Positions 1 through 64,000 of a DNA stretch of 64,000 bases are shown in pieces. Within the stretch, counting starts at the first letter, position 1; each line of letters opens with the position of its first letter. The DNA is from Komagataeibacter melaceti (GTDB lineage: Bacteria; Pseudomonadota; Alphaproteobacteria; Acetobacterales; Acetobacteraceae). The notes beneath the pieces are model-generated. The model saw nothing but the letters and a program-made list of their open reading frames with translations. It was not told where the DNA came from and made no database searches. The translations under genes were made by a program, and so were the position numbers. The stretch is from assembly GCF_003403295.1 (NCBI RefSeq), contig NZ_QUWV01000003.1, forward strand, positions 1 to 64,000, in the 5' to 3' direction.

Positions 1-85
1 TAACTTTCATCCGGGCGGTCTCCTCTGAATGGTCTTCCGACCTCATCATGGCACATTGATGTCGCATGGAGGCCGTCCACCCCAT
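1..85 (-). mobile_element. Possible left end of an insertion sequence inside dnaE2
   Basis: These 85 bases follow the last recognisable DnaE2 codon and do not encode the expected DnaE2 sequence. Read leftwards they carry an AGGAG-type ribosome binding site about nine bases before an ATG at 10-8 (MKV...), the usual arrangement at the start of a transposase gene. The part next to dnaE2 starts ATGGGG. Too little is visible to name a family; an IS110/IS1111-like element is a guess. Confidence 0.35.
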
Positions 86-1912
86 CTGTATGGGGCCAGG
101 TCGGACAATGGCCACCTCGATCACCAGATCATAGAACACCCGGGGCCTGAGACGCGGCAGCATGGACATCTGCGCCCGGCTCTCGATCTGGAACACCCCG
201 ATCGTGTCGGCCTTCCGGATCATGGCGTAAGTTCGCGGGTCCTCGGCCGGGATGGTCTGCAGCGTGTAATGCTGCCCCTTGTGGTCGGCCAGAAGGTCCA
301 GCCCCTTCTTCATGCAGGTCAGCATGCCGAGTGCCAGGACATCCACCTTCATGAATTTCAGGACGTCGATATCGTCCTTGTCCCATTCGATGATCTGGCG
401 AGCGTCCATGGCTGCCGGCTCGATCGGCACCAGTTCATCCAGCCGGTCATGGGTCAGCACAAACCCGCCAGGATGCTGCGACAGGTGACGCGGCACGCCG
501 ATCAGGCAGCGCGCCAGATCCAGCGTCAGCCGGATGCGCCGGTCGGACAGGTCGATCCCTGTCTCATTCAGCGCGTCCTTATCCAGCTTGCGCCCCCAGC
601 CCCAGATCTGGCCGGACAGGGTGCGAATCAGGTCTTCGGGCAGACCCATGACCTTGCCGACATCGCGCAGCGCCCCCTTCGCACGATAACGCGTGACCAC
701 CGCCGTAAGGGCAGCGTGGTTACGACCATAATGGCCGTAAATCCACTGGATGACCTGCTCCCGGCGCGCGTGTTCGAAATCCACGTCGATATCGGGCGGT
801 TCGCGGCGCTCTTCGGAGACGAAGCGTTCAAACAGCAGCGACGTCCGTGCCGGATCGATGGCGGTAATGCCGAGCACGTAGCAGACAGCGGAATTGGCCG
901 CCGATCCCCGCCCCTGGCACAGGATGCCCTGCGATCGGGCGTAACGGACGATGCTGTGCACAGTGAGGAAATACGGCGCGTAATCCATGCGCCCGATCAG
1001 GGCGAGTTCATGGCTGAGGGTTTTCCTGACCTCGGGCGGAATCCCTTCGGGATAGGCCGTTGCCGCCCCTTCCCAGGTCAGGGCTTCGAGCGCCTGCTGC
1101 GGCGACTGGCCCGGGACGGAGACCTCATCGGGATACTGATAGGCCAGGTCATCAAGGCTGAAGCGGCAGCGCTCCACGATCTCCATGGTCCGGGCCACCG
1201 CTTTGGAATAGCGGCTGAACAGTCGCGCCATTTCTGCAGGCGGCTTGAGGTAGCGGTCCGCATGGCGCTCCCGCGCGAACCCGGCCTCGTCGATGGTGGT
1301 GTGGTCGCGGATACAGGTCACCACATCCTGCAGGATGCGCCGATCATGGGTGTGGAACAGCACGTCATTGGTCACGACCGCTGGCACCCGCGCCTGATGG
1401 GCCAGGTTCGCCAGTTCATACAGCCGCATCTGGTCATTGGGCCGGCGCCGCAGGGTCAGCGCCATATAGGCCCGGTCGGCAAAGGCGTCCTTCAGCTTGC
1501 GCAGATGCAGGGCGCAGGCATCATCCGCCGTATCCGGGAGCAGGATGACAAGGAGGCCCTCGCCCCATGCCACCAGATCCTCCCAGAGCAGATGACACTT
1601 CCCCTTCCCGGCCCGGGCCTTGCCAAGGCTCAGCAGCCGGCACAACCGGCCATAGGCGGCCCGGTCCGTCGGATAGACCAGCACGGGCGCGAAATCGGCA
1701 AGGTCAAGACGGCAGCCCACGACCAGGCGAATGCCCGTCTCTTTGGCCGCGACATGGGCCTGTACCATGCCCGCCAGCGAATTACGGTCGCAGATGCCCA
1801 GCGCTTCAATGCCAAGGGTCTTCGCCTGCTCGAACAGTTCAATCGGTGAGGACGCGCCGCGCAGGAACGAGAAATAACTCGTCACCTGCAGTTCGGCGTA
1901 CTGCACGCTCAT
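1..1912 (-). CDS. dnaE2: Error-prone DNA polymerase DnaE2 (partial, possibly interrupted)
   Basis: C-family alpha-subunit polymerase that performs translesion synthesis with ImuA and ImuB during the SOS response. The start codon at 1912-1910 overlaps the imuB stop (ATGA). The N-terminal PHP domain is clear ([12 protein letters not shown], then [10 protein letters not shown]), and the polymerase core is typical up to [19 protein letters not shown] and IVRPGPIQ, which ends at residue 609 (position 86). Family members continue with a GDMVHPYLRRR-like stretch. Here the frame stays open for 85 more bases but encodes unrelated residues ([10 protein letters not shown] and on). The true gene is therefore either interrupted near position 85 or divergent; an intact homologue is about 1,050-1,100 residues. 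The N-terminal identity is secure; whether the gene is functional is not. Confidence 0.88.
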
Positions 1913-3447
1913 TCAAAGAGACCATGCAGGAACCAGCCCTGTGAGCCGGTCTCGCCATGTTCGCCATCCCCGGTCCGGTAAATCCAGAATGTCTCGCCGC
2001 TGGTATCTTCCACCCGGAAATAGTCCCGCACGGTGGTCAGTTCGGCATCCCCTTTCCACCATTCGCCAAACACGCGCTCAGGGCCATCAGCGCATCTGAT
2101 CCGGCGGCGGATGCCGCGCCAGATGAAGAAGACCGGCGGATGGTCGGGCAACACCGCCATGGTCTGGATCGGCTCGGGACGGGGCAGCAGGCGCGTGGGG
2201 CGCGGCCAGTGATCCGGCCAGTCCCTTGCGTCCTCGGGTGCGAGGGCAGGCACGCGGCAGACGGCCCGCTCGGGCACGTCGCTTTCCACCGGGGCGAAGC
2301 GATACAGGGCCTGCGTGCCGACACGGTTGGCAAGGGTGTCGATCAGGTCGGAGACATCAGCCTCTTCCTCCTTGATCAGGGCGGATACACCCTGGCGGTG
2401 CAGGATCGGCTCGGCCAGTGACGCGGTCAGCACCATGCGCTCGATCCCGAAGCCCGGATCGATGGTCTCGATCCTGTCACAGAGCAGACGGGTCAGGCGT
2501 CTGACGTCCCGCACCGGCATGGCCGTGGCCACACGAACGGCCTCGATGCGGCTGTCCATCCGGTGCAGCAGCAGGTCGAGGCGGCGCACGCCCTGCTCGC
2601 GTTCCTCCAGCCCGGCGCACAGGGGCGGCACGAGTTTGGTGATGTAACGGGCTATGGTCTCCGCGGCACTGATCGGTTCGGCAAAGTTCTGGCTGACCTG
2701 CACCGGCGTCTGCAGCCGGACCGGAACAATGGCTTCTGCCTGTCGTCCGAAAGCCTGGTCCAGCCTGCGGGCGACATCCGGACCGAAGCGCAGGGCCAGC
2801 GGTGCGCGCGGCATGCCGGCCAGCGGGCCGATGCGTGATACGCCCAGCCCATGGAGGTCATCGATGAGATCGGCTGGCAGGCGTAGGGATTCGATGGGCA
2901 GATCGGCAATCGCTGCCGCCGTTTCACCGTGCGGCACGATGGTGATGCGTCCCCGGCCATAGCGGGCCAGCGCATGGGCGGCGCCCCATGTATCGGCAAT
3001 CGCGGCCCGGGCCGTGATCCCGGACTCCTTCAGGCGGGTGACCATGTTCTCCAGCATGGCGGCCTCACCCCCATGCAGGTGATCCGCACCGGTCGTATCC
3101 AGCACGATGCCGTCTGGCGGATCGGGGGCCACGATGGGGGCGATGCGGTGCTGGAACCACAGGGCCAGCCGCTCCAGCCCTGCCCGGTCACCGTCCGGGT
3201 CGGCATCCATGATAAGCAGATCGGGATGGAGCGCCTGCGCTTTCGCGACAGGCGTGCCCGGACGCAGGCCCAGCCTGCGGGCAGCGAGATCGACCGACAG
3301 GATGACCCGTCGCCGCCCTTCCCGCCCGGCCAGCGCCAGTGGGCGGTCAGGCGCGGGCGCGTCGGTGCCCAGCCGCTTCCTGAGCCGGTCTGTCGGCCAG
3401 AGCGGCAGGTAGAGTGAGACGACACGGTGCCAGTCTCCCTTTGGCAT
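1909..3447 (-). CDS. imuB: ImuB, Y-family polymerase-like mutagenesis protein
   Basis: A 512-residue DinP/UmuC-like protein that links the beta clamp, ImuA and DnaE2 in SOS mutagenesis. I chose the ATG at 3447 ([20 protein letters not shown]) because the conserved N-terminal [16 protein letters not shown] motif follows at once; an in-frame start farther upstream only adds antisense-like sequence from imuA. The region where true Y-family polymerases carry catalytic acidic residues reads [14 protein letters not shown], so the protein looks catalytically dead, as is typical of ImuB. Its start overlaps the imuA end by about 100 bases, and its stop overlaps the dnaE2 start. Confidence 0.92.
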
Positions 3448-4123
3448 CACAGGCCTCCACTTCGAAATCGGCGCATTCGCCCGCGCGGGCACGGATGAGT
3501 TCCAGCAGCCAGCGGGACCGGCCAACGCCGGGGACCGGCAGCGGCACGGATGGCAGGACGGATACCCGCCACCGGGTGACTGAAGCCGTGGGCTGGCCAA
3601 AATCGGCCGCATCCGTCTGCCGCCGCCAGCGCCGTATGACGATGCCCAGCGCGCCGGATGTCTCGGCCGCCAGCTGCAGGCGGCGTGACGCTGTCATGGA
3701 CAGGCGGGCCACCTCGGCCACGACCGCGCCCAGACCCTGATGGCGCAGTGCTTCCTCGAAACAGGCCAGGACATCGACGTCCGAACTGGCCGCGACGTAA
3801 ATGGTCCGTCGCGCCGACAGGCCAACCTGCTGCAACGCGGGGGCATACAGGTCCTGACGGGTGGCGATCCAGAGCACCTTGCCCCGTGTCCGCGCTGCGA
3901 TCCCGGCAGAAAACAGGCCGGATGCTGCAGCATTCAGGGCGTCATGGCCGCCGCCGGCCACCTCATGCAGCGCGCCCAGCGCCAGGCCGCCATCCGGCAG
4001 GCGACCGTCAATCTCGGGCACGCCGAAGGGAAGCACCCCTCGTCTGCGTCGGCCCTGGCCTTCAAGGCGGCTGACCTGAGCTCTCAGCGCCTCCAGCGCA
4101 GGATGGGGTTGGGGTGCGGGCAT
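3347..4123 (-). CDS. imuA: ImuA, RecA-like SOS mutagenesis protein
   Basis: A 258-residue SulA/RecA-like protein, first gene of the imuA-imuB-dnaE2 cassette. Visible family marks are LPFGVPEIDGRLPDGGL near residue 33, LHEVAGGG near 52, and the C-terminal [10 protein letters not shown]...[10 protein letters not shown] stretch. It lacks the RecA Walker A, as expected for ImuA. The first ATG (4123) gives the usual family length. A LexA box lies 50-64 bases upstream, so induction on DNA damage is expected. Confidence 0.9.
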   Translation of the reverse strand: MPAPQPHPALEALRAQVSRLEGQGRRRRGVLPFGVPEIDGRLPDGGLALGALHEVAGGGHDALNAAASGLFSAGIAARTRGKVLWIATRQDLYAPALQQVGLSARRTIYVAASSDVDVLACFEEALRHQGLGAVVAEVARLSMTASRRLQLAAETSGALGIVIRRWRRQTDAADFGQPTASVTRWRVSVLPSVPLPVPGVGRSRWLLELIRARAGECADFEVEACDAKGRLAPCRLTLPAALADRPAQEAAGHRRARA

Positions 4124-4172
4124 GGGGTCGGACAGTCCATTCGGGTGTTTCTGGCACGAAATCAGTGATTGT

Positions 4173-4187
4173 GTTCATTATTTGTTC
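4173..4187. promoter_or_regulatory. LexA box (SOS operator)
   Basis: The sequence GTTC-ATTATTT-GTTC is an exact match to the alphaproteobacterial LexA direct repeat GTTC-N7-GTTC. It lies between the divergent imuA (leftward) and yedK (rightward) genes, so it could control both. It is the only such box I found in the intergenic regions I read. Confidence 0.8.
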
Positions 4188-4387
4188 TGGTACGGTGACG
4201 AATGTCAACCCATTCTGGAAAAGCGGCTGTGATCCGGACGCGGACGCAGGGCTGCCACACGGTCCAGGCTTGATGAAAACTGTCTGGATTGCAGGGGTTT
4301 ATCAGGAACAGTCCGGCCATCCCCTTCCTGCAGGGTGGATACTGCCCGGCAGGACACCCATATCCGGACTCGTGAAAGGAAGGCGTG

Positions 4388-5026
4388 ATGTGCAACCTCT
4401 ATGCGATGACCGGCAGCCAGCAGGCGATCCAGGAGGCGGCCCGGGTCATGACCGACCGCACCGGCAATCTCCGGCCCCTGCCCGAGATCTGGCCCAACAC
4501 CATGGCGCCCATCGTGCGGAACGCGCCGGATGGGCGGGAACTGCTCATGGCACGCTGGGGCATGCCGACCCCGCCGGGCTACCTGAAAGGTCATAGGGTC
4601 GATCGGGGTGTGACCAATATCCGCAATCCCACCTCGGCCTGGTGGAAGCGCTGGGAAGGTGTGGCGCATCGCTGCCTGGTGCCGCTCACGTCTTTTTCCG
4701 AACCGGAGCGCCTGCCGGATGACACCAGCAGGCCCGTCTGGTTTGCCCGCAGCGATGGGGCGCCGCTGGCTTTTTTTGCAGGGATCTGGTGCCAGTGGAC
4801 ATCAGTGCGGAAACTGGCGGATGGCGAGACGACGAATGACCTGTTCGGCTTCCTGACCACCACAGCCAATCGGGAGGTCGGTGCCATTCATCCGAAAGCC
4901 ATGCCGGTCGTCCTGACCCGGCAGGAAGAACTGGATCTGTGGATGCAGGCGCCCTTGGACGAAGCACTACAATTGCAGCGCCCCTTACCTGACAACGCCC
5001 TAAAGATGGTAAATGCTCCGCGGTAG
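4388..5026 (+). CDS. yedK: SOS response-associated peptidase (SRAP/YedK/HMCES family)
   Basis: A 212-residue protein that covalently shields abasic sites in single-stranded DNA. The catalytic Cys is residue 2 once Met is removed (MCNLYAMT). This fixes the start at the ATG at 4388 rather than the GTG just before it; a GAAAGGA ribosome site precedes it. The family pattern RCLVPLTSFSEPE and the active-site His region (GAIHPKAMPVVLT) are present; this is the FSE variant rather than the FYEW type. It is divergent from imuA and shares the LexA-box region, fitting a DNA-damage role. Confidence 0.9.
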   Translation: MCNLYAMTGSQQAIQEAARVMTDRTGNLRPLPEIWPNTMAPIVRNAPDGRELLMARWGMPTPPGYLKGHRVDRGVTNIRNPTSAWWKRWEGVAHRCLVPLTSFSEPERLPDDTSRPVWFARSDGAPLAFFAGIWCQWTSVRKLADGETTNDLFGFLTTTANREVGAIHPKAMPVVLTRQEELDLWMQAPLDEALQLQRPLPDNALKMVNAPR

Positions 5027-5126
5027 GCAGTTATTAAATGTCGCCTTTGGGGGGAACGGTAGGTCCGCTATTAGAACAGATGATCGTCAAGCGGACATGG
5101 GGATGATGGACATGGAGGAGGAGAGA

Positions 5127-5947
5127 ATGGCCAGAAAAGATCGGATTGAAATCCCATGGGTTCGGCAGTTATTTTCGGTCCTCAAGAACGGTGAACCACT
5201 AACAACAAATCATAAATGTATGAATTTTCATGAAAAATCCCATCTTCTTGGTATGTTAGTAAAAGCGGACTGATCGACGTTATTAAAATTAAGCCGATCA
5301 CGACTATCAAAGCTACAAAATATTTAATTGAAACAAAAAATAAAGATTTGATGACGCATTTAAAGAACACTCTCACACCGGGGATTATTTTCGAGACGCC
5401 TGTTTCTAAAGCTGAAAGTAAAATCGTTGATTGGACGCACAAAAAAGACGGCACTCCAGTCATTAGATACACAAGTCTCGGCACAAAAAAAAATGAACAG
5501 AAGTTTGATACCGATGCTCGAGCCGAGATAAAAAGGATCACCAAGTTAGCTGAAATTTCTCAGAGACAAGGGCAGTTAGAATTTTCAGCCAGAATACGAA
5601 TGAATTATGGCGGCAAATGTGCTGTCACTGGCTGTGATACACGAGAAGCACTTGAAGCTGCGCATATCAAAATCTACAAGGGGGCAGATGATTTCTCCTC
5701 AGATAATGGAATATTACTTCGTGCAGATATTCATGCGCTATTTGACTCCCTATTATTTACGATAAATGAAGAAGGCAAAAAGATAGAGATCTGTAATGAA
5801 TTGAAAGGCAGCATATACTCAGATCTGCATGGTAAAGAACTTTCCACTCCAGTATACGGTCCACCTCCATCAAAAGAAAATATTGCTCATCATCGAAAAC
5901 GATTTCGAAAAAGAAGAATGAGAGGAAAAATAACATCGTCGGCGTAA
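5127..5947 (+). pseudogene. HNH endonuclease, split by a one-base frameshift
   Basis: The N-terminal piece starts at the ATG at 5127 (MARKDRIEIPWVRQLF) behind a GGAGGAGG site and stops at 5273. The rest is open in another frame from 5234 to 5947 and begins with WYVSKSGLIDVIK. Adding one A to the A-run at 5233-5237 joins them as MNFHEKIPSSWYVSKSG without a gap. The C-terminal half has a complete HNH site: CAVTGCDTREALEAAHI, then DNGILLRADIHALFD. The DNA is much more AT-rich than its neighbours, pointing to transfer. It may be a defence-type or mobile nuclease. Either the gene is dead, a short product starts at 5351, or the deletion is a sequencing error. Confidence 0.75.
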
Positions 5948-6241
5948 TGTCTGCTTTGAAGGCAATGAAGCGCTTTATCTATCGTCCAAAATGAGGGCGT
6001 GAGCGGACCAGTCCGCAGGCACACTGTTTTTTTGGTAACGGTGCGTGTCATGGTCTATGCGCAATTCAAAAAACACATTGAGAATACAGGGAGTGTCCAG
6101 TCACGTTCCCCTTGTTGCTATGACCAGTTCTTAACTTTAAGTCTCAGGCATTCTATGCAATTCGCTAAGAGCAGTGGTCACGAGCACCGCGCCTAACATA
6201 TAGGCATGCGCTGCGATAAGTTGGTCGTCATGTCACGAAGC
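5948..6241. other. Intergenic region, no supported gene
   Basis: This is the junction between the AT-rich HNH gene and the mobile-element backbone. One reading frame of 65 codons exists but has no recognisable family, no ribosome site and poor codon use. I see no tRNA or obvious attachment repeat. It could be the left boundary of the element. Confidence 0.4.
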
Positions 6242-6673
6242 CTATGGCGACGGCGGATGATTTACGGAATCAGTTGAATGCAACAGTTCCTCAGCAAAGC
6301 CATGACTGCCTGCCAGACGGCGGCCGACAGCCTCGACAAATCCGTCATAGCGTTCCCTACCCTTCGCCCGCGCGGCTGCCATGGCCCCATCGGGTAATGG
6401 CGGCGTGCTGGTAAGCCAGAAACGCACGAACACGGCCAGCGTCTCGTTGGTGATCGTGATGTGGCGATCCAGCCGCTCGATCTCACGCGTCATGTGATCC
6501 AGCCTACGGGACAGGGCACTTTCCAGGCGATCCGGACCGTCGGGCGACAGGAAGGACGCGAGCGCCGCCTCGACGACCGCTGCCTGGGTCACACGCCGTC
6601 GCGTGGCATATTCGGCGATGCGATCCACGAGATCGGGCGGAAGCCGGAAAGTATATTTGCCGCGCACAACCAT
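6242..6673 (-). CDS. CopG/RHH-type conjugation accessory protein
   Basis: A 143-residue protein with an N-terminal ribbon-helix-helix segment (KYTFRLPPDLVDRIAEYATRRRVTQAAVVEAAL, residues 6-38) and a coiled-coil-like stretch (residues 50-80). Its start shares one base with the traG stop, so the two are co-translated. In alphaproteobacterial conjugation clusters a CopG-like gene commonly follows traG and precedes the trb mating-pair genes. Those trb genes are missing here, and this gene ends the block. Confidence 0.7.
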   Translation of the reverse strand: MVVRGKYTFRLPPDLVDRIAEYATRRRVTQAAVVEAALASFLSPDGPDRLESALSRRLDHMTREIERLDRHITITNETLAVFVRFWLTSTPPLPDGAMAAARAKGRERYDGFVEAVGRRLAGSHGFAEELLHSTDSVNHPPSP

Positions 6674-8658
6674 CAGAGTCCCATATGATCGCCCGGATCG
6701 AGCGAAACCTGTCGCGCGAAACCGCGCTGCCGCAGCACGGTATTTTTGACGACCCGCTCATCTTCGGTTTCATCGGGTGGTTCAAATTCATGCACCGGCC
6801 GCCGGGGTTCCGGGACGATTTCCTCATGTTCGGGCAATTCCCGTTCACGTCGGATCCCGGCATTGGCTGCATCGTCATCGCTTCCACCGCTGCCTTGAGG
6901 TGCAACCGGCTGAATGGCGTCGGCCCAGTCCCCGGGTTGAATCGGCTTTTCCGGGCCTTCGATCGCCTGTTCCCTAACAGGCGTTGGCGGCGTGCTGACA
7001 CGTCGGGCCAGTTCAGGATCCTCGAAATATCGTGCCTTGCGTGCCCGGATGGGCGGGCATCCGGACACCATGACCAGTTCCTCATGGTCGGGCAACTGCA
7101 TGATTTCCCCCGGTGTCAGCAGAGGCCGGGCGGTTTCATGACGAGTCACCATGAGATGCCCCAACCAAGGCGAGAGCCTGTGCCCGGCATAGTTTTTCGC
7201 ATCGCGGATTTCCGTGGCGGTGCCAAGGGCGTCAGACACACGCTTGGCGGTGCGTTCGTCATTGGTCGCGAAGCTGACCCGTACATGGCAGTTATCCAGA
7301 ATGGAATTGTTCTGGCCGTATGCCTTCTCGATCTGGTTCAGGCTCTGGGCGATCAGGAAACTCTTGATCCCGTATCCTGCCATAAAAGCCAGAGCGCTCT
7401 CAAAAAAGTCCAGCCGCCCCAGGGCCGGGAATTCATCCAGCATGAGCAGCAGGCGTTGCCGATGCCTGGCTCCGCTCAGTTCTTCCGTCAGCCTTCGGCC
7501 AATCTGGTTGAGCACGAGCCGGACAAGCGGCTTGGTGCGACTGATGTCGGATGGCGGGACAACCAGATACAGTGTGACCGGATGCGGCCCCGTGACCAGA
7601 TCTACGATCCGCCAGTCACAGCGCCTCGTGACATGCGCCACGACCGGATCCCGGTACAGGCCTAGGAATGACATGGCGGTGGACAGGACGCCGGAACGCT
7701 CGTTATCGGACTTGTTCAGCAATTCGCGGGCGGAACTGGCAACGACAGGGTGCACCCCTTTTTTCCCGAGATGGGGTGTTGTCATCATGATCCGCAGTGT
7801 CGCTTCGATCGAGCGTCGCGGGTCGGACAGGACATTGGCAACGCCAGCCAGCGTCTTGTCGGTCTCGGCATACAGGACATGCAGGATGGCGCCGACCAGC
7901 AGCGCGTGACTGGTCTTCTCCCAGTGGTTACGCTTTTCCAGCGCACCTTCCGGGTCAACCAGCACATCGGCGATGTTCTGCACATCGCGCACTTCCCACT
8001 CACCGCGCCGAACCTCCAGAAGCGGGTTGTAAGCATGACTTGCCATGTTTGTGGGATCGAACAGGACCGCGCGACCGAACCGTGCGCGCCAGCCTGCGGT
8101 CAGCTGCCAGTTTTCTCCCTTGATGTCATGCACTATAGCCGATCCCGGCCAGGTCAGCAGCGTTGGCACGACCAGCCCCACACCTTTGCCCGAACGCGTT
8201 GGCGCAAAACACAGGACATGCTCCGGCCCATCGTGACGCAGATAACGGCGTTCCGCCATCTGGCCCAGCACGACGCCGTCATTATCGATCAGGCCGGCAT
8301 GGCGCATGTCACGCGCATCGGCCCAGTGGGCTGAACCGTAGGTCGTGGCCCGTTTCTTCTCCCTCGCGCGCCACACCGCCATGCCGATGGCGACTATCAC
8401 CGCAACGATGCCGCCAGAAGCTGCGATATAGCCGCCCGTCTGGAAAATATCCGGGGCATAGGCGTCAAAAACAAACCACCACCAGAAAAACGTGGGAGGA
8501 TAATAAACTCGCCACCCTGCCAGCATGAACCAGGGCGCACCAAGCTGGGCCTGATAGCCCAGTCGCCATGCTGTCCACTGCGTGGCGGCCCACATTGAGG
8601 CCAGCACGACAAAGGTGACAGCCAATACGGAACTCCACAGAATTCTTGTAGCGCTCAT
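6673..8658 (-). CDS. traG: Type IV coupling protein TraG/VirD4
   Basis: A 661-residue inner-membrane ATPase that brings the relaxase-DNA complex to the mating channel. Two or three N-terminal membrane segments (within residues 1-100) are followed by Walker A APTRSGKGVG near residue 152, Walker B LLLMLDEFPALG near 390 and the typical IAQSLNQIEKAYG stretch. I prefer the ATG at 8658 (MSATRILWSS), where homologues begin; a TTG 36 bases upstream is possible. The acidic C-terminus is typical of the family. The gene is complete although no type IV secretion genes are visible. Confidence 0.92.
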   Translation of the reverse strand: MSATRILWSSVLAVTFVVLASMWAATQWTAWRLGYQAQLGAPWFMLAGWRVYYPPTFFWWWFVFDAYAPDIFQTGGYIAASGGIVAVIVAIGMAVWRAREKKRATTYGSAHWADARDMRHAGLIDNDGVVLGQMAERRYLRHDGPEHVLCFAPTRSGKGVGLVVPTLLTWPGSAIVHDIKGENWQLTAGWRARFGRAVLFDPTNMASHAYNPLLEVRRGEWEVRDVQNIADVLVDPEGALEKRNHWEKTSHALLVGAILHVLYAETDKTLAGVANVLSDPRRSIEATLRIMMTTPHLGKKGVHPVVASSARELLNKSDNERSGVLSTAMSFLGLYRDPVVAHVTRRCDWRIVDLVTGPHPVTLYLVVPPSDISRTKPLVRLVLNQIGRRLTEELSGARHRQRLLLMLDEFPALGRLDFFESALAFMAGYGIKSFLIAQSLNQIEKAYGQNNSILDNCHVRVSFATNDERTAKRVSDALGTATEIRDAKNYAGHRLSPWLGHLMVTRHETARPLLTPGEIMQLPDHEELVMVSGCPPIRARKARYFEDPELARRVSTPPTPVREQAIEGPEKPIQPGDWADAIQPVAPQGSGGSDDDAANAGIRRERELPEHEEIVPEPRRPVHEFEPPDETEDERVVKNTVLRQRGFARQVSLDPGDHMGL

Positions 8659-8889
8659 GGAGAAGTGAATTCGACCATTCCCTGCACCGATCAAGATTTA
8701 TCCGCGTGCTCAGAAGCGAAGGGACGGAAACGGACAGAAACAGGACGGTTCGGCCGTCAGAGAACGCCCACATGACCACATGCCATGCGAGAAGAGCGAC
8801 TCAGGCCCGACTCACACCCAGTTCATATCCGCAACGAAAACATTCCCTTATCGTTGATAAGAGGCACGGAATGACGGATTGCAGGGCTA

Positions 8890-9111
8890 ATGACGAACGA
8901 CATGTCTATTGCGGATGACAATGCGCCGTTCAACCACTGGTTGAAGACCGGTCTGCGTGCCCTGTTCAATGACGTCGTTCGTGAACCAATCCCTGAAAAT
9001 CTCCTACGGATCATCACCGAAGCCGAACCAGAGGTCCGTTCCCCCGCTTCCGACCTAGATGCCAAGACCCCGCCTGCGGCCAAACGTCCAGTCAACGCTG
9101 CCACCGGGTGA
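8890..9111 (+). CDS. NepR-like small anti-sigma factor (tentative)
   Basis: A 73-residue protein whose central part, HWLKTGLRALFNDVVREPIPENLLRI (residues 16-41), matches the pattern of NepR-type anti-sigma factors (L..LYDDV..EPVP..L). NepR holds the general-stress sigma factor EcfG until released by PhyR. An AGGG site precedes the ATG. The gene runs against its neighbours, and its last 57 bases overlap the relaxase 3' end convergently. Neither EcfG nor PhyR is encoded nearby. The match rests on one short motif. Confidence 0.5.
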   Translation: MTNDMSIADDNAPFNHWLKTGLRALFNDVVREPIPENLLRIITEAEPEVRSPASDLDAKTPPAAKRPVNAATG

Positions 9112-10818
9112 CAGTGTACCACTGACATGCTGGCCCAGTTTCTGCTCCAGCGCTGGCCGCCAGGGCACGAGCTGGAAACCTAGCCCGTCATCGACCATGG
9201 CAAAGCGCCCTGATGAGAGATTGACACGCTGGCGGTAAATACCAGCCACCGTGTCTCCTTCCTTTCCCGTATGACGGATCAGTCCGGTCTCGGCCGCGAT
9301 GCGGCTGGCCGCCTGATCCAGGTCGCGCTGGCGAAGGGTATCGATCAGATTGCGGGCAAACACCAGCCGCTGCCCCTGCTGACGGGCCAGCCCTTCGGCT
9401 ACCAGGCGCTCTGCCCGCTGCTGCATCGCCTCGCGCGCCTCAGCCCCGAAACCTGCATGGGCGAGTGGCGGGTCACGCGCAACCAACTGGCGGTCCAGCC
9501 ATGTGGCACCCGGCGCCGTCACCTGCTCTGCAAGGGTGAGGTCCGACCGGGTGGCCAGCGAGAGGCGCGCGTTTCCCTTCCCGTCCTGCCAGGACCGGGT
9601 TTCGACAATGGCACCGGCCTTTCCATCCCCGGTAAGGTCCAGTTCCGGAAACCTGATATGATGGGTCCGTCCATCAATACCAGCGATCACGGCATAACCT
9701 GATCCTTTCAGTTCATCATCCAGCCCGCGCTCGACCAGTTTCCCGATGACCGGATCGTGCACCTGTTCGCCATGAATGGCGAAGCCACCCACGTCGGGCG
9801 CATCTCCCTCACGCGCCATGGCGCGATGCATTGTCGTGATGATGTCGCCCCGTGTGGCAAGATCCCGCAGGGTCGCTTCCATACCGGGCTTCAGAGTCCA
9901 TTGGGCCACGCCGACCTTCTCGGCCAGGCCAAGACTTTCAAGCCGGGTCGCCCGTCCGACCAGCAGTCGGCGCAACTGGGGATCCTCTCCCCCGGCACCA
10001 GGACGCAGGTCGGCCACACCGCCGCCTTCGTCGCAGACATCCTGCAGGGCGCGATCAAGGCTGGTCCAGCGATCAGCGCCGATCTCGTTTTCCAGGGCAG
10101 TGCGGATTTCATGTTCGCTGCGTGGGCCGAGTTCCAGCGTGACCCGCCCGGCCGCCCGGTCGCGCAGACCCCGACTGATATAATCCCGGTCAATGACAAG
10201 ATCCCTGCCATCATTGGCCACGCCCCGGACAAGGATATGGACATGCGGATTGTCGGTATTCCAGTGATCGACGCCAACCCAGTCCAGCCGCGTGCCCAGG
10301 TCTCGCTCCATGTCCGCCATCAGGTCACGGACAAAGCCCTTCAGGTCCTCCATGCGGGCGGCATCTTCTGGCGAGACGATGAAACGGAAATGATGCCGGT
10401 CATCGGCACAGCGTTCGGCAAACGCCTTTCCATCGGCCTCCTCCGTGCCGGCATCGAACAGATGCGCCTTCGCGCCATCTTTCGTTACCCCTTCACGGCG
10501 CAGATAGGCGATGTGGCGGGCGAGTGGTGCCGAGCGGAACCGCGCGCCGCGCTGGCGGACCACCCGTGCCTTGACCACAACGCGCCGGGCGTTACTGCGC
10601 AGGCGCGTGGACAGGGCGGCGCGGCGGCCGCGGGCGAGATGCGAACCGCCGCCGCGGCCACCCCGCCGGCCGCCGCCGCCAAAGCGTCGACCGACATGAC
10701 CGGCCTTTCTGGCCGCGCGCGTGACCTCACCGACAAAGGATTTCGGACGGCCGCCGCCCTGGTTGCCATGCTGGATCCGGCCGGGCCGGACCCGGAGATC
10801 ATCGTCACCAGCGCTCAT
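9055..10818 (-). CDS. VirD2-type relaxase (DUF3363 family)
   Basis: A 587-residue mobilization nuclease. The N-terminus is Arg/Gly-rich (residues 40-75). The relaxase core follows: HIAYLRREG near residue 105, HHFRFIVSPEDA near 141, and the metal-binding three-His motif VDHWNTDNPHVHILVRG near 180. The C-terminal half matches the DUF3363 extension of Rhizobiales/Acetobacteraceae relaxases. The lytic transglycosylase, TraF and traG genes lie on the same strand. It would nick oriT and pilot the strand through TraG. Confidence 0.9.
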   Translation of the reverse strand: MSAGDDDLRVRPGRIQHGNQGGGRPKSFVGEVTRAARKAGHVGRRFGGGGRRGGRGGGSHLARGRRAALSTRLRSNARRVVVKARVVRQRGARFRSAPLARHIAYLRREGVTKDGAKAHLFDAGTEEADGKAFAERCADDRHHFRFIVSPEDAARMEDLKGFVRDLMADMERDLGTRLDWVGVDHWNTDNPHVHILVRGVANDGRDLVIDRDYISRGLRDRAAGRVTLELGPRSEHEIRTALENEIGADRWTSLDRALQDVCDEGGGVADLRPGAGGEDPQLRRLLVGRATRLESLGLAEKVGVAQWTLKPGMEATLRDLATRGDIITTMHRAMAREGDAPDVGGFAIHGEQVHDPVIGKLVERGLDDELKGSGYAVIAGIDGRTHHIRFPELDLTGDGKAGAIVETRSWQDGKGNARLSLATRSDLTLAEQVTAPGATWLDRQLVARDPPLAHAGFGAEAREAMQQRAERLVAEGLARQQGQRLVFARNLIDTLRQRDLDQAASRIAAETGLIRHTGKEGDTVAGIYRQRVNLSSGRFAMVDDGLGFQLVPWRPALEQKLGQHVSGTLSPGGSVDWTFGRRRGLGI

Positions 10819-11041
10819 GGGAGGCTGGCACGCAACGCATTGATAACAGGGCAGGAACAGGCCGGCATGCCAGCCACCCTACCATCAGAACTGACAAATT
10901 CCTTAACCCCCTCAACCATTTGCACCCCCGCAAGGGCGGTGCTTTTAACTTGCCATCCCTTCCTCCTTCCCCTGCAAACCCCCTGCCCCCCAGCCTGACC
11001 TGTCCCGCAGCCTGCCAGCGCCCGATCGCCTGAACCGCCGG
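10819..11041. other. Intergenic region next to relaxase, possible oriT
   Basis: This 223-base gap is the only real space between relaxase and transglycosylase genes. It holds an imperfect GC-rich inverted repeat at 10922-10942 (GCACC...GGTGC) followed by TTTT at 10943-10946 on the plus strand, plus C-rich tracts. oriT sites often lie beside the relaxase gene, but I see no known nick consensus, so this is only a candidate. The repeat could also be a terminator for rightward transcription. Confidence 0.3.
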
Positions 11042-11719
11042 TCATGGATGGTCTCCTGAAGCAGCCGGGCGCACAAAGAGTCCCGGCGCCTGCGGTGCGA
11101 GGCCAGACCATGCGGCGACCGGCACACCGTCGGAAAGCGGACTGGCCTGCACGGCATCAGTGGAGCGAAGGGCCGGAAAGAGGGAAGAAACCTGCCATGA
11201 CGGGGTTATTGCCGCGTGTATTGGCATGTCCGCCCCGTGCACTCCGCCTGCAAGATTGCGGACGGATGCGACGTAATGCAGCGTCTCGTCAGGCAGCGGG
11301 CGGCCGGTCAGGAGATGGTCTTCATAGCGTGCCGGACCAGCATTATAGGCTGCCAGAAACCCCGCATCACCGTAGCGGTCATGCATCTGCCGCAGATAGG
11401 CCGCGCCCGCCAGGATGTTGTCATGCGGGTCGAACGGGTCTTGGCCCAGACCCAGATCGATGCGCAGAGACGACCACGTTACGGGCATGACCTGCATCAG
11501 GCCCATTGCGCCCCGGTCGGACACGGCATGGACATTGCCTGCGCTTTCCGCCTGCAGCACTGCGCTGATCCATGTCACGGGCATCTGCACTTTCGTTGCC
11601 GCCTCCGTTACAAAACCGGCATAGGGATCGGCACAGGCTGCATGCGGTGTCCCTGCCGTCAGGATAGCGGCTGACAGGGTCCACCAGTGTCGCCGCATGG
11701 GCCTGTCACGTCCGGTCAT
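11042..11719 (-). CDS. Lytic transglycosylase (SLT family, conjugation-type)
   Basis: A periplasmic muramidase that opens peptidoglycan for the transfer channel. The catalytic Glu sits in VLQAESAGN, followed by GAMGLMQVMPVTW, AYLRQMHDRYGD and LAAYNAGPARYE, the full SLT motif set. The signal peptide is MRRHWWTLSAAILTAGTPHA, cleaved after ACA. The ATG at 11719 gives MTGRDRP before it, and the ATG at 11698 starts exactly at MRRHWW; either is possible. The longer in-frame extension upstream is antisense to DUF736 and was rejected. The gene overlaps the DUF736 3' end by 14 bases if 11719 is used. Confidence 0.88.
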   Translation of the reverse strand: MTGRDRPMRRHWWTLSAAILTAGTPHAACADPYAGFVTEAATKVQMPVTWISAVLQAESAGNVHAVSDRGAMGLMQVMPVTWSSLRIDLGLGQDPFDPHDNILAGAAYLRQMHDRYGDAGFLAAYNAGPARYEDHLLTGRPLPDETLHYVASVRNLAGGVHGADMPIHAAITPSWQVSSLFPALRSTDAVQASPLSDGVPVAAWSGLAPQAPGLFVRPAASGDHP

Positions 11720-12044
11720 GACGTGCCACCGGACGGTTCCAGACCAGATGGAAGACACGCCCCTGCCGGTCGGACTGGAACAGGTTGGCGTGAATCGGCT
11801 GCGGCAGAAGGGGATCATCAAGAACGATGGAGATGTAGTCTCCTGCCTTCTCGCCGGTGCGTTTCCAGCCCGCGCCGATCTCCATGCCGTTGCCAGCTTC
11901 CCCAAGATGGATGCGGTAATCGGGTGCATGCCTGGCATCCGATGGCGCTGCCGGGACAAAGGTCAGTTCGGCATCAAGGGCGAGCGTACGCAGGCGTCCG
12001 GCAAAGCCGTCCGCCGTGCGCGTAAAGGTTCCGATCTGGGGCAT
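11706..12044 (-). CDS. DUF736 family protein (copy 1, in the transfer block)
   Basis: A 112-residue protein starting MPQIGTFTRTADGFAGRL. The family signature is a strand-rich domain with LALDAELTFVP, YRIHLG...EIGAGWKRTGEKAGDYISI and ANLFQSD...FHLVWNR. DUF736 genes are very common on alphaproteobacterial plasmids and integrative elements, but I know of no proven function. It lies one base after the TraF stop, within the transfer operon. A second full copy is at 18679-19002. Confidence 0.85.
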   Translation of the reverse strand: MPQIGTFTRTADGFAGRLRTLALDAELTFVPAAPSDARHAPDYRIHLGEAGNGMEIGAGWKRTGEKAGDYISIVLDDPLLPQPIHANLFQSDRQGRVFHLVWNRPVARHDRT

Positions 12045-12045
12045 G

Positions 12046-12588
12046 TCACGCTCCACGGGAAAAGGGTTGTGCAAGGAGGGAAGCGGACCGCGTCCAGACA
12101 GGTGTGGCGCGACCGAGCACGCTGGTAGCAGGCAGGAGACCAAAATACCGGCCATCCAGGCTGGTCGGCATGTCAGGATTCATGACAAACACCTGACCGG
12201 GCCAGACAGTCTGGCACCCCCGCCAGACCGGTAGCGGGCGACCGAGATGATCGCGGACAAGAGCCGTGCCACGTGTGACGCCGTCGACCGAAATCGTGTT
12301 TTCTGTCCGGCATACCGTCTGCCCCGGCAGGGCTGCGACCGGCTTGAGCAGCGGCACGCCACGCGGCAGGTATCCGCCCCGGGCCAGTTGATCGGCAATG
12401 CCGTCAGGCAGGTGGATCGCCACCAGATCTCCCACATGAAGCGCGCTTGCGGCATGCAGCCGGTAGAGGCCCACCGGCGTGCTGGCCGTGGCGTTCCAGA
12501 GCAGCCACGGTGTCGGATGGAAGGCAGATGACAGGCCAATGCCAAGACAGGCAAAATACGTGGAGAAGAATGCACCGAACCGGGTCAT
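12046..12588 (-). CDS. traF: TraF, S26-family conjugal transfer peptidase
   Basis: A 180-residue membrane-anchored signal-peptidase-like protease that matures (in IncP systems, cyclizes) the pilin. The start at 12588 overlaps the DUF2840 stop (ATGA). An N-terminal hydrophobic segment precedes the catalytic Ser in NATASTPVGLYRL. The catalytic Lys lies in LLKPVAALPGQTV, and the C-terminal GRYFGLLP box is present. Its natural substrate, a TrbC-type pilin, is not encoded in this window. Confidence 0.85.
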   Translation of the reverse strand: MTRFGAFFSTYFACLGIGLSSAFHPTPWLLWNATASTPVGLYRLHAASALHVGDLVAIHLPDGIADQLARGGYLPRGVPLLKPVAALPGQTVCRTENTISVDGVTRGTALVRDHLGRPLPVWRGCQTVWPGQVFVMNPDMPTSLDGRYFGLLPATSVLGRATPVWTRSASLLAQPFSRGA

Positions 12589-13064
12589 GACGTGACACTC
12601 CGCCGCTGGAGCCATGCCGCATGACGCTCGGGCGTGTAGGGGCGGGCCACCTGTCCGGCCGCCATGCGGTTATGGACATGGCGCCAGTGATCGGGGCACA
12701 CGGTGGCTGCATCCAGCCCCATGGCCTCGATCGCATCCACGACCTGCAGCACCCTGCGGACATGTGGCCAGCCGCTCACCCGCAGGAGAAGATGGCCACC
12801 CGGCGACACGAACGGCACACGGTCGCAGCCCTCGCCGGGCAGCGGGACGCGCACGATGTCGAGGCGGGAGACGACGGTGCCATAGTCATTCGACGCCCAG
12901 CGCACGAAGCCGAAGACGCTGTCAGGCGGGAAGCTCAGGATACGGCGCCGACGGTCAAGGATCTGCTCGTGCGCGGCGCGACCAAAACGGATCCAGTGCT
13001 CGATCCGCTTCTCGACCCAAGTCAGTTCGACATGGGCCGTGGTATCGTGTTGGGAGTGGATCAT
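12585..13064 (-). CDS. DUF2840 domain protein
   Basis: A 159-residue protein of the DUF2840 family, found almost only in this kind of transfer/replication block between parA and traF. Recognisable stretches are VELTWVEKRIEHWIRFGR (residues 12-29), SVFGFVRWASNDYGTV and DHWRHVHNRMAAG. It overlaps the upstream RHH gene and the downstream traF by ATGA junctions, so it is clearly co-translated. The function is unknown. Confidence 0.85.
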   Translation of the reverse strand: MIHSQHDTTAHVELTWVEKRIEHWIRFGRAAHEQILDRRRRILSFPPDSVFGFVRWASNDYGTVVSRLDIVRVPLPGEGCDRVPFVSPGGHLLLRVSGWPHVRRVLQVVDAIEAMGLDAATVCPDHWRHVHNRMAAGQVARPYTPERHAAWLQRRSVTS

Positions 13065-13303
13065 CGGTCTTCTCCGGGGGAGTCGGGGAATTCACGTTCG
13101 AGGCATGCGCGCAGCATGTCGGCAACGGTGATGCCGCGCCGGAAGGCCACCACCTTGATGCGCGCGCGCAGGGCCGGGGTGACATCGATGGTCAGCCGGG
13201 CGGTATGGACCGGCGCGGCCGGACCGGTCCGGGGCGCACGGATCCAGCGATCCGCGTCGCCGGGCCGGGCCGCAAACGGACCTTTGCGGGCGGGGATGCT
13301 CAT
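13061..13303 (-). CDS. Ribbon-helix-helix protein, probable partition partner
   Basis: An 80-residue basic protein. Residues 35-73 (ARLTIDVTPALRARIKVVAF, then GITVADMLRACLERE) form a ribbon-helix-helix domain after a flexible, basic, Pro-rich N-terminus. Small RHH proteins next to parA typically act as centromere-binding partners or operon repressors, which I infer here. The gene overlaps DUF2840 by ATGA and follows parA after a 118-base gap. Confidence 0.7.
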   Translation of the reverse strand: MSIPARKGPFAARPGDADRWIRAPRTGPAAPVHTARLTIDVTPALRARIKVVAFRRGITVADMLRACLEREFPDSPGEDR

Positions 13304-13421
13304 GGGCCATGAAATCCGTCAGGGCCGTCCCCTGCGTCCTGGGCGAGGGAATGGCGCCAGCCAACCATGCGCAAAGCGCCACGCAGAAGGCCGGGAAACA
13401 GTCTCAACGACGTCGGGAGAG

Positions 13422-14060
13422 TCATGATACCTGCCTCCCCACATCGCAGCACAGGGCGGCAATCTCGCGGGCAGCTATCCCACGCGGGCGCCAGTCCATG
13501 ACCAGGCGTCCAGTGCGCGCCGTATCGGCGAAGGCGACACGCTGCCCGATCCGTGTCGCCAGCACGGGTGGATCGTGATCGGCGAGCGCCAGACCGGTTT
13601 CGCGGGCGATGGTGGTCCCCGCCCCACAGCGGTTGAGCACGAAGCGGGCCAGAAGCGTCGGACGGAACAGCCGTGCCTCGGAGAGCAGGCGCAGCATCTC
13701 CGCCGAAGCCCAGCCATCGAACGGGGAGGGCTGGACCGGGATCAGCACGAGATCGGTCGCAAGCAGGGCCGAACGCAGCAGGCCTGCAACCCTGGGCGGC
13801 CCGTCGATGACGACGTGATCCACCTCATGGGCCAGTTCGGGTGCTTCCCGGTGCAGCGTGTCGCGTGCCAGCCCGATGACCCCGAACAGCCGGGGCAGGC
13901 CTTCACGGGCACGCTGTTCCGACCAGTCCAGCGCCGAACCCTGCGGGTCGGCGTCGATGACCGTCACGCGTCGCCCTTCCCGCGCCCACTGCCCGGCAAG
14001 ATGCAGTGCCAGGGTGGTCTTGCCGACGCCACCCTTCTGGTTGAGGAAGGCCACGATCAT
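13422..14060 (-). CDS. parA: ParA-family partition ATPase
   Basis: A 212-residue Walker-type ATPase. The deviant Walker A is NQKGGVGKTTLALHLA (residues 7-22), then VIDADPQGSALDW and the Walker B VVIDGPP. The start at 14060 follows GGAGGG and overlaps the repA stop (ATGA); an upstream in-frame ATG lacks such a site. It should drive segregation of the replicon together with the small RHH protein. It is short and lacks an N-terminal HTH, as in small plasmid (type Ib-like) ParAs. Confidence 0.9.
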   Translation of the reverse strand: MIVAFLNQKGGVGKTTLALHLAGQWAREGRRVTVIDADPQGSALDWSEQRAREGLPRLFGVIGLARDTLHREAPELAHEVDHVVIDGPPRVAGLLRSALLATDLVLIPVQPSPFDGWASAEMLRLLSEARLFRPTLLARFVLNRCGAGTTIARETGLALADHDPPVLATRIGQRVAFADTARTGRLVMDWRPRGIAAREIAALCCDVGRQVS

Positions 14061-15112
14061 GGCGTGCCCTCCTGACTTATCCACAGGCCTGGGGCGCCAG
14101 CAACATCAACAAAGTTAGATTCTTTTAAGTTAGAGTCTAAGTTAAGGGTGCCGTAACCACCAGTTTTTACGTCCTGATTCGGCGTTTTCGATGCATGATA
14201 GCACGTGTCCCGATGACGTGATGGCACGTGCTTATCCACACATGATGGCACGAGCGGATTCACAGGAAGTCCACAGGAGGGTGTGGATAACCTGGCGCGG
14301 GCGAACACCAGAATTTCGATCCCGTCGCGGTTGCGTTCCACCGATAACCGGTATCCCGGAAGGGGCTGGCGGCGTGCCATCTGACGCAGTTCGAGGCTGA
14401 ACCGGGTGAAGGACGACAGGCTGGCCGATTTTTCGTACAGATGCCGGAATTCGAAGCGCCAGCCGCGTCGCTGATGGCCACCATGCTTGCGCACGACGCG
14501 GTAGAGCCAGCGCTCCAGCCCGCCTGTCAGGGAGAAATAGGCCCGGTCAATCGTCAGCACAAGCGCGTCATTGAGCAGGGCCGCATAAAGCCAGTCCGGG
14601 AGCACCAGTTCGACCCCATCGCTCTGCCCCCCGCTATCGGTGCGTGCGGCCCATTCGTTGATCCATGAGAACCGGTGCAGGCGTTTTTCGGCGGACTGAC
14701 GCAGGGATGTCATGATGGAGGTCGCCTGAAGGCGGTTGAGCGCGGCCCGCAGCCGGTTATAGTCGCGGATACTTGTGCCCCGGCCGATGAAACGCAGGAT
14801 TTCGTGGGGGCTTGCGACCATGCGACGCGATATCCGACGCCCTGCATCCCGGGCTTCGACAATATGGCTCGCGGCCCAGATCAGGATGTCTGCATCCCAG
14901 ATCGTGGCGAGGCCGTGTTCCGCCGACGCTTCCACCCGAATGGTGACGCCGCCAGCCTCAAAATCGATCGGAACGATGCGGGGCGACTTGGCCAGGCTGA
15001 AAAAGGGAAAAGCCATGAGATCCTGCATGTCCCGTGGCGCCATGTCACCGGGCAGCGTACGGAACAGGTGCAGGCTCGCTCGCTCGGAGCGCAGCGGAAG
15101 CGGGGCGTCCAT
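14057..15112 (-). CDS. repA: Replication initiator protein RepA
   Basis: A 351-residue RepA (replication initiator protein A family), which binds iterons and opens the plasmid origin. Typical segments are LMAFPFFSLAKSPR near residue 32, IWDADILIWAASHI near 72, RGTSIRDYNRLRAALNRLQ near 110, and GLERWLYRVVRKHGG near 198. The C-terminal 70 residues are less conserved because their DNA doubles as a putative origin. The start shares one base with the HTH stop, and the stop overlaps parA. It shows that the element is, or derives from, a replicon. Confidence 0.9.
   Translation of the reverse strand: MDAPLPLRSERASLHLFRTLPGDMAPRDMQDLMAFPFFSLAKSPRIVPIDFEAGGVTIRVEASAEHGLATIWDADILIWAASHIVEARDAGRRISRRMVASPHEILRFIGRGTSIRDYNRLRAALNRLQATSIMTSLRQSAEKRLHRFSWINEWAARTDSGGQSDGVELVLPDWLYAALLNDALVLTIDRAYFSLTGGLERWLYRVVRKHGGHQRRGWRFEFRHLYEKSASLSSFTRFSLELRQMARRQPLPGYRLSVERNRDGIEILVFARARLSTPSCGLPVNPLVPSCVDKHVPSRHRDTCYHASKTPNQDVKTGGYGTLNLDSNLKESNFVDVAGAPGLWISQEGTP
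14077..14290. other. Putative replication origin (DnaA boxes, iterons, AT-rich repeats) inside repA 3' end
   Basis: Perfect DnaA boxes (TTATCCACA) lie at 14077-14085 and 14232-14240, with a third on the other strand at 14282-14290. Three iteron-like repeats of the form CATGATGGCACGTG lie at 14194-14207, 14217-14230 and 14241-14254, spaced 23 and 24 bases, about two helical turns. An AT-rich stretch has three AAGTTAGA-type repeats at 14112-14123, 14127-14138 and 14139-14148, suited to strand opening. All are read directly. The origin function is inferred. Confidence 0.6.
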
Positions 15113-15402
15113 CAGCGCTCCTCCCGTCGCACGGGAGACGGCGGGATCATCGGACTCCGTCGTGCGGCAGCCGGAATGACGCGTGCCGTGGTATCGGATG
15201 TATGGGCGCGGGCAGCACTGTCCACCCAGGCCTGCAGTTCATCCACCCGATAGACAACGCGGCCGCCCAGCTTCGAATAGCGGGGACCGGTGCCGTAGAT
15301 CCGGTGTTTTTCGAGTGTGCGGATGGACAGACCGACAAATTTCGAGGCGTCGGGTGTGCGCAGGTAGCGCGGTGGCATGGTGACGTCGGAACTGGATGTC
15401 AT
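15112..15402 (-). CDS. Helix-turn-helix excisionase/AlpA-like regulator
   Basis: A 96-residue protein with a MerR/excisionase-type wHTH: YLRTPDASKFVGLSIRTLEK (residues 12-31), then GPRYSKLGGRVVYRVDELQAWVDS. The start at 15402 (MTSSSDVTM) removes an Arg-rich extension that is unlikely to be translated. It is the first gene of the repA-parA operon, and its stop shares one base with the repA start. It probably regulates that operon; a role in excision is possible. Confidence 0.8.
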   Translation of the reverse strand: MTSSSDVTMPPRYLRTPDASKFVGLSIRTLEKHRIYGTGPRYSKLGGRVVYRVDELQAWVDSAARAHTSDTTARVIPAAARRSPMIPPSPVRREER

Positions 15403-15489
15403 CGGACGGCTCCCTGTAGCTATCGCAGGTCGCGGGACAGGTGCGGCCTGTGGGGAACAGCGTGACAAAACGGCCTGTATCGGGACCAG

Positions 15490-15517
15490 CTGCGATCTCG
15501 TGGAGGTGCGAGATCGC
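15490..15517. repeat. Perfect 10-bp inverted repeat upstream of the repA operon
   Basis: TGCGATCTCG and CGAGATCGCA flank an 8-base loop, 88 bases upstream of the HTH-repA-parA start. The symmetry suggests an operator or an RNA hairpin in the leader. A second, weaker repeat (GTCAGC/GCTGAC with flanking T and A tracts) is at 15597-15628. Confidence 0.5.
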
Positions 15518-15642
15518 AACTGGACAGGGTAAGGCTGGCGATAATGCGCGTTCTGTCCGGGTGTGATCGTCCGGGATCAGGAACGAAAGTCACAGGTTTT
15601 TGTCAGCGGCAATGCGGGCTGACCAAAAAACTGGAAAGAGAA

Positions 15643-15661
15643 GCCCCCGTCAGACGGGGGC
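15643..15661 (-). terminator. Rho-independent terminator of the 45-codon gene
   Basis: GCCCCCGT and ACGGGGGC form an 8-bp stem with a 3-base loop. On the minus strand it is followed by TTCTCTTT. The stop codon of the small gene lies in the hairpin. Confidence 0.6.
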
Positions 15662-15787
15662 CTCGGCATCACGGCGTGCGAGCGCTTCCCTGAGTTCCCG
15701 CTCGACCTGTCGGCGCTCGCGGCGGCTCAGGTGACAGCTGGTCAGTTCGTTACGCAGTGCGTGGATGGTATCGTTGAGTGTGATCAT
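15650..15787 (-). CDS. Small 45-residue charged protein
   Basis: ATG at 15787 follows an AGGAGC ribosome site with nine-base spacing. The product (MITLNDTIHALRNELTSC to REALARRDAEAPV) is one long Arg/Glu-rich amphipathic helix that could form a coiled coil. The reading frame ends inside a good terminator, and a strong 41-base hairpin lies about 108 bases upstream, so it looks like a complete transcription unit. I do not recognise a named family. Confidence 0.6.
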   Translation of the reverse strand: MITLNDTIHALRNELTSCHLSRRERRQVERELREALARRDAEAPV

Positions 15788-15894
15788 TGTCCTGCTCCTT
15801 TCGTTTTTCGAAGACAGGACAGACGGCTCATGCCCGGGTGGACCGGGTCAGGGATCGCCGCAGGCGACCGGCTTGCCGGCGTGTGGGGGAGCCG

Positions 15895-15935
15895 ATTTTG
15901 TCTGACGCGCCCGACATGGGTGCGCCAGACAAAAT
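15895..15935. repeat. Long hairpin (ATTTTGTCTG stem)
   Basis: ATTTTGTCTG and CAGACAAAAT pair perfectly. The stem continues with a GC-rich part (CGCGCCC with GGGTGCG, one G-T pair, one mismatch before it) around a 5-base loop. It lies 108 bases upstream of the small gene at 15787, and its TTTTGTCTGACGCG side resembles the two elements at 19041-19223 and 21983-22200. Confidence 0.55.
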
Positions 15936-16064
15936 TGGGGGGACCGCGCGTCCTTGACGCGGTTCGCTTCGCGCATGGTAAAATAGGAAGGCTGAGGGAA
16001 AGCCTATGTTTAGACCCGGCAACATGAAAAAATCAGGATATGATGATATTGGATCAGCTAATGG

Positions 16065-16910
16065 CTAGTAATGTGTAAGTAGAATGTCGTTCCGATCCAA
16101 AACGATAGCCTGAACACAGTCTTCCATTTTGAAATGGTTCTGAAACCATTTTGCTATGGGTTTACAATTGACCCGGATACGAACAGCTCCGGAAGAATTA
16201 GCTTTCCGATCAATCAAAGAAATTACGGGCTTACTATCTCGGTTACCGAGATATATCCGAATATGTTCATCGTGATCCCCTAATTCCCGACTGGCTTCGA
16301 CTCCTGGATTGATCCATCCCTTCTTATAATAAGTGTCGCCGAGCTTGATTTCAAAGCGGGCCGTTCCCTGAGATGGGAGCTTATCGACGGGAGAGCTTAC
16401 ATCTATGTCCTCTTCTCCTAACTCCTCGATCTCACGTTCTTCGGTTTCAGTGATCGTCCCCTGTTTATCGCGGCCATTCCATGGAGGATTAAACTTTTCA
16501 ATAAGTGCATCTTCCAATCCAGCGGCAATGTTGATGCTGAATGTACTGTAGCAAAGATGCATAAGATGGGAGGATGTAGTGGCAAACACATATATCCGAA
16601 CGTCTTGCCCTTGGTTTAACAGGTCCCGGATTTTTTCGTTACAGCGCCAGTTGGTCCGTTGCCTTTGATGCGGATTCTTATATCCCCGAAAGCGCTTCTG
16701 AATTGTCCCAGCTGTTTTCCCTATATACAGAATGTACTCGTTATGAACGAAAGCATAAAGCGAGTTTTTGCTTTCAAGCAGAATCCCGTTTTCTTTGGCG
16801 TGGAAACCATCCAGAATGTAATCAAGTTTTCTATCACTGGACGTAAGTTCCCATTTCCCGACATCTCTAAAGCCGATTTCGATTAACGCGTCCGCATTTT
16901 CATCACACAT
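16065..16910 (-). CDS. GIY-YIG nuclease family protein, orphan
   Basis: A 281-residue protein. Residues 49-145 form a GIY-YIG domain: SLYAFVHNEYILYIGKT, the conserved Arg in IQKRFRGYKNP, and the terminal ALIEKFNPPWNGR with the catalytic Glu region and Asn. The C-terminal half (165-281) matches nothing I recognise and may be a DNA-recognition domain. The gene is clearly more AT-rich than the backbone and stands alone on its own promoter, as expected for an acquired cargo gene. It could be a restriction-like or mobile-element nuclease; no methyltransferase is adjacent. Confidence 0.75.
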   Translation of the reverse strand: MCDENADALIEIGFRDVGKWELTSSDRKLDYILDGFHAKENGILLESKNSLYAFVHNEYILYIGKTAGTIQKRFRGYKNPHQRQRTNWRCNEKIRDLLNQGQDVRIYVFATTSSHLMHLCYSTFSINIAAGLEDALIEKFNPPWNGRDKQGTITETEEREIEELGEEDIDVSSPVDKLPSQGTARFEIKLGDTYYKKGWINPGVEASRELGDHDEHIRIYLGNRDSKPVISLIDRKANSSGAVRIRVNCKPIAKWFQNHFKMEDCVQAIVLDRNDILLTHY

Positions 16911-16946
16911 AAAGACTTCCCACGGTAAATTTGCGATTACATTGAC

Positions 16947-16963
16947 GGCATATAAAGTATGCC
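16947..16963. promoter_or_regulatory. Inverted repeat upstream of the GIY-YIG gene
   Basis: GGCATA-TAAAG-TATGCC lies 37-53 bases upstream of the start codon at 16910, in an AT-rich promoter-like stretch. It could be an operator for this gene. Confidence 0.35.
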
Positions 16964-17029
16964 CCGCGTAGTGATGATGGCTCCCCCATATGTTTCATAT
17001 GCCGATAGACAATAAAACTGTTTTACTAT

Positions 17030-17801
17030 TCATATCCGTTCCCGAAACGGATGCAGCAACAGACGACGATAATTCCTCTGTCTCATGGAATTGGCAAGCC
17101 GGGCCAGACGATCCATGCGTGCCTGCAGGTCATGCCCGATCCAGTCCCGTGCAGAAACGGCTTCCCGCCGGAACAGGACTGGTGCCATCTCGCGACGACT
17201 GGCCCCTGCCCCGCTTCCATCCAGAAAACGCAGGGCAAGAATCAGGCGTTCCCGGCGCGCTGGCGACAGTATGGTGGGATCACGTCCGGCCCTCTGCCCC
17301 ATGGCGGCACGCCACAGTCGCAGGGCAGCGGCAATACGGATTTCAAACAGGCGATCAAAGGGCAGAAGAACTGCCCTCCCGTTGCTCTCTGGAGCAAGAG
17401 CCAGGACGTGCAATGTTGTTCCAGCCAGATGAATGACAGTTTCGGTGTTTCCGACTGCCTGTGTCGCCTCCGGCAGAGTTGACCGAAAACCCAAGCGGTC
17501 GTCAGTCAGGTCCACCGGCATCGTGGTCAGAACCGTCACGCCCGGAAACGCGCGCGCCGTCCAAACCGCAGATGACGGCACTTCCGCATGATCCGCAGGG
17601 TCGAAATCGCAACCCCCAGTGCCGGGCGAAGGCCTCGGCTTCATCGGGATGCAGCGTTCCTGCCTGTGTCGCAAGTTGAAGCCTGCGCCGGTCGTGCTGG
17701 AAATCTGAATTACGGCACAGAAACTGCAGGGCAAAGGCAGGGGCGTTGAGTGACCGCAGGCTCTCGTACGCGCCTGCCGATCGCCAGTTGGCGCGGCTCA
17801 T
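17030..17801 (-). pseudogene. DUF2285 regulator with DUF6499-like N-terminus, frameshifted
   Basis: The N-terminal part starts at 17801 (MSRANWRSAGAYESLRSL) and is typical up to ARHWGLRF. The next expected residues (DPADHAEVPSSAVWTA) are found in a different frame, which then continues through the DUF2285 core: RIAAALRLWRA, ARRERLILALRFLDG, WIGHDLQARMDRLARLANSM, YRRLLLHP. One extra base near 17601-17612 explains this. Intact homologues, about 250 residues, are DNA-binding proteins of integrative elements. Both pieces have open frames, so a recent mutation or a sequencing error is likely. Confidence 0.7.
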
Positions 17802-17932
17802 GGCGTCATCTCCGATGCAGAACGGGGGTAACAGGGCGAGCATTCGCCCCGCCCGATTATGTCCTCAGATGACCGTTCGCGCTATCCCTGCGCACCGCAA
17901 GACCCGTTGCGGTTCATGCAACGGGCCAAGGG

Positions 17933-18211
17933 TCAGTTGGGGGCACCGCCACGCAGGAGATGACGGAAACCATGAGACGTCATCCAGTGTGCCCGGGCAA
18001 GATGGCTCATCCAGCACTGCCGGGTACGCTCCGGATCGACCGCGGGATCACGGTGCAGGACCAGGCGGGCAACATCCTGCCAGTCGGCCTGGTCTGCTTC
18101 TGCATCCAGTAGCCGCAGATAGGTGATCAGGTGCTGCTCGTCATACCCGGTCAGATAGGTGGCTTCAGGGGCGACATCAGCAACCGCAGGGTCGCGTGGC
18201 GGCTTGTCCAT
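17933..18211 (-). CDS. Small conserved mobile-element protein (DUF2285-like, tentative)
   Basis: A 92-residue protein. The core TYLTGYDEQHLITYLRLLDA (residues 18-37), then DWQDVARLVLHRDPAVDPER and HLARAHWMTSHGFRHLLRGG, is the pattern of a short protein family that accompanies DUF2285 regulators and XRE proteins in such elements. It is mostly helical and has no signal peptide. It is probably co-transcribed with the XRE gene, 10 bases upstream. The function is unknown. Confidence 0.65.
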   Translation of the reverse strand: MDKPPRDPAVADVAPEATYLTGYDEQHLITYLRLLDAEADQADWQDVARLVLHRDPAVDPERTRQCWMSHLARAHWMTSHGFRHLLRGGAPN

Positions 18212-18221
18212 GGCAGGTTAC

Positions 18222-18506
18222 TCAGGAGCGGTTGCGGGGACGATGACGGACAGTCTGCCCTGCCACTGGATCGGAAGTCCCGTTAAGAAACATGACGCCA
18301 TGGCCCCTGTCGGATGTGATGAAGAGGATCCCTGCTGTTTCCAGTGCGCGACGGACCTGATCCGCAGTGCTCTCATGAACGGTCAGGCCGCGCTCGGACT
18401 CAAGCCGCTTGAGGGCAGTCAGCGCTACAAGGGCGTGCGTGGCAAGCTCTTCCTGCGTCCAGTTCAGCAGGGCCCGTGCCGCCCGGACTTGTCGGCCAGT
18501 GATCAT
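18222..18506 (-). CDS. XRE-family helix-turn-helix regulator
   Basis: A 94-residue protein starting MITGRQVRAARALLNWTQEE. Residues 4-60 form the HTH domain, with the recognition-helix region ATHALVALTALKRLESER. The tail DQVRRALETAGILFITSDRG is characteristic of short XRE regulators. It likely represses its own operon through the palindrome at 18549-18563, 43-57 bases upstream. Confidence 0.85.
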   Translation of the reverse strand: MITGRQVRAARALLNWTQEELATHALVALTALKRLESERGLTVHESTADQVRRALETAGILFITSDRGHGVMFLNGTSDPVAGQTVRHRPRNRS

Positions 18507-18548
18507 CCATGATCACATCCGACAGACTGACGGCCCGCACCAGAAATA

Positions 18549-18563
18549 CGACTATATTAGTCG
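18549..18563. promoter_or_regulatory. Palindromic operator overlapping the XRE promoter
   Basis: CGACTA-TAT-TAGTCG is a perfect 6-bp inverted repeat. On the minus strand it overlaps a TATAGT sequence that fits a -10 box for the XRE gene, so a bound dimer would block transcription. The role is inferred. Confidence 0.5.
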
Positions 18564-18642
18564 CTTTGGAGCCGTTCAAGTCCGATGTCATAAGGTGCCG
18601 CCTTTGTCGGGGGCACGGGCTGGGTCCGTCTGGTGGGAGGAA

Positions 18643-18666
18643 CCCCGCCCGGACAACCGGGCGGGG
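18643..18666 (-). terminator. Terminator hairpin after DUF736 copy 2
   Basis: CCCCGCCCGG and CCGGGCGGGG pair over 10 bp with a four-base loop, 13 bases after the DUF736 stop. On the minus strand TTCC follows; the U-tract is weak. Confidence 0.55.
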
Positions 18667-18678
18667 TATTAGGTGGGA

Positions 18679-19002
18679 TCAGTCCCCGTTTGGCCGGCGG
18701 GGCCGGGTCCAGATCAGGCTGTATCCCTCGCCGTCTTCGTCCCGGAACAGATTGGCGAAGATCGGGGCGTTGAAGCTTGGGTCGTCGAGCTTGAGGGACA
18801 GGTAGTCGCGTCCCTCGCCGGAGCGCTTCGACCAGGCGGCTCCGATTTCGGCCCGGCCCACGAAGACCCGGTAGCTGGGTGCGTTGTCGTTGGCGCGGTT
18901 GGCTTCCGGCACGATGCGGACATTCTTCGTCTGGAGGGACAGGGTGGCGATTTCGCCCTGGATTTCGTTGCCGACCTTCTTGAAGGAACCGATGTTGGCC
19001 AT
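18679..19002 (-). CDS. DUF736 family protein (copy 2)
   Basis: A 107-residue protein starting MANIGSFKKVGNEIQGEI behind AGGAG. It contains the family stretches IATLSLQTKNVRIVPE, YRVFVGRAEIGAAWSKRS, DYLSLKLDDPSF and ANLFRDEDGEGYSLIWTRP. This free-standing form is the usual plasmid/ICE DUF736, more typical than copy 1 in the transfer block. A complex hairpin element begins about 40 bases upstream, and a strong terminator follows. The function is unknown. Confidence 0.9.
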   Translation of the reverse strand: MANIGSFKKVGNEIQGEIATLSLQTKNVRIVPEANRANDNAPSYRVFVGRAEIGAAWSKRSGEGRDYLSLKLDDPSFNAPIFANLFRDEDGEGYSLIWTRPRRPNGD

Positions 19003-19040
19003 GTGACTTCTCCTGCTGTTATCGGGCGGCGACCACCGCG

Positions 19041-19223
19041 GCCTCGATGGCGATCGTCCGCCCGAAGGCGATCGACCGGGCATCCGCTTGCGGACCGCAG
19101 CATCGCGGAGGACGGCAACGGCGGAACTTTCTTGTCTCGCGAGGAATGGGGCGCAGCCCCAGGGGAAGAAAGTTGCGACGTGCCGTTGCCCAAGGGCGAT
19201 CGAGGCGCAGCTGTCCTTCGGGC
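19041..19223 (-). ncRNA. Structured leader element A (upstream of DUF736)
   Basis: On the plus strand three nested helices can be drawn: GGCAACGGC with GCCGTTGCC (19114-19122 and 19182-19190), AACTTTCTT with AAGAAAGTT (19125-19133 and 19166-19174), and TGGGGC with GCCCCA around GCA (19147-19161). The internal loop has TTGTCTCGCG. The conserved string GCATCGCGGAGGA at 19100-19112 lies 98 bases upstream of the DUF736 start. Element B upstream of DUF2493 has the same architecture with different stem sequences. It could be a leader RNA or a single-stranded-DNA promoter. Confidence 0.5.
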
Positions 19224-19516
19224 AGATCAGCCAATGAAGAGGACGTGATGGTCGCTGCCTGACAGCATTCCCGGAAGAAGACGTGGCCTTACTGGCTGTT
19301 CCTTCATGGTCGGCCGATGCTCAAGCCAGGGTGTGGGTATCACCCGCGCTTACGGATCCCGACGAAGAACCGCATGCCTGCCCCTGACCTGCCATGCTGA
19401 TGACATCAGGCTGCGACTGAGGTTTGGGTATGCCGGGATAACGAATCTGCCTTTCGGCAGCATTCCGGCAAGCCCATGCGCATCACTGTCCCACGGGCGG
19501 TCGATTGACGCTCTGA

Positions 19517-19588
19517 CGCCCTTCCCCTTCGATCCTGTTTCAGGAACGCGTGATGAATCGAGGGAAATACAGCCTGGTCTGGACGCGC
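19517..19588 (+). pseudogene. Possible remnant of a DUF736 3' end
   Basis: After a stop, the plus frame reads PSILFQERVMNRGKYSLVWTR, which resembles the end of DUF736 (NLFRDEDGEGYSLIWTR). Nothing upstream in this frame extends the match. The resemblance is short and may be chance. Confidence 0.3.
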
Positions 19589-19591
19589 CTG

Positions 19592-20053
19592 TTACCCGGG
19601 GTGCGAACGGGAACTGCGCCTGTCCATATCCTGATCCTGTGCATCGGCCGGGACAAACGCCCACATACGGACCCATGCCGTGCCCCCGACGAAGGCGGCG
19701 CCTGTTATGGCAAACAGGTGTGCCCAGACGCCGGAGGACAGGCCGGTCTGCGCCAGTCCCAGCGTCGTGTCGTAACCGGCAAGTGCTGCCGGTATGGCGA
19801 AGATCAGTGCCAGTATCATCCTGAACCAGACGACTGCAACCAGCGCAAACGCCATCTGGCTCGCGAGCAGTGTCGCAACGCCTGCCAGGACTCCTGTCAC
19901 GATGGCGCCGACCGCACCACTCCCGGCGTGGATGGCATGCAGGAAGGCGACCACGCCAATGGCGAAAGGCAAAGCATAGATGGCAAGGGTGAAGACCAGC
20001 CAGCACAGAAGGCCGACGCTGGCGACGCAGAGGAAGGGTGCGACAACAAACAT
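19592..20053 (-). CDS. Conserved mobile-element membrane protein
   Basis: A 153-residue protein with four to five hydrophobic segments, starting MFVVAPFLCVASVGLLCWLV. The glycine-rich segment GAVGAIVTGVLAGVATLL (about residues 48-65) and AIPAALAGYDTTLGLAQ are typical of a membrane protein repeatedly found beside DUF736/DUF2493 genes in alphaproteobacterial integrative elements. The C-terminal tail is hydrophilic. I know of no assigned function. Confidence 0.7.
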   Translation of the reverse strand: MFVVAPFLCVASVGLLCWLVFTLAIYALPFAIGVVAFLHAIHAGSGAVGAIVTGVLAGVATLLASQMAFALVAVVWFRMILALIFAIPAALAGYDTTLGLAQTGLSSGVWAHLFAITGAAFVGGTAWVRMWAFVPADAQDQDMDRRSSRSHPG

Positions 20054-20150
20054 GGTGCGATCTCCGCTGGACACGGCTGAACGATCGCGTCTGCCACCTT
20101 GACGCAGCGAAACTATAGCCGAACTCGGCGGCGGCCGTTACGTTGAAAAC

Positions 20151-20180
20151 ATGGCGCGATGCAGGTCATGTTCGCGCCAT
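20151..20180 (-). terminator. Hairpin terminator after the lipoprotein pair
   Basis: ATGGCGCGA and TCGCGCCAT pair over 9 bp with a 12-base loop. Read on the minus strand, GTTTTC follows, which fits transcription ending just after the lipoprotein gene that stops at 20193. Confidence 0.5.
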
Positions 20181-20192
20181 GCGGATCCGTCC

Positions 20193-20426
20193 CTAATGAT
20201 GCAGGAACCCCATGCCGGTCTGCATGGCGGTATGCAGCACATCCGACCAGATGCCTCCTCCTCCACCGCCCGGACCGCCCCGGCTGCCTCCTGGTGGACC
20301 GCCGGTTTCTGATCCGTCGGTAACGGGCAGGCCATCATCGTCTAGGGGTTGCCGGTGCTCGGCACATCCGGAGAGACAGCAGAAACAGCAAAGGATCGCC
20401 ATGAAACGGGATACCGTACACGCCAT
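20193..20426 (-). CDS. Small Gly-rich lipoprotein
   Basis: A 77-residue protein with a Cys-rich hydrophobic leader and a lipobox, LSGC at residues 18-21, so a mature lipoprotein of about 57 residues is expected. The middle is Gly/Pro-rich (PPGGSRGGPGGGGGG, residues 44-58). The start immediately follows the stop of the upstream lipoprotein gene, so the two are an operon. I do not recognise the family. A VirB7-like envelope role is possible but unsupported. Confidence 0.6.
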   Translation of the reverse strand: MACTVSRFMAILCCFCCLSGCAEHRQPLDDDGLPVTDGSETGGPPGGSRGGPGGGGGGIWSDVLHTAMQTGMGFLHH

Positions 20427-20870
20427 TCAATCCGATCCGCCGATCTGAATTTTTGATACATCCACGTCTTCGTGCACGTTTGTAGGTGGTGTTCCGCCCT
20501 GTCTCTGCCCTTCGCGTGGGCGGGGTGGCGGCGGACTGCAGCGGGTGGCAGAGCGGTCCATATCCGGTGGAAGCCTCCTGTGGCTCCCGAAGTCATCATC
20601 GGGCGGCCCATCGCCGCCCATGCCCCCGCCCATCATGCCGCCGGGTCCACCCCCCGGCATCATGTCCGACATACCGCCGCCGGGACCAAAGCCGCCCCCG
20701 AAACCCTCTGTCATGCCACCATGAAATCCGCCCCCCATATCGGGGCGTCCTCCCGGTGGCGGCCCCCTTCGACAGGTGGTGTCATGATCATGGCCCTGTC
20801 CATGGCAGGCCCCCAGCGCGAGAGGCAGTAACAGGCAGAGGGATGCGGGAAGCTGGCGGATGGGAAGCAT
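20427..20870 (-). CDS. Gly/Met-rich lipoprotein
   Basis: A 147-residue protein with a signal peptide (MLPIRQLPASLCLLLPLALG) and lipobox LGAC, Cys near residue 22. A His/Asp patch HGQGHDHD follows directly. Residues 45-85 are a low-complexity GGGFGPGGGMSDMMPGGGPGG-type region. The C-terminal third is Pro/Arg-rich. The His and Met content might bind metal, but this is speculation. It is probably co-transcribed with the next small lipoprotein gene. Confidence 0.6.
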   Translation of the reverse strand: MLPIRQLPASLCLLLPLALGACHGQGHDHDTTCRRGPPPGGRPDMGGGFHGGMTEGFGGGFGPGGGMSDMMPGGGPGGMMGGGMGGDGPPDDDFGSHRRLPPDMDRSATRCSPPPPRPREGQRQGGTPPTNVHEDVDVSKIQIGGSD

Positions 20871-20967
20871 TCGGTTTCAACAGTCATCAGGAAGGTGCCA
20901 GAACATTATCGGGCTGTCCGTCCCGATATCCGTTACGAAGTTTTATTTAATGATTCCGACTGTATGG

Positions 20968-21003
20968 CCGCATGACAGGTCCTGATACGGAACCGTCATG
21001 CGG
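20968..21003. repeat. 9-bp inverted repeat after DUF2493
   Basis: CCGCATGAC and GTCATGCGG flank an 18-base loop, 19 bases beyond the DUF2493 stop. No T-run follows, so it may be a transcript-end hairpin without classical termination. Confidence 0.4.
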
Positions 21004-21021
21004 CTATGGAAACGATGGCGC

Positions 21022-21957
21022 CTACACGCCACCGCTGCCGAATTTCCAGACCGGAATTCCGAGTTTTCTGGCCTTGTCAGCAAGGTTTTCCTGAATGCCG
21101 GTGCCCGGAAAAACGAGGACACCGATCGGCATGACGTTCAGCATGGCATCGTTACGCCGGAAGGGCGCCGCCTTGGCGTGTCTGGACCAGTCGGGCTTGA
21201 AGACGATCTGTGTGACCTTGCGGTGTTCAGCCCAGCGGGCCGCAATCAGTTCGGCACCCCGGGGTGAGCCTCCATGCAGCAGGACCATGTCAGGATGCCG
21301 ACCGCGCACCCGATCGAGACGGTCCCAGATCAACTGGTGGTCATTGAAGTCCAGGCCACCGGTAATGGCCACTTTCGGACCTGGAGGGACCAGAAGTTCG
21401 GTGTCAGCCCTGCGACGGGCATGCAGGAAATCCCTGCTGTCGACCATCGTGGCGGTCATGGTGGGGCGACTGACCAGCGAGCCGTGTCCGGGGCGCCAGG
21501 ACGAACCGGTATGGCGTTCAAAGAGATCGGCAGCATGATCGCGGAAGATCTCGTAGGCATTGCGTCGTTCGATCAGGGTCTGGCCCTCGGCCAGCATGCG
21601 TTCGAGTTCGACCGAGCGGATCTCGCTCCCATCCTGCTCCCGCTGCGCCTGCTTCTGCGCCTGTTCGTTCCGGTCCAGTTCACGATCGACCTGCGTCACC
21701 GTGCGGTGGAAGACATTGACCATGGACCAGAGCAGGGTTTCAAGGTCGGGTTCCAGACGGGTTTCACTCAGCGTCGCCACCATGGCGTCAAAGATATCGG
21801 CCACTGCGCCGCCAATGGTGCTGGCTTCCGGTAACGGCCTGGCGTCGGGTTCGTCTTCGAAAGGGCGATAGCCGTAGAGCTGGAGCTCAGTAAGGACATG
21901 ATCTGTCGGTGACGATGCGTGGGCGGGTTCGAAGCTGTCATCCTGCGTGCAGGTCAT
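21022..21957 (-). CDS. DUF2493 domain protein (SLOG-like nucleotide-binding)
   Basis: A 311-residue protein. The N-terminal half is helical with a long charged coiled coil (DRELDRNEQAQKQAQREQDG, near residues 95-115). The C-terminal DUF2493 domain begins at KVAITGGLDFNDHQLIWDRL (near 195), followed by VLLHGGSPRGAELIAARWA and GIPVWKFGSGG. The GG(S/T)PRGAE pattern is that of the SLOG/LOG Rossmann fold that binds nucleotides. It is a very common gene of such elements; its role is unknown. Element B lies in its leader. Confidence 0.88.
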   Translation of the reverse strand: MTCTQDDSFEPAHASSPTDHVLTELQLYGYRPFEDEPDARPLPEASTIGGAVADIFDAMVATLSETRLEPDLETLLWSMVNVFHRTVTQVDRELDRNEQAQKQAQREQDGSEIRSVELERMLAEGQTLIERRNAYEIFRDHAADLFERHTGSSWRPGHGSLVSRPTMTATMVDSRDFLHARRRADTELLVPPGPKVAITGGLDFNDHQLIWDRLDRVRGRHPDMVLLHGGSPRGAELIAARWAEHRKVTQIVFKPDWSRHAKAAPFRRNDAMLNVMPIGVLVFPGTGIQENLADKARKLGIPVWKFGSGGV

Positions 21958-21982
21958 GAGGGGTCTCTCCGGTTTCAGTCGG

Positions 21983-22200
21983 CCGCGCCCATCGCGGCCT
22001 TCCCGGGGGCGAATTGCGGCGGTCGGGACAGGCCGGAACCGCGCTCGCGCGGCCGGAGCAACGCGGAGGATGACCGGTGGCGGCTATTTTGTTTCGCGAT
22101 GTAAAGCGCGGCTGGCCGCGCGACGGAAAATAGTTGCCACCGGGCATTGCAGGCCCGGCCCGGCTGTCGCCCGCTCCCCTTCTGGAAGGCCATGGGCGCG
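21983..22200 (-). ncRNA. Structured leader element B (upstream of DUF2493)
   Basis: It has the same plan as element A with different bases. CCGGTGGC pairs with GCCACCGG (22074-22081 and 22135-22142), CTATTTT with AAAATAG (22084-22090 and 22127-22133), and GCGCGGC with GCCGCGC around a short loop near 22107-22121. The internal loop keeps TTGTTTCGCG. The conserved GCAACGCGGAGGA at 22058-22070 lies 101 bases upstream of the start codon. An outer long-range helix, GCGCCCAT...GGCCTTCC with GGAAGGCCATGGGCGC, closes the whole region. Confidence 0.5.
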
Positions 22201-22277
22201 CCCTGCCAAACGGGGAAGCCTTGACCTGACCATGCGAGATGATGAGGATTCCGGCCTGTAGCGCTACCGAACGGTTA

Positions 22278-23339
22278 TCAGACCGTCCCGTCCATGAGAG
22301 GTGCCACGTCCTGCGGAGCAAGCTGCGGACGCAGGACCGACCGGAGCGCACCTCGACCAAGATGGCGGAGATCATCGTTGAAATCTGCGAGCCGGGGCGA
22401 AAGCACGATCGCCTCGATCCCGACAGCCTGTGCCCGCTGGCACAAGGCTTTCGCCGTATGGTCGCCTGCCGGGTCGTCATCACGGATAACATAAAGACGC
22501 CTGAGCAAGGCCGGGAATGCGGAGGCCGCGAGGTGGGCGGATGACAGGCAGGCCGCCATGGGCAGTTCCGGCAAGACCATGCTGATCGATAGCACCGTCT
22601 CGATCCCTTCACCCATAGCCATGACGCCGGATGCCGCGCCAAAACGGACCGCATGGCCCAGCAGTTGTCCCATCGCCCGTCGTGGCGTTTTGACTGGCGC
22701 TTTGCCCTCCCCGTCTGGTGACAGCCATGTGCGATGCACACCGGTCAGCCTGCCGTCCAGATCCGTGACTGCAGCAATCAGGGCAGGCCATGTTTGGGTG
22801 GAACCGCCATCATCTGTCCGATAGTAGCAGCGCGGATGAAAACGCAGGGAAGCGGTTTCGTGCAGTTCCGTAATGCCGCGTTTACGCAGATACGTTTCCA
22901 CGATTGTGCCCGTAATCGGCCTGCTCATGGCAAATAGCCGACGGGCCGCCTCCGTTGACCCTGTCGCGTCACCATTACGGGAAAAGGAAGACGAGCTGCC
23001 CGGAGAAGGCCGCGATGAAAGATGTGCCGGCGGCAGGCTCAGGAAATGGCGCGCTTCATCCGCCACGTCCCGGAAGTCTGTCAGGCCCCGCGCCTCGCGG
23101 ATGATGTCAAGCAGGTCGCCATGTTCGGCGCTGGCGGCATCAGTCCATTTACCAGCCGCGCCTTTTCCCTCTGCGCTGCCCTGTAGCCGGACAAACATGG
23201 AGCGACCCGGGGTGTTACGCGCGTCGCCAACCAGCCAGTAATTACCCTGCCTGCGTCCCGCAGGCAGATAATGCCGACAGACTGCTTCGGCCTGCCCGGC
23301 AAGACGGCGGGCAAGGTCGACCGCATCGTGCTGGTGCAT
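22278..23339 (-). CDS. Toprim-domain primase-like protein (DUF7146-type)
   Basis: A protein of 353 residues, likely acting on DNA during element replication or establishment. The N-terminal part (LARRLAGQAEAVCRHYLPAG, then GNYWLVGDARNTPGRSMFVRL) resembles a P4/CHC2-like region without clear zinc ligands. The middle has YLRKRGI and RFHPRCYY. The C-terminal Toprim is visible as GVMAMGEGIETVLSI (catalytic Glu) and LYVIRDDDPAGDHTAK (the D-x-D motif). The start is one of two adjacent ATGs behind AGGAGG; I use 23339, and 23342 is equally possible. No helicase domain is fused. Confidence 0.82.
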   Translation of the reverse strand: MHQHDAVDLARRLAGQAEAVCRHYLPAGRRQGNYWLVGDARNTPGRSMFVRLQGSAEGKGAAGKWTDAASAEHGDLLDIIREARGLTDFRDVADEARHFLSLPPAHLSSRPSPGSSSSFSRNGDATGSTEAARRLFAMSRPITGTIVETYLRKRGITELHETASLRFHPRCYYRTDDGGSTQTWPALIAAVTDLDGRLTGVHRTWLSPDGEGKAPVKTPRRAMGQLLGHAVRFGAASGVMAMGEGIETVLSISMVLPELPMAACLSSAHLAASAFPALLRRLYVIRDDDPAGDHTAKALCQRAQAVGIEAIVLSPRLADFNDDLRHLGRGALRSVLRPQLAPQDVAPLMDGTV

Positions 23340-23588
23340 CATGCCTCCTGAGAACATCATGGTTGAAAGGGACTGCGTTACCCAGTTTCCGCGAGGCCAC
23401 GCAGGATGGAAGCGTATTGGCTTCTGAATGTAAAAACCGGCGGCCATGGGCTAAAAAATGGACGGTTGTTCCCTGTCAACCGGTGGCCGTCAGCCAGCCT
23501 GCGACAGTCTGTTGCTTGTGCCATGCCTGATTTTGGCCATAACGGGTGATCAGAAGACCGCATTTTTGCCGCTAGAAAGGACATCATC

Positions 23589-23870
23589 ATGAAGGTTTCG
23601 GATCTCGTCGAGATCGTGGCCGCCGAGGCTGACCTGAGCAATGCCGATACCCGCAAGGTCATCGACGCAGTGGTCGAGGCCATGACCCAGGCTGCGATCA
23701 GGGGCGAGGAAGTGACCCTGCCGAACTTCGGCAAGTTCAAGGTCAGGGATGTACCAGCCCGGGAAGGCCGTAATCCGGCGACGGGTGCCACGATCCAGAT
23801 CGCGGCTTCACGCAAGCTGGGCTTTACCCCGGCCAAGGCGCTCAAGGACGCGTTGAACGGCGGGAAATAA
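23589..23870 (+). CDS. HU-family DNA-binding protein
   Basis: A 93-residue HU/IHF-type nucleoid protein that bends DNA. It shows the full fold: MKVSDLVEIVAAEADLS, the dimer core EEVTLPNFGKFKVRDVPAREGRNP (the DNA-intercalating Pro lies in GRNPATG), and the C-terminal helix. An AAAGGA site precedes the ATG. The gene runs opposite to the Toprim gene and is followed by a stem-loop. A plasmid-borne HU may silence the element or assist origin opening at repA. Confidence 0.92.
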   Translation: MKVSDLVEIVAAEADLSNADTRKVIDAVVEAMTQAAIRGEEVTLPNFGKFKVRDVPAREGRNPATGATIQIAASRKLGFTPAKALKDALNGGK

Positions 23871-23882
23871 ACGTCCCTTGGG

Positions 23883-23916
23883 AAGGATCGGCTTGCATCT
23901 GGCGGGGGCGATCCTT
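23883..23916 (+). terminator. Hairpin after the HU gene
   Basis: AAGGATCG and CGATCCTT form an 8-bp stem with an 18-base loop, beginning 12 bases after the HU stop. ATCTT follows; the T-tract is weak. Confidence 0.4.
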
Positions 23917-23922
23917 ATCTTA

Positions 23923-23948
23923 CACCTGTCTTACAATGGAGACAGGTG
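23923..23948. promoter_or_regulatory. Palindrome at the antitoxin start, likely autoregulatory operator
   Basis: CACCTGTC and GACAGGTG flank a 10-base spacer that contains the GGAG ribosome site, and end directly at the ATG at 23949. Antitoxins of this kind bind such palindromes to repress their operon. Confidence 0.55.
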
Positions 23949-24230
23949 ATGCCAGCCGATCCCCTCACCACAACCGTCTCGACCAAGGGGCAGGTGATCC
24001 TGCCCAAGGCGCTGCGCGAACAGTTGCACTGGCCCGCCGGAACACGGCTGGTGGTTGAAAACACCGAACGCGGCGTCCTGCTTCGTCCGCTGCAGGAAGC
24101 TTTCGCGGCCACCCGGCCCGAAGATGTATTTGGCAGCCTCCCGCCCACAGGCGGCCCGAAATCGATTGATGAGATGCAGGCAGGTCTGGACGCGGAAATC
24201 AGGAAACGCCATGCGCGCGGTCGATACTAA
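23949..24230 (+). CDS. vapB: AbrB/MazE-type antitoxin
   Basis: A 93-residue antitoxin. The N-terminal swapped-hairpin domain reads TTTVSTKGQVILPKALREQLHWPAGTRL (from residue 6), and the C-terminal tail (EMQAGLDAEIRKRHARGRY) would wrap the toxin. I use the ATG at 23949; a GTG directly before is in frame. The gene overlaps the PIN toxin by 20 bases, the standard order for a type II module. The module probably stabilises the element by post-segregational killing. Confidence 0.85.
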   Translation: MPADPLTTTVSTKGQVILPKALREQLHWPAGTRLVVENTERGVLLRPLQEAFAATRPEDVFGSLPPTGGPKSIDEMQAGLDAEIRKRHARGRY

Positions 24231-24600
24231 CATCATCGTCCGCTACCTGACGGGCGATGATCCGAAACAGGCCGAAAAGGCGCGTGCGGTGGTCAACGGG
24301 GAGTTGGTCTTCGTGCCACGCACCGTCGTGCTGGAAACCGAATGGGTTCTGCGCGGGGTGTATGACATGCCGAAGAACAGGGTGATCCCGGCCCTGCGCG
24401 CCTTTGCGGGCCTGCCCACGGTCACGGTCGAGGATGCGATGCTTGTGGCCCAGGCCTTCGATTGGGCGGAAGCGGGCATGGACTTTGCGGACGCGCTCCA
24501 TCTTGCCGCGGCAAAGGGCTGCAGCGGTTTTGCGACATTCGACAGGCGTTTCATGCGCGCGGCCACCAAGGTTGGCACGCTGTCGGTCAGCGCCCCCTGA
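24211..24600 (+). CDS. vapC: PIN-domain toxin (VapC-type)
   Basis: A 129-residue ribonuclease toxin. The acidic residues of the PIN active site are visible: MRAVDTNIIVRYL (first Asp), VVLETEWVLRG (Glu), and MDFADALHLAAA with FATFDRRF (the remaining Asps). The start at 24211 overlaps the antitoxin 3' end, ensuring coupling. Both genes look intact. Confidence 0.88.
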   Translation: MRAVDTNIIVRYLTGDDPKQAEKARAVVNGELVFVPRTVVLETEWVLRGVYDMPKNRVIPALRAFAGLPTVTVEDAMLVAQAFDWAEAGMDFADALHLAAAKGCSGFATFDRRFMRAATKVGTLSVSAP

Positions 24601-24607
24601 TCCGCTT

Positions 24608-25015
24608 TTACGTTTTTCCGGCAATGGTATCCTCCAGCCATCCGTAAGTAGCAATCCATGCCACCGTCTCCCTGCTTCCCAGATCAATGACGTGCGCACC
24701 GCCTCCGAAGGCGTTCACGCGCGGGCGTGTGCAGGTATTGGCCCATTGAAAGCCCCAGCGGCCAGTGAGCCGGAATTTATGGGCGCAGCGCAGGACAAAG
24801 ACGACCACCTGGGCGGGATCACCCGTCCTATCGTCCCGAATCCACAGCCTGCCCGCTCCATGGGCAGGTTCTACCGAGACGGCAAACGGTATCCCCCCTG
24901 CGTCATCGATCTGGTACTCGGCCAGCAGATCCAGATAGATCGTCATCGCGCGGGCGGCGTTGCGTGCGGAGCCGACGTCAAGAACGCACGAGAAATGCGT
25001 AAAGAAGTCCGCCAT
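24608..25015 (-). CDS. Conserved mobile-element protein, about 135 residues
   Basis: The protein starts MADFFTHFSCVLDVGSARNA and contains RLWIRDDRTGDPAQVV, RLTGRWGFQWANTCTRPRVN and the Gly-rich AFGGGAHVIDL. This pattern is widespread beside DUF932 and ParB genes in alphaproteobacterial elements, where it is annotated as hypothetical. It is soluble with no signal peptide. An upstream in-frame extension is antisense to the DUF932 3' end and was rejected. The function is unknown. Confidence 0.7.
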   Translation of the reverse strand: MADFFTHFSCVLDVGSARNAARAMTIYLDLLAEYQIDDAGGIPFAVSVEPAHGAGRLWIRDDRTGDPAQVVVFVLRCAHKFRLTGRWGFQWANTCTRPRVNAFGGGAHVIDLGSRETVAWIATYGWLEDTIAGKT

Positions 25016-25092
25016 GGTCTGTCTCCATGAAAACGCAGAAGCCCGGCGCCGGGCCGGGCCTGGTGAAACCACATGGTTCATCTCGGAACGTG

Positions 25093-26295
25093 TCAGATCA
25101 CTTTTTCCATCAGCTTGCGTGCCCTGCCCTCCAGATCCAGCCGTGTATCCTGGTTGGTCTTCGTCCGCGCCAGCGCCGTTATCCCCTGCACGAAGTCGAA
25201 CACGCTTTCGGGCTTGCATCCCTCCTCGTGCAGCACCGTCTCGATGATCTTCGTGGTTTCCGGTTTCGAGAACCCGCGACGACGCAGGAAACTTTCGCGG
25301 TCCTCATCAGTTTTTGCCACCAGCGCCCGACGCGAAGCCTGAATGCCGGAGACGAACGAGGCCGGGCTGGTTGTGGCGAAGTTCCGCAGGGCTGGAGTGG
25401 CCTGATGCACGAAGCGCGAAGCGGCGAACTTGCTATGCCGGATCGTGATCTGTTCGAAGTTTTCGACGCCCCACAAAAGGCGGTTTTGACACACCCCACG
25501 CAGATAGAATGACGCAATGCCGAGGCTCTTGCTGCCAACTTCCGAATTCCAGGCATAGAAGCCCCGGAAATAGAGGTCAGGATCGCCATTGGGCAGACGC
25601 CCGGCTTCGATCGGGTGCGTGTCGTCGACCAGGAACAGGAAGACATCGCGATCCGATGCGTAGAGCGTCGTGGTTTCCTTCGTGATGTCGACATAGGGAT
25701 TGTGGGTCATGGTGGCCCAGTCGATCACACCCGGCACCTTCCAGTTGGTATCGCCTGTGCCATCGCCAGCGATCTTCCGCACCGCGCCGACCAGTTCATG
25801 GTCCCAGATGCGGCCGTAATCGGGACCGGTCACGGCGCGCAGTTCGACGCGGCCGTTTTCGGTCTCCAGCATTTTCACCAGTTCGGCGCGGTGCGACAGC
25901 AGGCCGTGCTGCAGGTTGATCGCCGCCAGCGGAGCCGGGAGATTGCGCAGATAGGAAGACGGGGCACCAACTAAGCTGCACATCTGGCCGAACGACCAGT
26001 GTGTGGGGGCGATCGGGCCATTTTGCCCTGGTACGGTCAGGGTCAGGCGCTCGGCATTGTCGCGGGACGCCTCGACGCGGATGGCGCGGCTTTCCACCGT
26101 ACGAGCGGTGGCCCGATCCGCCCGCGCCAGTGTGGCGGCATGCAGGTCAGACAGGGACAGGTAGCGCTCGTCATCGGGCCGCGAGAACCATTCGGACGAG
26201 ACGCGGGCGCTGCGCTCCCCACGCGAAGGATCGATCCGGAAGCCGCCGGACGCGGCGCCACGGGACGCAGGGGGCAGGATGGTGGTTGTGGTCAT
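25093..26295 (-). CDS. DUF932 domain protein
   Basis: A 400-residue phage/plasmid DUF932 protein. Conserved parts are YLSLSDLHAATLARAD near residue 45, THWSFGQMCSLVGAPSSYLR near 98, RAVTGPDYGRIWDHELV, DRDVFLFLVDDTHPIEAG and RGFYAWNSEVGSKSLGIASF, and CQNRLLWG. A GAGGAG site precedes the ATG. The family may be related to antirestriction or recombination functions of phages and plasmids, but a firm role is not established. It lies between ParB and the 135-residue protein, all on one strand. Confidence 0.88.
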   Translation of the reverse strand: MTTTTILPPASRGAASGGFRIDPSRGERSARVSSEWFSRPDDERYLSLSDLHAATLARADRATARTVESRAIRVEASRDNAERLTLTVPGQNGPIAPTHWSFGQMCSLVGAPSSYLRNLPAPLAAINLQHGLLSHRAELVKMLETENGRVELRAVTGPDYGRIWDHELVGAVRKIAGDGTGDTNWKVPGVIDWATMTHNPYVDITKETTTLYASDRDVFLFLVDDTHPIEAGRLPNGDPDLYFRGFYAWNSEVGSKSLGIASFYLRGVCQNRLLWGVENFEQITIRHSKFAASRFVHQATPALRNFATTSPASFVSGIQASRRALVAKTDEDRESFLRRRGFSKPETTKIIETVLHEEGCKPESVFDFVQGITALARTKTNQDTRLDLEGRARKLMEKVI

Positions 26296-26373
26296 GGAAA
26301 ACTCTCCTCTATGCCGGTTATTCGGCACAGAAGGCGAAGCCGACCTCTCCCTCTTTCCGGGGCACCGGACATG

Positions 26374-26404
26374 AAAAAAGCGGCTTCCGGGCACCGGAAG
26401 CCGC
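26374..26404 (-). terminator. Rho-independent terminator of parB
   Basis: GCGGCTTCCGG and CCGGAAGCCGC form a perfect 11-bp stem with a 3-base loop. On the minus strand it is followed by TTTTTT. It lies 29 bases after the ParB stop and isolates that gene from DUF932. Confidence 0.85.
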
Positions 26405-26432
26405 TGTCTCACCATTCCAAAAATCCATTGCG

Positions 26433-28502
26433 CTATTCGGCAGCGATGGCCTCCATATTCTCACCTGCCGTCACTGTTTCAACCTGTGCCTGATCGGCGA
26501 GTCCTACGGTCCGCAACGCCTCGGGCAGCCAGCCCGAACCATCGAGCAGCCGCTCGGCCTCGCGCGCCATGTCGGGCTTCTTCAGGTGGGCAATACGGTC
26601 AGCCGCCTCGTCACCGCGTGCTTCCCGCACCGCCTGCAGGATGCGGGCCTTGGTGACGCGCCCGAGATAGTTCTCGACCGTGGGCTGCCAGCCCGCCTCG
26701 ACCAGATCGAGGCTGAGGGCCGATGCCAGACGGTCTGCCCGCTTCAGACGCTCGGTGACGCTGCGCTGGGACACCGCACCATAGGCGGGCATACGCTCGT
26801 AGAGCGCATTGACCCCGAAGGACAGGCAGTGCGCCAGCAGTGCCATGCGGCTGGTATCGTCCAGCCCGTCGATCCAGCGCCACAGCGCATCCTCGTCATC
26901 GGGCAGATCATGCTTCCAGCCCTCGTTGCGCTGGCGCAGCGCGTGGGCTGGAAGGCTGCCCGGCATGTCGGGCGAATGGACCGGCAACGGGATTTCCCGG
27001 ACATAGGCTTCCAGGCAATCCGCGCCTGGTGTCTGCCAGTACACATCACGCACCAAGGTATGCAGCAGTTCGGTCAGGGCAATGTGCGGGTTGCTGGCAA
27101 ACGCGTCCCGCAGGGCGAGCGTGCGCCAGGCCGTCAGTTCGGTGAGCAGCCGGTCAGACAGTGGTTTGATCCCGTCTTCCTCTTCGGGGTCAACGTCGGG
27201 AGCGATGTTGTCGCCCTCCCCCTCCTGGTAACCATGGCCTGTGCTATCGTGGTCCCGCCCATCATACCCAGCATGATCGTATCCATCGGCATCATCGGTC
27301 TCTTCGGGCTCGGCCGGCATATCCTCGGGCAGCACGAAGCCCCGTTCCACCTGCAGCGTGCCATCACTATCGAGGCTGACGAAGGCCCCTGCCCGCGCTA
27401 TGTCGACGGGATCAAACGCCAGAGGCCGTTCTTCCAGGGCAAGAATGGCCTGCTCGATCTCGCCCAGCCGTGCGTCCACCTCATCCGGATATTCATCGGC
27501 CTGGGCGTATTCCCCCTCAATGGTTTCCTGCTCGACACGCAGGGCTTCGAGACGGGCTGTCTCTTCATCGGTTAGCGGCATTTCCGTGCCGTCGATCTCA
27601 GCGAACTGCCGTGTGTGGCCCCATGGAAATGACAGGGCGGTTTCGACCCACTTCCAGCCCTCGGCGCGGACCTGTTCAGCCGCCTCCTGCAGCTTTTCCA
27701 TGACCAGTCGGTCCACTATACCCGGATCCTGCAGCCAGCCGCCGTCATCGGCCTCGAACAGGTCGCGCATGACGTGGCCACCCGCTACGATATAGGCCTC
27801 CAGCCCTACGAAACGGGCACGGGCGTCCGAAGCCCGCACGGTCTTTTCTGTCAGCATGCGGCGGATGACGTAGGGTTCACGGTTATGGCTCTGGGACACG
27901 ATGTCCCAGACCTGTTCCTGGCGGGCATGGTCATCGCTGATGGAAAAGGCCATCAGCTGTTCCAGCTTCATGCCGTCCTGCTCGTAGATCTCAAGCAGCT
28001 TGTCGGACACGGTCATCAACCGCAGGCGCTGTTTGACCACGGCCGGCGCTACAAAGAACGCTGCGGCGATTTCCTCCTCGGACATGCCTTTTTCCAGCAT
28101 GTCACGGAAGGCACGAAACTGATCCAGCGGGTGCAGGGCCACGCGCTGGACGTTTTCGGCCAGAGAATCATCCTCGGCGAGAATGGTCGATCCGGCCTCA
28201 CGTACGACGCAGGGCACGGGCGCCGTCTTCGCCAGTTTCTTCTGCTTCACCAGCAATTCGAGCGCCCGAAAGCGTCGTCCGCCAGCAGGCACTTCATAGG
28301 TACCGGTCTCGGTCCCTTCGCCGTCAAGAACGGGGCGGACGTTCAGGCTCTGCAGCAGACCGCGGCGCTCGATGTCGCGGGCCAGTTCCTCGATCGACAG
28401 GCCGGACTTCACACGCCTTACGTTGGCCTGGGACAGCACCAGCCGGTTGAACGGGACGTCACGGGACGAACTCAGAGTGATTTTGGGAATGGCGGTCGCC
28501 AT
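26433..28502 (-). CDS. Large ParB/Spo0J-family protein
   Basis: A 689-residue ParB-like protein. The N-terminal ParB domain is clear: NRLVLSQANVRRVKSG, SIEELARDIERRGLLQSL, VPAGGRRFRALELL and DDSLAENVQRVALHPLDQF. An HTH region follows (SEEEIAAAFFVAPAVVKQRLRL). Then come a coiled coil (residues 325-370), a very acidic linker near 400-450, and a long C-terminal region unlike chromosomal ParB. This big form is the usual ParB/nuclease-type gene of such elements, 12 kb away from parA. I use the ATG at 28502 (MATAIPK, GGAG nine bases before); 28517 is possible. Confidence 0.88.
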   Translation of the reverse strand: MATAIPKITLSSSRDVPFNRLVLSQANVRRVKSGLSIEELARDIERRGLLQSLNVRPVLDGEGTETGTYEVPAGGRRFRALELLVKQKKLAKTAPVPCVVREAGSTILAEDDSLAENVQRVALHPLDQFRAFRDMLEKGMSEEEIAAAFFVAPAVVKQRLRLMTVSDKLLEIYEQDGMKLEQLMAFSISDDHARQEQVWDIVSQSHNREPYVIRRMLTEKTVRASDARARFVGLEAYIVAGGHVMRDLFEADDGGWLQDPGIVDRLVMEKLQEAAEQVRAEGWKWVETALSFPWGHTRQFAEIDGTEMPLTDEETARLEALRVEQETIEGEYAQADEYPDEVDARLGEIEQAILALEERPLAFDPVDIARAGAFVSLDSDGTLQVERGFVLPEDMPAEPEETDDADGYDHAGYDGRDHDSTGHGYQEGEGDNIAPDVDPEEEDGIKPLSDRLLTELTAWRTLALRDAFASNPHIALTELLHTLVRDVYWQTPGADCLEAYVREIPLPVHSPDMPGSLPAHALRQRNEGWKHDLPDDEDALWRWIDGLDDTSRMALLAHCLSFGVNALYERMPAYGAVSQRSVTERLKRADRLASALSLDLVEAGWQPTVENYLGRVTKARILQAVREARGDEAADRIAHLKKPDMAREAERLLDGSGWLPEALRTVGLADQAQVETVTAGENMEAIAAE

Positions 28503-28969
28503 GGCGAAAAACTCCATGACGGGCGGACAGGAGACTCTCTCCCGTCCTCTCAACCCGTCACGAAAATCCGCGCAGCCCTCTGACTTTCACAACTACACCC
28601 AAGTCAGCACGCTCTCCCCCTTTCCCGGTAGAAAAATATCGGTAAGGGGGGAAAGCATAAGGTCTGCTTTGGATTAAAATTATGAGTTGGCGGACATTGC
28701 TAATAATTTCAAGAGAGATTATTGAATACAGACAGAAGTTTTGGAAAATATTTTGATGGTCGGTTGTGAATGTATAATACTTCAATATTATTACTGTGAA
28801 GAACCTTAGGATAGTTTATTCAACTGCTTGGGAGGCAGAGAAAAAAGGTAAATGACGCGCAACCTATTTTACCCCCGACAATTGACTTGTCCATTTAATA
28901 TCTTCAAGATTATGTCAGTTGGATGGTTGATGTGACTGTCCGTATTGTTTCTGCGCAGGATTCCTTGTT
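28503..28969. other. AT-rich intergenic region, probable edge of the mobile backbone
   Basis: Base composition shifts to AT-rich at about 28,650. The promoter of parB must lie at its left end. I see no gene, tRNA or clear attachment-site repeat in it. Confidence 0.4.
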
Positions 28970-29260
28970 ATGTGTGATGAAATTCAAGACCCCCGCGTCC
29001 GCAGTACCTTACGATATCTCATTCGGAACTATAATAGTGATGACAATACCGTAGAAGTAAGTCTCCCGGATGGACAAAAAAAATATGTGAATTTTATACA
29101 TATTCAAGAAGGTCTTGCAGATATTCTTGGGGGAAGGATTGCCGGTGATGGTGATCTTGTTTTAAATTTCTATATTGATTCCGATGATCAGATTATAAGC
29201 AATGCATCTATCGCAATAAAATTGTGGGAAACAAAATGGTGGGTGGGCGAAATAGCATAA
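28970..29260 (+). CDS. Hypothetical 96-residue protein
   Basis: The product begins MCDEIQDPRVRSTLRYL behind an AGGA site. It is acidic and shows alternating hydrophobic strands (NTVEVSLPDG, DGDLVLNFYIDSDDQI) and a Trp-rich end (LWETKWWVGEIA). There is no signal peptide and no recognised family. The gene is AT-rich and isolated between the mobile backbone and the iron-uptake genes. A small immunity-type protein is possible but unsupported. Confidence 0.5.
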   Translation: MCDEIQDPRVRSTLRYLIRNYNSDDNTVEVSLPDGQKKYVNFIHIQEGLADILGGRIAGDGDLVLNFYIDSDDQIISNASIAIKLWETKWWVGEIA

Positions 29261-29717
29261 TAAAAATCGATAGAATAGGCATCTTTTATGAATTCCCGAT
29301 TATCTGAATATCATTTATAACAGAATCAACTTTTTATTTTATGCTTTTTCCTGATTTTATCTAGAAAGCCAGCGCTTGAGTTTTGTTTTGAATTTATGAC
29401 CGCTATGCGGAGAGAAATCTAAGCAACTTGCACGTCTGAGATGAGGCGGAAACTGCCTGTCCGTACCATTCTATCTGGTAACAGGTAGATCAAGACATGC
29501 AGAACCGAACGCCTGCTGTCGCAACTATCCTTACCGAAATCACGTGGAGCGAAACGGTCGGCGTGCTTGATGATACCAAATAGGCTTTGCATGATGCGCT
29601 GTGTTTGCCGGACTATGTGCCTGTTTTGATGGAGATATCTGACAGTTAACGAACATAGGAGAATGATGGATAAACGACCTGAATTCAGGAAGAATGGATA
29701 TGACAATGCAAGCTATG
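29261..29717. other. Intergenic region, no supported gene
   Basis: AT-rich in the left half. A minus-strand frame of 95 codons exists here but has no recognisable family or ribosome site. It may contain decayed mobile DNA. Confidence 0.35.
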
Positions 29718-32171
29718 CTACCAGTTATATCGGATACTGCCGATTACCGAGCGATGCATATTCTGGTAACAGAAGTCGGACTGGCATGTAATGATTTGCC
29801 GGTTGGCCAGATTGTTCAGGTTCACAGAAAACTGCAGCCCCTTTAGTTCCGGCGCGATGGCTTCAAACCTGTAGCGCAGCGCTGCATCCATCAGGAACTG
29901 GGACTTATTCCTGCCCGTTGCATTGGTGTCGCCCCGATAGCTTGATCCGATGTAACGGATGCCAAAGCCCGTTCCCAGTCCCCTGAATGGTCCCGTCTGG
30001 AATGTATGGTCCAGCCAGCCATTGGCCGTATTGCGGGGGATGCCTGATGGTATCTTTCCCACAACGGAAGCAGCACCTGACTGTTCTACCATGTCCAGAT
30101 AAGTATAGGAAGCATTGAAGCTGAATCCCTGCCCCATATCCCCTGTTGCTGAGACCTCGAACCCGCGGGAGCGTATTTTGCCACGCTGGATCTGGTAGGT
30201 ACCAGTTGCATCACTCGGGTCCGTTGTCAGCCCGTGATTCTGGTGAATGTCAAACGCAGCGCCCGTAACTAATATCCTTTTGTCAGGCGTCTGGTATTTC
30301 ATTCCGACTTCATACTGGTTTCCGGTAATCGGGCGGAATGCCGCTCCTTCCTTCGTCTGACCAATGGTCGGGTTGAACACCGTGGAATAGGATGCATATG
30401 GCGCCAGACCAATGGCAGATACATAGGTCAGTCCAACCCTGCCACTAAAGGCCTGATCGTTCTGCTTCTGTGTCGTATGGCTGTAATAGTTGCCGCTATT
30501 GGTGGACACCCAATCATGGCGGCCACTTAACGTCAGCAGCCAGCGATTATAACGGATTTGGTCCTGCAGATAAACACCGGCCTGCGTCTGGCCAGAATGG
30601 GCAATGGAATAGACTGATGGCTGCGGTATGGCTTGCGTGCCATAATTCTGCGTTATCAGATTAAGGGACGGTGCTGCCCCATCGGCATAGCTGGTGCGGT
30701 AATCGGTAAACAGATAATCCACGCCGAATAGAATTTTATGCGCCACCGGCCCGGAACGGACATCGAATTTGGCCTGATTGTCCAGTCCGACGGAGTTCAG
30801 CTGCTCGCGCACCTGTCCTGCGCGCCGCGTTGCACTGGCACCATCATCCGAAAGGCCGGTCAGATAGAGGTACTGCGCATTGCCATCCCCATGCGCGTAA
30901 CGAAAATTCTGCTGTATGGCGAAGAAATCCGTAAAACGATGTTCAAATTCATACCCCAGCCGATAGGTTGTGGAATCAAAGTTGTTCCACCGCGGGTCCG
31001 CGTAACGGATATTGGTCAGTTCGCCTTCCGTGGTCTGGTAATTGAACATCGTACCGCCGGTGCGATCCTTCTGGAAGGCGGTCAGCACGGTCAGCCGTGT
31101 TTTGTCATCTGGGCGGAAGGTGAAGGCAGGCGCAATATAGATCCGGTTGTCTTTCACGGCCTGCATCTGGGTATCACTATCGCGGAACACACCGGTCAGA
31201 CGATAGGTAAAGCGCCTGTCGGAAGGCAGCGCGCCGCCGAAATCGAAATTGCCCTGATAGCGGGCGTAATTGCCCACCTGAAACTGCACTTCGTTGATGC
31301 GCTGGCTGGTGGGCCGCTTGGATATCAGATCAACTAGCCCCCCAATACCTGATGTGCCATAGGTGGCCGAAGCCGGGCCATTGATGACGCTGAGTGAATC
31401 CAGCCCAAAGGGTTCGGTCCGGAAGCTCAGCAGGGAACCTGCCACCGGCTGGCGCAACCCGTCGCGGAACTCGCCATAAGAAGTCGCGTCAAAACCACGG
31501 ATGATGAACTGGTCCTGTCGCGGAGAAAAACCGTACACATTGGTGCGCACGCCGGGGCTATAGCTGACTGCATCCGACAGGGTCTGCACATTTCGGGCAT
31601 CAAGCTGGCCGCGGGTGATGACGGATATGCTTTGCGGAATTTCGATCAGAGGCGTGTCCGTTTTCGTGCCGGCATGGGACGCGTGGGCCAGAAAACGCGG
31701 CGGTGTCCCGATGACCGTTATCTGTTCGGCATTGAGGGGGCCGACTGGTCCATGTGGTGCAGCGGTCCCCTCCACCCGCACAGGCACCAGCGTAATGGGA
31801 GCGGCCGAAAGCGCAAGCGTGATACTGTTTGTTCCCGTCTGGCGAAATGTAACACCGGTGCCGGACAGAAGATGGCCGAGCGCGGTCATGGGGTCATAAT
31901 CCCCGCTGACACCGGGCGAGACGATGCCGGATTCAATCGATGAGGTATAGACCACCTGCACGCCGGTCCTGCGTGAAAAATTCCGCAATGCAGTTCCCAA
32001 CGGCTGTCGCGCGATTTCAAGGTGCAGGACACCTGCCCTGGCCACCTGTACCTGCTGTGCCAGCGCGGATGGCCCGCCAACAGTTGAAAGCGCAGTGCCC
32101 AGCGCCAATGCCATGGGGATTGTAATGCGACGTCCCGCCGGAGCGATATGCGACAAGTGAAAACCCTTCAT
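29718..32171 (-). CDS. TonB-dependent siderophore receptor with STN domain (FecA/FhuA-like)
   Basis: An 817-residue outer-membrane receptor. The signal peptide ends near ALA (residue 38). The STN signalling domain (residues 47-120: LHLEIARQPLGTALRNFSRR, GVQVVYTSSI) passes the ligand signal to FecR. The plug follows (IEIPQSISVITRGQLDARNV, YGTSGIGGLVDLISKRPT), then a 22-strand barrel ending in the C-terminal Trp (SIRYNW). The barrel resembles ferrichrome/catecholate siderophore receptors. It is the third gene of fecI-fecR-receptor, with a Fur-like box upstream. Confidence 0.9.
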   Translation of the reverse strand: MKGFHLSHIAPAGRRITIPMALALGTALSTVGGPSALAQQVQVARAGVLHLEIARQPLGTALRNFSRRTGVQVVYTSSIESGIVSPGVSGDYDPMTALGHLLSGTGVTFRQTGTNSITLALSAAPITLVPVRVEGTAAPHGPVGPLNAEQITVIGTPPRFLAHASHAGTKTDTPLIEIPQSISVITRGQLDARNVQTLSDAVSYSPGVRTNVYGFSPRQDQFIIRGFDATSYGEFRDGLRQPVAGSLLSFRTEPFGLDSLSVINGPASATYGTSGIGGLVDLISKRPTSQRINEVQFQVGNYARYQGNFDFGGALPSDRRFTYRLTGVFRDSDTQMQAVKDNRIYIAPAFTFRPDDKTRLTVLTAFQKDRTGGTMFNYQTTEGELTNIRYADPRWNNFDSTTYRLGYEFEHRFTDFFAIQQNFRYAHGDGNAQYLYLTGLSDDGASATRRAGQVREQLNSVGLDNQAKFDVRSGPVAHKILFGVDYLFTDYRTSYADGAAPSLNLITQNYGTQAIPQPSVYSIAHSGQTQAGVYLQDQIRYNRWLLTLSGRHDWVSTNSGNYYSHTTQKQNDQAFSGRVGLTYVSAIGLAPYASYSTVFNPTIGQTKEGAAFRPITGNQYEVGMKYQTPDKRILVTGAAFDIHQNHGLTTDPSDATGTYQIQRGKIRSRGFEVSATGDMGQGFSFNASYTYLDMVEQSGAASVVGKIPSGIPRNTANGWLDHTFQTGPFRGLGTGFGIRYIGSSYRGDTNATGRNKSQFLMDAALRYRFEAIAPELKGLQFSVNLNNLANRQIITCQSDFCYQNMHRSVIGSIRYNW

Positions 32172-32195
32172 GAAAACGACGGATATGTATGCAAA

Positions 32196-32212
32196 TGCGA
32201 GTCGTTATTAAC
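32196..32212. promoter_or_regulatory. Putative Fur box upstream of the receptor
   Basis: TGCGAGTCGTTATTAAC, 25-41 bases upstream of the receptor start, shares TGCGA-N3-GTTATTA-N-C with a site upstream of fecI. The reverse complement (TAATAACGACTCGCA) resembles Fur-binding sites. Confidence 0.45.
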
Positions 32213-32271
32213 ACCTGCATTCTTAAGACGTTTCTACGAACGGTCTGCCTAACCCCCCTTATGCATTTTTT

Positions 32272-33231
32272 TCAGCCACTTCGCCGCACCAGCACGATAT
32301 TGCCGGGCAGATGATACAGTCTGAGACGCGCTCCGGCCGCCAGCGCACTCAGCGCATCGTCGGGTCTGCGCACATCCACCAATGCCGTGACAGGAGGTAG
32401 GTCATCCAGATGGTCCACCACCAGCGTCATGCCCGACCGGTACCGGGCAATGGTTGAAACCGCCATGCGTACGGGCACCGCCGTCAGCATAAGCTGACCG
32501 TCCCGCCATGACGCCACCGTGTCCGCGGGCACCTCCCCCTGCCGGGTGATCTGGCCCGTGGTGCCCTGCCACACCGCACGCTGCCCCGCCGTCAGGGTAA
32601 TGGACTGTCCCCCTTTACGCGCGGAAACACGCACCATCCCGCTTTCCACGGTCGTCTCGATTTTACCATCCGCATGGGGATCAATTTCAAACGCAGTGCC
32701 AATGTCCTCAGTCACGCTGCCTGCGACTTCGACCCGGAAGGGACGGGTCGGATCATGGCGTACATCAAACCATGCGCGACCGCGCAGCAGTTCAATCGTG
32801 CGCGTTCTGACCCCGTAATGCACCGCGACGGCGGCATCGGCATCCAGTACTGCCCGTGTGCCATCTGCCAGCGTGAAGGCACGTATTTCATGCCCGGTCC
32901 AGTAATCGGCATGCAGCCGCATCCATAGGCCAGGACCAAGCAGAAAAACAGCCAGACAGACAGCCGCAGCCAGTCCTCCCGATGCGGCAAGAACATCACG
33001 CCTGCGTCGCCGCCGCATTGCAACCTGCTGTGCGACAGGCTGGTGCGGAGCAAGTTGCTTCCCGATCTGGTCAAGGCTACGCCATAATTGCAGTTCGTGC
33101 TGAAAGACTGCATGATGATGCACATCCACAACCCAGCGCCTGTAAGCCGCCATTTCGGGTTCGGTAATATCACCCGACGTCAGCCGGGCGATCCAGTGCC
33201 GGGCTTCCTGTGTCGTTGTGCGATCAGACAT
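32272..33231 (-). CDS. fecR: FecR-type transmembrane anti-sigma regulator
   Basis: A 319-residue inner-membrane signal relay. The cytoplasmic N-terminus (EARHWIARLTSGDITEPEMAAYRRWV) is the sigma-binding DUF4880 region. One membrane segment lies near residues 80-102 (VLAASGGLAAAVCLAVFLLG). The periplasmic FecR domain has FTLADGTRAVLDADAAVAV, LLRGRAWFDVRHDPTRPF and VESGMVRVSARKG. It connects the receptor's STN domain to the ECF sigma factor encoded upstream. Confidence 0.92.
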   Translation of the reverse strand: MSDRTTTQEARHWIARLTSGDITEPEMAAYRRWVVDVHHHAVFQHELQLWRSLDQIGKQLAPHQPVAQQVAMRRRRRRDVLAASGGLAAAVCLAVFLLGPGLWMRLHADYWTGHEIRAFTLADGTRAVLDADAAVAVHYGVRTRTIELLRGRAWFDVRHDPTRPFRVEVAGSVTEDIGTAFEIDPHADGKIETTVESGMVRVSARKGGQSITLTAGQRAVWQGTTGQITRQGEVPADTVASWRDGQLMLTAVPVRMAVSTIARYRSGMTLVVDHLDDLPPVTALVDVRRPDDALSALAAGARLRLYHLPGNIVLVRRSG

Positions 33232-33314
33232 ACGTTAAAACCAGTCATATCTGCTTTCGGAAGGGTTTATGGCCGACCCGGCGGGACAGGGACATTCCGA
33301 AGCCCCGCATCCCC

Positions 33315-33836
33315 TTATCCGTAACGGGAAATATCCTGACTGTTACGCGCATCTCCCAACAGGGTGATTGCACGCTTTATATGCTTTTCGACGGTCGTAC
33401 GCGAAATCCCCAGCATGACCGCCACATCGCGCAACGGCACATCCTTCATGCGGTTGAGCCAGAAAATGGTGCGCGTCGGTTCCGACAGGCGTTCGGCTGC
33501 GGCCATGACGCGTTCCAGTTCCTCACGCGCCAGAAACGCCCGTTCCACATCCGGCGTGCTTTCATCTCCATACAGGATCAACCGCGCTTCAGCCTGTAGG
33601 CGTTCGATACGGGCATTAGCGCGCCCCTGATCGACCGCCAGATTGGACGCAAGGCGGTACAGATAGGCCCGTCCGTTATGGATTGGCGGATTGTCACCCA
33701 CGCGCTGGATACGCAGCCAGAGCATCTGCAGCAGATCTTCTGCTGCCATGGTCCGGTTCATTTTCTGGAACAGACGGGTCAAGGCATTACGTTCGGCTGC
33801 GAAGATATTATTCAGTATGAAAAGGTTGCTCGACAT
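33315..33836 (-). CDS. fecI: FecI-like ECF sigma factor
   Basis: A 173-residue sigma-70 family factor that should transcribe the receptor gene when iron-siderophore binds. Region 2 reads AAEDLLQMLWLRIQRV and RAYLYRLASNLAVDQGRANAR. Region 4 reads RLSEPTRTIFWLNRMKDVPLRDVAVMLGISRTTVEKHIKRAI. It is the first gene of the set; 83 bases separate it from fecR. The Fur-like box at 33924-33940 lies 88-104 bases upstream. Confidence 0.92.
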   Translation of the reverse strand: MSSNLFILNNIFAAERNALTRLFQKMNRTMAAEDLLQMLWLRIQRVGDNPPIHNGRAYLYRLASNLAVDQGRANARIERLQAEARLILYGDESTPDVERAFLAREELERVMAAAERLSEPTRTIFWLNRMKDVPLRDVAVMLGISRTTVEKHIKRAITLLGDARNSQDISRYG

Positions 33837-34402
33837 GACGCCCGTATCCCTTCGGCCGGATGTTCATGATCCTGACCGTCCGTCTTCCTGGTGTTCCGCC
33901 AGACTCATTTCATGAGGATGAGTTGCGAACAGTTATTATCTTCTATCTATCGGAGCCTCCCCTTTCAGGCAAGTGATGCTGGCCTGATATGGATGTTCTT
34001 CAGACTGTTCGCTTTCCGGCAGAAAGAAGGAAGATTTCCATGTCTGGATCCTGTATGGGAATTGCTCGACGTTCATTGGATCAGCACTGTAACCCTGTAC
34101 GCTCACGCCCCTATCCTTTCTGGCCGCCGTAAGTCTGGCCTGAAATCTGATTCACCAGCGCCCTGAAGCTGTAGATACGGTGAAGTGGACAGGGCGCACG
34201 GCGATCTATCAGATTGATCACCCCGCTTCTTCCTGCCGAACATGGACATTAGGTGCGGCCAGCCGAAGATAGCCGTCACTTTCTCAATGACATTGATAAG
34301 TGTTGAAATAGCTCGTCATATGGAATGACAGTCACGGGGGCCAACGGAATGTCCGGTTTTTCGGCAGTTTCTTTCGACCTCAGACGTCTTCGCCAGTTGA
34401 GG
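33837..34402. other. Intergenic region with fecI promoter
   Basis: It holds the putative Fur box near fecI, then about 450 bases without a supported gene. Plus-strand frames here lack ribosome sites and family matches. Confidence 0.4.
33924..33940. promoter_or_regulatory. Putative Fur box upstream of fecI
   Basis: TGCGAACAGTTATTATC; its reverse complement GATAATAACTGTTCGCA is Fur-like and matches the spacing of the site before the receptor. Iron repression is inferred. Confidence 0.45.
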
Positions 34403-35552
34403 CTATGGCTCGGAGTTCAGTGACTCGATGAGCGAATAGACCGCCTTCACCCGGGCTTCATTCGGATGATTTTTGTTGGCCAGGACAACTATGCCGATAT
34501 TTTTACTGGGTAGCATCGCAATATAGCCACCAAACCCGTTCGTCGAGCCGGTCTTGTTCAGGAGAACATTTTTCTGTGGGGCAAGGGCCGGGCTCAACTT
34601 CTTTTCTGGCTGTGGTTTCATAATGAAATCATAGCCATTGCCCAGTGTTATCTTCTGTAAGCTGGCAGGCCAGTCGTACTGTTCCCATATCATATCCTGC
34701 GTGAAAAATGCTGTTGTGTACTGCCCTTCATGGGTTCTGGTGACTGCCTTATGCAATTCTTCCGAGGCTTTCCCGCACCCCATTTCCACGTCGAGAACCT
34801 TAAGTATGTCGCTGGCGCTCGATTTTACGCCATAGGCTTCCTCGGCCAAAACGCCAGGGTTCATGCGGATTGGTGCATTGGTCTTTCGGTCGTATCCCCA
34901 GGCGTAGTGAGCCATTTCGCTCGGTGGCACATCAATCCACGTATGCCGTAGCCCGAACGCAGGAAAAAAGCACGTTTTGCACGACCTGCTTATAGTCCGA
35001 GCCCATGGCCTTACCAGTGATGTAGCCGAGCATTCCGATGCTGATGTTGGAATAGCTTCGTGTTCCCGGTTGCAGCGGGCGCCAGTTCTTCAGCCAACTA
35101 ACCAGTCCATTGACGTCGGTTATGCTGTCTGGCACCTGCAAGGGCAGTCCTCCCGAATGGTGCGTTGCCAGATCCATGAGGGTCAGTCGGTCACCTATTG
35201 AGCAGGTGTCCGCACAGACATGATGTGCCACAGTGTCATCGAGGCTGAGTTTACCGCGATCCTCTGCCAATGCTGCAAGCGTCACATTGAAAATTTTACT
35301 CATTGAGCCAAGCTCAAACAGAGTGTCAGGCGTCACAAGGCGGTTATCGGCTCGTGATGCTACTCCAGCGGCATAAAAGTCATGTTTGCCGTTTCGGGTG
35401 ATGCCGACAATAAGGCCGGGTATGTCGTATTCCTTCATCACGGGTTGGAATGCATCTCGTGCCTGTTCGGTCAAACTGGCAGCTTTTGCAGGCGATGTCA
35501 TTGAAGAGATCATAGCAACGGAGAGCACCACACGGTACAATCGCATATTCAT
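34403..35552 (-). pseudogene. ampC: Class C beta-lactamase (AmpC-like), broken by a frameshift
   Basis: The N-terminal part (MNMRLYRVVLSVAMISSM, signal peptide to about residue 24) carries the catalytic Ser-x-x-Lys in LGSMSKIFN and the YSN motif (TRSYSNISIGML), and runs into a stop near 34932. The rest lies in another frame: PPSEMAHYAWGYDRKT, then the KTG triad KTGSTNGFGGY. Removing one base from the six-A tract at 34964-34969 restores NVLFPAFGLRHTWIDVPPSE with no gap, giving a normal 380-residue enzyme. All three catalytic motifs are intact, so the break is recent or a sequencing error. Confidence 0.8.
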
Positions 35553-35919
35553 TCCTATACTCCATATCTACCATCGCCTGACCGCCTGATGTAGCGCCAG
35601 CGTGACTGGTAACTGGTAGGTGGAACATGGCGGCTCCTCAATATGGGTCAGGGGAAGGTATTGCTCCAGGGCGCGTGCGTAATTGCGGACCTGCTGGACG
35701 GCATGAGAAGCGTTCTGGCCGCCTCTCCAATAACAGGACTCCCTTCAGGCGGCGGGCAACGCGCTATGGCGTAGGTAGAAAAAGTCCTGTCGAAACAGTC
35801 TGCCACGTTTCCTTTATTTTTCCTTTGTCGGTCTCATATTCTGAAAGTATTTAGTATATTACGACATGAAATCTATTTAAATCTGAATATCATAAAATGA
35901 ATATTTCGAGTTCGTTGCC
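35553..35919. other. Intergenic region between ampC and the nitrate operon
   Basis: About 370 bases, AT-rich at the right end, where transcripts of both flanking leftward genes start or stop. No gene, ampR homologue or clear terminator is visible. Confidence 0.35.
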
Positions 35920-36378
35920 TTAATCATGCATTTCAACGAGAAATTCCCGCAGGGCCGGTTCAAAATTCTGATTTTCGTGTCCGGGCCTGGTAAGCTTAAG
36001 GAGCGCGAAGCGCTGTAGGGCCGACAGATGTCCCCATTGTTCGGGCGTGGGTGCCTCTACCCTACAGGATTGCGCTTTCAGCCTGATCGCATCGGGCACG
36101 CCACCAGCCAGTTGCCATGGTTCGGTTCGGGCGGGTGGAAGTAGTTTTGGCTCTTCCCCTGCCCGGGTCCTGATCAGGTGTAGGAGGAACGACTGGTACG
36201 CCGCCTGTTCCGGTGGCGTGGTGGCGGGACGGTTCACCAGGGCCTGCCTGTCGTGCGGGGTGAAACGGCTCCACTGGCGCAGGCTGAGTTTTACGCCGCA
36301 CAGGTCCAGTTTCATGCGTACGATCATAGGAACGCAGCGTAACGACAGGGCAAAATCCATTTCGAAATTGAACAGCAT
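35920..36378 (-). CDS. Nitrate reductase associated protein
   Basis: A 152-residue protein of the nitrate-reductase-associated family, known from cyanobacterial and proteobacterial nas operons. The N-terminal signature FNFEMDFALSLRCVPMIVRMKLDLCGVKLSLRQW is clear; the rest is helical (TPEQWGHLSALQRFALLKLT). It is the last gene of the nitrate operon, 21 bases after nasS. The biochemical function is unclear. Confidence 0.82.
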   Translation of the reverse strand: MLFNFEMDFALSLRCVPMIVRMKLDLCGVKLSLRQWSRFTPHDRQALVNRPATTPPEQAAYQSFLLHLIRTRAGEEPKLLPPARTEPWQLAGGVPDAIRLKAQSCRVEAPTPEQWGHLSALQRFALLKLTRPGHENQNFEPALREFLVEMHD

Positions 36379-36399
36379 GGTTCCCCTCCCCTGCGCGGT

Positions 36400-37395
36400 T
36401 CACTGAGACCGTGCGCAGGCAGAAGAAGGATCGGCGGGCATGGGACCGATCCAGCGCATGAGCATCTGGTGTTCGGCAGTGTCCACCCATCCCAGCGCCG
36501 TCATATCGTTTATGATCCAGTCAAGGTCAGACGGCAGCAGGCAGCCCCCCGCAAAGGTCACGCATTCGCGGGCATCCCCACCGGGCAGGATGGCGTCCGT
36601 CGCCGCAAGGGGGAGTGCCAGCCCGCCTTCCGCAACGGGGGTTGCCAGCACGCGCGCAATATCCGCACGGTGGTCCGGCTGCTGGCAGAATGCAATCGCA
36701 TCCCGCAGGGCGTGCGACATGCGGCGGACCGTCGCATCGCATGCCAGCAGTTTTCCCGATGCGACAATGATCTTTTCGACATGACCGGGCAGGACAGTGG
36801 CTGATCCGCCCACGCGAAAGGCAAGCCCGAGTTGTTCCGCCTCGGTGCCCCATGGCGGCCCGACACAGCCGCCATCAATCGCGTTTTCCGCCAGCGCATG
36901 GATCATGTCGGTCGGGGGCATGACGGACAGGTCGATTTCGTCCTCCATGCTGACGTCAATCATCTTGAGGAAACGCCGGAGGATGAGGAGATGGGTGGAA
37001 TACATATGCACGATGGCGAGACGCGGCTTCCGCCCGATGGTCGTGGACCACTGGTCAAAGGCCTGCCGCCCGTGGGAGCCGGCATTCCACGCCCCTTCCA
37101 CCGGGTTGACACCGCGCAGCATGATCGTATTGCCACCCCGGCTGATCCGGCCCAGCGCACGTAGCCCCGTATCATGCCCGCGCCGCCCGAGCGCGGTCAT
37201 CATGGCCAGCGGCGCGAAAATGACGGCGGCATCCAGCCGGTTCCATGCCAGACCATCGGCGATGTTGGCCCAGGATGGAGAAACGACGATCTCGATTTCC
37301 AGACCATGACGGGCAAAAATACCCTGCTGCCGCCCCATGATTACCGGTGCGCTGTCAGCCAGCTTCAGCACGCCAATCCGTAACGGTGTATTCAT
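36400..37395 (-). CDS. nasS: NasS-like nitrate/nitrite sensor (NrtA/CmpA family)
   Basis: A 331-residue periplasmic-binding-protein fold without a signal peptide, so cytoplasmic. The start is MNTPLRIGVLKLADSAPVIM. Family segments are GLEIEIVVSPSWANIADGL, MYSTHLLILRRFLK, and the ligand region DGGCVGPPWGTEAEQLG. NasS binds nitrate/nitrite and, when empty, sequesters the antiterminator NasT. It overlaps nasT by ATGA, which supports a stoichiometric pair. Confidence 0.88.
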   Translation of the reverse strand: MNTPLRIGVLKLADSAPVIMGRQQGIFARHGLEIEIVVSPSWANIADGLAWNRLDAAVIFAPLAMMTALGRRGHDTGLRALGRISRGGNTIMLRGVNPVEGAWNAGSHGRQAFDQWSTTIGRKPRLAIVHMYSTHLLILRRFLKMIDVSMEDEIDLSVMPPTDMIHALAENAIDGGCVGPPWGTEAEQLGLAFRVGGSATVLPGHVEKIIVASGKLLACDATVRRMSHALRDAIAFCQQPDHRADIARVLATPVAEGGLALPLAATDAILPGGDARECVTFAGGCLLPSDLDWIINDMTALGWVDTAEHQMLMRWIGPMPADPSSACARSQ

Positions 37396-38003
37396 GGTGT
37401 CTCATCCTTTTTCTGCGATGCCAGATACTCCCCGGCAACAGCCGCAATGCGACGCGATGTCTGCATGGCCCGGCGCTGGAGCCATCTATAGGCCTGCGCT
37501 TCGCTGGTTTTTTCATTTTTCATGAAACATCTCTTGGCCTGATCGATAATCTTCCGCTCGGCAAGGACACGCTGCGCTTCAGTCAGTTCGTCGCGAGTAC
37601 GGCGGAAGCGGGCATACAGCGCGATGGCGGCACGCAGCAGTGGCTTGACATCCCGGGGCAGCGCCTCAAGCACGTTGTAGGAACATATGCCCGTATCGAA
37701 GGCCGTTTCCATCAGTTCAACATCGTCCTCATCCACAAACAGGGCGACCGGCCGTTCCTGCGCCGAACAGGACAGGGCACGAATGCTGTCCAGTGCGTCA
37801 CGGTCGGCCCTGTTCATGTCGACCAGCACGACATCGGGCCGACAGGCCCGCACGGCATCGACCAGCGCCGTGCCGGGGGGAACGGTCAGGACATCCAGCG
37901 ACGCATCGGCGTGCAGTGTCTCCGACAGGGCATGGCCCCGGCGGGGATTTTCGTCCGCGACCAGTACTCTCAGGCGCGTACCGGGAGCCATGTCCTCACG
38001 CAT
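37392..38003 (-). CDS. nasT: NasT-like ANTAR antiterminator
   Basis: A 203-residue response-regulator-like protein. The receiver part (RLRVLVADENPRRGHALSE, VVLVDMNRADRDALDSI) is followed by the ANTAR RNA-binding domain, about residues 125-190, with the marks LAERKIIDQAKRCFMKNEK and SEAQAYRWLQRRAM. It should bind paired leader hairpins and prevent termination when NasS releases it. The start shares one base with the nitrate reductase stop. Confidence 0.9.
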   Translation of the reverse strand: MREDMAPGTRLRVLVADENPRRGHALSETLHADASLDVLTVPPGTALVDAVRACRPDVVLVDMNRADRDALDSIRALSCSAQERPVALFVDEDDVELMETAFDTGICSYNVLEALPRDVKPLLRAAIALYARFRRTRDELTEAQRVLAERKIIDQAKRCFMKNEKTSEAQAYRWLQRRAMQTSRRIAAVAGEYLASQKKDETP

Positions 38004-41000
38004 CAGTAGACATCACGCAGATAGCGGCCTTCACGAGTGAGGTTACTTACGAATGCATCTGCATCGCCGGATGACAGGTCGCCGTGACGGGCAACAATCC
38101 GGCGTAGTGCCGCATCGACATCCCGCGCCATACGGGTCGCATCCCCGCATACATAGACATAGGCCCCATCGCGCAGCCAGTCCCACAATTCGCTCCCTGC
38201 GGCTTCCATCCGGTCCTGCACGTACACCCGCTCGGACTGATCGCGTGAAAAGGCAGTATCGAGGCGCGTCAGCACCCCGTCGGACAGGAAGGCATGCAGT
38301 TCATCATGATAGTAGAAGCCTTCCGCCGCGTGGCGTTCGCCGAAAAACAGCCAGTTCCGACCCGTAGACTGCCGCGCTGCGCGTTCCTGCAGGAACCCGC
38401 GGAATGGCGCGATGCCAGTGCCGGGGCCGATCATGATCATGGCGGCACCATCATCCGCCGGTAGCCGGAAATGCGTCGTGGGCTGGATGAAAACCGGCAC
38501 GTCTGCCCCATTGTCCAGCCCTGCCAGCCAGTTCGAGCATATGCCCGGCCATGGCGTAAGGCTGACCCCTACTGTCAGTTCCACCACCCGCCCGGATGCC
38601 TGTGGCGAGGACGCAATCGAGTAAAGCCGCGGCTGCATGCGCCGGAACAGCCCCGGTATGTCCTGCGCGGAGACCGAAAGGGATGCGTCTTTCAGCAGGT
38701 CAGGCAGGAAACCCGGCGCGCAGCCCCCCAGTGCCTGCAGCATGGCCGGGTTGGGGCGGCTCAGGTCAAAATGGCGTGTGAGGGCTTCGTGCAGCCCCAC
38801 CGTTCCGCAGCCGCGCAGCACGATGGGCGTATCTTCCGGCAGGCGCAGCGCGCGCAGGGCCAACTCCACATGGGCTGCCGGGTTGCTGGGCCATATGCCC
38901 AGTGCGTCCCCGGGAACCCAGTTCAGTTCCGTTTTGCTTACATCCAGACCGATGCGCCGTGTGTCCCTGTCGTAGCCTGCGGCGCACAGGCGTTCGTTGA
39001 TGGACAGGCGGGCCATGACGGGGGCCTCCCGCGTTCCGCAAACCGGGGGCGATGATGTACCCACCAGCGCGGGCGGGGCGGGCATTGCAGCCTGACCACC
39101 GCTTTTTATCTGCGCAAGGGCTGCCAGCATGGGGCCCCGCCATGCTTCCACTGTATCCTCAAAATCAGGTTCGCAATCCACGCGTTCCACGAATGGCGTT
39201 GCCCCCAGTTCCCGCAGGCGTCCATCCAGCGCGCGGCCGAAGCCGCAGAAACTGGCATACGAGGAATCCCCCAGCGCCAGCACGGCGAATGTCAGGTCGG
39301 GCATGGGGGCCTGACGTTCGCGCAGCATGTTCCAGAATGGAGCAGCACAGTCTGGCGGGTCGCCATCACCGAAAGTGGACACCACGAACAGCGCCGGACC
39401 CGCAATAGGTGTGTCCGCATCAAATGCGTCAAGGCATTTTCCCTCTGCCGTATGGCCTGCCTCGCGCAGCCAGCCAACGATCGTGGCCGCCAGACCTTCC
39501 GCACGCCCTGTCTGGGATGCCCACCATACGTTGATACCCGGCGTGGCGGCAGCGGGTGAGGCCCCGGTTCCCTCTCCCGGCTGTATGCGGCTGTACAGGC
39601 CTGCCAGGATACCGCTGATGCGCGCGTGCGCCTGTGCTGGCAGCGGTGCCGATGCGGGCAGCACGGGTACCTCACCCGCACCCGGCGGGGCCATTTCCAG
39701 ACCGTCGAGGAACCCGGACAGCCATGCCCGTCCCTCATCGGACAGGGTTGCGGCAACGGACTGCCCCGGCGGCTCCAGACCGAGATGGCTGGTAAGGGCG
39801 CGCAGCATCATGGCGGACTCTCCTTTCCTGACTGGTTCCTCATCATCGGCGGCCCGGCCTGCAGCCTGTTCTACCTGCTCCAGCGCCACCGCGCAGAGTT
39901 TGAAGCCGGGTTGTAGCGAAATCGGGTCAACAGCATCTGGTGTGACGGAATTGACCGTAAGGTCCGGCCCGAAGCGGTCATTCCAGTGGAACGGGGCAAA
40001 GCAGGTTCCGGGCCTTACCCGCGCGGAGATCTGAACCGGCAGGATGATCTGCCCCCGCCGTGACGTGATCCTTACGCGATCATCCTGCGCCAGGCCAAGC
40101 GCATGGGCGTCAGGCGGGGCAATTTCCACAAATGGGCCGGGGTTCAGGCGGTTCAGGCTGTCCACGCGCCCGGTCTTGGTCAGCGTATGCCACTGGTGCT
40201 GCAGTCGGCCGCTGTTCAGCACGAAGGGAAAATCCTCGTCCGGCCATTCATCGGGCCGCATCCATGGCCGGGCAAAAAAGACCCCCTTCCCGTCCGACGT
40301 GGCGAAGACAGGGCCGGTCCCGTCAGGAGACAGGTAACGGATCGGGTGCCGGTCCTGCGTATCGCCGGCAGGCGCGGGCCACTGCACCGGCCCGTTGCGC
40401 AGCCGCGCGTGGCTGACGCCTGCAATGTCATAGCCGGTTTTCGGGTTGCTGAACCGGCTGGCCTCGGCAAACACTTCGGCGGCGGATGTGAAGGCAAAAT
40501 CCTTCCCATACCCCATGGCGCGCGCCACGCGGGCGATGATGTCCCAGTCGGGCAGCGCTTCACCCGGCGGTGGGACGGCCTTGCGGGCCAGTGTCATGGT
40601 GCGGTCGGAATTGACCTGTACGCCGTCCCCTTCGGCCCACAGGGCGGCGGGCAGCACGATATCGGCAAAGCGCGTCGTCTCGCTATCCACGAACGCATCC
40701 TGCACGATCACGCATTCGGCGGCTTCCAGCGCCCGGACCACATGGCGCCGATTGGCAACGGTGGCGACGGGGTTGGTGCAGATGACCCAGCATGCCCGGA
40801 TGTCACCGCGTTCCATTGCCTCGAACATGGCAATTACGCCGTTGCCCCCCGCGTCACGCAGGGTGCCGGGAGGGAGAGACCACTGTTCTTCCGTAAAGGC
40901 ACGATCAGCCGCCACCAGCGTGCTGCGCTGCCCCGGCAGGCCCGGCCCCATATAGCCCATTTCGCGCCCACCCATGGCATTGGGCTGCCCGGTCAGTGAA

Positions 41001-41983
41001 AACGGCCCGCTGCCGGGGCGGCAGATGGCACCGGTGGCAAGGTGCAGGTTACACAGCGCGTTGGTGTTCCATGTGCCGGCAACGCTCTGGTTCAGGCCCA
41101 TGGTCCACAGGCTCATCCACTCCCCGGCCTCCGCAATCCAGCGCGCGGCGGTCAGGATATCCTCGACCGGCAGGCCGGTGATTTCGGCCACGGTCCGGGG
41201 GGCGTATTCATCCACAAAGGGTTCCATTGCCTCCCACCCCGTTGTGTTCCGGGCGATGAAGTCCCTGTCTATCGCATCGTTTTTGATCAGGAGATGGAGC
41301 AGGCCGTTGAGCAGCGCCAGATCCGTGCCGGGGCGGATGGGTAGGTACAGGTCGGCCTTTTCCGCCGTGGCCGTCCGGCGTGGATCGACCACGATCAGCC
41401 GCGCCCCTGCCCGCTTGCGGTCCATCAGGCGCAGGAACAGGATCGGGTGGCAGTCGGCCATGTTGGCGCCAATGACGAAAAACAGGTCGGTGCAGTCGAA
41501 ATCCTCATAGCTGCCCGGCGGCGCGTCGGCACCAAGGGACAGCTTGTAGCCAGTGCCCGCCGCGGCCATGCACAGGCGGGAATTGGACTCGATATGCTGG
41601 CTGCGGACAAACCCCTTGGCCAGTTTGTTGATCAGGTACTGTGCTTCCAGCGACATCTGCCCCGATACGTAAAAGGCGATGGCGTCGGGTCCATGTTCAT
41701 CAAGGATGGCGCGCAGCCGTGCCGCCGTGGCGTCGATGGCCTGCTGCATGCCCGCAGGCGCAGCCGCTTCCCCGCGCCGGGGGCGGATGGCGGCATGGCG
41801 CAGGCGCTGGTCGGACAGGAGTGGCCGGTCGCACGAACTGCCCTTGGTGCACAGGCGTCCGCCATTTGCGGGATGTGCACCATCACCCCGCACCTTGGCA
41901 ATGCGGCCGTCTTCCACTTCCAGTATGACCCCACAGCCCACCCCGCAATAGGGGCAGACCGTGCGGATGTCCTCCCGCGCCAT
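38003..41983 (-). CDS. nasA: Assimilatory nitrate reductase fused to a sulfite-reductase-type flavoprotein
   Basis: A 1,326-residue bifunctional protein. Residues 1-700 are a molybdo-bis-MGD nitrate reductase with a 4Fe-4S site ([17 protein letters not shown], last Cys in LCTKGSSC), [14 protein letters not shown], and [20 protein letters not shown]. After a linker a flavodoxin domain ([16 protein letters not shown], near 817; FGDGDPP) and a FAD/NADPH domain ([39 protein letters not shown]) follow. Electrons from NADPH can thus reach the molybdenum site in one chain, replacing a separate NasB. The ATG at 41983 lies just after the nirBD stop; the upstream extension was rejected. Confidence 0.92.
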
Positions 41984-41987
41984 GGGA

Positions 41988-44885
41988 TCAGGCCGATACG
42001 GGTTCCGGCGTGGATGTAGCCGATCGGGCCCGGATCGCAACCTTGCCGTTTTCCAGGCGGGCGTCCCATGTCCGCAGCCGGACGGTGGGGTCCTCCAGAC
42101 ACTGCCCGTCCTCCAGGCGGAAATGCTGCTTGTACAGCGGCGAAGCCACCACCACCTGCCCCTTTAGGTCGCCCATGATGCCGCGCCCGATCACATTGGC
42201 GTTCGAGAATGGGTCATGGTTGTCGATCGCATAGACCTGCGCAGGCGCGTCCTGTGTTGCGGGCAGGTAGAACAGGGCAATCTGGCTGCCATCATGCCAG
42301 GCCACCACCCCCGATTTTGCCACCAGATCATCAAGTCCGCACAGTTCGGTCCAGTCCTGCGGGCCGGCCGGGGCCATGGTTTCGGGCAGGTTTTCGGCCG
42401 GACGGACCTGATCGCGCTCCGGTGTGGTGCGGATGTTCGGATCGGGGCGGCTGTCATTGACGAAGGTGCGGAACCGCTTGAGTTTTTCACGGTCCGTCAG
42501 CGCATCGCGCCATTCGCAGTGATAGTGGTCCACCACCATCTGCATCTGCCGTTCCAGTTCCGCGCAGATGCCAAGGCTGTCGTTTATGATCACATCCTTG
42601 AGGTAATCCAGTCCGCCTTCAAGGTTTTCACGCCAGACGGAGGTACGCTGCAGCTTGTCCGCCGTCCGGATATAGAACATCAGGAAGCGGTCGATATATT
42701 TCACCAGCGTTTCAGCGTCGAGATCGGTCGCAAACAGTTCCGCATGGCGCGGGCGCATGCCGCCATTGCCGCAAACGTACAGATTCCAGCCATTCTCGGT
42801 GGCGATCACCCCCACATCCTTGCTCTGTGCCTCTGCACATTCGCGGGTGCAGCCGGATACGGCGAATTTGAGCTTGTGCGGGGAGCGCAGGCCCTTGTAA
42901 CGGTTTTCCAGATCGAGCGCCTTGCCCACGCTGTCCTGCACGCCATAGCGGCACCATGTGCTGCCCACGCAGGATTTTACGGTCCGGGTGGATTTGCCAT
43001 AGGCCTGCCCGGTCTCGAACCCTGCTTCCAGCAGTTCGGCCCAGATTTCGGGCAACTGGTCCAGTTGCGCACCGAACAGATCGATACGCTGGCCGCCAGT
43101 GATCTTGGTATAGAGACCGTATTTCTTTGCCACCTGGCCCAGGACGATCAGTTTGTCCGGTGTGATCTCGCCACCCGCAATGCGGGGCACGACCGAATAG
43201 GTACCGTTTTTCTGCATGTTGGCCATGAACGTGTCGTTCGTGTCCTGTAGCGGAATATAGAGCGGGTCCGTAATCGGCTTGTTCCACGCTGATGCCAGGA
43301 TGGAACCGACAGCGGGCTTGCAGATATCGCAGCCCAGTCCACCATTGCCGTACCGGGCCATCAGGTCTTCAAAAGTCTGGATGCCATGCACGCGGACAAG
43401 GGAATACAGTTCCTGCCGCGTGTAGGAAAAATGTTCGCACAGGCTGTGATCCACAGTAATGCCACGCGCTTCGAGTTCGGTCTCGAACACGTTTTTAAGC
43501 AGCCCTGAACAGCCGCCACAGCCCGTGCTGGCCTTTGTCGACTGCTTCAGGGCGGCAATATCCGTACAACCTTCCTCAATGGAAGCGCAGATCGCCCCTT
43601 TCGTTACATTGTGGCACGAGCAGATCATGGCCGTATCGGGCAGTGCATCAGCGCCAAGCAGGTCTGCCCCCTCCCCGCGCGGCAGGATCAGTACTGCCGG
43701 ATCTGCCGGGGGTTTGATGGCGTTCTGTACATATTGCAGGATTGTGTCGTAATAGGCGTTATCCCCCACCAATACGGCCCCGAGCACACGGCTTCCATCT
43801 GCCGAGAGCACAAGGCGGCGGTAGGACCCGTCCACTTCCCCGATGAAGCGGTAGCTCCGGCTGCCGGGTGTCGCGCCATGTGCATCGCCGATCGAGCCGA
43901 CATCCACCCCCAGCAGCTTGAGCTTGGTGGACATGTCCGCCCCGGTAAAGGCGGCTTCTTCCCCCACCAGGGTGCATGCGAGCGTGCGCGCCATGGTGTA
44001 GCCCGGTGCCACCAGTCCGAACACCTGCCCGTTCCAGCACGCACATTCACCGATTGCATAGATTGCCGGGTCGGACGTACGGCATTGCCCGTCGATCACG
44101 ACGCCGCCGCGTGGCCCGATGGCAAGCCCGCAGTCACGCGCCAGCCTGTCCTGTGCGCGGATGCCGGCGGAAAAGACCACCAGATCGGTTTCAAGGAATG
44201 TGCCATCGGCAAAGACAAGACGGTGGCGGTGTGTCTCACCTGCGGTGATCTGCTGCGTAGCGTGGGATGTAAGCACCTCGATCCCCAGTGCCTCGATCCG
44301 CTGCTTCAGGGCCTGACCACCATCATCATCAAGCTGCACCGGCATGAGGCGCGGCGCGAATTCGACAACGGCCGTGGACAGGCCCAGCCCCGCCAGCGCG
44401 TTGGCCGCCTCCAGCCCCAGCAGGCCGCCGCCAATGACCACGCCGTGCGATGCGCCCTCTGCTGCGGCCCGGATCATGTCCAGATCATCCAGCGTGCGGT
44501 AGACCAGCCCCGCCGTGCCCGTATTGCCCGGAACCGGCGGCACGAAGGGCGTGGAACCGGTAGCCAGGATCAGCGTGTCGTAAGGCAGCGCGCCTTCAGC
44601 ACTTTCCACCATCCGGGCCGCGCGGTCGATACGTGTCACCCTGACGCCACGGTGCAGGGTCAGGCCGTGATGGGCATGGAAATCATCCACATGCAGGCGT
44701 AGCGCCAGCGCGTCGCGTCCGCTCATGTATTCGGTCAGGTGTACGCGGTCATAGGCATCGTGGAGTTCGTCACCAAAAATATGAATCGCGCAGTCCTCAT
44801 GCAGACCATGCGCTACAAGCTGTTCGGCACAGTAATGGCCAACCATACCGTTGCCGATGATGACGATGTTTCCCGTTCCGGTCAT
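41988..44885 (-). CDS. nirB: NirBD: fused assimilatory nitrite reductase
   Basis: A 965-residue siroheme enzyme reducing nitrite to ammonium with NAD(P)H. The FAD/NAD part ([17 protein letters not shown] from residue 5; [15 protein letters not shown]) leads to a BFD-like 2Fe-2S site ([19 protein letters not shown]). The siroheme/4Fe-4S core has Cys pairs in [11 protein letters not shown] and [11 protein letters not shown]. The last 110 residues ([27 protein letters not shown]) are the Rieske-like NirD subunit, lacking iron ligands as usual for NirD. The ATG at 44885 has AGGAG eight bases before it. The reductase fusion begins 4 bases later. Confidence 0.93.
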
Positions 44886-44914
44886 GTTCGTTTCTCCTGT
44901 CATACGCGCGGCAG

Positions 44915-46555
44915 TCAGAATTTGAATTCCATGGTCTGCATGTAGAAAGCCCCGTTCTTCGCCCCCGCACGGTGCATGCCCTGCGATGCGACGAAGCCTG
45001 CGATATCGTGCGTCCATGTCCAGTGGGGCGCAAAATTCCATGCAAGCTGTGTCTGGGGTGTGGTGCCAATGAACCCGCCCGACAGGCCGTTGCGCCAGCC
45101 ATAGATCTTGCCGGTGCCATACACCGCGTCCTGTGTGCTTTCGCGCCAGAAAACGGGGACATGCAGCTTGAGATGCAGGTTCGCCAGTGGCGCTGCCGTA
45201 ATGACCGGCCCGATGCCGACCAGGTTCTGTGATGTCAGGGCCAGTGTTACGTCATTATAATACGGCAGCGGGAAATAGGGCGTGGAAAACGTGCCGACCG
45301 CGCCGTCGCTGCTGTGATACGACCCGCCTGAAAACAGGTCGCCCTGCAGTGCGATGGATGGTTTCGCCTTCAGGCCCTTTGCCGTCCATCCCAGTGTCCC
45401 GTTGACGGCATAGGCCCGTACCGGGCGCGTTGCGCCCCCGTCAGCAGGACGGAATTCGCCGCCCTGAAACACGCCCGTCAGGCTGATATCGAAGGGACCG
45501 ACATTCCCCCACACGCGTGCGCCGATATTGTCGCGGCGGGTCGATCCGACCTGCGTACCCGTTGTGGTGGCGAGCGCCGCCGAGGCACCGTTGAACAGGT
45601 AGCCAATAAAGAACACATCGGCAAAAATCTGGCTTTTCTGCCCCATGACCGAAAACTTCGGCAGCGGCGTCGATGTATAGATACCATACATCCGGGCGTT
45701 GTAGTTCGTGCCATCGGCAAAGACATTGCGCGGCAGCTTGTTGGTCTGCATGAAGTCAAACAGATCGAGCCGGAAGGATTTCCATACCGCATAGCCACGA
45801 AATCCATCCCATGACTGCTGTGCATTGGTCAGGTCGCGCGCGGACTGCATGGCGACGGGGGCATCGAGAAAGATCTGGCGACCACCGATCACGCCCATCC
45901 GCGCCCCCAGCATCCTGCCTTTCATCTCCAGAATACCCTGCTGGAGATCCAGCCGTTCGCGCTGCACCCCGGTCTGGTAGCCGTAGTAGTTCGATCCCCC
46001 TGCTTCACCCCACAGGAACTCGGCATAGGCGCGGACATGCTCACCCAGATGCAGGTCAGCGCCATACTGGCTGCGCAGCAGAATGCGGCTGGCATTGGTC
46101 TTGCCTGCGGTTCCCATCAGCGGCTGGCTTTCAAAAGCATAGCGCAGCCGTTCTTCTCCGTTAATGGACAGCCAGATATCGCCTTTATCTGTCAGGGGAA
46201 TGTATTTCAGGCGGTTGAACCAGTCGTTTCGTCGCTGTTCAGGCGGCGTATTGACAATGTCGCTCCAGTCCTCGGCCCAGCGTGCCTGACCAAAACCACC
46301 CACGGTGCCGAACCCGGCTGCGGCTCCTTTGCCTGCGTTGAAGACACCCCAGTCAGGGCTGTGTGGCAGTGTCACGCGGTGGACGGCCGCCTTTTCAGGC
46401 GGGCGGGACGAGGTCGGGCGGATACTGGTTGCCATGACACCCGCAGCGGGCGCAGTGTCGGCATGGGCTGCATGCCCGGTACACAGGCTGGCAAGAATGG
46501 TGGTGAAGCCGACCGTCAGCGAAGCGGGCCGGAGCACGTCGGAAATACAGGTCAC
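44915..46555 (-). CDS. Alginate-export-family outer-membrane porin
   Basis: A 546-residue beta-barrel protein of the alginate_exp family. The GTG start at 46555 has AGGA nine bases before it and gives a compact signal peptide ending GHAAHA. An ATG at 46597 would overlap narK and lengthen the leader. The barrel contains LKYIPLTDKGDIWLSINGEERLRY, VIGGRQIFLDAP and many alternating strands, ending in MEFKF. Within the operon (22 bases after narK, 29 before nirBD) it is probably the outer-membrane entry for nitrate or nitrite. Confidence 0.82.
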   Translation of the reverse strand: MTCISDVLRPASLTVGFTTILASLCTGHAAHADTAPAAGVMATSIRPTSSRPPEKAAVHRVTLPHSPDWGVFNAGKGAAAGFGTVGGFGQARWAEDWSDIVNTPPEQRRNDWFNRLKYIPLTDKGDIWLSINGEERLRYAFESQPLMGTAGKTNASRILLRSQYGADLHLGEHVRAYAEFLWGEAGGSNYYGYQTGVQRERLDLQQGILEMKGRMLGARMGVIGGRQIFLDAPVAMQSARDLTNAQQSWDGFRGYAVWKSFRLDLFDFMQTNKLPRNVFADGTNYNARMYGIYTSTPLPKFSVMGQKSQIFADVFFIGYLFNGASAALATTTGTQVGSTRRDNIGARVWGNVGPFDISLTGVFQGGEFRPADGGATRPVRAYAVNGTLGWTAKGLKAKPSIALQGDLFSGGSYHSSDGAVGTFSTPYFPLPYYNDVTLALTSQNLVGIGPVITAAPLANLHLKLHVPVFWRESTQDAVYGTGKIYGWRNGLSGGFIGTTPQTQLAWNFAPHWTWTHDIAGFVASQGMHRAGAKNGAFYMQTMEFKF

Positions 46556-46577
46556 GGGATACGTTCCTGATCTGATA

Positions 46578-47819
46578 TTATGAAGAGGTGGCCGCATCGG
46601 CTTCAGCCGATATCCGGGGTCGTTCAGTCGCCCAGCGGCGGCGGCACACGCCAACACAGGCAAACGCTACCAGCGCAACCGCGGCAAAGCCCAGGAAGCC
46701 GGGACCGTAAGAGCCCGTGGCCTGCCGCGCGGCCCCCAGCGATGATGCGAGATAGAACCCGCCCACCCCGCCGCTCATACCCACCAGCCCGGTCAGGATA
46801 CCGACCCGGCTGGGAAAACGCGTGGGCACAAGCTGGAAGACCGCGCCATTGCCCAGACCAAGCACGACCATGCCCAGGAAAAAGGCCGGGAAAGCCAGCC
46901 AGATCGTAGGCAGGCCGAAGCCGATCACGGCAAAGATGGTGACGGCAAGCGCGAACAGGATGCTCAGGGCGCGCTCGCCCCCGATCCGGTCAGCCATGGC
47001 GCCCCCCAGCGGACGTACGAAGGACCCGACAAACACGACCAGCGCCGTGCAACTTCCGGCAATGGCGGGTGGCAGGCCGTACTGGTCGTTGAAATAGATG
47101 GTCAGGAACGAGGCAAGCCCCACAAAACCGCCGAATGTCACGCCATAAAAGAACATCAGCATCCAGCAGTCGCCGCTATGCAGGACAGGCAGCCAGGCCA
47201 CCAGCCCCCCGCTGGATCGGTGCCGCGGCGGTTCACTGGCCAGGAACACAAAGGCGACCAACACGGCGGTCAGCGGTAGCGTTGCCAGCCCCAGCACATT
47301 GACCCAGCCATAAAGCACGGCCAGGCCGGGCGCGAACAGCGAAGCGAGCGCCGTGCCCGAATTGCCGGCCCCGGCAATGCCCAGCGCCGTGCCCTGATAT
47401 TGTGGCGGATACCATGCAGAGGCGAGCGGCAGCGCAATAGCAAACGACGCCCCGGCAACACCAAGCACAAGTGCTACCCCGAACAGTGCGCCATAACTGT
47501 GTGGCGCGCTCAACCATGTCAGGAGCAACCCGGCGATCACAAGAATCTGGGCGCCTATAGCGACCCGGCGCGGCCCGAAGTGATCGACCAGCGCGCCAGC
47601 GAGCACACGCAGGAGGGCACCCGCCAGAACCGGGGTCGCGACCAGTAGCCCCTTCTGACCAGCATTCAGATGCAGGTCGTGAGCAATCGAAATTCCCAGC
47701 GGGCCAAGCAGGACCCACACCATGAACGAGACATCGAAGTACAGGAACGCCGCAAGAAGGGTACGCGGGTTTCCGGCTTTGAGGAATCCTTTGTCCACGT
47801 CATCGCATCCAGCCCCCAT
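46578..47819 (-). CDS. narK: NarK/NasA-family nitrate transporter (MFS, NNP)
   Basis: A 413-residue transporter with 12 predicted membrane segments. The nitrate signature regions are GAGNSGTALASLFAPGLA in TM5 and GLVGMSGGVGGFYLAS in TM11, and the TM2-3 loop reads GALVDHFGPRRVAIGA. It imports nitrate (and may exchange nitrite) as the first step of the operon. The ATG at 47819 is used although its ribosome site is weak; a GTG seven codons in is possible. It is the promoter-proximal gene. Confidence 0.9.
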   Translation of the reverse strand: MGAGCDDVDKGFLKAGNPRTLLAAFLYFDVSFMVWVLLGPLGISIAHDLHLNAGQKGLLVATPVLAGALLRVLAGALVDHFGPRRVAIGAQILVIAGLLLTWLSAPHSYGALFGVALVLGVAGASFAIALPLASAWYPPQYQGTALGIAGAGNSGTALASLFAPGLAVLYGWVNVLGLATLPLTAVLVAFVFLASEPPRHRSSGGLVAWLPVLHSGDCWMLMFFYGVTFGGFVGLASFLTIYFNDQYGLPPAIAGSCTALVVFVGSFVRPLGGAMADRIGGERALSILFALAVTIFAVIGFGLPTIWLAFPAFFLGMVVLGLGNGAVFQLVPTRFPSRVGILTGLVGMSGGVGGFYLASSLGAARQATGSYGPGFLGFAAVALVAFACVGVCRRRWATERPRISAEADAATSS

Positions 47820-48047
47820 CCATCAGATAGGATGGAGACGCCTTTTTCAGGCACGGAGACCATCGTTGGCCGTCCGGGTGTCGTCGTGATCGTTTGTGCC
47901 ATTTCCGCATCGTTCACCGCCATTGATGAACGCGCTTTTCAGGAAACCTGACTGCTGTTTATGTGCACCCGGAACAATGCGATGTCAAAACATTTTTCTC
48001 ATGCTGTCATTCATGCCACGGTTGAAAGATCAGGGTCCGATCGACAT
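47820..48047. other. Leader/promoter region of the nitrate operon
   Basis: This gap between narK and the IS remnant must hold the operon promoter and any NasT-responsive leader. On the minus strand GCC-TGAAAAA-GGC can form a small hairpin near 47840-47852. I cannot confirm a two-hairpin antiterminator. Confidence 0.35.
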
Positions 48048-48568
48048 TTAGGTCATCCAGATCATGGCTGAGACGAGGTGAACAAAGCCAAGGAAATGGA
48101 TGGTACGTCGGTCATATCGGGTAGCGAAGCGTCTGAAGTGCTTGAGGCGGTTGAAGCGCCGCTCGATACAATTGCGCAGCTTGTAGGCTCTGGTATCGTG
48201 CGGGATGATAATCTTGCGGGTGCGATTGCAAGGTATGACAGATTCTGCGCCCATCTGAGTGACAAGGGCGCGTAATGCATTGCTGTCATAGGTCTTGCCG
48301 ACAATAACAGAAGCTCCCTTCTGATCCGCGAGCAGAGCCTGCGCATGGGTGATATCGGCAACCTGTCCGGTTGTAATAATGAAGTGCAGCGGGGCGGCCA
48401 GCATATTATGGATCTTGGTCGTCAGATCACCTCTGGAGCGCCCCAGCGTCTGGTCCTTGCTCCCCCTTTTCCATTTGCATCCTTCTGAGGGGCGCGAACG
48501 ATCGTTGAATCGGACATCAGATACTGATTGTCCCGATTAGCCGTCAGCATCTCGAAAATCCTGAATGT
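48048..48568 (-). pseudogene. IS5-family (IS1031-like) transposase remnant
   Basis: The minus strand reads TFRIFEMLTANRDNQYLMSD STIVRAPQ, then, after a frameshift in the G-run before AGCAAGG, SKDQTLGRSRGDLTTKIHNM, and continues through FIITTGQVADITHAQALLAD, KTYDSNALRALVTQMGAESV and ERRFNRLKHFRRFATRYDRR to a normal end (HLVSAMIW). These are the DDE-containing central and C-terminal parts of IS5-type transposases. The N-terminus is missing. It lies upstream of the nitrate operon and could have altered its promoter. Confidence 0.8.
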
Positions 48569-48694
48569 CGATCGGCTACAGCCTTTTTCAGAAAACTTTT
48601 CTCGTTGACAACCTGAATGACATCTTTGGTGCTCAGATATGCATCACGTGATCCCTGACAACATCACGAATGGAAGCTACATCAGCATTGATAC

Positions 48695-50047
48695 TCAGAC
48701 GCTGTATCCCGATCTGACAGCAGAATTTTCTTCAGTATCTTTCCTGCCCGGAACAATGAAGAAAAGAATAATGCTTCCAATAAACACGATCATGCTCATG
48801 CAGAGCAGGCCGGCATTCAGATTCCCGGTCCAATCTGTAAGATGGCCAATAATAATGGGGCTACAGAAACCACCAAGCATGCCGATTGTATTGATCAGTG
48901 CAAAGCCGCCAGCGGCTCCCCTTCCCTTCAGCATTTCACACGGTACGGACCAGAAGATGATGTAGGCCGAATAGACAACCGAAATGGTTATGGACATCAT
49001 GGCTAGGGAGAGCGGAAGGTTATTGTGCAAAAACGGGATCGCCAGCAGCGCTAGGGCGCCACTTGCAGCCGGGACGACACTATGCCAGCGCCGCTCGCGT
49101 GCCTGATCTGATTTCCTTGCCCAGACAATGATTGCTATCGTGCAGAAGATATAGGGGATTGCCGCCAGCATTCCAGTCTGCATTTCTGACTTCACACCGG
49201 TATTGTGTATGATGTTCGGCAACCAGAAATTGACGGTATATATGCCGCAGATCAGGCAGAAATAGGCCATGGACATCACGTATATCTTGGGGTCGGCCAT
49301 GACCTGTCTGAAACTGCCGTAATTGACCGCGGTGGGCACATCAACATACTGCGTCTTCAGCAGGGCCCGTTCGCTATCATTCAGCCATTTTGCGTCTTCC
49401 ATGCGGTCGGGCAAAAGGAAATAGACGGCTATGCCCATAAGGATGGAGGGAACGCCTTCTATAAAGAACATCCAGCGCCATCCATCCAGTCCCCCCACAT
49501 GATCCATGGAAGATATGATCCAGCCTGACATGGGCCCGGAAATGACCCCGGCCAGGGGAGCGGCGGTCTGCTGTACTGACACGGCCGTCGCCACACGGGT
49601 GGGTGGATACCATCTGGCCAGATAGAACATGCAGGCGGGTGCAAAGCCTGCCTCAAACAAGCCAAGCATGAAGCGCAGGATATAGAACATGTTCCTGTCG
49701 TGCAGGAACCCCATGCAGGCTGATGTCAGGCCCCATAGGACCATGATGCGGGCAAACGTACGGCGTGCGCCAACGCGCGGCAGGATAAGGTTGGATGGAA
49801 TTTCAAACAGCACGTACCCGATGAAAAAGATTCCGGCGGCCGTTCCGTAATCCGCGCTGGTCAGGGACATCCGTTCGGAGATCTGCTGGCGGGCAAAGCC
49901 GATATTCATCCGATCTATGGAATCCAGCAGGTAGGCCAGCATCAGGATACTGACAATCCGCATATCGACCTTCTGGTAAAGGCGCTTCAGCGTGATTGCG
50001 CGGTCGGGTATGGAATCGACCACAGGTTCTTTTGGTAATGATGACAT
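48695..50047 (-). CDS. MFS transporter, anion:cation symporter (ACS) type
   Basis: A 450-residue transporter with 12 membrane segments. The N-terminal pattern RIVSILMLAYLLDSIDRMNIGFA and GYVLFEIPSNLILPRVGARR is that of the ACS family (organic acid, hexuronate, phthalate and related anions). WYPPTRVATAVSVQQTAAPLAG fits TM5. The start at 50047 (MSSLPKEPV) is chosen over a Cys-rich upstream extension. It is divergent from the aminotransferase gene and may import the substrate of the island downstream. The true substrate is unknown. Confidence 0.85.
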   Translation of the reverse strand: MSSLPKEPVVDSIPDRAITLKRLYQKVDMRIVSILMLAYLLDSIDRMNIGFARQQISERMSLTSADYGTAAGIFFIGYVLFEIPSNLILPRVGARRTFARIMVLWGLTSACMGFLHDRNMFYILRFMLGLFEAGFAPACMFYLARWYPPTRVATAVSVQQTAAPLAGVISGPMSGWIISSMDHVGGLDGWRWMFFIEGVPSILMGIAVYFLLPDRMEDAKWLNDSERALLKTQYVDVPTAVNYGSFRQVMADPKIYVMSMAYFCLICGIYTVNFWLPNIIHNTGVKSEMQTGMLAAIPYIFCTIAIIVWARKSDQARERRWHSVVPAASGALALLAIPFLHNNLPLSLAMMSITISVVYSAYIIFWSVPCEMLKGRGAAGGFALINTIGMLGGFCSPIIIGHLTDWTGNLNAGLLCMSMIVFIGSIILFFIVPGRKDTEENSAVRSGYSV

Positions 50048-50443
50048 GAATGGACCTACCCTTGAGCAGTTGTTTGTATTTTTGCGCGAAATACACACAA
50101 ACGGCCTACCGTTTTTTCATTATCAATATCCCTGGTTGCATGATGTATATTTTTCTATTTAAGGAAGCATGTCGGCGCAGCCGTCTTCCGCCGGAAGTTC
50201 CGGAATGAAATGCAAATTCTGGACCATATACGTACAGCACATTCAGACCGGACATATCCCTTAATCGTTATTTATCAGTACCGATCATGTTATAGGGGGA
50301 TATGCTGCATGTCCCGTACTCTTTCAGGGGGCCGGGGCAGGAATTTGGCCCAGACTATAAAAATGACAAATACATTCGGTCATATCTTAATTTTTTTGAT
50401 ACGCGCCCCATACGGTAAGTTCTGAAAAAACAGGAGTTCAACC
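50048..50443. other. Divergent promoter region, AT-rich
   Basis: It separates the leftward transporter and rightward aminotransferase. AT-rich, no gene seen; both promoters should lie here. Confidence 0.4.
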
Positions 50444-51304
50444 ATGTCGGGTACATTATTTCTAAATGGTCGTTACCTGCCGCCGGATCAGGCAAGCGTA
50501 TCTGTGATGGACCGGGGTTTCCTGTTTGGTGAAGGCATTTACGAGGTCTGGCTGGTTGTCGAACGCCGTCTGGTTGATCTGGAAAGTCACCTGAAGCGGC
50601 TTGACCGCTCGCTGCGCGAAAGCGGTATCCCGGTTCCGCTGGAACGTGCGGAACTGGTTGCGATCCTTGAAAAGATGGTGTGCCTCAATAACGTCACCAA
50701 TGGCTTTATCTATCTGCAGGTTACGTCCGGCGCGGGTGAGCGCAGCTTCACGGGCACGGCGACGGGCCGCCCGACCCTGCTGATCATGGCGCAGGAAAAG
50801 GATTTCCCTGGTGCCATCTCCCAGTCCGAAGGAATTTGCGTTGATCTGGTGCCCGATATTCGCTGGCTCAGGCGTGATATCAAGACCATCATGCTGCTGC
50901 CGCAGGTCATGGCAAAGAAGGCCGCCATGGCGCATGGCAACAAGGACGCCATTTTCTATGACGATGAGGGGGTGACCGAGGGCGCATCCTCCAATGTTTT
51001 TGCCGTCATGGACGATAAGGTCATCCTGACCCGTCCCCTGTCACATAGCCTGCTGCCCGGATGCACGCGTGACCGCATCATCAAACTGGCGCGTGAGGCC
51101 GGATTGGATGTCCGGGAGCAGGTCATTACCCAGGACCAGCTTTTTGCCGCGCAGGAGGTGTTTGTTACCAGCGCCACCTATCTGGTAACGCCCGTTATCC
51201 GCATTGATGGCCGCACGATCGGCAATGGCCAGCGTGGGGTGGTCACACGCCAGTGCCAGGATCTTTATGCAGACTACATAAGAAACCTGTCCCCTATCGG
51301 GTAA
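50444..51304 (+). CDS. D-amino-acid aminotransferase-like PLP enzyme (fold type IV)
   Basis: A 286-residue class IV aminotransferase, close in pattern to D-alanine transaminase. It starts MSGTLFLNGRYLPPDQASVS behind AGGAG. Key marks are VMDRGFLFGEGIYEVW near residue 22, LDRSLRESGIPVP, the PLP lysine region RRDIKTIMLLPQVMAKKAAM near 145, and DDEGVTEGASSNVFAV. It would move the amino group of a D-amino acid to a 2-oxo acid. Branched-chain or 4-amino-4-deoxychorismate enzymes share the fold, but motif and length favour the D-amino acid group. Confidence 0.85.
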   Translation: MSGTLFLNGRYLPPDQASVSVMDRGFLFGEGIYEVWLVVERRLVDLESHLKRLDRSLRESGIPVPLERAELVAILEKMVCLNNVTNGFIYLQVTSGAGERSFTGTATGRPTLLIMAQEKDFPGAISQSEGICVDLVPDIRWLRRDIKTIMLLPQVMAKKAAMAHGNKDAIFYDDEGVTEGASSNVFAVMDDKVILTRPLSHSLLPGCTRDRIIKLAREAGLDVREQVITQDQLFAAQEVFVTSATYLVTPVIRIDGRTIGNGQRGVVTRQCQDLYADYIRNLSPIG

Positions 51305-51450
51305 CAGGGAAATTTTATCATTACTCATAAGTGACAAGTGGAAATCCCATTTCCTGAACAGGGGCAATATTCGCAAACAGAAAGAACTGACAGCCTGACG
51401 CCCATACGGAACCGTTTCACGGTCTTTCATCAAGAGGATCATTCCACATC

Positions 51451-52773
51451 ATGCGCATTGCTCTTACGGGAGACAGTATTCTTCTCCGTCGGCTCAACAG
51501 TCTCGAAGATCAGACCATTCTTCCCCTGTTTGATCTGATCCGGGATGCGGATGTTGCCTTTACCAACCTGGAGGTGCTGCCCAACGATTTTCGTGGGGAC
51601 CCGGCACTGGAAAGTGGCGGATCGCATTTTGGCGCGCCGTCATGGGTAATTGATGAATTATGCGATGCTGGTTTCAACCTGTTTGCCACCGCAACCAACC
51701 ATAGCCTTGATTACAGCATTTCCGGCCTGCGCGCCGCGATCGAGGCGATGGAGGCGCGTGAAGTGCTTTATGCTGGTGTCGGCACCTGTCTGGAGGAGGC
51801 ACGTCGGCCAACCTATTGCACCCGGCCGCAGGGTACGGTTGCGATGCTTTCGTGCACATCCAGCTTCGCCAAGGGGCAGGAAGCCGGTGCCCAGATCAGC
51901 GGCATGCAGGGGCGTCCCGGTCCCAACGGACTGCATTTTGAAACGATGCACACCATCTCGGCCTCCCAGATGGATGCGCTGCGTGATGTAGCGGTCACCC
52001 TTGGGCTGGAAACATTACGTGAGCGCATGATCCAGCTTGGATTTGCCTTTCCGCCCAAGGATGCCTCCATCCTGCCTCTGGGTAACCTGAACTTTCAGGT
52101 AGGGGAGCAGGTCGGGATTACGACGGAACCCAACGGGCAGGATATGCTTGACATGGCGCGCTGGGTCAGGGAGGCCCGGCTTGTTGCTGACGTCGTTATT
52201 GTCAGTATTCACGCCCATGAGGTCGGATATAACAAAAAAGGTCAGCTCGATTCAGAAATACCGGCTGATTTTGTGCGGAAATTCGCCCATGCCATGATTG
52301 ACGCCGGGGCTGATATCATTGCCGGGCATGGTCCGCATCTGCTCCGGGGTCTGGAAATCTATCGTGACAGGCCCATTTTCTATAGCCTTGGTAATTTTAT
52401 CGGCCAGAATGGTCTGGTGCCTCGCCTGCCGCATGATTCCTATCTGCGTTTCCGCGCCAGCCTTGAAAAGACCCCTGCACAGGTGTACCAGCAGCGCACC
52501 GCAAACGACACCAAGGGCTTCCCTGCCGAAGCACGGTTCTGGGAAACGATCGTGCCTATGTGTGAATTCGATGAAAGCGGGCTGAAATCCATACAGATCC
52601 ATCCCGTCAGTCTTGGCCAGCGCCGGGGGCTGCACCGGCGTGGTGTTCCCTTTCTGGCGTCTGGTCAGCATGCCCTCGCAATTGCCGAGCAGTTTACACG
52701 CCTCTCGGCGGATATGGGCACAACGCTTGTAACGGATCAGAACGGCCTGATGACATATAACCGTTCCACGTAA
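51451..52773 (+). CDS. CapA-family metallophosphoesterase-like protein
   Basis: A 440-residue protein of the CapA/PgsA (poly-gamma-glutamate synthesis) family. It has no signal peptide (MRIALTGDSILLRRL). Family motifs are the TGDSIL start, FTNLEVL, NLFATATNHSLDYSISGLRA, VSIHAHEVG, and the metal-binding GHGPHLLRGLEIY with FYSLGNFIGQ. CapA members act in poly-gamma-glutamate handling; stand-alone cytosolic forms are poorly understood. It lies 146 bases after the aminotransferase on the same strand. Given its neighbours it may act on a gamma-glutamyl or other amide compound, which is a guess. Confidence 0.82.
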   Translation: MRIALTGDSILLRRLNSLEDQTILPLFDLIRDADVAFTNLEVLPNDFRGDPALESGGSHFGAPSWVIDELCDAGFNLFATATNHSLDYSISGLRAAIEAMEAREVLYAGVGTCLEEARRPTYCTRPQGTVAMLSCTSSFAKGQEAGAQISGMQGRPGPNGLHFETMHTISASQMDALRDVAVTLGLETLRERMIQLGFAFPPKDASILPLGNLNFQVGEQVGITTEPNGQDMLDMARWVREARLVADVVIVSIHAHEVGYNKKGQLDSEIPADFVRKFAHAMIDAGADIIAGHGPHLLRGLEIYRDRPIFYSLGNFIGQNGLVPRLPHDSYLRFRASLEKTPAQVYQQRTANDTKGFPAEARFWETIVPMCEFDESGLKSIQIHPVSLGQRRGLHRRGVPFLASGQHALAIAEQFTRLSADMGTTLVTDQNGLMTYNRST

Positions 52774-52946
52774 GGGCCGGATTAACGGGTAGCATCATAC
52801 AAATGTTATTATAAAGAAATGACACGTATTCCGGTTGTATGAACAGGATGGAATGGCCATAGCCATGGAAGTTGCGCAGGCTTGCGCCCTTCCCTCACCT
52901 GTCGGTGACAGTTTTACGGTATAAAGCCCGCTAATATGTGGGCAGA

Positions 52947-53846
52947 TCATCCCTTGGTGAAGTCGGTGCCGTTCAGGATACTCTGGCGTATCTGGTCCAT
53001 GAAGTAACGCCCCAGTCGTGACAGGGAACGGTTATCCGACCATACGGCATAGGCCCTGACAGCAATGGCCGGGCGGAACGGCACGACTGCAACATTGAAA
53101 TGGCCGGAACGTGCGGTCAGCGGGTCAACAATGGCGACCCCGACATTGGATTCAGCAAGCGCGCATGCCGAGTTGCTGTATCGCACCTCACAGGAAAAAT
53201 TGAACGGTTCGTTGCACTGCTCATACGCGTTACGGACCCCATCGCCCAGCTTCGTGCCGCGTTCCAGCGCAATCAGCCGGTGTGTGCGCAGGTCAGCCGG
53301 TTCAATAACGGTGTGCTGGGCCAGTGGATGGTCCGGATGCATGACACAGACCATCTCGCCCGCCAGCAGTTCTTCGCTGGCAATGCCGGGATGCCCCGTA
53401 TAGCCCAGCAGGAAGCCCAGTTCGGCCTGATGGCGTTCAATGGCCAGCAGCACGCCCTCATACCTGCGAATATCGAAATAGGTACGCACGCGCGGGCGCA
53501 GGAACTGCATCCTGCCGATTGTCCGGGTCAGCAGGCCATGGCCAATGGGCGGCGTCGCCACCACCCGTAGCTGTCCGGCACGGCTTTCACGTAGATCCTT
53601 GATGCGGGACTCAAAGCGTTCGTGCAGATCAAAGATGGCCTCCACATCCTCCAGCAGGAGCCGGGTCTCGGATGTGGGGTAAAGACGGTTGTTGTGCCGT
53701 TCAAACAGGGAAAAACCGGCCTGATCCTCCATGACCTTGATGGCATTGCTTATGGCCGGCTGTGACAGCCCCAGTGCCTGGGCTGCCGCCACGGTTGTAT
53801 TATAACGGATCAGGGCGCGCAGAATCTCGATTTGCCGTAGGTTCAT
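52947..53846 (-). CDS. LysR-family transcriptional regulator
   Basis: A 299-residue LTTR. The N-terminal wHTH is MNLRQIEILRALIRYNTTVA, AAQALGLSQPAISNAIKVME (residues 1-40). The effector domain starts near 90 (LRVVATPPIGHGLLTRTI). It is divergent from the carbamoylase-like gene across 128 bases containing a palindrome, the usual layout for an LTTR and its target. The ligand is unknown; an amino acid or N-carbamoyl derivative is a reasonable guess. Confidence 0.9.
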   Translation of the reverse strand: MNLRQIEILRALIRYNTTVAAAQALGLSQPAISNAIKVMEDQAGFSLFERHNNRLYPTSETRLLLEDVEAIFDLHERFESRIKDLRESRAGQLRVVATPPIGHGLLTRTIGRMQFLRPRVRTYFDIRRYEGVLLAIERHQAELGFLLGYTGHPGIASEELLAGEMVCVMHPDHPLAQHTVIEPADLRTHRLIALERGTKLGDGVRNAYEQCNEPFNFSCEVRYSNSACALAESNVGVAIVDPLTARSGHFNVAVVPFRPAIAVRAYAVWSDNRSLSRLGRYFMDQIRQSILNGTDFTKG

Positions 53847-53891
53847 CTATAAATCCGATGAATAGAGAGAGCGGAAAACTTATCGAAAAAA

Positions 53892-53904
53892 TATTGAATC
53901 AATA
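53892..53904. promoter_or_regulatory. Palindrome in the LysR/carbamoylase divergent promoter
   Basis: TATTGA-A-TCAATA is a perfect palindrome, 46-58 bases from the LysR start and 71-83 from the carbamoylase start. It is a candidate LTTR binding site. Confidence 0.45.
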
Positions 53905-53974
53905 ATTTTGAACGGGCAATGATATTTTCAGAAAATCGTTCCCACATAGAAAACTGTGAAATCACGAGGACTAG

Positions 53975-54925
53975 ATGAGTCGAGTTATACGGGTTGCCGC
54001 TGCTCAGATGGGACCGAACCAGAAATCATCATCTCGTTCGGAAATTTTGCAGCGTATGATTGCTCTGCTGGAAGAAGGTGCGCGTCAGGGGGCCGCCCTG
54101 GTGGTGTTTCCCGAACTGGCGTTCACGACTTTCTTTCCGCGCTGGCTGCTGGATGGGGAAGAGCTGGATTCATATTTTGAAACCGCAATGCCCAACCCCG
54201 ATGTGCAGCCGCTGTTTGACCGTGCGGCAGAACTGAAGGTCGGGTTTTATGTTGGCTATGGGGAACGCACCCCTGAGGGGCAGAACTTCAACACCGCAAT
54301 ACTTGTTGCCCCGGATGGGCAGATTGTCGGGAAATATCGCAAGATACACCTGCCGGGTTCGGTGGAACCGCGTGCGGGCGCGGTCTATCAGCAGTTGGAA
54401 AAGCGTTATTTCGAATATGGCGATCTCGGCTTCCCCGCTTTCCGTACTGGTGCTGAGTGGAAGGACGCCATTGTCGGCATGCTGATCTGCAACGACCGCC
54501 GCTGGCCGGAAGCCTGGCGTTCCCTCGCCCTTCAGGGCATGGAATTGCTGTGCGTCGGTTACAACTCGGCCGCCTATGACCCCAATGGTGGCGATAGGGA
54601 AAGTGCCGAACTGCGCACGTTCCATGCACAACTGGTCGTTCAGGCCAATGCCTATATGAATGCCTGCTGGGCCGTTGCTGTTGCAAAAGCGGGGAATGAA
54701 GATGGTTCCGGGCTGATTGGCGGCAGTTGCATTGTCGATCCCAACGGCCTGATTGTTGCCCAGGCCCGAACGCTGGATGATGAAATCATCACCGCCGATT
54801 GCGATCTGGATCTGTGCCTGCAGGGCAAGACAAAAATGTTCAATTTCGAGGCCCACCGCCGCCCCGAATGGTATTCCCGCATTACCGGGCAGGTTGGTGT
54901 AAAGGAGCCTGAAAAAGTGGCATAA
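53975..54925 (+). CDS. N-carbamoyl-D-amino-acid hydrolase-like amidohydrolase
   Basis: A 316-residue nitrilase-superfamily enzyme hydrolysing N-carbamoyl (D-)amino acids to amino acid, ammonia and CO2. The catalytic Glu is E47 in VVFPELAFTTFFPRW, as in D-carbamoylases. The Lys is in GKYRKIHLPG and the Cys in MLICNDRRWPEAW. The block LEKRYFEYGDLGFP and the end IFNFEAHRRPE-like segment match Agrobacterium-type D-carbamoylases along the whole length. Beta-ureidopropionase or N-carbamoylputrescine amidase are less likely. No hydantoinase gene is seen. Confidence 0.85.
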   Translation: MSRVIRVAAAQMGPNQKSSSRSEILQRMIALLEEGARQGAALVVFPELAFTTFFPRWLLDGEELDSYFETAMPNPDVQPLFDRAAELKVGFYVGYGERTPEGQNFNTAILVAPDGQIVGKYRKIHLPGSVEPRAGAVYQQLEKRYFEYGDLGFPAFRTGAEWKDAIVGMLICNDRRWPEAWRSLALQGMELLCVGYNSAAYDPNGGDRESAELRTFHAQLVVQANAYMNACWAVAVAKAGNEDGSGLIGGSCIVDPNGLIVAQARTLDDEIITADCDLDLCLQGKTKMFNFEAHRRPEWYSRITGQVGVKEPEKVA

Positions 54926-55449
54926 GGCGGCATACGCACACTTATTTTTAAAATTAATATAAAATATTTCAGGGTAATATGGTGAATGTTATCCTGAACT
55001 TCTTCGTCATAACGTATCTGCAAATTCCCTAAAACTATAACTTGTGTCTTTTTTGCACCAGAATCGTGTAATTTCCATTTTGTTGCATTTTCGTATTGTT
55101 TCGGTCCGGTTGAATGTAGATATTTAAGTAACGGGCCTAACGCCGTTTGTGACAAAAACATCACGTGCCGCCATACCTCTTTCTGTCTGGTTATTCGCAA
55201 TAAATACCTTGTGTAAAATTCATACCGTAACGCAACTTGGCAAATATACGTATGTATTTCCTTGTTGAAACCAACATAGACAAAAAATGAGTGTGGCTGC
55301 CTGAAATATCCTGAAGGGTCTGGAAATTGAATAATTCTGGAGAAGTCAGGTCCATGAAACTGCCGTCCAAGGAAACAGGCAATCGCTTGTTACCTAAATA
55401 ATTTTGATAACAAAACGATGCAACATCCTGAACAATATAGGTTTTGACA
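54926..55449. other. AT-rich intergenic region before the TonB receptor gene
   Basis: About 520 bases without a supported gene; minus-strand frames are short and have no family match. It should contain the promoter of the receptor. Confidence 0.4.
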
Positions 55450-57786
55450 ATGCTGTCCTGTTTCGCGCTGTCAGGCCGTCGGCGCCTGATCCTTCATACA
55501 TCCCTGGTCATGCTGACCTCTCCAACCGCAGCCATGGCTGCCGATAACGTTACAGCCAGTTCAGCACATTCCGCGCATACCACACGCAACAATCCGGCGG
55601 CACATCCCGCCGTGCAGCCTCATGCCAAGCCTGCCGCGCCGGAAAGCATCCATGTCTCCACGCAGCATATGCATTTCATACGCCAGCAGCATGTGGCGGA
55701 TTCGGCAACGCATATCGACCATCAGGAACTCGTCAACCGCAATGTCCGCCAGTTGACGGATATCGTGCGCGTGGCCCCCAACCTGACCATCCAGCCTTCC
55801 TTCGGCAGTGCCGGGCTCAACTTTGCCCTGCGCGGCATCGGGCTTATGGACTTTACGCAGAACAATACACCTTCCGTCATGCCCTATGTGGATGGTGTGG
55901 CCTACCCCATCAGCATCATGACATCGGGCATGCTGTTCGATATGGACAGCATTTCCGTCAACCCCGGGCCGTCTGGCTACAACCATGGGCAGATGGTGAC
56001 GGGGGGTGAAATCAACTTCAACACCGCCGCCCCGACCGAGCAGTTCCATGCCGGCATTACGGAAGATATTGCCAGCTACGATCGCAACCGCGTAACCGGC
56101 TTTGTGTCCGGCCCCATTTCACGTTCCGTGCTGTTCCGGATCTCGGGCCAGTCCATGACGGGCGGCGGTTACCAGCACAGCGCATCGGGCGAGAAATTCG
56201 GCAACGCCAACCTGGGCGCGCTGCGTGCCAAACTGCGCTGGAACATTGACGACACCACGCATCTTGATATTGGCGGCCACTGGACGACCGACCAGTCGGA
56301 AGCCGCGTCGGGGCACAACCTGTACAACAGCTACGGCGTTCCGATCACATCCGATCTCATGGAGACCAACTGGGGCCTCGACCCGCGTTTTGCCAAGATT
56401 ATCGGCATCGATGGCAAGAACACCAAGCCGCGTGAAGACAACATGTTCTGGGGCGCCAACGTGCGCTTTACCAAGGACTTCAGCTGGGGCCGTTTGAGCA
56501 CGATCAGCGCCTATGAAGCCATTGATGAACATGAACTGTCCAACCAGACGGACTCTGTCCAGTCCTATGGCAACATGTTCCGTAATAACCAGAGCAATGT
56601 GTTCTCCCAGGAAGTCAAACTGGAATCCCTCAATCCGTCCGCACGTTTCCACTGGACGGCGGGCATGTATTACAGCCGCACCGAACAGGCGCAGAATTTC
56701 TGGTACGATTCATCTGACCGTCCGGGCACGACGCCGCTCAACAAGACATCCTATACCGAAGGTATGCAGACCTTTAACCAGTATGTGGAACTGTCCTACC
56801 GCATCCTGCCCAAGCTGCGCCTGATCGGCGCCATCACCCATGAATCCGATGACCGGCACATCCGTAACGTGACCAGCACGAATTACGACCTGAACACCGG
56901 GCAGATTATCGGTACACCCACCAATTTTGGTGATGCAGGGGCGCTGGCCAATGAGTTCTCGGGCCGTGTTGGCGCACAGTATCAGTTCCGGCCCAACATC
57001 ATGGGTTATGTCATGTTCAGCCGTGGCTTCAAGCCCGGCGGGTTCAGCGCCAACATTACCGAGACGCCCGAGCAGATCAAACCCTTCAAGCCCGAACAGG
57101 TCCTGACCTATGAAGGCGGGTTCAAGACAACGTTCTTCAGGAACAAGCTGCGATTCAATGCTGCCGGTTTCTATTACGACTATCGCGACCAGCAGATTGT
57201 CGGCACCGTGCTTGCGCCGCCCTTTGGCGCGCTGGCGGGGTATGTGAATGCACCGCGCTCCTATATCTACGGTGCGGAATTCGATGTGGAAGCCCATCCG
57301 ATCCACGGGCTGTCACTGAATCAGAATTTTGGTTACCAGCATGGCGTCTATACGCAGTTCCAGTCACTGAACCGTACGGCCACGACCGCGCAGTTCGCAC
57401 AGACAGGCGTGTGGTCGGCAATCAACACCAATTACGACAACTACTCCATGGGTCTGGCCAACCTGACCCTGAGCGGGGCGGCAACCTATACATGGCGTGT
57501 GCTGCGTGACTATCAGATGACGTTCGATGTCGATTATAGCTACCGCGGCGCGCAGACCCAGCCGCAGCATATTGGTGATGGTGGCATCTATCGGGCACCG
57601 GCCTATTTCCTGGTCAACAGCTTCCTGACCTTCGGGTCGCCAAAGCAGCGCTGGTCCGCCACCGTCTATGCGCAGAACCTGGCTGACCGTCGTTACTGGC
57701 TGTCCGGCGGAACGCAGGCGACATTCTACGGTGTGATCCCGGGCATGCCGCGCTTTGTCGGGGCACGACTGAACTATACTTACTGA
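55450..57786 (+). CDS. TonB-dependent receptor without STN domain
   Basis: A 778-residue outer-membrane receptor. The signal peptide (MLSCFALSGRRRLILHTSLV) ends at AMAA near residue 31. An unusual His/Pro/Ala-rich spacer (HSAHTTRNNPAAHPAVQPHA) follows, then the plug (NRNVRQLTDIVRVAPNLTIQ, FALRGIGLMD) and a barrel ending in LNYTY. The ATG at 55450 is used; a TTG two codons earlier is in frame. There is no FecI/FecR partner. The location in the island suggests import of an organic substrate rather than a siderophore. Confidence 0.87.
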   Translation: MLSCFALSGRRRLILHTSLVMLTSPTAAMAADNVTASSAHSAHTTRNNPAAHPAVQPHAKPAAPESIHVSTQHMHFIRQQHVADSATHIDHQELVNRNVRQLTDIVRVAPNLTIQPSFGSAGLNFALRGIGLMDFTQNNTPSVMPYVDGVAYPISIMTSGMLFDMDSISVNPGPSGYNHGQMVTGGEINFNTAAPTEQFHAGITEDIASYDRNRVTGFVSGPISRSVLFRISGQSMTGGGYQHSASGEKFGNANLGALRAKLRWNIDDTTHLDIGGHWTTDQSEAASGHNLYNSYGVPITSDLMETNWGLDPRFAKIIGIDGKNTKPREDNMFWGANVRFTKDFSWGRLSTISAYEAIDEHELSNQTDSVQSYGNMFRNNQSNVFSQEVKLESLNPSARFHWTAGMYYSRTEQAQNFWYDSSDRPGTTPLNKTSYTEGMQTFNQYVELSYRILPKLRLIGAITHESDDRHIRNVTSTNYDLNTGQIIGTPTNFGDAGALANEFSGRVGAQYQFRPNIMGYVMFSRGFKPGGFSANITETPEQIKPFKPEQVLTYEGGFKTTFFRNKLRFNAAGFYYDYRDQQIVGTVLAPPFGALAGYVNAPRSYIYGAEFDVEAHPIHGLSLNQNFGYQHGVYTQFQSLNRTATTAQFAQTGVWSAINTNYDNYSMGLANLTLSGAATYTWRVLRDYQMTFDVDYSYRGAQTQPQHIGDGGIYRAPAYFLVNSFLTFGSPKQRWSATVYAQNLADRRYWLSGGTQATFYGVIPGMPRFVGARLNYTY

Positions 57787-57940
57787 TTATTCTGCTTCCG
57801 TGAATGGAAGGGCTGGCTGGAGGCGGGTGGAATACCGGCCTCCAGCCCGTTTCCTGTCAGTCACGCATGAAGGTGATGGAAATGGATTTGCAGACCCCTT
57901 TCCCACCGGCATGGCAAGGCGGCAGAAGGATGGAAAACCA

Positions 57941-59080
57941 ATGACGCTGACAGTAGATAACCTGCGTGAGCTTGTAAGCTTTCCCAGTGTATGCGGTGAA
58001 CCCAACGGCGATATCATAAGCTGGATTGAACAATTCCTTTCCAATATCGGGGCGCGTACCCTGCGCGTGGCAGGTGACCGGCCGGATGCTTCTGGCCTGT
58101 TTGCAACCATTGGCCCCGATGTGGAGGGCGGCCTGCTGCTTTCCGCCCATTCCGATGTCGTACCCGTGGCCGGGCAGAACTGGTCATCCGATCCGTTTGT
58201 GCTGAGGGAAAGTGCTGGCAAGCTTTTCGGTCGCGGTTCAGCCGACATGAAGGGCTTTCTGGCCTGCATGCTGACCATTGCCACAAAAGCCGCGCGACAG
58301 AACCTGAAGCGCCCGTTGCATCTGGCCGTTTCCTATGATGAGGAACTGGGGTGCCTCGGGGTCCATTCCCTGCTCAGGGCGCTGGATGCCGCCAATGTCA
58401 GGGTTGGCGGCTGCATTATTGGCGAACCGACCGAAATGCAGGTAGGTGTCGCCCATAAAGGAAAAATTGCCTTCAGGATCATCTGCCGGGGCGAAGCTGC
58501 CCATTCTTCCAATCCCTTTAAGGGCAGGAATGCCATTGAAATGGCGGCTGGCATGGTTGAGGAACTGCGCGGCCTGCAGGACCACATGCGCACCGGTATG
58601 GATCAGGACACACGTTTTGCCGTTCCCTTTTCAACCGTTCAGGCCGGGCTGATTGCGGGGGGATGCGCCCTGAACATCGTGCCTGAACTCTGTACGGTTA
58701 CGGCCGAGATGCGGCTTATCCCCGGGCAGGACGGCAAGGCTTATCTGGAATGGCTGGGAGAGGCTGCCCGGCGTGTGACCACGGCCATGGGCGGCGGGGA
58801 AATCACCCTGGAGGTCCTGAACGCCTATCCGGGGCTGGATAGTCCGGCAGATACCGCAATATGCTCCCTTGCCCTGCACGAAGCCGGGCAGAACAGCATA
58901 TGCGCGCTTGATTATGGCACCGAAGCGGGCCTGTTCAGGGAAAAGCTGGGGGTTCCCTGCGTGGTATGTGGGCCGGGATCAATCAGTCAGGCCCATAAGC
59001 CCGATGAATACATTACACGCTCGGAACTTGATCGTTGCGATCTGTTTCTTGAAAAAATGGTGCAGAAATTCTGCAATTAG
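57941..59080 (+). CDS. M20-family deacylase (ArgE-type acetylornithine deacetylase-like)
   Basis: A 379-residue di-zinc amidohydrolase. The metal-site motifs are LLLSAHSDVVPV (His, Asp bridging), GRGSADMKGFLACML, the catalytic Glu pair in SYDEELGCLGV, and GEPTEMQVGVAHKG. The dimerisation insert has AAHSSNPFKGRNAIE, and the last ligand His is in AHKPDEYI. Pattern and length match ArgE. The metal site appears complete. An AAGGATGG site precedes the ATG. Given the neighbours, the substrate may be an N-acyl or N-carbamoyl amino acid instead of acetylornithine. Confidence 0.87.
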   Translation: MTLTVDNLRELVSFPSVCGEPNGDIISWIEQFLSNIGARTLRVAGDRPDASGLFATIGPDVEGGLLLSAHSDVVPVAGQNWSSDPFVLRESAGKLFGRGSADMKGFLACMLTIATKAARQNLKRPLHLAVSYDEELGCLGVHSLLRALDAANVRVGGCIIGEPTEMQVGVAHKGKIAFRIICRGEAAHSSNPFKGRNAIEMAAGMVEELRGLQDHMRTGMDQDTRFAVPFSTVQAGLIAGGCALNIVPELCTVTAEMRLIPGQDGKAYLEWLGEAARRVTTAMGGGEITLEVLNAYPGLDSPADTAICSLALHEAGQNSICALDYGTEAGLFREKLGVPCVVCGPGSISQAHKPDEYITRSELDRCDLFLEKMVQKFCN

Positions 59081-59230
59081 AGTGCCAGCCATGAACCCAT
59101 TCCCTTATGGCGAAAGCGGGGAACGTGCCGCATGCCCCTGCCCGGCCCCGTAACCCCACCCGGAAAATTTTATCACCGTGAACTGGCACTGATACCTGTT
59201 ACGTAATGACTTTCTGCGTCATCATCGGAT

Positions 59231-60547
59231 ATGTTTGTTTGTGAGGATACCGGCTTGAGCAACCTACACACCCCTCCCCCCGCAAGCGGTCGCAAATGGG
59301 TTCCAGGTATGTTCATGCAGGTTGTCATTGCCAGCGTGCTCGGGATTGGCGTGGGGCTGCTGGCCCCCAACCTTGCAGCCCAGACGCACTGGACCACGGA
59401 CCTTTTCCTGCGCCTGATCGTCATGGCCGTGGGGCCGCTGCTGTTCTGCATTGTCGTAATGGGCATTGTCGGCGCGGGTTCGCTGCGCACTGTCGGGCGC
59501 ATGGGGGCCAAGGCCCTGCTGTATTTCGAGATCATGACCACGCTTGCGCTGGTCGTGTCGGTGGGCATTGGCATGCTGGTGCAGCCAGGGCGGTCCATTG
59601 CATTCGTGCCCACGCCAGAGGACACGCAGATGATCGCGTCCTATGCACAGAATGCCCATCTCCTGCATGAGGGTGGAATTACCTCATTCATCCTCTCACT
59701 CATTCCCCATTCCCCGGCTGATGCGTTTGCGCAGTCCAATGTGCTGCAGATCCTGTTTTTCGCCATCCTGTTCGGCTGCTGTCTCAGCCTGATCGGGGAG
59801 GCCGGGATGCCGCTGGTCAATCTGATCGAGGCCCTGTCCACGCTGTTCGCACGCATGATGCGGCTGATCATCGCCCTGGCCCCTCTGGGCGTTTTTGGCG
59901 CCATGGCCACGACAACGGCACGTTACGGCATGAATGCCATCATGCATCTGGCGGCTTTCGTGGTGTTGTATTTTGTGGTTATCGCACTGTTCATCATTAT
60001 TGCACTGGGGGGCTGCCTGCGCCTGTCAGGCGTGAACCCGTGGCGATTCCTGCGCTATTTCCGCGAGGAACTGCTTATTACATGCACCACCACAACATCC
60101 GATGCCGTGCTGCCCAGCGTGATGGAAAAGCTCAGGCGTATGGGGGTGGACCCGCAGGTGGTGGGGCTGGTGGTGCCGGCCGGTTATTCCTTCAACCTTG
60201 ATGCGCTGTCCATTTATCTTGGCCTGGCCGTGGTTTTTCTGGCGCAGACAACCGGAACCCATCTTTCCGCGTGGCAGATGGTCATCATGCTGACCACGGC
60301 CCTTTTCACATCAAAGGGGGCGCATGGCGTTCCGGGCATTGCCATTGTGGTGCTGGCGGCAACCCTTTCGGCCATTCCATCCATACCTGTTGCAAGCCTT
60401 GTCATGCTGCTGGCGGTTGACTGGTTTATTGGCATTGCGCGTGCGGTGGGCAACCTGGCCGGAAACTGCGTGGCGCCCGTTGTGATCGGGGCCTGGGAAG
60501 GGCGGCTGGACCGGGAAGAAATGGCGCGTGTGCTGCGGCAGGACTGA
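59231..60547 (+). CDS. Dicarboxylate/amino acid:cation symporter (DAACS family)
   Basis: A 438-residue symporter of the DctA/GltP type. Eight membrane helices and two re-entrant loops are indicated by LRLIVMAVGPLLFCIVVMGI, the serine/threonine-rich HP1 segment LLITCTTTTSDAVLPSVMEK, the TM7 motif VPAGYSFNLDALSIY (family NxDG-type position) and TSKGAHGVPGIAIVVLAAT. The TTG at 59255 has a better ribosome site (GAGGA) than the ATG at 59231, so the true start is uncertain. It likely imports an acidic amino acid or dicarboxylate used or produced by the neighbouring enzymes. Confidence 0.88.
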   Translation: MFVCEDTGLSNLHTPPPASGRKWVPGMFMQVVIASVLGIGVGLLAPNLAAQTHWTTDLFLRLIVMAVGPLLFCIVVMGIVGAGSLRTVGRMGAKALLYFEIMTTLALVVSVGIGMLVQPGRSIAFVPTPEDTQMIASYAQNAHLLHEGGITSFILSLIPHSPADAFAQSNVLQILFFAILFGCCLSLIGEAGMPLVNLIEALSTLFARMMRLIIALAPLGVFGAMATTTARYGMNAIMHLAAFVVLYFVVIALFIIIALGGCLRLSGVNPWRFLRYFREELLITCTTTTSDAVLPSVMEKLRRMGVDPQVVGLVVPAGYSFNLDALSIYLGLAVVFLAQTTGTHLSAWQMVIMLTTALFTSKGAHGVPGIAIVVLAATLSAIPSIPVASLVMLLAVDWFIGIARAVGNLAGNCVAPVVIGAWEGRLDREEMARVLRQD

Positions 60548-60576
60548 GGCGCCCTCCCCCTATTTTTACAGGAAAA

Positions 60577-61614
60577 ATGGATATGACCGAACATTTCCAT
60601 GCCAGTGCCGATGTTCTGGGGGAAAGAACCCGTAATGCCCTGCTTGAAGCCGGAGCCTCGGCCGAGACAGCGGAAGCCACAACGCAGGCGCTGCTTTATG
60701 CGTCCGAAATCGGGGTGGACAGCCATGGGGTGCGTCTGGTCGTGCATTATGCCGCCATGCTGCGTTCAGGCAGGGTAAAAAAGAACCCCATGCTGAAAAC
60801 CAGCCGTACCGCCCCGGCAACTGCCATGGTGGATGCGGATGACGGGCTGGGCCATTACGCCTGCTACCGCGCGATGGAACTGGCCCTTGAAATGGCGGCA
60901 CAGACCGGCATCGGGGCCGTGGGGGTCATGCGGTCATCGCATTGTGGCGCGGTGGGGGCCTATGCTGTCAAGGCAGCGGAAGCAGGCATGATCGGTATTG
61001 TCACAAGCAATTCCGATGCGAATGTAACGCTTTTCAATGGCACCAAAGCCTTCCACGGCACAAACCCGATTGCCATGGCGGCCCCCGTCAGCGGGCAGAG
61101 GCCATGGCTGCTGGATATGGCTACCTCATCCATCCCCTTCAACCGTGTGCGACTGTACCGCTCGCTCGGGCTGCCCCTGCCCCCCGATGTCGCAGCCGAT
61201 GCGGAAGGAAACCTGACGCAGGACGCCATGCGCGCCGCGATGCTGCTCCCTTTGGGTGGGGCGGGTTATGGCTTCAAGGGGGCGGGCCTTGCAGGCATGA
61301 TAACCATCCTGTCCGCTGTACTGACCGGTGCCGTCATTGATCCCCGTCTGATCCAGATGACGGAGACCCGTGATTTTGCTACGCCCCGTAATGTCGGCCA
61401 TTTCATTATTGCGCTGGAGCCTGCCCGTTTTGTGGGGCGTGAGGCTTTTGATGGTGCAATGCAGGATTACCTGACCCTGTTACGGGCCGTACCATCCACC
61501 CGGCCGGGGGAAACCGTAATGGCGCCGGGTGACAGGGAATGGAAAACTGCCGAACAGAGAAAGCTGACGGGTATTCCGGTTGATCCGGATACACGCCAGT
61601 TCCTGAAGCTTTAA
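60577..61614 (+). CDS. Ldh2/malate-type NAD(P)-dependent oxidoreductase
   Basis: A 345-residue enzyme of the Ldh2 superfamily (malate, ureidoglycolate, delta1-piperideine-2-carboxylate and similar 2-oxo/2-hydroxy or imino acid reductases). The marks are GVDSHGVRLVVHY near residue 48, the catalytic His in MRSSHCGAVGAYAVKAAEAG, GTNPIAMAAPV, DMATSSIPFNRVRLYRSLG, and LLPLGGAGYGFKGAGLAGMI. It follows the symporter by 30 bases, so one transcript is likely. With a D-amino acid transaminase nearby, reduction of the 2-oxo acid or cyclic imine product is plausible; the exact substrate cannot be read from sequence. Confidence 0.85.
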   Translation: MDMTEHFHASADVLGERTRNALLEAGASAETAEATTQALLYASEIGVDSHGVRLVVHYAAMLRSGRVKKNPMLKTSRTAPATAMVDADDGLGHYACYRAMELALEMAAQTGIGAVGVMRSSHCGAVGAYAVKAAEAGMIGIVTSNSDANVTLFNGTKAFHGTNPIAMAAPVSGQRPWLLDMATSSIPFNRVRLYRSLGLPLPPDVAADAEGNLTQDAMRAAMLLPLGGAGYGFKGAGLAGMITILSAVLTGAVIDPRLIQMTETRDFATPRNVGHFIIALEPARFVGREAFDGAMQDYLTLLRAVPSTRPGETVMAPGDREWKTAEQRKLTGIPVDPDTRQFLKL

Positions 61615-61940
61615 CGGTATGATCTGCTGGTTATGTAATGCCTGACTGAATCATTCGTACTTATAGTCCGCGCCAGCAACACGGGGCGTGGCTGAAACCG
61701 CCAGTCTGGTCCGTGTTGTGCCTGTCCGCCATCATTCAGATGGCAAACCGATACTTGGTGGACCAACTTCACGCATCATATCGTCTATGCGCGATAGCCG
61801 CATGCTCCGGCCCAATGACATGATACAGGATACGTGATACACGAAAAAAGATCTGATATTGCGTTATCCGCCCTGTTTATTGAACAGTATCCGAACGGGG
61901 CGCTCAACCTTAACACCGGTGCCAGTGGGATGTTTTACTG
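61615..61940. other. Intergenic region before the glycosyltransferase
   Basis: About 325 bases with no supported gene; it ends the island. A promoter for the GT4 gene should lie near 61,850-61,930, but no clear motif was seen. Confidence 0.4.
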
Positions 61941-63290
61941 ATGGGAGAGGCAGGGACGTTCAGGCCACGTGTTCTGGTTATTGCGGAATCGTGCAATCCT
62001 GAGTGGGAAAGTATCCCGCTGGTAGGCTGGTCGCATTATGAGGCCCTGTCCCGCATTGCCGATACCCATCTTGTAACCCGCACCCGCAACCGTCCCGCGC
62101 TGGATCGTGCCGGGCTGGTGGAAGGGCGTGATTATACCGCCATTGATACCGAGGCGCTGGTCCGCCCCATGGCCCGCCTAGTCGAGCGGATCAGCGGCCA
62201 GAACAAGGGATGGGCCATGCTTACGGCATTGAGCATCCCGTCCTACCTGCTGCTGGAATACGAGGCATGGCGGCGCTTTGGCCATGGGCGGCAGGTCGGG
62301 AATTTTGATATCGTTCATCGCCTGACCCCGCTCAGCCCGGCCGTGCCCAGCCTGATTGCGGCGCGGTGCCGGCGGGCTGGCATCCCCTTTGTGCTGGGGC
62401 CAATCAATGGCGGCCTGCCATGGCCAAAGGAATACCCTTCCCTGCGTAGCCGGGAGGGGGAATGGATATCGCGCTTCCGTGGTCTGTACAAATACATGCC
62501 GTGGGCACGTTCCACCCGTAAGGATGCCGCCGCCATCATGGTGGGCGGACGTGCGGCGTTGCAGGATCTGGACCGTAAATGGCGCGGCAAGGCTGTCTAT
62601 GTTCCCGAAAACGGGATTGATCCCGCCCGCTTTCCCAACGCACCGGACCGGCCTGCCCAGTCATATGCTGGCCGTCCGCTGCGTGTCGTATTTCTGGGGC
62701 GTCTGGTGCCCTACAAGGGCTGCCATATACTGATCGAGGCGATTATCCCCCTGTTGCAGGCCGGGCGCATGACGCTGGAAATCATCGGTTTTGGCCCGGA
62801 GGAAGAACGCCTGCGGGCTATGGTGGCGGCTGCGGGTTGTGAAGGCACGGTGCGCTTTGCAGGCAAGACCCCGCACCCGGAACTGGCGGGACACCTGCGG
62901 CGGGCTGATGTGCTGGCTTTTCCCTCAGTGCATGAATTTGGCGGCACCGTCGTGCTGGAGGCCATGGCGATGGGGGTGGTACCCATTGTGGTGGATTATG
63001 GCGGCCCGGCGGAGCTTACGTCCCCGCGTACCGGCTACCTGCTGCCTCTGCTGCCCCATGCCGGGCTGGTTGCGGCCCTGCGGCAGGTGCTGGAACGCAT
63101 TGAGGCTGATCCCGCCCAGCTTGCTGCCCGCTCACAGGCCGCGATACAGCGCGTGAAGCATCTGTTTACGTGGGACCACAAGGCGAAGCAGACGCTTGAG
63201 GTCTATCGATGGGTGATGGGCCTGCGCTCCACACGTCCTGACTGGGGGATGCCCTTTCGTGACGACCATCTGCCTGAGCAGGATGCGTGA
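61941..63290 (+). CDS. GT4-family glycosyltransferase
   Basis: A 449-residue GT-B glycosyltransferase using a nucleotide sugar. The N-terminal Rossmann half has GWSHYEALSRIADTHLVTRT and FVLGPINGGLPWP. The C-terminal half begins near RVVFLGRLVPYKGCHILIEA and shows LEIIGFGPEEERLR, and the donor-site FPSVHEFGGTVVLEAMAMGV (E-x7-E motif). Proteins of this pattern build capsule or exopolysaccharide. It is soluble or membrane-peripheral. The neighbouring GT2 gene converges on it, so an exopolysaccharide locus may continue to the right. Confidence 0.88.
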   Translation: MGEAGTFRPRVLVIAESCNPEWESIPLVGWSHYEALSRIADTHLVTRTRNRPALDRAGLVEGRDYTAIDTEALVRPMARLVERISGQNKGWAMLTALSIPSYLLLEYEAWRRFGHGRQVGNFDIVHRLTPLSPAVPSLIAARCRRAGIPFVLGPINGGLPWPKEYPSLRSREGEWISRFRGLYKYMPWARSTRKDAAAIMVGGRAALQDLDRKWRGKAVYVPENGIDPARFPNAPDRPAQSYAGRPLRVVFLGRLVPYKGCHILIEAIIPLLQAGRMTLEIIGFGPEEERLRAMVAAAGCEGTVRFAGKTPHPELAGHLRRADVLAFPSVHEFGGTVVLEAMAMGVVPIVVDYGGPAELTSPRTGYLLPLLPHAGLVAALRQVLERIEADPAQLAARSQAAIQRVKHLFTWDHKAKQTLEVYRWVMGLRSTRPDWGMPFRDDHLPEQDA

Positions 63291-63359
63291 ACTTCCTTGC
63301 GATTACAGGACGTTCCGTGGATTGGCTTTTCAGGCAGTCTCCACGCCGCATCTTCGGCT

Positions 63360-64000
63360 TCAGGCACCGTCCCTGAGATTCGCGTGTTCCATATGGTAAA
63401 GTGGTATCCTGTTCCGCCACATGATCTTTCCCGCCGCGCCCGCCAGCAACAGGACGGTATTCGCCATGTCAGGATCGGGTTGCAGGCGGTCTGACACAAA
63501 ACGCGGCAACAGGGTCATGATCCTGATAAGCGCCATGACGACCTGTATCGCCCCGCGCAGCATGATGTCCGCCGCCCGCACGAATGGATGGGCGGCATGG
63601 CGGATGTAAATGCCCGCATAGACCTGCCCCCCGCTATAGGCCCGCACGGCCTGATACGATAGCTGCATGCGCGCGGTCGGTATGTTTTCCCATGCCAGCG
63701 CGCTCCCGCACCACACAATCCGCCGCCCACGCCGCGCCACACGCAGGAAAAGGTCAAGATCCTCGCCCCCACACGCACCAAAGGCGGGATCAAACGGTTC
63801 ACGGTCGGTAAAGCAGGTTCCACGCCGCCAGATGGACGAGGCCGTGCTGATCACCCATCCCCGCACGCGCTGCCTGCCCTCAAGGATCAGTTGCGCGCCA
63901 TCGGGGCGATCCAGCACACGGGTATAACGCCCCCCTTCGGGGTCCCATAGGGGTGCACTCCCCCCGGCAAAACGTGGCCGCACCGGGCCAATCGCTATAT
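63360..64000 (-). CDS. GT2-family glycosyltransferase, C-terminal part
   Basis: Only the C-terminal 210 or so residues are in the window; the reading frame is open to base 64000 and beyond. The visible part has the GT2 acceptor region FGACGGEDLDLFLRVARRGR (the E-D-L-D motif) and a C-terminal membrane-associating helix (AADIMLRGAIQVVMALIRIM). The nucleotide-binding N-terminus lies outside. It converges with the GT4 gene with a 69-base gap. Confidence 0.82.
   Translation of the reverse strand, partial: IAIGPVRPRFAGGSAPLWDPEGGRYTRVLDRPDGAQLILEGRQRVRGWVISTASSIWRRGTCFTDREPFDPAFGACGGEDLDLFLRVARRGRRIVWCGSALAWENIPTARMQLSYQAVRAYSGGQVYAGIYIRHAAHPFVRAADIMLRGAIQVVMALIRIMTLLPRFVSDRLQPDPDMANTVLLLAGAAGKIMWRNRIPLYHMEHANLRDGA

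Follow-up and report, generated by a model that had tools for sequence, protein, structure and literature searches.

A nitrate assimilation unit with two fusion enzymes

The window, a 64,000-nucleotide stretch of the Komagataeibacter melaceti contig NZ_QUWV01000003.1, carries seven nitrate genes in the order narK-porin-nirBD-nasC-nasT-nasS-narM, identified by domain and reading-frame analysis:

46578..47798, minus strand: narK, predicted NarK-family nitrate/nitrite MFS transporter, GTG start (domain match, conserved start)
44915..46597, minus strand: outer-membrane porin, Alginate_exp family, start codon uncertain (domain match)
41988..44885, minus strand: nirBD, NirB and NirD in one frame, predicted siroheme/4Fe-4S nitrite reductase (domain matches)
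38003..41983, minus strand: nasC, predicted assimilatory nitrate reductase (Mo-bis-PGD, 4Fe-4S) fused to a CysJ-like flavodoxin-FAD-NAD(P) reductase (domains)
37392..38003, minus strand: nasT, predicted response-regulator-like and ANTAR RNA-binding protein (domains)
36400..37395, minus strand: nasS, NMT1_2 sensor-type protein, signal peptide not evident by reading (domain match)
35920..36378, minus strand: narM, nitrate reductase maturation protein family, Nitr_red_assoc/TIGR02664 (profile matches)

A preliminary description of the locus had proposed one unit in this order, with several overlaps and no gap longer than 29 bases, and the domains and junctions bear this out. narK and the porin gene overlap by 20 nt, provided that the uncertain porin start lies at 46597; gaps of 29 nt and 4 nt follow the porin gene and nirBD, respectively; nasC and nasT overlap by 1 nt, nasT and nasS overlap by 4 nt, and 21 nt separate nasS from narM, giving three overlaps in all. 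The range originally assigned to the unit, 35920–47819, was right for the gene order but not for its narK end: a conserved GTG at 47798 is the most likely start, not 47819, and the control region, which extends to about 47990, falls outside that range.

Both fusion enzymes proposed earlier, including the flavin/NAD(P)H module within the nitrate reductase, are recovered as domains in single frames. The nasC product contains Molybdop_Fe4S4, molybdopterin and dinucleotide-binding domains, as in NasC/NasA-type enzymes, and then Flavodoxin_1, FAD_binding_1 and NAD_binding_1 in the order of a CysJ-type module, but it scores below cutoff against the NCBIfam NasC equivalog (449 bits, cutoff 1100), against cysJ (449 bits, cutoff 668) and against its highest-scoring model, formate dehydrogenase alpha (536 versus 666 bits). 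The narK product matches MFS_1, and its top NCBIfam model, the NarK family, is likewise below cutoff (258 bits versus 312). The NirD part of nirBD has two Cys, neither within CxH or CxxH, and thus lacks the classical Rieske ligands. NarM is above cutoff for both TIGR02664 (167.5 versus 110 bits) and PF09655 (173.9 versus 25 bits), and a single narM copy was found in the genome. NasT, which combines ANTAR with a receiver-like domain and whose gene adjoins that of an NMT1-type sensor, as in NasS–NasT regulators, is the sole ANTAR protein found in the genome.

The cluster and both fusions are found across acetic acid bacteria and Beijerinckia; the count of NirB–NirD fusions omitted any locus missing either match, as well as eight from the window's own genus. 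Among 80 loci, nasC, nasT and nasS are consecutive in all 19 from acetic acid bacteria and Beijerinckia (L004–L021, L062), as they are in 11 of 11 fused-enzyme loci of a second set, which shares several genomes with the first. Judged from these sequences, the arrangement is not due to chance, and a distal nasTS, as the preliminary description had it, is the rule in this clade. That description allowed for refutation by an internal promoter driving nasTS, and there is no sign of a conserved one: across nine relatives, four-fold-site identity in the last four nasC windows is 0.38–0.54, against a mean of 0.55.

A four-hairpin leader upstream of narK

The leader occupies 47932–47812 on the minus strand, downstream of a candidate promoter:

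47960..47988, minus strand: candidate promoter, TTGACA (47988–47983), 17-nt spacer, CACATA (47965–47960) (read from the sequence)
47911..47932, minus strand: P1, CGUUCAUC[AAUGGC]GGUGAACG, ANTAR-type hexaloop (A1, G4) (alignment and covariation)
47855..47875, minus strand: P2, GGACGGCC[AACGAU]GGUCUCC, one bulged C, ANTAR-type hexaloop (A1, G4) (alignment and covariation)
47840..47852, minus strand: P3, GCCU-loop-AGGC (covariation)
47812..47839, minus strand: P4, 10 bp, abutting a Shine-Dalgarno-like UGGA (47811–47808), 13 nt to the start codon (cross-group arm test)

TTTTGAC recurs upstream in 15 of the 18 aligned rows listed (absent from L011, L016 and L017). The -10 half of the candidate is weak, and it does not appear in the list from a consensus scan, which returned 5 matches against 3.6 expected; because the scan missed this likely real promoter, its silence before nasT says little.

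The preliminary description had suggested looking for NasT-binding hairpins in the leader, and P1 and P2 are hairpins of the NasT type, with 6-nt loops carrying A1 and G4. In P1 and P2 alike, neither position varies among the 19 aligned leaders. A bulge or mismatch made the automatic hairpin finder overlook P2 in seven rows, the window's among them. The genome contains one strong match to the leader. Other matches were taken as chance, namely one in a genome where 6 kb were read without a nas gene (G168), one at 17966 in L015 (E 0.014) and four within the genus (E 0.006–0.04).

P1–P4 are maintained, as strong covariation among the leaders indicates. The sample comprised 36 matches, 35 of them distinct: 31 primary leaders (two near-identical) and 5 internal ones. 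Changes on both sides of a pair occur in 4 of 6 pairs in P1, 6 of 7 in P2 and 2 of 4 in P3. Overall, 92.8% of cells are paired, and the score of 0.597 compares with 0.267 for shuffled alignments (reached by 0 of 500) and at most 0.174 for slid ones. The alignment used for these counts had been fitted to the model, and 22 of 500 shuffles reached one of the five measures.

We also compared the native partner of each arm with partners taken from other leader groups, excluding the near-duplicates L105 and L018 from this test and from the row set labelled A1. Only 7% of foreign partners match the native strength of P2. For P4, native arms give -12.8 kcal/mol versus -4.8 for cross-group arms, 2% of cross partners equal the native one, and the arms are complementary solely within their own group. 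The swap test by itself gives no support to P3 (group mean 0.41). Against shuffles, P4 has z = -4.8 in the window and is weak (z above -1.5) in L008, L014, L016, L017, L149, L143, L144 and L152, with positive values in L149 and L143. P4 ends 12–15 nt short of the start codon in all 19 leaders and 10–14 nt short of it in 11 of 12 additional rows (L004 gave no start; L149 was assigned a default P2), gaps under 8 nt being unable to show up because the folded stretch stopped 8 nt before the start. This position may be inherited rather than functional. The P1–P2 linker spans about 37 nt in the window and about 100 in Beijerinckia. In the Acetobacter fabarum group, a second copy of the leader lies before nirBD, followed by AGGA and an ATG 15–17 nt after P4; a leader frame of 51–54 codons there ends at nirB.

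An Rfam search of the window gave nothing at cutoff. The narK RNA family, RF03032, gives the window 21.1 bits (E 0.03–0.07), below its gathering cutoff of 43.2. A larger search of 20 leader loci, which included the window's leader and was blind to weak matches, listed no RF03032 match with an E value of 1 or less. Two further matches from the comparison with the window, to a glutamine riboswitch and a prion pseudoknot, were taken as chance. RF03032 resembles the leader as a cis element before narK whose consensus carries the ANTAR-type hexaloops AACGGC and AAAGAC, and it is above cutoff upstream of narK in every one of the six Pseudomonas nas loci that were scanned; these Pseudomonas leaders differ in carrying a strong hairpin with a U-run.

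The controlled step

We put at roughly even chances a model, built from the sequence comparisons, in which this assimilatory nitrate operon is controlled by its own NasS–NasT through the leader, at narK ribosome loading or by Rho-type termination rather than by intrinsic termination. In this model, whose protein functions we infer together with NasT binding to P1 and P2, the porin and NarK would import nitrate, the reductase–CysJ fusion would reduce it to nitrite with NAD(P)H (with predicted electron flow from flavin to Mo), NirBD would convert nitrite to ammonium, and NarM would assist molybdoenzyme assembly. Without nitrate, NasS would hold NasT; with nitrate, NasT would be freed to bind the P1 and P2 hexaloops, switching the unit on. 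Control would fall either on ribosome loading at narK beside P4, polarity then carrying it to the remaining genes, or on termination of the Rho type. A more specific version, which we offer tentatively, is that NasT in acetic acid bacteria is a nitrate-released translational activator and not an antiterminator, that P4, fast-evolving yet always kept, is the off-switch, and that in the A. fabarum group duplication placed a copy of the whole module, complete with its start codon and leader frame, before nirBD.

Ordinary antitermination, in which the leader would stop transcription without nitrate and NasT on P1/P2 would permit read-through, has been proposed for Paracoccus nasA and Pseudomonas nirB. 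The protein family and the hexaloops are the same here, NasT/NasR systems are called antitermination in the literature, at least in the excerpts consulted, and the Pseudomonas leaders in our dataset pair ANTAR-type hexaloops with a strong U-tract hairpin. Read-through was also the controlled step in the preliminary description. It is not supported in the window, because the leader contains no hairpin with a U-tract, even at the loose scan setting, and no generic terminator match; nor does it have an intrinsic terminator whose 5′ arm overlaps P2, which most Pseudomonas controls do have. A strict reading, tallied by eye from the loose-scan list, requires -15 kcal/mol or lower, no more than 46 nt and an immediate UUUU; 3 of 31 primary clade leaders pass it, versus 13 of 17 Pseudomonas controls. 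The loose scan flags 27 of the 31, being blank for the window, L021, L152 and L143. In 14 the flagged sites lie exclusively within narK, from about +47 onward, and their hairpins have energies of -8 to -16 kcal/mol. The other 13 (L005, L007, L008, L011, L012, L016, L017, L020, L062, L139, L144, L145, L149) have a site no further in than +12, alone or in addition to later ones, some of these matches being stable but long hairpins with poor U-tracts. A narrow scan limited to loops of at most 9 nt, which misses the branched Pseudomonas narK terminators, is positive in 1 of 32 primary leaders (L149). In favor of antitermination, L007, L020, L139, L145 and L017 have UUUUU or more just inside narK after a hairpin overlapping its start, which could form a terminator. 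Exclusive pairing of P2 with P4, a hidden terminator, does well in the group to which the window belongs (0.07), but the group mean of 0.47 led us to reject it as general. Taken together, antitermination seems to us possible but rather doubtful here, and translational or Rho-like control is at least as likely as read-through.

If the untranslated leader were a Rho target unless NasT is bound or narK is translated, this would explain how the seven genes could all be controlled with no intrinsic terminator, and P4 beside the start codon would couple translation to Rho. This evidence is indirect, no sequence feature favors Rho over translational control, and we regard Rho as unlikely to be the controlled step. 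As for translational control, every alternative pairing of P2 or the P1–P2 linker to P4 or to the ribosome site failed the cross-group test (fractions 0.39–0.40 per leader; group means 0.47–0.58), which leaves the path from NasT binding to the narK start codon hypothetical. Leader-tail folds had suggested an anti-Shine-Dalgarno switch, with the P2 3′ arm or the linker on the ribosome site. We rejected it as a general mechanism: the P2-arm pairing almost disappears in the longer leader, except in Gluconacetobacter L007 and L020 (L009 was not computed), its native partners are overall no better than those of other groups, and for the linker the native partner is best only in L007, L010, L020 and L016. 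The same test does recover P2 and P4.

It is very improbable that the hairpins are relics and the unit constitutive or expressed from elsewhere. The genus is losing the operon or never had it, in that 12 of 19 genomes lack a strong match to the fusion enzyme; in one of these (G002) a contig end carries the leader, narK, porin and nirB start. In G011 the leader is split from narK by a gene for an IS5-family transposase, and nirB and nasC carry frame breaks in G017. Against this, every gene of the unit is open in the window, and the leader pairs are kept through compensating changes across relatives. The positive feedback that the preliminary description drew from the late position of nasTS stays conjectural, because the co-encoded NasS, the inactivator of NasT, would rise as well.

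Relation to known nitrate-sensing systems

The species described as Gluconacetobacter oboediens and G. europaeus now belong to Komagataeibacter. Both are included in Table 1 of a 2014 study, excerpted here, that described the two fusions in acetic acid bacteria and Beijerinckia, clustered with a transporter and regulator (Degli Esposti et al., PMC4013037). The fusion enzymes themselves are thus not new, but the excerpt mentions just "a regulator" and does not describe the leader RNA, NarM or the distal nasTS. NasS–NasT chemistry comes from Paracoccus denitrificans (PMC3795266), where, in the parts available to us, an ANTAR NasT, a NasS nitrate sensor and leader hairpins before the structural genes resemble the present system (PMC3795266, PMC5424462). 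There, however, nasTS lies upstream on its own transcript with an NtrC site, whereas it is near the unit's end in the window, and NasB, NasG and NasC are separate polypeptides.

The two A1/G4 hexaloop hairpins match the ANTAR two-hairpin substrate (Ramesh 2012, PMC3369931; EutV, PMC8934654, both in excerpt), but the window's leader has a long linker, additional P3 and P4 hairpins and no overlapping intrinsic terminator. Lengthening the linker of a EutV leader by 20 nt abolished antitermination (PMC8934654), and the long linker here therefore counts against the model. Elsewhere in these excerpts, translational control was proposed in 2012 for terminator-less ANTAR matches (PMC3369931), Mycobacterium is mentioned as having stem-loops that cover ribosome sites (PMC8934654), and in Paracoccus nitrate has an unexplained effect on translation (PMC5424462). 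In open-licence papers we found no earlier account of the leader, which resembles a known nitrate-sensing switch in an unusual form. The system has one regulator and mostly one target, in genera that serve the production of vinegar and bacterial cellulose. Should the leader act with no intrinsic terminator, it would offer a well-conserved case in which to study ANTAR control through translation or Rho.

Operon organization and fusion enzymes

Seven minus-strand genes run head to tail from 47798 to 35920 and were assigned with Pfam and NCBIfam models.

Genes of the nitrate unit, in order of transcription
narK: NarK-type transporter
porin: Alginate_exp protein
nirBD: NirB and NirD in one frame
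nasC: molybdopterin reductase fused in frame to flavodoxin, FAD and NAD(P) domains
nasT: ANTAR protein
nasS: NMT1_2 protein
narM: NarM

The tightly packed unit reported in the preliminary description is real and was well described, with intergenic gaps of 29, 4 and 21 nt and overlaps of 20 nt (porin start uncertain), 1 nt and 4 nt. We moved the narK start to GTG 47798 because the proteins of relatives likewise begin with (V/M)D at this position. The nasC product matches the NCBIfam NasC and CysJ models, but below their own cutoffs. Downstream of narM, a class C beta-lactamase-like gene looks broken, with two adjacent minus-strand ORFs (34403-34930 and 34932-35552) that each match one half of PF00144.

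Reductase and flavoprotein parts share a single frame in 86 of 87 loci. This count is self-selected, since the fusion was the query, and it takes in the window's locus as well as others of the genus; the fusion also reaches Pseudomonas, Paenibacillus and Streptomyces. NirB and NirD share a single frame in 20 of the 52 loci holding both, namely all 18 from acetic acid bacteria or Beijerinckia and the enterobacterial L049 and L056. On reading the translation, no CxH/CxxH Rieske motif was seen in the window's NirD part. Since both fusions of acetic acid bacteria have been in print since 2014, as described in PMC4013037, the enzyme half of the finding is already known.

Distribution, decay and gene order

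The closest named reductase is from Komagataeibacter xylinus (92% identity), and 7 of the 19 genomes of the genus, the window's own counted, encode the fusion enzyme. In a rapidly built tree of 44 reductases (branch support by SH-aLRT only, midpoint root), acetic acid bacteria and Beijerinckia form one clade (support 100), within which Acetobacter species are scattered over several places and the Komagataeibacter reductase adjoins A. senegalensis and A. tropicalis. This scatter, together with patchy presence, suggests that the reductase was transferred between genera. Some copies are decaying: an IS5-family transposase gene sits between leader and narK in genome G011, nirB and nasC are both broken in G017, and in G190 the 16 kb read yielded no more than pieces of narK and nasS.

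Decaying copies, listed by locus
L104/L156: IS5-family insertion between leader and narK
L108: frame breaks in nirB and nasC
L139: internal deletion from narK to nasS

In the window, an IS5-family transposase remnant (48048-48404, minus strand, 118 aa) immediately precedes the promoter region of the operon and matches the C-terminal part of NF033580 at 100.8 bits against a cutoff of 110.

The order nasC, nasT, nasS holds in all 19 clade loci and in 11/11 loci with the fused enzyme from a further set (genomes partly shared with the 19), and distal nasTS also occurs outside the clade (L067). In contrast, nasTS lies upstream in Acidocella (L025), as PMC5424462 describes for Paracoccus. The narM gene follows nasS in 5/19 clade loci (the L008 sequence stops 145 bases past nasS) and in 1/11 of the second set, as well as in L103, L104, L105 and L108 from the genus. 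Separately, narM adjoins an FdhF/YdeP-like molybdoenzyme gene in 13 of the 19 Komagataeibacter genomes, whether or not they have a nas operon (loci include L091, L092, L095, L097, L098 and L099; the family was checked by HMM for L091 alone, at 912 vs 582 bits); this pair is absent from the window's genome. NarM may serve enzymes besides nitrate reductase.

The leader RNA upstream of narK

Leader features
47990-47960, minus strand: candidate promoter with its spacer
47932-47812, minus strand: hairpins P1 to P4

Between the candidate promoter and narK, P1 and P2 present the hexaloops AAUGGC and AACGAU, followed by P3 and P4. A1 and G4 are invariant in both hexaloops across 19/19 aligned leaders; the NasT-type hairpins that the preliminary description had proposed mapping are thus present. 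A covariance model (R1) built from these leaders matches 19 of 299 family genomes, once each except for two matches in G256, and the match in G168 is probably chance. Within the genus, 7/19 genomes match strongly and 4 more weakly. The window's genome encodes one ANTAR protein and carries one R1 match.

Across 36 R1 matches (35 distinct), 92.8% of cells are paired, 17 of 22 base pairs change on both sides (equaled by 22 of 500 shuffles), and the covariation score is 0.597 vs 0.267 for shuffles and at most 0.174 for slid controls, all on an alignment fitted to R1's structure and so biased toward it. When arms were swapped between species groups, cross partners were as strong as native ones in 7% of cases for P2 and 2% for P4; for P3 the figure was 41%, so that this test alone does not support it.

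The promoter spacer, in the window and relatives, contains a stretch like TCGnATnnTTCCG, with a TCGGA-n4-TCCGA palindrome in L014; a regulator may bind there. Elsewhere, the Rfam narK RNA (RF03032) lies upstream of narK in 6/6 loci (L033, L042, L044, L063, L075, L081) and also precedes the nitrate reductase gene in three of them. Because its consensus has ANTAR A1/G4 hexaloops and a terminator-like hairpin covering the second, it is probably a NasT antiterminator.

The probable regulatory step and the proposed feedback

Nitrate makes NasS release NasT, which then binds leader RNA (PMC3795266), and the window's operon would respond by the same steps. The preliminary description had nasTS levels depending on read-through. 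Dependence on the main promoter is probable, since no conserved hidden promoter was seen at the nasC end among nine relatives (four-fold-site identity 0.38-0.54 in the last four nasC windows vs a mean of 0.55, a test blind to a promoter private to the window's strain). The read-through itself fares less well, as no U-tract terminator was seen in the window's leader.

The Pseudomonas nirB and narK leaders examined alongside combine ANTAR-type hexaloops with a strong hairpin and U-tract. A loose rule (hairpin at -8 kcal/mol or more stable, 5 U in 8) flags 27/31 clade leaders, 14 of these solely within narK from about +47 onward, and finds nothing in the leaders of the window, L021, L152 and L143. 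A strict rule (at most -15 kcal/mol, at most 46 nt, UUUU at once; counted by eye) passes 3/31 clade leaders (L007, L139, L145), 3/6 Pseudomonas narK leaders and 10/11 nirB leaders. P4 instead lies just ahead of the start codon, ending 12-15 nt from it in 19/19 leaders and 10-14 nt from it in 11 more; the interval usually contains UGGA, UAGG or a similar motif. Its sequence differs between groups despite this kept position, and in a few leaders (L008, L014, L016, L017, L149, L143, L144, L152) it is no better than shuffled sequence.

Another P1-P4 leader lies between porin and nirBD in A. suratthaniensis, okinawensis, lovaniensis, fabarum and G256, about two independent observations because four of the five carriers are close relatives.

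Second NasT-type leaders
L008: 6310-6449
L009: 6868-7006
L019: 6868-7006
L062: 6871-7009
L138: 4050-4188

Here P4 is followed by AGGA and, 15-17 nt on, by an ATG (chosen by eye). This codon begins a 51-54 codon frame, poorly kept in protein sequence, which stops at or over the nirB start. The lack of a U-tract terminator in the window's leader and the place of P4 beside a start codon, in the narK and nirBD copies alike, favor translational or Rho-type control over intrinsic termination, at roughly even chances overall. Against this reading, swap tests across groups of clade leaders revealed no conserved alternative pairing from P2 to P4 or the ribosome site, so the physical link between them is missing. 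A 2012 ANTAR paper proposes translational control for matches that lack terminators (PMC3369931), and in Paracoccus nitrate is reported to have a further effect at the level of translation (PMC5424462).

As for the proposed positive feedback, NasT is produced together with NasS, its inactivator, so that more of the two need not strengthen the response; the loop may be positive, neutral or damping. The leader variant looks unreported in the open-licence papers searched and merits a bench test.
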